Shown: one piece after another, positions 1 to 23,102 of the stretch
How the letters are laid out: every line of letters begins with the position of its first letter
How positions within the stretch are numbered: the stretch's first letter is position 1
Virus record (IMG/VR): IMGVR_UViG_3300049893_001704
Span: 1-23,102 of that record
Direction: 5' to 3' (one strand)
Length of the DNA stretch: 23,102 bases
Origin: a virus
The notes under the pieces: model-generated
What the model was told of the DNA's origin: nothing
The model's input: the letters and a program-made list of their open reading frames with translations, nothing else
The model's database searches: none
Position numbers and translations under genes: made by a program

Positions 1-155
1 CTAGCAGGCGGATAGTTGCCAGACCAATTGGCGCGGATATACTGTCTGCCATATTCAGCCAGGGCTTGGGTCGGTTTGTCGCTGGCTTCTTTGGATTGCA
101 GTTGCTTTCGCAGCGCGTCCAGTTTGCGCGTGTGCGCTTGCACATCCCAGTTCAT
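1..155 (-). CDS. Truncated N-terminus of a tail gene
   Basis: The ATG at 155 overlaps the preceding stop (ATGA) and the frame stays open to the window edge, giving 51 residues: MNWDVQAHTRKLDALRKQL, then a charged helix, then EYGRQYIRANWSGNYPPA. Continuation off the window is certain; the identity is not. A tape measure is expected near this place, but the NWSGNYPPA pattern is closer to HK97 gp10-like or other minor tail proteins. Only the N-terminal fragment is visible. Confidence 0.7.
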   Translation of the reverse strand, partial: MNWDVQAHTRKLDALRKQLQSKEASDKPTQALAEYGRQYIRANWSGNYPPA

Positions 156-376
156 CGTTTTTTGGCGTTCATTTCTGCTTGGTGTCGGTCAGCGGTAGCA
201 TTGGCGTCCAGGTATTCCAGCATAGCATCAATCCACACCTGTTCCTCCGCCTCCCATTGGCTCGGCACGCCGCCGTAGTGCTTGCACAACCGAGCGATTT
301 TGACCATATGCACCAACTCAGGGTCTCGTATCGGCTCGCCAAACATGCGGGAAATATAGATTTCCCGCCCTAACCT
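152..376 (-). CDS. Tail assembly chaperone frameshift extension (gpT-like part)
   Basis: This is the -1 frame extension of the chaperone at 370-669. After slipping it adds RLGREIYISR and then the 64 residues that begin at the ATG at 346, giving a fused protein of about 172 aa. The extension has HMVKIARLCKHYGGVPSQWEAEEQVW and an Ala/Asp-rich helical end. The ATG at 346 lies directly after the hairpin and has no good ribosome binding site, so independent initiation is unlikely. In lambda the equivalent gpGT fusion bridges chaperone and tape measure. Its stop overlaps the next gene's ATG. Confidence 0.85.
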   Translation of the reverse strand, partial: RLGREIYISRMFGEPIRDPELVHMVKIARLCKHYGGVPSQWEAEEQVWIDAMLEYLDANATADRHQAEMNAKKR

Positions 377-382
377 TTTGGG
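347..382 (-). promoter_or_regulatory. Programmed -1 ribosomal frameshift signal
   Basis: The minus strand carries the canonical slippery heptamer C-CCA-AAA (376-382), correctly phased with the chaperone reading frame. After a seven-base spacer comes a perfect hairpin: a 9-bp stem GCGGGAAAT/ATTTCCCGC (360-368 with 347-355) and a four-base loop. The -1 frame is open from the slip site through the ATG at 346 to the stop at 152. Heptamer, spacing and stem together meet the standard description of such signals. Confidence 0.9.
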
Positions 383-669
383 AGGTCTTGATTCAGCAGT
401 TTGGCTTGCAGCGTATCCAGCACGAAATTGGCGTCACTGATGTCCATTTCTTCTAGGGCATCCAGCGAAACGGGGATGGGTTTACCCGTCAAATCCGTGA
501 AACTCCAAGACCGGATAAACCCTTTACCAATGAGGTATTCAAACGCCTCCCGGATGGTGAGCGGCTCGCCTTTTTTCCCTTTTTCGTCAGCCATAATCTG
601 ACGGAAAATAAGGCGCATGGTTTCCTCACGCGCCTTAAAGGGAATGAAAATATCCACTTCCCTAGCCAT
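370..669 (-). CDS. Tail assembly chaperone, short (gpG-like) form
   Basis: Predicted protein of 99 aa. A charged, helical protein (AREETMRLIFRQIMADEKGKKG; EPLTIREAFEYLIGKGFI; ISDANFVLDTLQAKLL) placed straight after the tube gene. In lambda and many siphoviruses such a protein and its frameshifted extension guide tape-measure and tube assembly. The ATG at 669 is chosen over a GTG two codons earlier because it makes the TAATG overlap. The 0-frame stop TAG follows the slippery site by one codon. See the frameshift signal at 347-382. Confidence 0.88.
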   Translation of the reverse strand: MAREVDIFIPFKAREETMRLIFRQIMADEKGKKGEPLTIREAFEYLIGKGFIRSWSFTDLTGKPIPVSLDALEEMDISDANFVLDTLQAKLLNQDLPKG

Positions 670-1082
670 TACCACACGCCATCTTCGTCGTTGAACAGCA
701 TATCGCCCGTAAATTGGAAATCTACCGAACGTGCCACCACATCGTCATATTTGAATGGCTTGCTGTGCCCGGTGACAATTGCCACCACACCGCCCTTGGG
801 CTTGCCCGTCGCAGTGCCTTCGTGACCCCATAACAGCGTGCCAGATGTGCCGACTCTGAACTTGGTGGTCAGCGCGGTTCCGGCAGTACCTTCGTACATG
901 TAGGTCAGCTTGGCGGTTCCATTTTTCAGGGTAGCAATAAAGCTGCGACTGGTTTCAGACCCCGCGCTTTTGTCTACCGTGTCAACCGACTGCTCAACGT
1001 CAAAATTGCGGAACCCACTGATGGCTTGCCCAGCAAAGCTGATATAGCCAGCGGTTCCGACGATACGATCTGCATTTGCCAT
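669..1082 (-). CDS. Major tail tube protein
   Basis: Predicted protein of 137 aa. It begins MANADRIVGTAGYISFAGQ and is rich in Gly/Thr beta strands (TAKLTYMYEG, FRVGTSGTLLWG, VAIVTGHSKPF, RSVDFQFTGDM), consistent with the small beta-barrel tube subunit. The best ribosome binding site of the tail region precedes it, fitting high expression. It sits between tail terminator and the frameshifted chaperone pair, exactly where siphovirus tube proteins lie. Its stop overlaps the chaperone start as TAATG. Confidence 0.85.
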   Translation of the reverse strand: MANADRIVGTAGYISFAGQAISGFRNFDVEQSVDTVDKSAGSETSRSFIATLKNGTAKLTYMYEGTAGTALTTKFRVGTSGTLLWGHEGTATGKPKGGVVAIVTGHSKPFKYDDVVARSVDFQFTGDMLFNDEDGVW

Positions 1083-1085
1083 TGT

Positions 1086-1098
1086 CTAATCCTCCTAG
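1086..1098 (-). promoter_or_regulatory. Strong ribosome binding site of the tail tube gene, flanked by short arms
   Basis: The minus strand reads CTAGGAGGATTAG ending three bases before the ATG at 1082. The AGGAGG core is flanked by CTA/TAG plus a G-T pair. Strong initiation is expected for an abundant tail protein. The short inverted arms echo those before 22663 and 19611 but are weaker. Confidence 0.5.
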
Positions 1099-1505
1099 TA
1101 TGGTGAATGGCTTGCATTGCCCCGCAACAAAACGCGGTAGGTTCCTCCCGCGTGGTAAATCTTTTGGTTGTTTACCATTTCAATAAATTGGAATTGATTA
1201 ACCGCCGTGACCCATAACGTTGTCCAATTGGCATCTACCGTTAGACTCTGGTAGTTCAAGGCTGACCGAATATTATTTTGAACGCTCCCCGCTGTTTGGG
1301 GATTATTGCTTACCACCTTGACCAGCCACATGTCCGAACGTAAATCTACCGCGTCCTGATGACTCTCTTCGCTTGCCGAGCAGCTAAATACCACATAGGG
1401 GTAAGCCGTGCTTTGGGGAGCGACATCGGCATAAATGGCTGACCCCGCTACCACTGTGCCTGCAATCAGTTTGTTGTAGATGGCTGTACCTGCATTAAAT
1501 ATCAT
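1095..1505 (-). CDS. Tail terminator / tail completion protein (DUF3168-like)
   Basis: Predicted protein of 136 aa. It has an N-terminal helix (IYNKLIAGTVVAG), the YPYVVFSCSASEES segment typical of DUF3168-like tail terminators, a DMWLVKVVS strand, a helix around NNIRSALNY, and a C-terminal strand with GGTYRVLLRG. These proteins cap the tail tube and join it to the head. Position between stopper and tube genes agrees. The start at 1505 has a weak ribosome binding site, so expression likely depends on coupling with the previous gene three bases upstream. Confidence 0.82.
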   Translation of the reverse strand: MIFNAGTAIYNKLIAGTVVAGSAIYADVAPQSTAYPYVVFSCSASEESHQDAVDLRSDMWLVKVVSNNPQTAGSVQNNIRSALNYQSLTVDANWTTLWVTAVNQFQFIEMVNNQKIYHAGGTYRVLLRGNASHSPY

Positions 1506-1508
1506 GGC

Positions 1509-1868
1509 TTAATCCAATTTGCTCACCAAAGCCCGCCGCGCTGCTCGAAAACTGTGATCATCCCATAAGGCGCGGATTTCGTAACTGTCGCTGTTGATGG
1601 TCACTTTATCATGTGGTCTGATGTCGGTAGATGAGGGAACGGTCAGCATGTAGTAATTCCCCTCCGCCTCCCGACTCCCTACAATATCTTGGATTACCTG
1701 ACGCTTGGCTTTTGCCAGCATACAATCCGCTGTACCCGCTGCTACCGTGCCAGGGATTTCATACCCCCCTACCGTGCTGTTATTTTCGCGGTAGATGATA
1801 GCGGTTTGATCCATCAGGCTTTCCAGGTCAGCGCGAATGCTGGCGAGTTCGGTAGCGGATAGGCTCAT
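1509..1868 (-). CDS. Head closure / head-tail joining protein
   Basis: Predicted protein of 119 aa. The pattern (N-terminal helix, MDQTAIIYRENNSTVGGYEI, CMLAKAKRQ, YYMLTVPSSTDIRPHDKVTINSDSYEI) matches the small beta-barrel stoppers of siphoviruses, SPP1 gp16-like, in which a strand reading as 'D.v.i....yeV' is typical. It would plug the connector after packaging. It starts in an ATGA overlap with the connector gene and is followed after three bases by the tail terminator gene, the expected order. Confidence 0.78.
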   Translation of the reverse strand: MSLSATELASIRADLESLMDQTAIIYRENNSTVGGYEIPGTVAAGTADCMLAKAKRQVIQDIVGSREAEGNYYMLTVPSSTDIRPHDKVTINSDSYEIRALWDDHSFRAARRALVSKLD

Positions 1869-2710
1869 AAATCACCCCTCACCATTCGCACCGTTCGCGC
1901 CCCGGCTTGCTTTTGGAACTCCGCAGCCATCGCCAGACAGTGCTTGTGCATCTGGCTTCTGTTCATCGCTTGGTCATCCATACGGATGTCGTATTTCATC
2001 GCCACAAATGACGCCTGTTGTTTCCAGATTTCAGCGGCGGCCCGATTCAAATCATATGACCGCCCGCGTAGGTAGTAGGCACTTCCGGCGGTGTCAGCCG
2101 TAAAGCGGATATGCCCCCGGTTGTAATCCGGCGTGTAGTTGGCAGTCCCTACAGGTACATTGTTTTGGTCATGCACCTGCCAATACGCACTCCCACTGAC
2201 AGACGCCTCTAAATTCCCCAGCGGAGCATAGAAATCGTGGTAAACTGCCGTCCCCCCGCTGTTGTATTCCGTGACTGACCGGAGTTGCACGTAATCCAGT
2301 GACTTGACATGACGATCCAGTACCGACTGTAATTGATAATCCGTGTAGTAATCCATGCCGTTGACGCTGTAATCTGCCGTGCCGATATTGCACAGCCCCC
2401 GCAATTCCTGAACCAAGCCCAACATGCCTAGCCGGATTGCGTCACGTACAAAGATATTCAGCGACCGTACCCCCGTGCGGCTGCTAGCAGTCACGATGGT
2501 ATTGGTGGCTAGGTAACTGTGACCATCCACACCGCCGGACAACCACACCGTCGAGGTGGTGGTTGTGTTGCTGTTGGTTCCTTCTGTCAGACCAGCCGAA
2601 ACCGTCCAGCTTGCTGTACTGATAGTGTCACCGTCCAGCCAGTCAGACCAATTGATCTGATAATCCAAGACTTCTGTTGATGTTTTGATAAAACTATAGA
2701 CACTGTTCAT
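1865..2710 (-). CDS. Head-tail connector protein with N-terminal beta domain
   Basis: Predicted protein of 281 aa in two parts. Residues about 5-90 are a beta domain of the tail-adaptor type (TSTEVLDYQINWSDWLDGD, then SWTVSAGL, VWLSGG and TIVTASSRTGVRSLNIFV). Residues 92-281 are a head-tail adaptor-like portion with DYYTDYQLQSVLDRHV, a Gly-rich beta segment, then the YDLNRAAAEIWKQQA and RSQMHKHCLAMAAEFQ helices. Connector proteins of this kind bind below the portal. The ATG at 2710 makes an ATGA overlap with the repeat gene. The two parts are usually separate in other phages as far as recalled, so this could be a fusion. Confidence 0.75.
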   Translation of the reverse strand: MNSVYSFIKTSTEVLDYQINWSDWLDGDTISTASWTVSAGLTEGTNSNTTTTSTVWLSGGVDGHSYLATNTIVTASSRTGVRSLNIFVRDAIRLGMLGLVQELRGLCNIGTADYSVNGMDYYTDYQLQSVLDRHVKSLDYVQLRSVTEYNSGGTAVYHDFYAPLGNLEASVSGSAYWQVHDQNNVPVGTANYTPDYNRGHIRFTADTAGSAYYLRGRSYDLNRAAAEIWKQQASFVAMKYDIRMDDQAMNRSQMHKHCLAMAAEFQKQAGARTVRMVRGDL

Positions 2711-5106
2711 ACTTGACGCCTTCCATTGACCGCCACACTCGTTGGTCGGTCTGCTTGGATTGTCCGATTATTCCCCTCATCAGCCACCGCTACCCCCCTA
2801 CCCCCTTCGATGCTCACCACCGCATTGCGCTCGACTGCCGCCGTCCTATCAATTGGCGCCGCTAGCACGGCGATGATTTCAGGATTGGTGATGGTCGCTT
2901 GTACGCTAGATGGCAGTGGGGTAATCGTCGAATCCCCCGCAATAGAAATCTCAGGATCCGTGACGGTTGCCTGAACGGTTACCCAAACAGGCGTTACAAC
3001 CTGGCTCCCTAGCGTGATGAGTGCATCGGTCACAGTGGCTTGCACGGGCGCAAAATCAGGGCTGACGATCTGACTGCCCTGGGCGATGATCGGCTCGGTA
3101 ATGGTCGCTTGTGCGAGCGCGAAGACTGGGCTGACCGCCTGATTACCCTGGGCAGTGGTCGCATCAGTGACCGTCGCTTGCATTATGGCAGGCGCGGGTG
3201 TTACCGTCACATTCCCTGCTCCCACCTCAATCGTCGGATCAGTAACAGTGGCTTGCACGGTTGAGGCTGCTGGGGTAATTGTCTGATTACCTGCTACCGT
3301 CGAGGCGTCGGTAACGCTGGCTTGCACGGCGGCGATTGCGGGCGTAATAGTGACGTTGCCCTGTGCCGTTGTCGGGTTTGTAACCGTTGCCTGAACAGAA
3401 GCCGTCGCTGGCGTAGCACTCTGACTGCCTTGTACTGTGCTGGCATCCGTAATCCCTGCTTGCACGTTTGCCGTGCTAGGGGTTACGGACTGACTACCCT
3501 GGACGGTAGAGGCATTGGTAAGACTGGCTTGGGTCGAGGATGCGCTGGGGGTAATCGTCTGACTACCCTGTGCCGTTGTCGCATCCGTAACCGTTGCCTG
3601 GACATTCGCTGGGTTCGGTGTAACGACCTTATCCCCACTAGTATCTATCGTGGGATCAGTAATCGTCGCCTGCGTCGTGGCTGCGCTGGGCGTTAGGGTT
3701 TGATTACCCGCCGCTGTTGTGGCGTCTGTGATCGTTGCTTGGGTGTTTGCCGTCGCTGGCGTTTTGGTTTGCGAACCTTGGGCAACTGTCGGATTAGTGA
3801 CCGTCGCTTGTACAGTGGCGGGCGTGGGTGTCTTGGTCTGACTGCCGAGCGCGATGGTCGGATTAGTGACCGTCGCCTGTGAGGTGGCTACCGCCGGGGT
3901 CTTGGTCAGACTCCCCAGAGCAATGGTGGCATTGGTGACCGTCGCTTGTGAGGTGGCAACCGCTGGCGTAACAGTGACATTACTCGCCGCCTGGCATACC
4001 ACCTCAAACATCAGGGCTTGCCAGTAGGGGTCTGGGGCGGCGTCAGTGCTGTACCCAAATCGCATCTTCAGGGCGTCAACAATGCTGGTAGACCATCCCC
4101 CGCCAGGGTCAGTCATTTTTGCCATTCGATACTGGCTAGCCGTTTCGGACATGTCCACTGGTGTTGACGAAGTACCGAAAATGCTAACCTCACTGCCGTT
4201 CACAATGGCTATGGTCGAACCTGTATTAGCAGCCGTGCCAGCAGAGTTATAATGAACATAACCCCAGACCGCCTTGACCGTGCCTGGTGAGGCTGGTAAG
4301 TTTTCAAACTGGACTTCGGCATAATTCCCAGACCCATTGCCAGTTTGTTGCACGCGGTCAGCCGTGCTTGTCCAGTCGGTTTCATCCAGCTTGTCGTAAG
4401 CGGTTACGGTGGTTCCATTGATGTCCGAGCCGTCGCTCAATTCCATGATATTGGCGGCGTTGTTGTGTGTGCCATCCGCGTTAGGACGCAGACCAAAGAT
4501 TTTGTATTCGCCAAGCGGATAATCGCCGCTGACATCCGTACAGATAAAATCTTCAAAATAGGTTTCGGTATTCGTTGTTGTGTTGTTATCGTTGCCGAGC
4601 CGCGCGGCTGTAATAGTATCGGCAGCTTGGGCAAAGGAATGTCCTGTTTGGTCAGTGCCGTCGATTTTCCAGGCAATTGTATTCGGATTAGCCGAAACAT
4701 CTATTTTAAGATCGATCCGATACCACGTTCCTGTTGTCATGGCATTGGCGGATACAGCGGGCGTTCCCCCCGAACCAAACTCTACCTCCAGCTTGTTGGT
4801 AGAACCATTGATCCGTAGGCGCGGTGCTGACGTACTTGTTCCTAACACATTTCTGAAAAGATGAGTTGACGCTGTTGGCAGAATGCCAAAACGAACATAG
4901 AACGATGTCACTACAACAGTGGAAGTGGTAATCGTTTTCTGAATATGCTCGACCGCTGAAGCCGATGTGATATTCAGGACATACGATCCTGAGCCGCTAC
5001 GGGTAGGCGTGTTTGAAATGGCAGGGGAACCCGTGACGTTATTCCACACGTTCCCCGCCGTACTTAGTACCCCGTACTCAAAACCCGTAGCGAATAGGAT
5101 GGTCAT
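2707..5106 (-). CDS. LamG-like virion protein with a long Thr/Pro repeat stalk
   Basis: Predicted protein of 799 aa. Residues 1-190 look like a concanavalin/LamG-type beta sandwich (ATGFEYG start, RSGSGSYVL, YVRFGILP, WYRIDLKIDV, YFEDF). Residues 195-375 form a second beta-rich domain. Residues 380-744 are sixteen tandem units of 23-25 aa with consensus TPxxAxxQATVTDxTxxQGxQT. The final 55 residues form a separate C-terminal tail rich in Val and Arg. The architecture (binding-like head, long Thr/Ser/Pro stalk, anchor) suggests a fibre or surface adhesin. It lies between glycosyltransferases and connector genes; the Thr/Ser-rich stalk is a plausible glycan acceptor. No chaperone or peptidase domain is seen. 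Confidence 0.82.
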   Translation of the reverse strand: MTILFATGFEYGVLSTAGNVWNNVTGSPAISNTPTRSGSGSYVLNITSASAVEHIQKTITTSTVVVTSFYVRFGILPTASTHLFRNVLGTSTSAPRLRINGSTNKLEVEFGSGGTPAVSANAMTTGTWYRIDLKIDVSANPNTIAWKIDGTDQTGHSFAQAADTITAARLGNDNNTTTNTETYFEDFICTDVSGDYPLGEYKIFGLRPNADGTHNNAANIMELSDGSDINGTTVTAYDKLDETDWTSTADRVQQTGNGSGNYAEVQFENLPASPGTVKAVWGYVHYNSAGTAANTGSTIAIVNGSEVSIFGTSSTPVDMSETASQYRMAKMTDPGGGWSTSIVDALKMRFGYSTDAAPDPYWQALMFEVVCQAASNVTVTPAVATSQATVTNATIALGSLTKTPAVATSQATVTNPTIALGSQTKTPTPATVQATVTNPTVAQGSQTKTPATANTQATITDATTAAGNQTLTPSAATTQATITDPTIDTSGDKVVTPNPANVQATVTDATTAQGSQTITPSASSTQASLTNASTVQGSQSVTPSTANVQAGITDASTVQGSQSATPATASVQATVTNPTTAQGNVTITPAIAAVQASVTDASTVAGNQTITPAASTVQATVTDPTIEVGAGNVTVTPAPAIMQATVTDATTAQGNQAVSPVFALAQATITEPIIAQGSQIVSPDFAPVQATVTDALITLGSQVVTPVWVTVQATVTDPEISIAGDSTITPLPSSVQATITNPEIIAVLAAPIDRTAAVERNAVVSIEGGRGVAVADEGNNRTIQADRPTSVAVNGRRQV
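2875..3969 (-). repeat. Coding minisatellite, about 69-bp unit, sixteen copies
   Basis: The DNA encodes sixteen in-frame units of 23-25 codons; three units carry one or two extra codons, the last is partial. The first two units are nearly identical, the others diverged, with CAAGCGACGGTC-like (Q-A-T-V) cores most constant. The gradient from similar to diverged units suggests recent duplication at the 3969 end. Copy number could vary by slippage or recombination. Confidence 0.85.
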
Positions 5107-5573
5107 GGGAGGTTAGCAACCACCTCTTCATTAATCGCCTTGACCGACTCTGCCCACTTCCGGTACTCCAACCACGCCAAGCACAACGCCTCGGCAGGAC
5201 TGGTGGGATGCCATTGATTCATCTCATTTGTTGACTTGGTATCATCAAAGAAGTAAATCATGGCAATCCATTGAAACGTCCCATCCGGCTCCCTAACGCG
5301 CTTAATGGCTACCTTTAATTCATGGTCATTGTTTTCGTTGATGAGGGTGACCGCCTTATCCAAGCTGCTGGCGTAGGCTTCGGTCTGGATTTTGCTTTCG
5401 ACATCCTCAGCGGGTAGAAACATCTGGACGGGTTTACCCTCAGGATCAAACACCACACTATCATAGGTCGCTAAGTCTTCAGCGGTCAGCGTGGCTTGCT
5501 GCTTTTCGTCCAGGTCTTTGACGGCTATCAGTTGGTAGCCCTTTTCCTGCATGACCAGCCAGTCGATTGTCAT
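5103..5573 (-). CDS. Hypothetical protein between virion surface genes
   Basis: Predicted protein of 156 aa, not recognised. It is acidic, with alternating helical and strand-like segments (LTAEDLATYDSVVFDPEGKP; WIAMIYFFDD) and a C-terminal helical region (EALCLAWLEYRKWAESVKAI). The ATG at 5573 forms the TAATG overlap common in this operon, with GAGTGA about seven bases upstream; the alternative ATG at 5591 adds six residues. Its end overlaps the repeat protein start as ATGA. It may be an assembly chaperone or accessory of the neighbouring fibre-like proteins, by position only. Confidence 0.7.
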   Translation of the reverse strand: MTIDWLVMQEKGYQLIAVKDLDEKQQATLTAEDLATYDSVVFDPEGKPVQMFLPAEDVESKIQTEAYASSLDKAVTLINENNDHELKVAIKRVREPDGTFQWIAMIYFFDDTKSTNEMNQWHPTSPAEALCLAWLEYRKWAESVKAINEEVVANLP

Positions 5574-6451
5574 TAGATGGTCACTCGCCATTCCAGATTT
5601 TGCAGGGTCAAAATGTAGGTATCGCTCACATTCTGGCTGGCGGATAAATCATGCCAAGCCAAGACGTTACGACTGCCAACAGTAGCATGATGATTGGTAA
5701 TCACTGCGTATCGCGCCCCGGCTCCGCTATCCAGCGCTCCGCCCGAAGCCGTCCATGCCACGTCCTTAGCCTGCAATTCAGCGCGGTCATCCGTGTCATT
5801 TTCGGTGAGGGTATCAAAATCAGTCCCGTTCCGGCTCATGGTGTAGCCGCCGTCACTGTAACCCGTGCCCGTGCTGATTTGCGTCAACTCAGATAGGGTA
5901 TTGATGGAAACCGACGGCGCGGAACTGGCACGGATAAGTGCAATGTACAGATTGGATGGCGCAGACGTGGCACGGAACATATAGCCCAAGATTTCATACA
6001 TGCCCTTGTCGGTGAACTGTCCTGAATTCAGGTTCAGATTGAATTGAAAATTTTTGACAATGTAGGGCTGTCCCGCATTGGCAGTTCCTGTAGCATCCCC
6101 AAAGGCAATGATCTGCCTGTTGGCGGGAGTCGCATTATCATCCGTAATGACAATCTGCGCGGGGGCTATACTGGTGGTCGCAGTCCACTGAACATCCTTG
6201 ATCTGAACATAGGCAGTAGAACTGCCTTCGGTGTAGACATCGAAATCCGTTGCACCAGGCGTTAGGGATGCGCCATTGGTGGTGTAACCGCCATCACTAA
6301 TCTGGGTCAATTCCCCCAGCGTGTTGGTGTCGACTGTAGCAGCTACCGCGTTGGTGATGAGTGCCATATAGAAATTAGTAGGCAGGGTCGCACCTCGAAA
6401 GTAGTAATCCATAAGTAGCTTTCGCCCTCGATTTGTCCAGTTACCAGCCAT
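5573..6451 (-). CDS. Virion structural protein with duplicated beta domain
   Basis: Predicted protein of 292 aa made of two related domains, residues about 11-141 and 151-290. Matching blocks are LPTNFYMALI with APSNLYIALI, NTLGELTQIS with NTLSELTQIS, ATDFDVYTE with GTDFDTLTE, and IKDVQWTAT with AKDVAWTAS. The domain type (an xxYVALxT-like strand followed by GY and W blocks) is common in phage decoration, fibre or tail-surface proteins. The start at 6451 has AGGAG ten bases upstream. It follows the glycosyltransferases and precedes the repeat-rich LamG-like protein, so an exposed virion role is likely. Confidence 0.75.
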   Translation of the reverse strand: MAGNWTNRGRKLLMDYYFRGATLPTNFYMALITNAVAATVDTNTLGELTQISDGGYTTNGASLTPGATDFDVYTEGSSTAYVQIKDVQWTATTSIAPAQIVITDDNATPANRQIIAFGDATGTANAGQPYIVKNFQFNLNLNSGQFTDKGMYEILGYMFRATSAPSNLYIALIRASSAPSVSINTLSELTQISTGTGYSDGGYTMSRNGTDFDTLTENDTDDRAELQAKDVAWTASGGALDSGAGARYAVITNHHATVGSRNVLAWHDLSASQNVSDTYILTLQNLEWRVTI

Positions 6452-6458
6452 CGCCTAA

Positions 6459-7361
6459 TTACTCCTGATTAATGATTTCCTGTAAAATCGCTACCAGCTT
6501 GGGAGCGTCCAATGGCTCCCCTATCATCCGCTTCCGCCATGTCTCAAAGACATGACCATCACCTAGGCTGAATGCCTGTTCTATCAGACCCGCCATATCG
6601 CCCGCCCCGGCGTCCAGGGGGAACGCCAAGTCATCACAATACTGTTCCCAGTGATCCGGCAGTCTTGGATATTCATCGTCTAAGCTGGTCATAAATCCCA
6701 CTGTTGGCACTCCCTTAGCTAGGCTCATATACGCATACGTGCCAGATGCCACCACCACGTCTACCGTGTCAATGTCGGCGGTTGATCCGTCATACCGCCC
6801 GGCACGGTAGGTAATACCCGGCTCAATGGTTAGGTGATTTTGTTCCAATGTCCCCAGATACCGAACGGACAATTCAATATCATCCATTGTCCGTAGCAAC
6901 TCCCAGACAAACCCATTCCAGTACCGTTCCAATTTGCCGAGCAGCCCATGACCATCAGGATGGATAGGCGCAAATAGCACCCGCCGTCCGCTGGGCTGGC
7001 GCATAGGTCTAACCTCCGACAGAAACCATCCGCACACATAGATAGGCTTGGGATAGCCATACTTAAGCATGATGTCCCGATGTCCCTCGGCAGGCACAAG
7101 TACCGCGTCCGTTTTGGCGTAAGGCTCATACAGACCATCCCAAACCACATTCGGGTTTGCCCCGTGTGGGTAGATGACGATCTTTGCCCCGCGTTCTTTG
7201 TGCCAGTCGATGATCTGGCGATAGTCGTAAACGGGGAAATCGGTATCAATAAGCAGCACATCGGCGGCAAATCTTTCATCACTGCATTCTACGCCTTGCG
7301 ATTCCAGCGCAGCCCACAATGGCGCAGCTTTGTTTTGGTGGTTCCTCATGGCAACGCGCAT
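6459..7361 (-). CDS. GT-B fold glycosyltransferase-like protein
   Basis: Predicted protein of 300 aa. The pattern resembles CDP-glycerol transferase or UDP-sugar GT-B enzymes: IVIYPHGANPNVVWDGLY, AVLVPAEGHRDIMLKYG, RRVLFAPIHPDG opening the second half, and VVVASGTYAYMSLAKGVPTVGF as the nucleotide-binding-type segment. No signal peptide or membrane helix is evident. It starts in a TAATG overlap with the trifunctional gene and AGGTGA upstream, so the two are co-translated and probably act in one pathway. Donor and acceptor cannot be read from the sequence. Confidence 0.78.
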   Translation of the reverse strand: MRVAMRNHQNKAAPLWAALESQGVECSDERFAADVLLIDTDFPVYDYRQIIDWHKERGAKIVIYPHGANPNVVWDGLYEPYAKTDAVLVPAEGHRDIMLKYGYPKPIYVCGWFLSEVRPMRQPSGRRVLFAPIHPDGHGLLGKLERYWNGFVWELLRTMDDIELSVRYLGTLEQNHLTIEPGITYRAGRYDGSTADIDTVDVVVASGTYAYMSLAKGVPTVGFMTSLDDEYPRLPDHWEQYCDDLAFPLDAGAGDMAGLIEQAFSLGDGHVFETWRKRMIGEPLDAPKLVAILQEIINQE

Positions 7362-9991
7362 TAGTCACCTATTGGACAAATGCCTAAGCGGGTATCAGGG
7401 ACATAAACCCGCGCTTGTTCAATCAACTCTTGTGGGCTGGCTACGGACTGCAAACGCGCATTGGTATGCACTTCCCCACGAATATGCTCCACACGGGAAA
7501 GCACTTCCCCCGCATTCATCAAGATTTCGTATTCCGCGCCTTCACAATCCAGCTTCAGGAGTTTGCAGCGTTCAATCTGGTGATTGTCGAAAATGTCAGC
7601 CAAGGTGACCGATTCCACCTGATAGCGATTCCCGCCGTTTGGTGTGGTAAAGGCAGACATGCCACCGCTGTTGATGTCCATATGCCCCGTCAAGGTCAAG
7701 GGGCGGCGGTCACTGGTCACTGCCCGGTTAATCGCGATGACATTGGTAATGCCGTTTGCTTGGATGTTTTTGAGCAATCGCTGGTAACTGTCTGGTACAG
7801 GCTCATAGGCGTAAATCTTCGCGCTGGGGTATTTCTTGGCAAGCCATATGCTTACTACCCCCACTTGCGCTCCGATGTCGATAACCACCTCACCCTCAGC
7901 CAATTCCGGCAAGCTGTAGCTATACTTGACCTCATGCAGTACGATCTTGGCAACCCCGCCCTGCGGATCATCTTCAAACACCAGCCCGTCCGCAAAGGCA
8001 AAGCCTGACGGATCAATCACATGCCGTCCGTTTGGCTGTTGTCGTAGACCAGCCACACACTGAGGATCACGGCATGGGATAAGCAAATCACCCTGGTGAT
8101 ATACCCCGATATGCGCCCAATCATGGCGGTGCTTGCTTTGCAATCCCAAAGCGGTCATGATGGTCTGTTCAAATCGGGCGCGATTGTCTGCGATTGCATC
8201 ATACGCGCCGGGGGCATGGCTGGACGTGGTACGCCCCCCGTTTAGGTGGACAATCCCCCAAGGACGCTCTACCAATGACATACCCTGACGTACCGCACGC
8301 CAGCATAGATCGTTATCTTCGTAGTAGCTACCCTGGTAATTTTTGGCATCCCACCCCCCTAATTCCTGGAAAGTAGACCGCAATCCAGCCAGACAGTAGC
8401 CATCAATATAGCCAATGCCGATGTCACCTACCGTGCGTATCTTCTTGGTGGGACCCACCAGCATGTTTTCCTGTACGTCATTCTTGACCATGCGCAGCCA
8501 TTCGGGGCGGCTGGCGGCGATGTCATTGTTCATAAACACCACAATATCGCCCCGCGCCCGACTGAGTCCTAGGTTATTGGAGGCGGAAAAACCCATGTTC
8601 TCAGCATTGCGGATATACACCCCGCCCAAGCGTTCTACCATCGCCAAGATGAGCGCGGCATTTTCCGGTGTACTGGCATTGTCGATAATGATAACTTGGT
8701 CTGCTTCATGCACAGCCGATTCATACAGCGGGATTAATTCGGGATGGTCTCGCCAGGGGGTAATCACGGAGATCGTGCGCGGCTTGCCCTCAATTGTCAG
8801 CGGTTCGTCTATGGCGGTCTCTGCCAACACCCGTGCTTCCATTTGCTCAAAAGCCGGTTTCCAGTATTTTTCAACCACCATATCCGCGTCATAGTCTGCC
8901 AACATTCCGGCGCGGGCTTGCTGCCCAAAGTCCAGATTACCACGCTGGGCATATGCCGCTTCCAGCTTATCTACCATATCCTCAACAGACGGCAGGAAGT
9001 AGTAGCTGCCTTGTGGCGAATAGAACTTGTCAATGGCTTCTACCGTCCAGCCCGCCCTAACCAATTCCGGCATGGCGGTGTAATTGCCCACAATTACCGG
9101 AGTACCACAAGCTTGTGCCTCAATAATCGGCACACCAAAGCCCTCGCCCATTGTGCAATTCAACAGGACATCCGCCGCGTTGTATAGCAATCGCATGTAG
9201 CGGTTATCCAGCAAGCCAGCCCGTAGCCGCCCTTGGTCACTGATGGCAATGGCTTGTGGCGGGATGTTGTGGAAGCTGATAACTTGCTGGAGGTCTACCC
9301 CGTCACTGCCCACCATATCGGTATGCAGTCCCAGCATAGCATCCGGGTGATGGCTGTAGAATTCGGCAAACGCTCGGATTTGTGGTTCAAACGCTTTTCG
9401 CGGCGGGCTGCTGCCTTTATTAGCCGCTACGATTTGCACCACGTAACGATCCAGCGGAATGCCCAACAGTTCCTTGGCTTTGGCTCGATCCATCGGTTGG
9501 AATTGTTCGCAGTCTACGCCGTGCGGCACATACAGCGGTTTCAATCCAGCTTTGACCATCTGGTCATATCCAAAACGAGCATAAGCCATCGGTTGCCAAG
9601 CCAGTGATAATGCCTTGGCAACAGGCAGGGGAATGGGATCATGGTCTACCGGAGCATAAGCCACCCAGCGCATGGTTTTCATGGTTTCTGCAATTTCCAA
9701 GAAAATCCAGGCGTCAATCAGGGTCAGCAAAAAGTCTGCGCCACTATGACGATAATCCCATCCGATTCTGTCCAGTGCATAGGAATGTAACGAGCTGGGC
9801 GGATAAATGAACACCTCATCCATCGTGATTGGCGATCCTTGATTACCATAGAACGCCGTCATGCAGAATGAGCGTTCTTTCATCTTCGCCCAGCGTGGGA
9901 TGAAAGTACGCATCTGTACCCCGTAACCCGTCCCCGCTTCGGGACTGTTACTGTACAGATGGTACTTGGGTATGGGATTACGGAATGACAT
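7361..9991 (-). CDS. Trifunctional glycosyltransferase: GT4, GT2 and FkbM methyltransferase
   Basis: Predicted protein of 876 aa with three enzyme domains. Residues 1-380 form a GT-B fold, GT4-type glycosyltransferase with the EX7E pair Glu283/Glu291 in EGFGVPIIEAQACGTP. Residues 405-615 form a GT-A fold, GT2-type transferase (VIIIDNAST, NMGFSASNN, FMNND and the acidic YYEDNDLCWRA). Residues 665-875 resemble an FkbM-type methyltransferase (VIDIGAQVGVVSIWLAKK, YAYEPVPDS, LLKLDCEGAEYEIL). Together these could build and cap, by O-methylation, a short glycan. The ATG at 9991 has GGGGA upstream and lies within the capsid gene end; an earlier in-frame start is less likely. Its stop overlaps the next gene by one base. 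Cell-surface glycan modification is an alternative to virion glycosylation. Confidence 0.9.
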   Translation of the reverse strand: MSFRNPIPKYHLYSNSPEAGTGYGVQMRTFIPRWAKMKERSFCMTAFYGNQGSPITMDEVFIYPPSSLHSYALDRIGWDYRHSGADFLLTLIDAWIFLEIAETMKTMRWVAYAPVDHDPIPLPVAKALSLAWQPMAYARFGYDQMVKAGLKPLYVPHGVDCEQFQPMDRAKAKELLGIPLDRYVVQIVAANKGSSPPRKAFEPQIRAFAEFYSHHPDAMLGLHTDMVGSDGVDLQQVISFHNIPPQAIAISDQGRLRAGLLDNRYMRLLYNAADVLLNCTMGEGFGVPIIEAQACGTPVIVGNYTAMPELVRAGWTVEAIDKFYSPQGSYYFLPSVEDMVDKLEAAYAQRGNLDFGQQARAGMLADYDADMVVEKYWKPAFEQMEARVLAETAIDEPLTIEGKPRTISVITPWRDHPELIPLYESAVHEADQVIIIDNASTPENAALILAMVERLGGVYIRNAENMGFSASNNLGLSRARGDIVVFMNNDIAASRPEWLRMVKNDVQENMLVGPTKKIRTVGDIGIGYIDGYCLAGLRSTFQELGGWDAKNYQGSYYEDNDLCWRAVRQGMSLVERPWGIVHLNGGRTTSSHAPGAYDAIADNRARFEQTIMTALGLQSKHRHDWAHIGVYHQGDLLIPCRDPQCVAGLRQQPNGRHVIDPSGFAFADGLVFEDDPQGGVAKIVLHEVKYSYSLPELAEGEVVIDIGAQVGVVSIWLAKKYPSAKIYAYEPVPDSYQRLLKNIQANGITNVIAINRAVTSDRRPLTLTGHMDINSGGMSAFTTPNGGNRYQVESVTLADIFDNHQIERCKLLKLDCEGAEYEILMNAGEVLSRVEHIRGEVHTNARLQSVASPQELIEQARVYVPDTRLGICPIGD

Positions 9992-10835
9992 CAGTCCCCA
10001 GCAAAATGTGACCCGTCGCAGGCCGCCAAGCACCCTCACCGAACCACACATTCAACACCGCATCCCAAGCCGCATTCAAGGCTTCGCGCTGGAATTCAAT
10101 CGCCATACCGCCGCCGCGCTGGTCGTAGGCTTGTGCTGAACGGGCATACATCGCCGCCGTGCCAGCCGTGCCACCAGAGTTAGCAATGTTGTCAGTCACG
10201 ATAAAAGTGACATCACCCATAATTGGCGAAACGAAGAAATCGCGTACCATACGGTCTTGGAATTCAGGAGCGTATTGGAAAGCACCGCTGGTATTGTTCA
10301 ACTGGGTGTAGAGGTGGTAGAACTGTCCATGACCAAGCACGCAGTACAACGGGCCGCCAACATTGGCTTGCCGCAATTTCGACTTAGCAGCCACGATATT
10401 ATTCCAGGTCAAAGTAGACCCGGCAGTACCAGTAGTGCCGCCCGTATAGGCTGCGAAGTTGGCAGTCAAAAGCTGGTCGATGTAATTGGACATCGACAAA
10501 CCCATTTCGATCCCCAAGCTGACGCGGGCATTATCATCGTCGCTGAAAATACGTTCGTCACTTACCCGCACGGCGATACCATGTCGTCCGGGGGTGATAG
10601 TCGATAGCAAGGTCTTGTCGAAAACCTGCGAAGTCAGAGCCGCGCCCTCTGCTACCGATTCCGGTGCTAGGGCGGGGTAAGTAGAGACCTTGCGAAGATT
10701 AAGCCCTAACTCATCACCAAAAAAGGTGACGGTCGGCAAAACCATCGGAGCCTCGCGCAGCGTCATTAACGCCGCTTCGTAAATGACAGGAGAGACAGCA
10801 CTAATGCCACTCCATAATGCTGATCCAGCAGTCAT
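9978..10835 (-). CDS. Major capsid protein (HK97 fold)
   Basis: Predicted protein of 285 aa. It follows the scaffold gene with a three-base gap and has AGGA eight bases upstream. The N-terminal arm, an E-loop-like beta segment (residues 30-60), a spine helix (NARVSLGIEMGLSMSNYIDQLL) and beta-rich C-terminal half fit HK97-fold coats that use a separate scaffold. The sequence is rich in Gly/Thr/Ala, with Gly-Thr-rich loops (GGTTGTAGST near residue 132, and SGGTAGTAAM near 227) that are plausible exposed surfaces. Its end overlaps the glycosyltransferase gene by 14 bases, so the capsid message also drives that enzyme's translation. Confidence 0.9.
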   Translation of the reverse strand: MTAGSALWSGISAVSPVIYEAALMTLREAPMVLPTVTFFGDELGLNLRKVSTYPALAPESVAEGAALTSQVFDKTLLSTITPGRHGIAVRVSDERIFSDDDNARVSLGIEMGLSMSNYIDQLLTANFAAYTGGTTGTAGSTLTWNNIVAAKSKLRQANVGGPLYCVLGHGQFYHLYTQLNNTSGAFQYAPEFQDRMVRDFFVSPIMGDVTFIVTDNIANSGGTAGTAAMYARSAQAYDQRGGGMAIEFQREALNAAWDAVLNVWFGEGAWRPATGHILLGTDVIP

Positions 10836-10838
10836 GTT

Positions 10839-11483
10839 TTAATCCTTGTCTGTGCTATGAATGACAACACCCGCCCCGCCAATGGCTTTTCCTGGACCGC
10901 CCCTGACTTGCTCGCGTACCATGCTTTTAACACGCTCACTCACGTCAGACTGTCCAGTGATCCCTGATGGGTTATGGTCTGGTAATGCGGGGGCAGATGA
11001 GGTAGAGCGCAGCAAGTGCGGCTTGGCTTTTGCCAGTTCCGTAATCGCCACGTCTACCCCCTCCGCTTTGCCATCCGTATATCCGATTTTGTTTCGGTCA
11101 ACCAAAGCCCACGCTTCCGACGGGTCAACAAAGCCAGCCTTAGCAGCCACCGCAATCACCGCAGCTTCTAGCCGTGCGTTTTGCAGTTCACGATCACGGG
11201 CAGTCAGGGCTTCCTCTCGCTGACGTGCGAGTTGTTCCCATTCACCCTTGGCTGCTAATTCCTCTTGCTGGCGTTTCGTTTCCTTATCTTCAAACTCCCG
11301 TAGCTTGACCCGTAACGCTGCCGCTTCTTGATTCGCCTCTTGTTTTTGGCGATAAGCCTCGGCGGGATTATCGAGTACCCACTGGGGAACATTCGTAGCC
11401 TGTTGACCCTGTGCAGGGGTAGCTCCCGGCGTTCCCTGTATTTCATTCGGTTTGCCCTCCTGGGGCATTTGTTCGTCTGTCAT
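10839..11483 (-). CDS. Capsid scaffolding protein
   Basis: Predicted protein of 214 aa. A Pro/Gln/Gly-rich N-terminus is followed by a long, highly charged coiled coil at residues about 40-105 (repeated Glu/Lys/Gln/Arg with heptad-spaced Leu/Ala). A smaller globular part follows, and the C-terminus is basic and Gly-rich. This composition and the place directly before the major capsid gene are typical of phage scaffolds of the GP20 kind, which template procapsid assembly and then leave. The start at 11483 has a good AGGAG six bases upstream. No protease motif is visible, so scaffold removal probably relies on exit or another enzyme. Confidence 0.85.
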   Translation of the reverse strand: MTDEQMPQEGKPNEIQGTPGATPAQGQQATNVPQWVLDNPAEAYRQKQEANQEAAALRVKLREFEDKETKRQQEELAAKGEWEQLARQREEALTARDRELQNARLEAAVIAVAAKAGFVDPSEAWALVDRNKIGYTDGKAEGVDVAITELAKAKPHLLRSTSSAPALPDHNPSGITGQSDVSERVKSMVREQVRGGPGKAIGGAGVVIHSTDKD

Positions 11484-11531
11484 TTAGTCTCCTGGACTCT
11501 ATGTTTTGACTTTGCAAAAACTTAAGTAAAC

Positions 11532-11554
11532 AAAAAGGGGGCGTGAACCCCCTT
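11532..11554 (-). terminator. Intrinsic terminator between head morphogenesis and scaffold genes
   Basis: On the minus strand AAGGGGG (11548-11554) pairs with CCCCCTT (11535-11541) around a six-base loop; the Ts continue to 11532. The five G-C pairs plus T-run give a good intrinsic terminator. It sits 27 bases past the minor-head stop and about 50 bases before the scaffold gene. No clear promoter follows it, so scaffold and capsid expression would require read-through or antitermination. Confidence 0.8.
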
Positions 11555-11580
11555 GTGTTCTTCGGAACCTATCAAGAAAT

Positions 11581-12300
11581 CTATTTGAATTCCAATTCAC
11601 AGCGGCAGTTACTGAGGCACTGGCTACCATCCCCCGGCACGGGGAACGTTCCAATCGGCTGCCAGCCTTGCGCCGCAAATCCTAGACAATCCCCGCAATG
11701 TTCTGCCGGGTTCAGGATGCGCCGTTCCAATCTACGACTGCCATCCGAGATATACCGTTCTCGCCGCTGGTCGTAGTAGTTGCGCCTGACGTGGTTTGCA
11801 TACATCCTCAAATGTGCATTGGTCAGCGCGGGTGATTGCCCTGCTCGGATACGGTCAAACAACCCGCGTAGGTATTCCATTTCGGACTCCATAAATCGGC
11901 TCAAAGCATCTTGATCCAAGCTATCAAATCCGCCCGCGCCCAAGCTGCCCGCCGTCACATGCGCCCGCATCAATTCCACAAGCATCGCCGCCTCAAATTG
12001 CTCCAAGCTGATAATGCCATCGTTATACCGTTGATTGAGGCTTTGGAACAAACTCCCCTGTTCGCTGGCTAATTCATCCAGGCTGGACAGTTCGTTGCTT
12101 GTACCTAGCACTTGCCCGTTGCGTTGCCATCCCCCCGATTGCACATTCCACACCCACAACCCCAGCAAGATTGCACCAATCATCCAATTCCGGTTTTCGT
12201 TGGTGCTTTCCGCGTCGGCAACATCCTCATCCGTGACTTCCTCGAATTCAAGGAACAAGTCATCTTCGGTGTCGGTGTCAGGCGGTGGGAGCAGGCTCAT
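11581..12300 (-). CDS. Minor head protein (Mu gpF / SPP1 gp7-like)
   Basis: Predicted protein of 239 aa. An acidic N-terminal tail (residues 1-35) is followed by a helical body. The C-terminal block carries the family's cysteine pattern: ILNPAEHCGDCLGFAAQGW, then PVPGDGSQCLSNCRCEL. These four-plus cysteines resemble the C-terminal motif of phage head morphogenesis proteins that bind the portal and are packaged in few copies. A hydrophobic stretch near residues 40-52 (MIGAILLGLWVW) could be a buried helix or membrane-active segment. It overlaps the portal end by 23 bases and is followed by an intrinsic terminator. The ribosome binding site is weak, so coupling to the portal is likely. Confidence 0.85.
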   Translation of the reverse strand: MSLLPPPDTDTEDDLFLEFEEVTDEDVADAESTNENRNWMIGAILLGLWVWNVQSGGWQRNGQVLGTSNELSSLDELASEQGSLFQSLNQRYNDGIISLEQFEAAMLVELMRAHVTAGSLGAGGFDSLDQDALSRFMESEMEYLRGLFDRIRAGQSPALTNAHLRMYANHVRRNYYDQRRERYISDGSRRLERRILNPAEHCGDCLGFAAQGWQPIGTFPVPGDGSQCLSNCRCELEFK

Positions 12301-13846
12301 TTACCGCTTGTCCATTCGGGCTTTTCTCAAATGCCAGGGCTTGGTCAGCTTGCTGTTGCAATTGCAAACGGCGGCTGCCGACGATCTCACGCCGTTGTTT
12401 CATACCCTGCCGTTTCTTTTCCTCATCCGGGTCATACCCGCGTCTTTCCAGGGCGGTTTCTTGGCTGACACCGAATACCTCAACATCGGTACGCAGCGCG
12501 GTAGATTCTTCCACCGGGTCATTCGGCAGTACATCCGGCGGCACGACCTTGACCTGAATATCCCTGCCTTTGCCCGCCACTTCTAACGCCGCCGCGCATA
12601 CCCGTTGCAGCCCCTCACCCGCTGTCATCCACTTGGTTTGACGTTTGGCGAGCACATCCTGATACATCACCCGCAGCCCAAAGTTGGTCAGGTCTCCGAG
12701 TTTGTCGGCTACCGTTGCCGGGTCTACTTCTTTCGCCGCGTTGAAGAAGTGCCGCTGGATGAATTGCATTAACGCAAACGAACCCGCGCCGTCACTCTGC
12801 AATTCCAGATTGTACATTTTGGCTTGGGGATCATCGAATTCCAAGACAGTGCTGGGTGTGATGTCTACCGTCTCATTGCCTTCCCCGTCTGTTTTGCGGG
12901 GTAGACTCCCCCCGGTAACTACCGTTCGCGGCATAGCGTGGTTTTTCTGGATACGCTGCATGGTCGAAACCGTGACGTTCAGCGCGTCGTTCATCTGCCA
13001 GAGCGTCCCTACATCGTCCAGTCCGTAATACCCGCCGATGCTTGGAACGGGGATGTTTTGCCAGTCGATAATCGGCGCGAAACTAAACCCCCATTTCTTG
13101 GGTGCTTCAGATCGTTCCCACTTTGAGCCTTTACGGGTGTAGGTGTAGATCATCCAAGTTGAATCGCTCACCTTGACGTAATCCGTTCGTTTGCCCCGGT
13201 AATCATCCCCGATGTCTACCCGATACCATAACACGTTCTGGACATCATCCTCTTGCCAAAACGGGGTACACAACGCCGGATTAAGGTTAACCAATCGGGG
13301 GAGGCTCTTGCTGCCCGTGTCAGGATCAATCAATTGGTTTGGGTTAATCTGGATGAATACATGCCCACCTAGGGCAGCATTCAGGAATACGCCATGTAGA
13401 AATGAATTTTTGTGGTTTGCCCGCCAAAAACGATCCATCCAATCTTGCAGATCGTCGGTCTGTTTGGGCTTGGCTCCATTCCGGCGGGGAAGGGCTGGGA
13501 GTGGTGCTTGTAAAGGGGTTTCGGCTGTTGGGCTTTTGAGGGAGAGAGCATCTTGCACTTCGCTTTCTGGGATCAGGAACCGTATCCCTTCCACGCCGCC
13601 TGTATCATCCACCCCCAGCATATTTGCTACGGCTTTATCAATAATCAAACGTACCAATGGCAATAACACATTATCATTTACCCCCGTGCCGTCGGGCTTT
13701 AGGGGCGCGGTCATCTCACCTTTGTAATAACGCCACTTAAGCTCCAAGTTCTTTGCCCGTGTTTCCCGCTCTTTTTGGGCGGCGTCATTCAATTCGCGGG
13801 CGGCGGCGGCGTTTTGATCCTCAATATATTCAATGGCTGGTGGCAT
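12278..13846 (-). CDS. Portal protein
   Basis: Predicted protein of 522 aa, typical for SPP1 gp6-like portals. Evidence includes the N-terminal helical region, a core with HGVFLNAALGGHVFIQINPN, LVNLNPALCTPFWQEDDV and WYRVDIGDDY, and the later FAPIIDWQNIPVP and YYGLDDV segment with the clamp and long-helix region (LWQMNDALNVTVSTMQRIQKN, broken here for brevity). A Gln-rich C-terminal helix ends the protein. The portal dodecamer forms the DNA channel at one capsid vertex. It lies between terL and a minor head protein, the standard order. A Pro-rich insertion at residues about 104-125 may be a surface loop. Confidence 0.92.
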   Translation of the reverse strand: MPPAIEYIEDQNAAAARELNDAAQKERETRAKNLELKWRYYKGEMTAPLKPDGTGVNDNVLLPLVRLIIDKAVANMLGVDDTGGVEGIRFLIPESEVQDALSLKSPTAETPLQAPLPALPRRNGAKPKQTDDLQDWMDRFWRANHKNSFLHGVFLNAALGGHVFIQINPNQLIDPDTGSKSLPRLVNLNPALCTPFWQEDDVQNVLWYRVDIGDDYRGKRTDYVKVSDSTWMIYTYTRKGSKWERSEAPKKWGFSFAPIIDWQNIPVPSIGGYYGLDDVGTLWQMNDALNVTVSTMQRIQKNHAMPRTVVTGGSLPRKTDGEGNETVDITPSTVLEFDDPQAKMYNLELQSDGAGSFALMQFIQRHFFNAAKEVDPATVADKLGDLTNFGLRVMYQDVLAKRQTKWMTAGEGLQRVCAAALEVAGKGRDIQVKVVPPDVLPNDPVEESTALRTDVEVFGVSQETALERRGYDPDEEKKRQGMKQRREIVGSRRLQLQQQADQALAFEKSPNGQAVNEPAPTA

Positions 13847-15186
13847 TAGTATAGCCTCACTTTGGTGTCGGTTCCCCCTTGGCGGTGGAGCATCAAATCA
13901 GTTAATGCCCACACCAGCGCGTCAACACGGTCAGGGCTTGCTCCCTCACCTGGAACCCATTCACACATTTGATCTTCCAATCGTCCAAAGTACCCTATAT
14001 GGTGGATTTTGCCTTGCTCATACAGGCGCGAAATCGGGTCAGCACGGGTAGCTTTCCCCCGGCTGGCTCTCACCTGTTTAACCCTAACCGTCTGTTGACC
14101 ATCCTCAGCGGCACGAACGATGGTACTCTCTACCATGTCACCGCCGTTATTGACCTCAGCCACCAGGTAATCTGCCTGATGTTTGGCGTACAGGCTTAAG
14201 GCTTGCTTTGCCCATTGCGCCGGACGCCCTCGGAGTGTGCCATCGTCTAGCACGTATCCATGACCATCCTCACCCACGCCAGCCACCACAATCCCCGTCT
14301 CATCGCTCTCTTCATTGGCAGTTACCGCCGGGTCAATTGCCACTACCACCCGCTTTAGGCGTGGGGCTTGGCTTTTGCGGTGGGCTTCAATCATTTCCCG
14401 TGTCCACAACGCCGCTGGGTTATCCCCTAGGATTTCAGCGTATAACTCTTGCTGCCCTAGGCGCGTCCCCTCATACTGGCGTTCAATGTCGGTAATGAAA
14501 TCATCTGCCAAGTTAGCACGGTTCTCGTAGGTGCTGCCCTTGGTTAATCGGACATCTGGCTTATCGCCCTGCGACCGTGCTACCAGTCTCTTGATAATCG
14601 GTGTGGGTTTGGGCGTGGTGGTGATGACAATTTGCGGCTTGGTTCCCAAACGGCAACCCAGTACCAACATGTCAAACGATTCAGGGTATCGCCATGCTGC
14701 CAACTCATCCAGCCATAATCGCGCCGATTGCAATCCGCGCAACCGTTCCGGGTTATCTGCCGAGCGCGTCCACACTGTTACCCCGTTTGGAAAAACCAGC
14801 CGTTGTTTGCTGGGCTGATACTCTGGGCGAAAGTCTGGTGGTGCTACGCTCAATATCCCGCTAACCCCTTCTACCATCACGTCACGAACATCCGCCGCAA
14901 TCGGAGCCACAATACCCATTGGCGTGATCCCCCGTTTAGCGGCTGCGATAATGTCCTCCGCCCCCGTTCGTGTCTTTCCCCATCCTCGTCCAGCCAAAAT
15001 AAGCCAGATACGCCATAATCCATCTGGGGTGAGCTGGTCAGGTCTTGCCCAAAACGACCAGTCGTAATACATCCCTGCATACTGGCTATTGGACAGATCT
15101 CTGAGTAGATTCTCTCTGTCCTCCAGCGGTAGCAAGGCGAGAGAGGCGGCTGTTAATTTCTTCTCGATAATCACGGACTTCAACAT
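13846..15186 (-). CDS. Terminase large subunit (ATPase and nuclease)
   Basis: Predicted protein of 446 aa, normal for phage terminases. The ATPase has Walker A AGRGWGKT at 65-72 and Walker B LWLDE at 157-161, with a coupling-type TTTP segment at 189-192. The C-terminal RuvC-like nuclease shows VAIDPA with Asp285, VAEVNN with Glu344, and PDRVDAL with Asp422, the expected acidic metal ligands. The enzyme pumps DNA through the portal and cuts concatemers. All key residues appear intact. Its stop overlaps the portal start by one base (TAATG). The packaging strategy (cos or pac) cannot be decided from this sequence alone. Confidence 0.95.
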   Translation of the reverse strand: MLKSVIIEKKLTAASLALLPLEDRENLLRDLSNSQYAGMYYDWSFWARPDQLTPDGLWRIWLILAGRGWGKTRTGAEDIIAAAKRGITPMGIVAPIAADVRDVMVEGVSGILSVAPPDFRPEYQPSKQRLVFPNGVTVWTRSADNPERLRGLQSARLWLDELAAWRYPESFDMLVLGCRLGTKPQIVITTTPKPTPIIKRLVARSQGDKPDVRLTKGSTYENRANLADDFITDIERQYEGTRLGQQELYAEILGDNPAALWTREMIEAHRKSQAPRLKRVVVAIDPAVTANEESDETGIVVAGVGEDGHGYVLDDGTLRGRPAQWAKQALSLYAKHQADYLVAEVNNGGDMVESTIVRAAEDGQQTVRVKQVRASRGKATRADPISRLYEQGKIHHIGYFGRLEDQMCEWVPGEGASPDRVDALVWALTDLMLHRQGGTDTKVRLY

Positions 15187-15670
15187 TTACCTGGACATCG
15201 GGTTCCTGTAACCCCAGCAACTTGATACGCTGCTCAATACACTTTTGAATGATGCTCAAAAAACGGGGATCCCCTGCTTGGGTTGTTTCTTGGGTTTCAC
15301 GTTTGGCTTGGTTACGAGATTCGGAACGTTCAATCATCACTATAACGGGATTCAAGGAACGCTCATAACTATCCCAAGCTGCTCGCTCCACTTGGTCAAT
15401 GCGCTCTAATTCCCGTCGCTTGGCTTCATTCAGATCAACAATAGCAGACTCGCGCCATTGTTTTTGGATAGCCTTAAGATCAGTGCTCACTGTACCCTGA
15501 TTCACGCCCACTATCTGCGCAATCTCAGATTGTGTCTTTTGATGCAGGTATAATTCAGCCACTTTAACGCGGCGTTCTGCAACGTGCAGGGCTATTATTT
15601 TCTTATGTGGCACTGTTGTTATCGGCTTACGCCGCCTTCCCTCGTACCCGCCGCTGCGCTTCTCGCACAT
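15086..15670 (-). CDS. Terminase small subunit
   Basis: Predicted protein of 194 aa. A basic N-terminus leads into a helix-turn-helix at residues about 30-70 (VAELYLHQKTQSEIAQIVGVNQGTVSTDLKAIQKQW), then long charged helices for oligomerisation, and a C-terminal tail. Terminase small subunits bind the packaging site and regulate the large subunit; assignment rests on the helix-turn-helix and the gene directly downstream being terminase large, with a 101-base overlap. The start at 15670 overlaps the previous gene and has GGTGA about nine bases upstream. A GTG at 15613 would give a shorter protein but lacks a site. Confidence 0.8.
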   Translation of the reverse strand: MCEKRSGGYEGRRRKPITTVPHKKIIALHVAERRVKVAELYLHQKTQSEIAQIVGVNQGTVSTDLKAIQKQWRESAIVDLNEAKRRELERIDQVERAAWDSYERSLNPVIVMIERSESRNQAKRETQETTQAGDPRFLSIIQKCIEQRIKLLGLQEPDVQVNVEVRDYREEINSRLSRLATAGGQRESTQRSVQ

Positions 15671-16070
15671 GCTGGTCAGTCACCCCCGGATTATCCCGTT
15701 CATCGCTAACGATCTCGGCAATGCGGCGGGGTTTGTCGGTGGCTGCTTTGCCCTTCCCCGGATGGATGTAACTCAAAAACGTCTGGGAATACATGCGCTC
15801 CATAATCCAGATCACGCATTTTTCAAAGTGGGATTTGTGGTCATGCAGGGATTTCTCAGGGCGGGGTTGCCAGGCTAGCAGCCGTTCACGGCGTTCCAAT
15901 TCGCGGACGTATTCGCGTTGCAAATTGGCATATACGGTGTCATCGGCGTCATTCACAGGCAGACCCATCATATGCAGGGCATACATGGCATAGCCTACTT
16001 CAATCCATAGCGGAATCGGTGGAGCCTGCCACGTTTCCAAGTGTTTTGGGGCAGAGAGGATATAGGTCAT
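15627..16070 (-). CDS. Hypothetical protein, first gene of the late operon
   Basis: Predicted protein of 147 aa, not recognised. It has an N-terminal hydrophobic/helical region (residues 15-40, IPLWIEVGYAMYALHMMGL), a charged helix (LQREYVRELERRERLLAW), and a basic C-terminus ending in VREAQRRVRGKAA. The ATG at 16070 is preceded only by a weak GGAAA. It overlaps the terminase small subunit gene by 44 bases. Position just before terS suggests a packaging or DNA-processing accessory, but no HNH or other nuclease motif is visible. Confidence 0.7.
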   Translation of the reverse strand: MTYILSAPKHLETWQAPPIPLWIEVGYAMYALHMMGLPVNDADDTVYANLQREYVRELERRERLLAWQPRPEKSLHDHKSHFEKCVIWIMERMYSQTFLSYIHPGKGKAATDKPRRIAEIVSDERDNPGVTDQHVREAQRRVRGKAA

Positions 16071-16112
16071 GGTTTCCAGGGATGCTAATTAATTTTTGGG
16101 GTAGTTATTCGG

Positions 16113-16134
16113 AAAACGCCTGCCTACACAGGCG
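16113..16134 (-). terminator. Intrinsic terminator immediately after the late promoter
   Basis: On the minus strand CGCCTG (16129-16134) pairs with CAGGCG (16117-16122) around a six-base loop, followed by TTTT (16113-16116). The stem is short but GC-rich; the T-tract is only four bases, so efficiency may be moderate. It begins roughly 25 nt after the predicted start of the promoter at 16165-16192, so an unmodified polymerase would release an RNA of about 45 nt. Position upstream of every structural gene suggests a regulated terminator. Confidence 0.72.
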
Positions 16135-16164
16135 AAAGGGAGTTGACTGACTACTTCACTTATC

Positions 16165-16192
16165 AGTATACACCCGTTCTATTAGGTGTCAA
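16165..16192 (-). promoter_or_regulatory. Strong sigma70-type promoter for the structural operon
   Basis: On the minus strand a perfect TTGACA -35 box (16187-16192), a 16-base spacer and a TATACT -10 box (16165-16170, five of six consensus) point into the packaging and structural genes. Transcription should start near 16158. It lies in the widest intergenic gap of the window, between early and late modules. The flanking direct repeat and palindrome suggest regulation. Confidence 0.82.
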
Positions 16193-16194
16193 TA

Positions 16195-16214
16195 CTTATC
16201 CCAACTTATCCCAA
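16195..16214 (-). repeat. Perfect tandem 10-bp repeat upstream of the late promoter
   Basis: On the minus strand TTGGGATAAG occurs twice in immediate succession (16205-16214 and 16195-16204), ending two bases before the TTGACA -35 box. One helical turn per repeat places both copies on the same DNA face, as for an activator or regulator bound next to polymerase. A third partial copy, GATAAGT, lies at 16158-16164 between the -10 box and the predicted transcription start. Confidence 0.7.
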
Positions 16215-16217
16215 GTT

Positions 16218-16234
16218 TTATAACAAAGTTATAA
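16218..16234. repeat. Perfect AT-rich palindrome upstream of the late promoter
   Basis: TTATAAC-AAA-GTTATAA is a perfect 7-bp inverted repeat with a three-base centre. It sits two bases past the stop of the zinc-finger gene and about 26 bp upstream of the -35 box of the promoter at 16165-16192. The AT-rich stem without a T-run makes a poor terminator, so a dimeric protein binding site is more likely. Confidence 0.55.
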
Positions 16235-16236
16235 CC

Positions 16237-16863
16237 TTACTGTTCTTTTGCTGCCCATGCCCCCGTGCCATTGTGTAATGCCCATAAGGAACGACGCAGG
16301 TTTTCAGAACTACGGGCTGCCCCGCTTTGATCTACCTTCACCTCGATCTCGATGTCCAAGTCAGGCGGGGCGGAAAACACCCTATCCGCCCCCTGGATGG
16401 GTTTGGCATTGCCGTCGCTGGGCTGCTTATCAGGCGTCATGGTTGCCGTTACTGTCTGCTGCTCTTGTTCCTTGCGCAAGAGCAGATCGGATAAAAAATC
16501 CAGCTTATCCAAGACCCTCTCGAATTTTGCATCAGTTTCGGCTTGTCTGGCTTGGGTTTCTTGCAGCGTTGCTTTTATTCCTGCCACTTCACCGGACAAA
16601 CTATCTATGGCAGTCCACAAGGCATCAGAAACGTTGCTTAACTCACCATCACGTATCTTTTGCCCCATGCGCTCGATTCCGCGCAATCTAGCCTGCTTGC
16701 ACGAGGTTCCACACGTCACTGCATGGGGTTTCCGGTGGCTGATGTTGGCATCACACATCTGGCAGACCCGGTACTGTTTTACGCAGGCAGTACAGTGAAT
16801 GCCGTAGGGGATGTCTACGCCACAAATTTTACACTGGTTAAGGTGTTGCCTGTAACCGTTCAT
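16237..16863 (-). CDS. Double zinc-finger, coiled-coil protein; candidate late regulator
   Basis: Predicted protein of 208 aa. Residues 11-55 hold eight cysteines in four pairs (C11/C14, C24/C27, C34/C37, C51/C55), consistent with two zinc-binding modules. A basic stretch follows (KQARLRGIERMGQKIR). Residues about 75-140 are Glu/Gln/Ala/Leu-rich, a probable coiled coil. The C-terminal third is polar, with an acidic block near residue 175. No family is recognised. The gene is the last before the control region at 16113-16234 with its late-type promoter and immediate terminator. In lambdoid phages the zinc-containing antiterminator Q occupies this place, so a late activator or antiterminator role is proposed by position and fold type only. 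Confidence 0.68.
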   Translation of the reverse strand: MNGYRQHLNQCKICGVDIPYGIHCTACVKQYRVCQMCDANISHRKPHAVTCGTSCKQARLRGIERMGQKIRDGELSNVSDALWTAIDSLSGEVAGIKATLQETQARQAETDAKFERVLDKLDFLSDLLLRKEQEQQTVTATMTPDKQPSDGNAKPIQGADRVFSAPPDLDIEIEVKVDQSGAARSSENLRRSLWALHNGTGAWAAKEQ

Positions 16864-16940
16864 GCCCCTAGTCTACCACAAATTTCTGAAGAGAAACAAT
16901 ATAATCAACAGCGGATTATCAATTCGTGGTATGTCGCTAC

Positions 16941-17294
16941 TCATCGCATGTCCTCCTCATGCCGCATAATTTCATCGTAGCCCAAGACAATTTCAATCTC
17001 ATCTTTCCCAAACCCTATCATTCGTCGCCAGCCATCAGCCCATAGCATATCCATCCCCCACTTATGCAAGCGTACCACATAGATGTGAGTTTCTTCGCTC
17101 TCATCTTCTGTCAGCACTACCGCGCCGGGTAGCAAGACACTGATCATCCGCCCAATGCACGCTGTTTTCAATTCTCCGATCTCCACATAAATCGAGCGTG
17201 GATCAAGGATGATAACCCCACATTGCTTTTGGTAGTATTCCCGATTGGTCTTGGCTTGGAATTCCCGCGCCAGTCGCATGTAGTAGCTGTTCAT
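16941..17294 (-). CDS. Hypothetical protein after the replication gene
   Basis: Predicted protein of 117 aa, not recognised. The N-terminus is polar and aromatic (MNSYYMRLAREFQAKTNREY). The middle is beta-rich with hydrophobic strands (ISVLLPGAVVLTEDESEE, THIYVVRLHKW), and the C-terminus is acidic. The start at 17294 forms an ATGA overlap with the preceding stop and has a good GGAGG about eight bases upstream, so translation is coupled to the replication protein. A replication accessory or small regulatory role fits the position but nothing specific supports it. Confidence 0.7.
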   Translation of the reverse strand: MNSYYMRLAREFQAKTNREYYQKQCGVIILDPRSIYVEIGELKTACIGRMISVLLPGAVVLTEDESEETHIYVVRLHKWGMDMLWADGWRRMIGFGKDEIEIVLGYDEIMRHEEDMR

Positions 17295-18211
17295 ACCTTC
17301 ACCTCCGTGCATTCACAATCCTTAACCGTGCCGTGATCGTTCACATATCCCCCGCCGCCGCATACCGGACAATCATGCTGGGGTTTTCCCCGCGCCGCTT
17401 TTTGGCTTGTCGGCTTGGTTGTTTGCCCTCCCCAGACCTTGGCTGCATTGATTGTCTCAATAACCTGACTGATACAGGGTGGCGAGCCTCTCTTGCCACG
17501 CCAATCGTCTTGGAACCACCAGCGTTTATGCCTGCGAACATCCTCAGCCGTATAGCCCCCCCTTGCCAGCGTGATAGCCGCTTTGGTCAGCTTGGTTTCG
17601 TTATTCCCCTCAACTACATATTCCCGCAGGGCTGTGATGATAGCATCCCCCGGTTTCTGCTTATCGTGACCTGTTTCGCCAGCTTGGATGTCTGTTGTCA
17701 CGCGGGGCGGGGGCGGCGTTCTCTCCTCCTCTTCTCTCTGATTCTCTATAGTGTCCGATATTGCGGCATCTTGTGTACGACTTTCGGACACAAAGCCGTC
17801 ATTTGTGTCCGACTCTCTGACACTCGGATCGTTTGTGTCCGATTTTGCGATACTCACTTGGATGGATTTTAGTTTACTGATTGCGGACACGATCAGGTGA
17901 ATATTGAACGGTTTCCGGCGGGCATCTCTGGCAACTTCTACCAATCCCAGTTTTACCAATGCATCAATTACCCGGCTGATGGTATCCAAGCTCCAAAAAC
18001 CCAAACATCTTGTTTTCATTGAACGCATAGACATGATAAGCCAGTATTTGCCATCCTCATCCAAGCGAATTTCGTTAGGCTTGGCATGATTAATCCAATA
18101 ATCCAATTGCAAAAGCATGATGCTTTCGTTCAGTCCGATCTCTTCTGCCAGCGGTGCAAACACCCGGATTTGTGCCCCGGCGTTTGCCAGCATAATTTTG
18201 GGAATACTCAT
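17291..18211 (-). CDS. Winged-helix replication initiator or helicase loader
   Basis: Predicted protein of 306 aa. Residues about 15-115 look like the winged-helix domain of phage replication proteins (EEIGLNESIMLLQLDYWI, then FWSLDTISRVIDALVKLGLVE), the DNA-binding part. Residues 120-190 are a polar linker encoded by iteron-like DNA. Residues 200-265 form a helical domain. The C-terminus has a small zinc knuckle, CPVCGGGGY plus CEC. It lies directly after dnaB with an ATGA overlap, as O/P-like or DnaD-like initiators and loaders do. The likely role is origin recognition and helicase recruitment; initiator and loader cannot be separated from sequence alone. Confidence 0.8.
   Translation of the reverse strand: MSIPKIMLANAGAQIRVFAPLAEEIGLNESIMLLQLDYWINHAKPNEIRLDEDGKYWLIMSMRSMKTRCLGFWSLDTISRVIDALVKLGLVEVARDARRKPFNIHLIVSAISKLKSIQVSIAKSDTNDPSVRESDTNDGFVSESRTQDAAISDTIENQREEEERTPPPPRVTTDIQAGETGHDKQKPGDAIITALREYVVEGNNETKLTKAAITLARGGYTAEDVRRHKRWWFQDDWRGKRGSPPCISQVIETINAAKVWGGQTTKPTSQKAARGKPQHDCPVCGGGGYVNDHGTVKDCECTEVKV
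17751..17890. repeat. Iteron-like repeats inside the replication gene; candidate origin
   Basis: The 8-mer GTGTCCGA occurs four times: at 17751-17758, 17805-17812 and 17835-17842 on the plus strand, and inverted at 17784-17791. One-mismatch relatives lie at 17773-17780 (GTGTACGA) and, inverted, at 17883-17890 (GCGGACAC). The copies at 17802 and 17832 extend to TTTGTGTCCGA. Several spacings are near 11 or 21-22 bp, i.e. on one helix face. Because the copies occur in both orientations and encode different peptides, selection appears to act on DNA. Origins embedded in the initiator gene are known in lambdoid phages. No clear DnaA box is seen. Confidence 0.6.
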
Positions 18212-19611
18212 TTCTTGTCCTCAGCCAGATTTCCGAAGTAACCACGTTCTGCGTCAAAAAACAACTTTGCTGTACCCGTTGCCCCGTCCCTGTTCTTTAG
18301 CACAATCGCTTCGCATTGTTTGGGGGTGTGGCTGTCTGCGTTGTAGTAGACATCTCGATACATGCCGATAGCCACATCCGCGTCATAATCGCCAGCCATC
18401 GTAATGTCTCGTAGGGTAGGGCGTTTGTCGCTCCTGTCATCAACATCCTTGTTCAGGGGAACCACCAGCAGCACCGGAGTATTCAGGCTCATTGCCAGCT
18501 TTTTACACTCACGGCTAATCCATTGTGATCGTTCCTTTTCGGAGTGCTTGTCGATCCCGCTGGGCAGTGTTACCAATTCGCGGTAGTCGATTATCACCAC
18601 CGCGGGGGGGGTTCGGGTTATCAGGTTGAGCGATTCGCAGTTATGCCGGATGGTAGCCATCGTCTGGCTGCTGTTGTCATTCAGGAATAGCGGGAAGTTG
18701 CTTAGGGTAGCGTGTGCCTGATACGCCGCCTCGAATTCGTCATTGCTCATACCGCCCCGTTTGGGGAACTGTTGCTTAAACACGCTGACACCGTTGTGCA
18801 TGGCTACCAGCCGCCGTCTAAGCTGACTGGCTTTCATTTCCAGCGTAAAGTAATCCACTCGCATTTTTTTGACTTTGGATAGGTAGTAGGCGATATTCAG
18901 CACCAGTGCGGACTTGCCCATACCAGGGCGTCCTCCGATGAGGTACAACCGCCCCGGCTCCAAGCCCCCGATTTTCTTATCCAGGTCAGCTAGCCCGGTG
19001 CTAAAGGCTTCTGTTTTTTCCTGGAAATAGGCTTCGGATAATTCGTCCAAGTCATCTGAGGCATATTCCCCGATTTCCCGCAGGTGATTGTTGTCGGTGT
19101 TGGGTGAAATTTGAGCTAACAAACTGATTGCTTTTTCATGTGCCTCAACAACATCCAAGCTGCTATCCAGCGACAGACGGGTGATTTCGGCGGCAACATC
19201 CAACATGCACCGCCGTTTTGCCATCCGGTAAATCATCCTCGCATACGTTTCGGCATACACGCTGGTGGCTGTTTGGCTCACCAGGTAGGTGATATAGGCT
19301 GCGCCGCCCGCCTCATCCAGCCGCCCCTTGCCGCGCAATTCTTCAATCACGGTCAGGAAGTCGATAGCATCCCTCCGTCCCTGGATGGTCTGCATGGCTT
19401 CCCATATCCAGCCATTACGCAGGATGAAAAATTGATCTGCTTTCAAAAACGCCACTTGCCCGAAAGCATCAGGGGAAATCAGGATGCTCCCCAGCAAGGC
19501 TTCCTCTGCCTCTTTGCTGTGTGGTGGCAATTCCGGCTGCGTCAATTCGCTTTTTACTTTTGGCTGCCGGATTTTGATAACTTTCGTACTTGCGCTTGCG
19601 CCATTGCTCAT
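18208..19611 (-). CDS. DnaB-type replicative DNA helicase
   Basis: Predicted protein of 467 aa, normal for the DnaB family. Residues 28-165 match the N-terminal dimerisation domain (HSKEAEEALLGSIL, then the GGAAYITYLV segment). A linker leads to a RecA-like ATPase with Walker A GGRPGMGKS at 226-234 and a Walker B-like AVVIIDYRELVTL near 337-349. The segment RPTLRDITMAGDYDADV (397-413) corresponds to the family's conserved block before the C-terminus. The usual SQLNR-type motif is replaced by VPLNK (384-388), an unusual variant. The enzyme would unwind duplex DNA 5'-3' at the fork. Its stop overlaps the start of the replication protein gene, the classic helicase plus initiator/loader pairing. 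Confidence 0.92.
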   Translation of the reverse strand: MSNGASASTKVIKIRQPKVKSELTQPELPPHSKEAEEALLGSILISPDAFGQVAFLKADQFFILRNGWIWEAMQTIQGRRDAIDFLTVIEELRGKGRLDEAGGAAYITYLVSQTATSVYAETYARMIYRMAKRRCMLDVAAEITRLSLDSSLDVVEAHEKAISLLAQISPNTDNNHLREIGEYASDDLDELSEAYFQEKTEAFSTGLADLDKKIGGLEPGRLYLIGGRPGMGKSALVLNIAYYLSKVKKMRVDYFTLEMKASQLRRRLVAMHNGVSVFKQQFPKRGGMSNDEFEAAYQAHATLSNFPLFLNDNSSQTMATIRHNCESLNLITRTPPAVVIIDYRELVTLPSGIDKHSEKERSQWISRECKKLAMSLNTPVLLVVPLNKDVDDRSDKRPTLRDITMAGDYDADVAIGMYRDVYYNADSHTPKQCEAIVLKNRDGATGTAKLFFDAERGYFGNLAEDKK

Positions 19612-19612
19612 G

Positions 19613-19628
19613 CTACAATCTCCTGTAG
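19613..19628 (-). promoter_or_regulatory. Ribosome binding site in a small hairpin loop
   Basis: The minus strand reads CTACA-GGAGAT-TGTAG, ending one base before the ATG at 19611. The Shine-Dalgarno core lies in the loop of a perfect 5-bp inverted repeat. It supports 19611 as the helicase start over the in-frame ATG at 19665. Its close likeness to the site before 22663, including the shared TAGCATGAG downstream context, is notable. Confidence 0.55.
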
Positions 19629-19693
19629 TTGAATAGCCCAGTATCCCGCCCCTTGCGAATCCCATCCGCCGGGGCGAAATACATTCTAGGGCT

Positions 19694-19717
19694 ATTATAC
19701 AAAAACCTCTTGTCGAA
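19694..19717 (-). promoter_or_regulatory. Weak candidate promoter before the helicase gene
   Basis: A perfect -10 box TATAAT (19694-19699) overlaps the methyltransferase stop. The best -35 match 18 bases upstream, CTGTTA, agrees with consensus at only three positions. It lies about 85 bases before the helicase start, in the only gap of this gene cluster. It may be a weak or activated promoter, or chance. Confidence 0.3.
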
Positions 19718-20312
19718 TAACAGCATCCAGATCATCCACAATATCGTTTCCTGTCAGGTCGTTTCCCAGCGAAACCCACCCGTCTCGCTTTTCACGGGCG
19801 AATAATCGCAGATAGCGTGATCCGGTTAGGCGTTCAATGGCAGTATAAATTTTTTCGGGCTTAACACTGTGTTTCATGACAGGTTCAATTATCGTCATGG
19901 TTTCATAATAGAAATCATCTGGTGGACAATCGCTGACAATACTCAAAACGTCAGCATGTTTGCGGTGAGGTGTTCCTCTCGTAAATAGTAGACACGGTTC
20001 CGAGTTCGCACGTGTCCAATGTCCCATACCCACATGCCACTTGTTGGCGCGTTTGGCTCTTTTTAACCAATTAAAGCCAATTGTCTTATAGGTAAATCCC
20101 CACGCTTTGCCCACATCCAAGGCTTCTGGGAGTAAGGGGTAAGTAGCCCACAAAAACAGCACACAATCCTGATCCGCCACATTACCCACCGGAAGCTGCT
20201 TTAGTCGCTCAGTGGTCATGAGTGGGTAGTGACGGCTGGCAATGGCATTGCCAGCCGCCGACCACGTTTGATACAGCCAAGGTGGATCGGCTTCGATAAC
20301 ATCAAATTTCAT
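19695..20312 (-). CDS. MT-A70 family adenine N6-methyltransferase
   Basis: Predicted protein of 205 aa. The DPPW catalytic motif at residues 9-12 (MKFDVIEADPPW) is diagnostic of MT-A70-type, beta-class N6-adenine methyltransferases. Later family features include LFLWATYPLLPEAL, a GFTYKTIGFNWLKR segment, and GHWTRANSEPCLLFTRG. These enzymes transfer a methyl group from S-adenosylmethionine to adenine N6; in phages the substrate is normally DNA, protecting against host restriction or marking replication sites. No cognate nuclease is adjacent, so this looks like a solitary methylase. The start at 20312 is the ATGA overlap with the preceding stop. It is slightly short for the family but complete in its core. 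The target sequence cannot be read from the gene. Confidence 0.88.
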   Translation of the reverse strand: MKFDVIEADPPWLYQTWSAAGNAIASRHYPLMTTERLKQLPVGNVADQDCVLFLWATYPLLPEALDVGKAWGFTYKTIGFNWLKRAKRANKWHVGMGHWTRANSEPCLLFTRGTPHRKHADVLSIVSDCPPDDFYYETMTIIEPVMKHSVKPEKIYTAIERLTGSRYLRLFAREKRDGWVSLGNDLTGNDIVDDLDAVIRQEVFV

Positions 20313-20641
20313 GCTGCTTTCGCCTCTCTCTGCTCTGCCCAAGCCCGCGCCCCTGCCACCGCTTGCAGGATGGCTTTCGGCAATTCAAACATCGCTGCGC
20401 TGCTCATTAGCCGCCCGTCCTGCGTTGTAATCTGGCAGATCATATGAGCCGCCCCGCCGTTCCCCCGTTTCGCCAGCGTCCAGTTACACCCCCTGCTTTC
20501 GCAAAATTCGACCAGTGCCATCATTGCTATATGCAGTGGCACAATCGCCAGCGGTGGGTCTTTCACCGCCTTTTTTGCAGGGGTAGGGGGTAGGGTCTGC
20601 TTAATCCCGTCCGGGGGAAGTTCATTCCAAGGTTGCCGCAT
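20309..20641 (-). CDS. Hypothetical early protein
   Basis: Predicted protein of 110 aa, not recognised. A Pro/Lys-rich N-terminus (residues 1-35) precedes a compact region with ESRGCNWTLAKRGNGGAAHMICQ and an Ala-rich C-terminal helix. The ATG at 20641 is selected because GGAGG lies six bases upstream; the start at 20665 has no clear site. The gene overlaps the end of the 78-aa gene and ends in an ATGA overlap with the methyltransferase, so the three are probably co-translated. No catalytic motif is visible. Confidence 0.68.
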   Translation of the reverse strand: MRQPWNELPPDGIKQTLPPTPAKKAVKDPPLAIVPLHIAMMALVEFCESRGCNWTLAKRGNGGAAHMICQITTQDGRLMSSAAMFELPKAILQAVAGARAWAEQREAKAA

Positions 20642-20858
20642 AATCAGCCTCCGTTTTGTCCACAAACGCCTTTGCCTTAGCTTCCGCTTCTTGGAAATCC
20701 GCTGCCCGCCCTAGGCAGTACCCCCGCATCGACATGCCAGGGTTGACTTCCCACAGCACGCCATACTCCGCTACCACAATCATCAGCGTATGCCCCCGAT
20801 ACGTGGCTTTCCAAGTCACCTGCTCGGATTGCTTTCGCCAGATAAGACTAATTTCCAT
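20622..20858 (-). CDS. Small hypothetical early protein
   Basis: Predicted protein of 78 aa, not recognised. It begins MEISLIWRKQSEQ, has a central beta-like segment (HTLMIVVAEYGVLWEV), and ends in an Ala/Lys/Glu helix. The ATG at 20858 is preferred because GGGAGG lies five bases upstream; another ATG sits three bases earlier. A longer reading from 20885 would start inside the terminator stem and is unlikely. It follows the recT terminator directly and overlaps the next gene by 20 bases. Confidence 0.65.
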   Translation of the reverse strand: MEISLIWRKQSEQVTWKATYRGHTLMIVVAEYGVLWEVNPGMSMRGYCLGRAADFQEAEAKAKAFVDKTEADYAATLE

Positions 20859-20869
20859 CATTGCCTCCC

Positions 20870-20897
20870 AAAAAAGCCCCGCCACTTTGGACGGGGC
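20870..20897 (-). terminator. Intrinsic terminator after recT
   Basis: On the minus strand GCCCCG (20892-20897) pairs with CGGGGC (20876-20881). A further inner CCA/TGG pairing closes a three-base loop, and six Ts follow directly (20870-20875). The stem is GC-rich and the U-tract intact, so this is a strong Rho-independent terminator candidate. It lies six bases past the recT stop. The GGGAGG ribosome binding site of the next gene abuts the U-tract, so downstream early genes need read-through, antitermination or another promoter. Confidence 0.85.
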
Positions 20898-20903
20898 GTA
20901 ACC

Positions 20904-21932
20904 TTAACTTTGCGTGGCTGGCTGACGAGCATTCAACCATAACTTAATCTCTTGCGCCGCCATCTCCGCTTCGACTGCCCACGCATTCAGGGCTTCCAAT
21001 TGGCGTGTTGTCACCGCGCTGCGGGTTTTCACGTCAAACAGTTCGCACACGAACCGCTTTTGATCGTCCTCGCTGACCTCACCCACCAGGGCAAACAATC
21101 GCCCCAGTGTAGCGAACATCATTTTGCGCTGCCCGTCGGTAATCGGAGCATCCGGCGCGGTGGATTTTGCCACCTTTTTAGCCATCATTTGCTTCAGGTC
21201 TGCAAAGCCCAAGGGACGGGGTAATTTCTCTTTTGGCGGGGCATCGTCGTGGTTTTCACCCGACCCTGCCGTTTCGCCCGAATTAGGGGCATCCTGCATT
21301 GGTGCAATCCCATCGGCGGGTTTGCTGTCTGGTGGTGTTTCAGGGTTATTATCCGGCACGGCGGCTTCTGTGCCTTCCTGCGGCGGGGTAGGGGGTTCAA
21401 TGGGCATGTCGATAATCTCGCCCTCAGCGGTAATGCTTTGGTCTGGATTAATCTCCTCAGTCGTATACATGCCCAGCAGGATGTCCGCAAACACCACGCG
21501 GGCACAGGCAGAAATAGCCCGCCATTTGAGCATGACGCCTGGCTGCGATTTCCAGTTCTGCTTACTTTGAAGTCCCATCAGGGCAGCGTCATTTATGGTG
21601 AATGTGACAGAGTAAGGGGATTGCCCCTTGCGTTTCATCATGACCACACACTTCTGACTATCCCCCTCGATTTTGATGTCCTCCAATAACCCGCTGCGCT
21701 GAATGAGCGCGAGCATCAATTGAGGGGAAATAGTAGGATTGCCCTGGATTACATGAATGCTGGTGAGGGCTGCCCAGGGGGGAATGTCCAATTCGCGCCC
21801 TTTTAGCATGATGGCTATAGCTTGATTCTCATTCTTGATATGCTGGGGCAAAAACCCCGAAGCCACCAAAACCCTGGCTTGCTGCGTCATGACCGACCAT
21901 TCCGAGCTTTCGATAGTTGCTAGTGCATTCAT
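20904..21932 (-). CDS. recT: RecT-family single-strand DNA annealing protein
   Basis: Predicted protein of 342 aa. Residues 1-160 carry hallmarks of phage RecT-like proteins: an N-terminal segment with SGFLPQHIKNENQAIAIMLKG, then ELDIPPWAALTSIHVIQGNP, then a FTINDAALMGLQSKQNWKS segment leading into MLKWRAISACARVVFAD. This family anneals complementary single strands in phage recombination and replication-coupled repair. Residues about 170-235 are a Pro/Glu/Asp-rich, probably disordered linker; residues 240-340 form a second, largely helical domain that may bind host single-strand binding protein or partners. It starts in an ATGA overlap with the preceding gene, and an intrinsic terminator lies just past its stop. 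The family is recognised from sequence pattern only, without an alignment. Confidence 0.82.
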   Translation of the reverse strand: MNALATIESSEWSVMTQQARVLVASGFLPQHIKNENQAIAIMLKGRELDIPPWAALTSIHVIQGNPTISPQLMLALIQRSGLLEDIKIEGDSQKCVVMMKRKGQSPYSVTFTINDAALMGLQSKQNWKSQPGVMLKWRAISACARVVFADILLGMYTTEEINPDQSITAEGEIIDMPIEPPTPPQEGTEAAVPDNNPETPPDSKPADGIAPMQDAPNSGETAGSGENHDDAPPKEKLPRPLGFADLKQMMAKKVAKSTAPDAPITDGQRKMMFATLGRLFALVGEVSEDDQKRFVCELFDVKTRSAVTTRQLEALNAWAVEAEMAAQEIKLWLNARQPATQS

Positions 21933-22663
21933 GCCACACCCCCCAGCCGCCGCACGGGATGGGAATTCAGCGGGGTCTCTACCCGATAGCGTCCATTTTC
22001 CCGATTGCGCCGTTCACGGTCTTTCGCTAACCATGCTGTGCCCGCCGCATTTTCCCGCCCCGCCTCAGCCACCATATCGCCCAGCTCATTGCCGGAGAAT
22101 ACGCGATATTGTTCCCATGCTTGGGCAGTGACCTCCGCATAGGACAACTCGAATTTGCTCATGCCGCTGACCGCTACCAGTCCTTTACCATGCAGCCGAT
22201 AGCGGTCTGCGTTATCGGCTGACAACCAGGGCGCGGTTTCGTGGATGTATTCCGCCTGGATCAAGATAGGAATGAGGCGCATTCCCAGCGCGGGGATCGT
22301 GCCTTGCTGCTTGTCAAACGCAAAGCGTTTCAGCCACCACAACAAGACCTTATCCTCAGCGCATAGTTCATAGGCTGCGCCGGGGGCGGGGGCATAAATC
22401 ACGCTGGGCAGCTTGGAGACATCGCCCGTTACCCCGCCATAGGTTATGGTCAAGGGTTGGCTCACCAACTTCCGAAAACGCCGCGCGTCTTGCCCGCTGA
22501 CCATCACTGGCACGGAGGCAGGTAGCAGTAGGGTGCTTGGGTTAATCCCATCTGCCGGAGGAATATCTGCCGGTGGCGGGACTGCCGCTGGGGGCGTGGG
22601 GGGAGGATCGTCAAACCCAAACCCCTGTACATAAATTTCTAATGCTTTGCTTTCACTACTCAT
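21929..22663 (-). CDS. Unknown early protein upstream of recT
   Basis: Predicted protein of 244 aa, not recognised. Residues about 15-45 form a Pro/Ala-rich linker with repeated PP pairs. The remainder looks globular, with a Trp/Lys-rich stretch (LLWWLKRFAF) near residue 110 and a strongly basic, Arg-rich C-terminal tail suggesting nucleic-acid contact. The ATG at 22663 is chosen because an AGGAG lies seven bases upstream. It is the first gene after the promoter at 22747-22776, and its stop overlaps the recT start as ATGA, implying translational coupling. In many phages the partner of RecT is an exonuclease, but no nuclease motif is visible here, so that assignment is not made. A single-strand DNA or recombination accessory role is only a guess from position. 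Confidence 0.75.
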   Translation of the reverse strand: MSSESKALEIYVQGFGFDDPPPTPPAAVPPPADIPPADGINPSTLLLPASVPVMVSGQDARRFRKLVSQPLTITYGGVTGDVSKLPSVIYAPAPGAAYELCAEDKVLLWWLKRFAFDKQQGTIPALGMRLIPILIQAEYIHETAPWLSADNADRYRLHGKGLVAVSGMSKFELSYAEVTAQAWEQYRVFSGNELGDMVAEAGRENAAGTAWLAKDRERRNRENGRYRVETPLNSHPVRRLGGVA

Positions 22664-22664
22664 G

Positions 22665-22679
22665 CTATACTCCTTATAG
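22665..22679 (-). promoter_or_regulatory. Ribosome binding site inside a small perfect inverted repeat
   Basis: The minus strand reads CTATA-AGGAG-TATAG, ending two bases before the ATG at 22663. The Shine-Dalgarno core is the five-base loop of a perfect 5-bp stem. This site decides the start of the downstream gene: the upstream in-frame TTG at 22723 has no comparable site. A very similar arrangement precedes the helicase gene at 19611. Confidence 0.6.
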
Positions 22680-22692
22680 TCTTTATTTACGT

Positions 22693-22763
22693 TGGTCTTG
22701 GGCAGGTGTGTGACCTGAACCAAGATTTTTTTTATTGCTTATCCTGATTCTAGCCCAAGACCA
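22693..22763. repeat. Nested inverted repeats over promoter spacer and leader
   Basis: An 11-bp perfect inverted repeat has arms TGGTCTTGGGC at 22693-22703 and GCCCAAGACCA at 22753-22763, separated by 49 bp. The distal arm lies in the promoter spacer; the proximal arm lies in the transcribed leader. Within the leader, the proximal region also forms a hairpin: CTTGG/CCAAG (22697-22701 with 22720-22724) enclosing CAGGT/ACCTG (22703-22707 with 22713-22717) around a five-base loop. No U-run follows, so it is not an intrinsic terminator. Likely roles are operator half-sites for a looping repressor, or a leader RNA structure. The repeats are seen directly; the role is inferred. Confidence 0.6.
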
Positions 22764-22776
22764 TTTTTTTTGTCAA
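22747..22776 (-). promoter_or_regulatory. Sigma70-type promoter for the recT/replication operon
   Basis: On the minus strand a perfect -35 box TTGACA (22771-22776) is followed by an 18-base spacer and a TAGAAT -10 box (22747-22752, five of six consensus bases). Transcription should begin near 22740, giving a leader of about 77 bases before the ATG at 22663. An A-run follows the -35 box. One arm of an 11-bp inverted repeat lies inside the spacer, so a repressor bound there would block polymerase directly. It lies in one of the few intergenic gaps, as expected for a true promoter. Confidence 0.75.
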
Positions 22777-22782
22777 GTGTTT

Positions 22783-23064
22783 TTAGCGTTTTTGCGAGCC
22801 GAATAATCGTTCTCGTAGGTTTGCCCGCCGGATAGCGGCTTCCTCTGGTGTCTCGAAAAAAGTCTTGTCGTTTTTGGGATCAATCAAGGTCACAATCGGC
22901 TTGGAGTAGCGTTTCTTGCCGACACTGGCATACCAGGCACGGCGATAGGCTAGGCGTTGTTCGTGATAACACGCAGGACAAAGGCGTTTGGCATACTTGC
23001 TTTGGAATGTCACCCCGCAATCCTGACAGATCAATTCCTTTTCAGACTCAAAACGGGATGTCAT
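22783..23064 (-). CDS. Small zinc-ribbon protein, function unknown
   Basis: Predicted protein of 93 aa. It has two CxxC knuckles near the N-terminus (CQDC, then CPAC about 18 residues later), which together look like one four-cysteine zinc ribbon. A basic, aromatic-rich helix follows (HEQRLAYRRAWY), and the C-terminal half is charged. Such small ribbons in phage early regions usually bind nucleic acid or partner proteins, but no specific family is recognised. The start chosen is the ATG at 23064, preceded by a G-rich run about six bases upstream. An in-frame ATG at 23085 would add seven residues and has poorer spacing. The gene ends just before a strong promoter, so it belongs to the transcript arriving from outside the window. 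Confidence 0.6.
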   Translation of the reverse strand: MTSRFESEKELICQDCGVTFQSKYAKRLCPACYHEQRLAYRRAWYASVGKKRYSKPIVTLIDPKNDKTFFETPEEAAIRRANLRERLFGSQKR

Positions 23065-23102
23065 TGTCAGCCCCCCGTGTTTCATACCCCGGATCCGATG
23101 GC

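Follow-up and report, generated by a model that had tools for sequence, protein, structure and literature searches.

A GT4-GT2-FkbM fusion gene behind the capsid gene of a tailed phage: a putative glycan cassette for the virion

Why does a phage carry two predicted glycosyltransferase domains and a methyltransferase domain in a single chain directly behind its capsid gene, and what would such a protein modify? The glycosyltransferase genes of phages are commonly classed as auxiliary, with products that act on DNA or on the host envelope. The first-pass annotation of this locus had proposed dedicated decoration of the virion, with the capsid or a downstream repeat stalk as possible acceptors. 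In what follows, the window is the whole stretch of DNA analysed, that is, the entire IMG/VR virus record of 23,102 bases, which is classed as linear and is therefore probably a fragment. A near-identity search of the phage collection returned no match to it.

The cassette and its surroundings

All window genes of this study lie on the minus strand, in the order terminase, portal, MuF-like gene, scaffold, capsid, cassette, three further ORFs, neck and tail genes, which, judged from the predicted products, is that of a tailed phage. The cassette, located between the capsid gene and the neck and tail genes, is indeed surrounded by virion genes, as first annotated. The features needed below are as follows.

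11535..11554, minus strand: terminator-like hairpin between the MuF-like gene and the scaffold gene (consensus match, not proof)
10839..11483, minus strand: head scaffolding protein (PHROGs head scaffolding), first gene of the head unit with capsid and cassette
9978..10835, minus strand: major capsid protein gene, Phage_capsid_4-like (Pfam PF25209, 35.5 bits, cut-off 27)
7361..9991, minus strand: GT4-GT2-FkbM fusion gene, 876 aa, overlapping the capsid gene by 14 nt
8804..9991, minus strand: GT4 domain (aa 1-396) with E283-x7-E291, 46% identical to the capsid-linked GT4 of Mae-JY09
8135..8788, minus strand: GT2 domain (aa 402-619) with N488-N489-D490 and E558-D559-x-D561
7364..8134, minus strand: FkbM methyltransferase domain (aa 620-876; PF05050 and TIGR01444), with an N-terminal H-x-W...PCxDxxC extension conserved in the alignment
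6459..7361, minus strand: GT-B-fold protein, 300 aa, TAATG-coupled to the fusion
1865..2710, minus strand: neck/adaptor protein with an N-terminal Gp77 domain, closing the capsid-to-neck interval

The nearest annotated phage is Microcystis phage Mae-JY09, whose major capsid protein shares 34% identity with that of the window, and whose protein h12508 is matched at 32% by residues 93-276 of the neck/adaptor protein. The hairpin is strong and lies upstream of the scaffold, capsid and cassette genes, which suggests a separate transcript for that unit. Both GC and GC3 of the cassette are like those of the neighbouring genes, arguing against a recent import of different composition. With regard to the rest of the window, the 292-aa protein directly behind the cassette (5573-6451, minus strand) is built from a PHROG 644-like domain that occurs twice, in related copies. 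Further away, an MT-A70 family adenine methyltransferase (19695-20342, minus strand), which matches type II methyltransferase models, possibly protects the phage DNA. For a defence role, the only match was a weak one of a methyltransferase core to mads_2.

The ATG of the fusion gene overlaps the end of the capsid gene (10835..9978), the junction reading ATGTCATTCCGTAA. A second in-frame ATG is present at 10051, but when the protein is aligned with its relatives the start at 9991 fits, in agreement with the overlap of 14 bases first described. This overlap is peculiar to the window phage; its relatives recurrently show the adjacency of the two genes, the median distance from the capsid stop to the GT4 domain being 486 nt.

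Pfam, NCBIfam and PHROGs are concordant on the three domains of the fusion, bearing out its original description, and the catalytic or binding motifs are intact in all of them. The GT4 domain matches group 1 profiles (Glyco_trans_1_4, 8.7e-10; PF13692, 39.4 bits, cut-off 27; PF00534, 37.7 bits, cut-off 26.4) and carries the E-x7-E motif at Glu283 and Glu291. The GT2 domain matches Glycos_transf_2 (PF00535, 4.1e-12, 46.8 bits, cut-off 23.3) and harbours a DxD-like metal motif and a catalytic acidic residue (NND490, E558-D559-x-D561); Glu283, Glu291 and Asp490 lie where they had been placed at first. The strongest matches are those of the FkbM domain (TIGR01444, 3.4e-31, 108.6 bits, cut-off 37.7; PF05050, 9.8e-17, 62 bits, cut-off 22.7), in which the SAM-binding motif DIGAQVG and the motif LLKLDCEGAE are present. 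No transmembrane-like stretch was found in the fusion or in the 300-aa second protein. The AlphaFold model of the whole fusion (pLDDT 40) was too poor for use.

The stop codon of the fusion overlaps the start of the second gene as TAATG (GACTAATGCGC). The second protein has no family above the curated cut-offs of Pfam, NCBIfam or PHROGs, its weak Pfam match to Glyco_transf_4 reaching 19.1 bits against a cut-off of 28.5; designed TIM barrels, its best PDB sequence matches, were taken as chance. Two relatives only were found (35% and 34% identity), in loci L291 and L174, where the order is GT4, GT2 and the GT-B gene, directly before neck or head-tail genes. An AlphaFold2 model built on this three-sequence alignment (pLDDT 79) aligns over its full length, with two Rossmann-like domains, to GT-B enzymes (Z 14-16.5), among them UDP-GlcNAc 2-epimerases (Z 16.5) and the rhamnosyltransferase SpnG (Z 15.2). 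The protein had been described as a second GT-B enzyme, of which the coupling and the full-length fold stand; the model is compatible with either a glycosyltransferase or a UDP-GlcNAc 2-epimerase-like enzyme, which the fold alone does not tell apart. Of note, a formyltransferase gene (PF00551; L291:3211-4029) adjoins one of the two relatives, which suggests an N-formylated sugar in that cassette.

Recurrence behind capsid genes and repeated fusion

With the fusion or the GT-B protein as a single query sequence, scans retrieved no relatives, whereas tblastn of the fusion against annotated phages and alignment-based scans succeeded. A GT4 profile scan of IMG/VR gave more than 500 relatives, of which 80 were kept, and GTDB loci were added. 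A capsid gene lies at most 1 kb upstream of the GT4 in 72 of the 91 IMG/VR and GTDB loci with enough sequence, and a GT2 follows the GT4 within 600 nt in 60 of 98. At 80% identity, a recognised capsid gene is situated at most 2.5 kb upstream of 68 of the 91 GT4s whose context is known. Two mutually dissimilar capsid families, MCPa and MCPb, were distinguished before the GT4 by PHROG matches and profiles. The interval from capsid to neck is filled with GT2, FkbM, a small methyltransferase, an epimerase or a formyltransferase. This GT4 clade is found almost only on phage or phage-like contigs; the better GTDB matches (at least 34% identity over most of the domain) come mostly from short contigs of metagenome bins in several phyla, the phage origin of those shown being judged from adjacent head genes. 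No paper found in the open-access literature, to which the search extended, states the linkage of capsid and GT4.

The reverse scan used seven capsid seeds and returned 75 loci. After removal of redundancy, 35 capsids had 3 kb of sequence on their downstream side, and 31 of these are followed by a GT4 within 3 kb, an upper estimate since all the seeds came from GT4-bearing loci. Some of the capsids without GT4 have the neck gene directly behind them. In contrast, a GT4 was found in only one of 41 terminase relatives of the window phage, indicating that the GT4 is tied to the head module rather than to the phage lineage. Furthermore, the division of the GT4 tree follows capsid family, with 3 changes compared with 22.7 in shuffles.

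In 94 of the 112 MCPa loci, a family of small proteins of about 120-145 aa, called c19, is encoded between capsid and GT4. The following examples have no Pfam family above cut-off.

L012:2734-3102: c19
L209:3592-4002: c19
L289:4396-4758: c19

c19 is a candidate for a head decoration protein that accepts the glycan. The window has no c19 gene, and the family was rejected as acceptor of the window cassette.

The three-domain fusion itself was surveyed in 329 loci, redundant contigs included. The exact GT4-GT2-FkbM order occurs on five contigs, namely the window and L209-L212, the latter four corresponding to two non-redundant ones with triple fusions 38-42% identical to that of the window. Since four other contigs have the same domain order, the fusion is not a product of chance or of assembly error. 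In L209-L212, the capsid gene is followed by a small gene, the triple fusion and a methyltransferase gene, with the neck gene further on where the contig extends. Other combinations in the same redundant set are GT4-FkbM (45 ORFs), GT2-GT4 (two) and FkbM-GT4 (one), and in other loci the same domains are encoded by adjacent separate genes. On the GT4 tree, the triple fusions fall into two groups apart from each other, and the starred branches force at least two changes; judged from this tree, the triple fusion arose at least twice. Such repeated fusion of the same partners points to joint action. GT2-FkbM two-domain fusions without GT4 were also noticed in several other viral contigs (L267-L283).

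What the cassette may modify

Comparative genomics thus lends good support to a dedicated glycan cassette in a late structural operon, and to this extent the virion decoration first proposed is upheld; for the acceptor, the virion is the best single reading. We moderately favour the view that the cassette is a phage-encoded glycan assembly unit, which equips a virion protein, most likely in the head, with a short methylated glycan. The enzyme activities, the sugars, the order of action, the acceptor and the role we infer by analogy, as follows. The two cassette genes would be expressed with the capsid protein late in infection. The GT4 domain, as in characterised families, would place a sugar on the virion protein or extend a first sugar, to which the GT2 domain would add a second one, while O-methylation by the FkbM domain would cap the glycan. 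The role of the GT-B protein encoded downstream would be either to attach another sugar or to supply a sugar donor. The resulting short methylated glycan would be displayed on the virion surface, most likely that of the head, and might serve in shielding or attachment.

With regard to the acceptor, no sequon was identified. In Mantel comparisons, the GT4 distance correlates with that of the neck (r 0.55) more than with that of the capsid (r 0.40), so that the capsid is not singled out, and co-divergence was rejected as proof of a capsid acceptor. The repeat stalk of the first-pass annotation corresponds to a 799-aa protein (2707-5106, minus strand), the C-terminal half of which is made of Thr/Ala-rich imperfect repeats, with a 69-bp array at 3788-3963. 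As a general acceptor it was dismissed, having a single sequence relative among the 329 loci (L031) while the cassette recurs in dozens. The position beside the capsid could also reflect a tolerated insertion site or late expression alone.

The enzymes could also act on an envelope glycan of the host, blocking superinfection or the re-adsorption of progeny to debris. Late expression fits this too, the enzymes of envelope glycans typically include GT4, GT2, FkbM and sugar epimerases, and the glycosyltransferases of freshwater actinophages have been proposed to serve DNA protection or superinfection prevention (PMC10202952). We nevertheless regard it as unlikely, given the linkage to capsid genes across many phages, the soluble character of both cassette proteins, and the GtrA flippase, which was above cut-off in none of 23 partial records and weakly matched in one (G009); such contigs are fragments, from which the absence of a gene is no proof.

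Still less probable, in our opinion, is the glycosylation of a host protein for takeover or counter-defence, in which case the capsid-side position would only give strong late expression. The GT4 family does fall in the PHROGs category of moron, auxiliary metabolic gene and host takeover; however, the variable tailoring enzymes of these loci (methyltransferase, formyltransferase, epimerase) suit a displayed oligosaccharide better than a toxin-like modification with one sugar. As for the glycosylation of hypermodified phage DNA bases, of which T-even phages are the classic case (PMC9614988), we consider it very improbable, since the window and 22 related partial records contain no thymidylate-synthase/hydroxymethylase homologue (PF00303, for which controls matched), the cassette sits in the head operon, and base glycosylation needs neither FkbM nor sugar-modifying enzymes. 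The search with PF12851 (Tet/JBP) was uninformative, as its controls gave no match.

Beyond the window, this comparison of loci suggests that many environmental phages may coat their own particles with sugar chains. More tentatively, we can propose that a widespread, phage-specific and capsid-linked module, centred on one GT4 clade that has fused repeatedly with GT2 and FkbM, decorates the heads of many environmental tailed phages in several bacterial phyla, a possibility to which we stop short of giving our preference. If true, these head modules would share capsid glycosylation as a common ancestral trait, and it would be no oddity of mycobacteriophages. The capsid-linked and repeatedly fused GT4 clade leads to the testable prediction that many uncultured phages have glycosylated, methylated particles, which would bear on phage adsorption, stability and immune recognition.

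Comparison with known systems

Closest to the window are Mae-JY09 and Pontimonas phage phiPsal1, whose GT4s belong to the PHROG 2170 glycosyltransferase family and are capsid-adjacent as well. In Mae-JY09, the capsid gene is followed by a small gene, the GT4, a weakly matching GT2-like gene, an epimerase gene and the neck gene, and in phiPsal1 by GT4, a methyltransferase gene on the opposite strand, GT2 and the neck gene. Unlike in the window, the domains are carried by separate genes, which are annotated only as glycosyltransferases, with no stated target. Of the two phages, Mae-JY09 has a deposited genome, and phiPsal1 is reported to be lost (PMC6106888). The Gtr serotype-conversion clusters of temperate phages likewise consist of phage-borne glycosyltransferases, from which the window cassette differs by its soluble proteins, its position in the head operon and, across the 23 partial records, the lack of a GtrA-type flippase above cut-off.

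Among phages with glycosylated particles, the cluster F1 mycobacteriophages Che8 and Rita bear glycans on their major capsid proteins (as cited in PMC11256854), and, like the window phage, they are tailed phages with phage-encoded glycosyltransferases. According to the same paper, the glycosyltransferases of the F1 phage Maravista are located near the 3' end of the genome and not beside the capsid gene, and no GT4-GT2-FkbM fusion is described there for F1 phages.

The nearest parallel in architecture comes from giant algal viruses. In PBCV-1, the A064R protein has two glycosyltransferase domains and a methyltransferase, which extend and methylate the capsid N-glycan (PMC7826918, PMC9614988). 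Like the window fusion, A064R (with A111/114R) is thus a virus-encoded chain of two glycosyltransferases with a C-terminal methyltransferase, the likeness being one of architecture only. A064R has 638 aa, with a GT34-like first domain and a second one of its own GT family, whereas the window fusion, with GT4, GT2 and FkbM domains in 876 aa, belongs to a tailed phage and lies beside the capsid gene. No A064R chain is among the PDB sequence matches at E 1e-3, and A064R is therefore treated as an analogue and not as a member of the same family. In the PDB, the GT4 domain finds its best match by sequence in a chlorella virus NY-2A glycosyltransferase (3oy2), and the phage cassette, if it acts as we propose, would parallel the capsid glycan machinery of these giant algal viruses.

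Follow-up and report, generated by a model that had tools for sequence, protein, structure and literature searches.

A putative regulated late promoter with an adjoining tandem decamer in an orphan phage genome

The largest gap in the window analyzed here (the whole virus record IMGVR_UViG_3300049893_001704, 23,102 bases) spans 166 bp and holds a predicted sigma-70 type promoter, designated P_L, together with a perfect tandem decamer. The sequence gives good support to the view that P_L is a late promoter aimed at the structural genes and adjoined by a regulatory repeat, and on present evidence the block is most likely an ordinary regulated sigma-70 late promoter. We assign roughly even chances to a fuller reading, in which P_L would serve the late operon, a protein bound at the tandem decamer would control initiation, and a hairpin in the leader would act as a leaky attenuator or 5′-end stabilizer at most. 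Should the decamer prove to be a late-gene operator, it would open timing control to experiment in an orphan phage with regulators unlike any known.

The P_L promoter and its genomic setting

All likely genes in the window lie on the minus strand. Read from right to left, the Pfam and PHROGs assignments give a RecT-like annealing protein, an MT-A70 methyltransferase, a DnaB helicase and a DnaD-like replication initiator, after which come unnamed open reading frames (ORFs) of 123 and 208 aa, the gap with P_L, and an unnamed 147-aa ORF (15627–16070), the first gene of the late operon. These are followed, also on the minus strand, by an HTH protein in the TerS position, the large terminase subunit TerL (13846–15186; family searches), an SPP1-type portal that matches the SPP1 Gp6 family, a scaffold protein and the capsid. 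This order of modules places the P_L block where the replication genes give way to the packaging genes. The HTH protein (194 aa, 15086–15670, covered by family searches) is likely the small terminase subunit, as its HTH and its position beside TerL suggest.

P_L itself (16165–16192, minus strand) is composed of the −35 hexamer TTGACA (16192–16187), a 16-nt spacer and the −10 hexamer TATACT (16170–16165), with a predicted +1 at 16157/16158. It matches the consensus at 11 of 12 positions, a score reached by three promoters in the window when both strands are counted, compared with a mean of 0.28 in 200 shuffles. Its hexamers, spaced within the 16–18 range of sigma-70 promoters, lie upstream of the packaging operon. 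A first-pass annotation of this DNA had described a promoter pointing into the structural genes, and both its letters and its coordinates are borne out. A second strong promoter, P_E (TTGACA-N18-TAGAAT, 22747–22776, minus strand), precedes the early genes.

The tandem decamer as a candidate operator

Next to P_L, the decamer TTGGGATAAG occurs twice in perfect tandem (TTGGGATAAGTTGGGATAAG; 16195–16214, minus strand), centered near −47. The pair (16214–16195) ends 2 bp before the −35 hexamer, as had been annotated, and its occurrence exceeds chance: it is the only tandem repeat in the window with a period of 10–14 and a matching run of at least 10, whereas such repeats averaged 0.08, and never exceeded 1, in 60 dinucleotide shuffles. 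A third, partial copy, GATAAGT (16158–16164, minus strand), lies between the −10 hexamer and the predicted start of P_L, and three of the four GATAAGT occurrences in the window belong to the P_L block. The 488 intergenic nt contain four copies of the shorter GATAAG, counted on both strands, where its density in the window predicts 0.40; the count is small and was noticed after looking. Two of these four form the tandem pair, one lies at the P_L start and one at the P_E start, where GGATAAG (22744–22738) stands just past the −10 hexamer; this distribution suggests that a single factor may act on both promoters through GATAAG. The tandem decamer is probably an operator, that is, a site for a control protein. 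Behind the pair lies an AT-rich 7-3-7 palindrome, TTATAACTTTGTTATAA (arms TTATAAC and GTTATAA around TTT; 16218–16234), whose letters were checked and agree with the annotation. By arithmetic, 23 kb should hold about 1.4 such palindromes (23102/4^7), so this one, taken by itself, stands at chance level and is not significant.

The elements themselves, how rare they are and where they lie can be read from the sequence; that P_L is active, that a protein binds there and with what effect, and what the hairpin does are inferred as follows. P_L would drive the packaging and structural operon as a sigma-70 promoter, and a sequence-specific protein of phage or host origin would bind the TTGGGATAAG pair on one helix face beside the −35 hexamer and perhaps also the third GATAAG at the start site. 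The bound protein would switch the late operon on or off at initiation, with the leader hairpin contributing, at most, leaky attenuation or protection of the 5′ end. Because the hexamers are near consensus and GATAAG recurs at the P_E start, we favor repression or timing control rather than obligatory activation. The tandem pair leaves the −35 hexamer uncovered, so that steric repression is not obvious. Mor and C of phage Mu and Ogr of phage P2 are activators that bind just upstream of the −35 position of promoters without a good −35 hexamer. The P_L pair, at about −38 to −57, occupies a similar position, but P_L differs in having TTGACA.

Near-consensus hexamers would also suit a strong promoter with essentially no regulation; its leader hairpin would shield the 5′ end of the mRNA, and the repeats would be incidental. 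P_E also carries a hairpin close to its 5′ end, without a T tract on the coding strand, as this explanation would have it. Yet chance seldom produces such a tandem pair, this one lies right up against the −35 hexamer, and GATAAG recurs at P_E, so that we regard an unregulated promoter as distinctly improbable.

The repeats could also be read as DnaA-box-like elements of a replication origin beside an AT-rich stretch. The DnaA box is TTATCCACA. The sequence TTATCCCAA differs from it at two positions, and AT content reaches 70% at 16200–16239; at the two-mismatch level, however, the window holds 87 matches, and neither a DnaA box with zero or one mismatch nor a cluster of such boxes occurs in 16000–16300. 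The GC skew, computed in 1-kb steps, does not turn at the P_L block. A likelier origin is the set of iteron-like repeats inside the replication initiator gene (17767–17855), which measure 27 nt, are spaced at 30–32 nt and share the core TTTGTGTCCGA; these are probably the origin. An origin at P_L is thus a very remote prospect.

Occurrence of the block elsewhere and a possible packaging site

The exact tandem 20-mer was found in one viral record (L082) and three genome contigs (L083, L084 and L085). It lies inside long ORFs in L084 and L085, and in L083 (Kouleothrix) three copies occupy an apparently intergenic stretch. The unrelated viral contig L082 carries six GGGATAAG copies and two inverted ones within about 210 bp (264–474), again apparently intergenic. 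Looser GGGATAAG pairs occur in 16 viral records, compared with 11 for a permuted control, and hence show no marked numerical enrichment. They lie mostly outside ORFs of at least 80 aa (11 of 16 records, versus 2 of 11 for the permuted control; Fisher p = 0.018), which fits the expectation of a non-coding site. The contexts of these loci differ, and a common regulator was not seen among them. In tblastn searches, the proteins of the window gave no match in L082–L085 and just one weak match, to a glycosyltransferase/methyltransferase in L093, among the wider pair-bearing loci. The intergenic DNA returned only three weak records when compared with phages (E 0.3 to 1), the two Rfam matches both fell far below the gathering score, and a literature search with the decamer motif as plain text retrieved unrelated papers only.

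Relatives of the terminase genes were also inspected; the first-pass annotation had proposed looking for the repeat-promoter-terminator block in related phages. Among the best 80 of at least 598 TerL relatives, the 59 with at least 1200 nt upstream were scanned, and promoters matching at 10 or more of 12 positions were present at 13 of these loci (14 promoters, several loci being near-duplicates). None of the 14 was followed by a hairpin-TTTT within 90 nt or preceded by a tandem repeat. Upstream of two TerS relatives (L101 and L102, 44–45% identity), no promoter with 10 of 12 matches was detected and no tandem repeat was apparent by eye. The block was therefore not recovered in these searches, although all relatives found are too distant to refute its conservation, and the collections searched may not include records nearly identical to that of the window.

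These comparisons bear on another explanation for the repeats, namely that they form part of a pac or cos site recognized by TerS that overlaps the late promoter, transcription control being secondary. In phage SPP1, according to the available text of PMC6316719, pac overlaps the PL1/PL2 late promoters and gene 1, and this overlap makes a TerS site a reasonable rival for the P_L pair, which stands just upstream of the terminase genes of a phage whose portal belongs with SPP1 Gp6. SPP1 resembles the window further in having a late promoter before its packaging genes and late clusters delimited by stem-loops; it differs in that PL1 has an atypical −35, as described in that text, whereas P_L has TTGACA and its TerS site is only putative. 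The arrangement of the pair fits less well. A search for the GGGATAAG motif across the terS region and the 147-aa gene turned up no additional copy, unlike the combination of pacL and pacR in SPP1, and the 147-aa ORF stands between the pair and the TerS-like gene. Together with the two TerS relatives that lack both elements, these differences make a packaging site a rather improbable account of the repeats.

Leader hairpin, internal terminators and antitermination

An intrinsic terminator had been annotated immediately after the P_L start. A hairpin, CGCCTGTGTAGGCAGGCG (16134–16117), followed by TTTT (16116–16113), does occupy this place (16113–16134, minus strand), its 5′ edge lying about 24 nt past the predicted +1 at 16157/8, but as a terminator it is borderline and is best described as a candidate weak terminator or attenuator. 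Its stem of 7 bp and loop of 4 nt give −11.3 kcal/mol, only four T residues follow, and it does not appear in the list from a terminator scan. With a terminator score d of 1.0, it ranks lowest of the seven window candidates with d > 0, a class that averages 1.2 in 20 shuffles. The whole P_L leader folds no better than shuffled sequence (z = −0.99; 31 of 200 shuffles fold at least as well).

Much stronger intrinsic terminators are predicted inside both operons. One, at 11532–11552 (minus strand, d = 30; referred to as 11536), lies in the late operon ahead of the genes for scaffold and capsid, and no promoter with at least 9 of 12 matches occurs around it in 11300–11900. The other, at 20870–20897 (minus strand, d = 26; referred to as 20875), lies in the early operon just after RecT. 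Terminators with d of at least 25 were absent from 20 shuffles. Because these elements sit within operons, some read-through mechanism stays conceivable, and the two together would agree more readily with antitermination than with control exerted solely at initiation. The 20875 hairpin starts six bases past the RecT stop codon, however, and ribosomes ending at RecT could mask it.

The first-pass annotation had gone further and proposed a compact version of the lambda late switch. P_L does share several features with lambda pR′-tR′ with Q and with the phage 21 Q system (PMC6606751), at least as far as the available text describes the latter: a strong late promoter where early and late genes meet, a downstream hairpin, direct repeats nearby and an unassigned gene just upstream. 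For Q, the binding element (QBE) lies between the −35 and −10 hexamers and a −10-like element follows the start (PMC6606751, available text), whereas the P_L repeats are placed upstream of the −35 and its terminator is weak. AlpA of Pseudomonas aeruginosa, whose promoter PalpB is likewise followed by an intrinsic terminator (tB) before the first gene, uses an element (ABE) between the hexamers and needs a sigma-dependent pause, according to the accessible portions of PMC9371919 and PMC7969949. For GafYZ of the Caulobacter gene transfer agent, the accessible text places a putative element (ZBE) in the −35/−10 spacer as well (PMC11150451). Homologues of AlpA and of GafYZ were not seen in the window.

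At P_L, no binding element was recognized between the −35 and −10 hexamers, the tandem repeats (16214–16195) being upstream, and a test for repeated elements found no 5–7 nt direct repeat within −37 to about +8. Nor does +1 to +20, with +1 assumed at 16158, contain a −10-like pause element, defined as a hexamer with A2, T6 and at least three matches. With the repeats upstream of the −35, no pause element, a weak hairpin and no recognizable Q, the proposed lambda-like antitermination switch is not well supported and falls short of the parts that would define it.

The gene in the position that Q holds in lambda encodes a 208-aa orphan protein (16237–16863, minus strand), which was subjected to family searches and structure prediction. 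Its N-terminus is Cys-rich, with CxxC-type clusters, and a long predicted helix is the sole confident part of its model (mean pLDDT 57, predicted without alignment). It matches no Pfam or PHROGs family and no PDB entry better than E 0.4. The 147-aa protein, examined by family and relative searches and by structure prediction, gave a model with a mean pLDDT of 46, also predicted without alignment. Viral contigs yielded no relatives of the 208-aa, 147-aa and capsid proteins, and 50,697 phage records yielded none of the 208-aa and 147-aa proteins. The lack of a family match for the 208-aa protein says little about antitermination, because known antiterminators are not homologous to each other; indeed, as far as the accessible parts of PMC9371919, PMC6606751 and PMC11150451 go, no homology is obvious among 21Q, lambda Q, AlpA and GafZ.

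A genuine processive antitermination system non-homologous to lambda Q therefore has to be weighed. Here, a factor would load at P_L via the repeats or the leader RNA hairpin, and polymerase would be carried through both that hairpin and the internal terminator at 11536. A constitutive-looking P_L with a hairpin-TTTT at about +24, the orphan gene at the Q position, the strong terminators within both operons, the stretch around 11536 without a promoter, and the diversity of known antiterminators all speak for this possibility. Against it stand the placement of the repeats outside the spacer, the first 20 bases without a pause element, and a hairpin with four T residues and the lowest d. We know of no Q-like factor acting on the late clusters of SPP1. 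Those clusters are also delimited by stem-loops (PMC6316719, available text). Weighing the terminators at 11536 and 20875 together with ribosome masking and the SPP1 stem-loops, we consider such a system unlikely while keeping it among the readings of P_L. If antitermination does load from upstream of the −35, it would break the arrangement of the Q, AlpA and GafZ systems. A broader form, in which both operons would be under a new type of antitermination, is more doubtful still: either a factor loaded at the repeats that precede the −35, or RNA hairpins near the 5′ ends of both the P_E and the P_L leaders serving as nut- or put-like elements, would take polymerase across 20875 and 11536.

The P_E region (22776–22663) contains a large 5′-proximal hairpin (22725–22696) that lacks a T tract on the coding strand; a run of eight T residues is present on its plus-strand side only and would terminate rightward transcription. 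A perfect 10-bp inverted repeat, GGTCTTGGGC/GCCCAAGACC, has one arm in the P_E spacer (22762–22753) and the other in the leader hairpin (22703–22694). Farther along the minus strand, between the capsid and tail genes (6459–10051), lie a gene for an 896-aa glycosyltransferase plus FkbM methyltransferase and then a 300-aa ORF, and a 799-aa tail-related gene contains 2.6 copies of a 69-bp tandem repeat (3788–3963).
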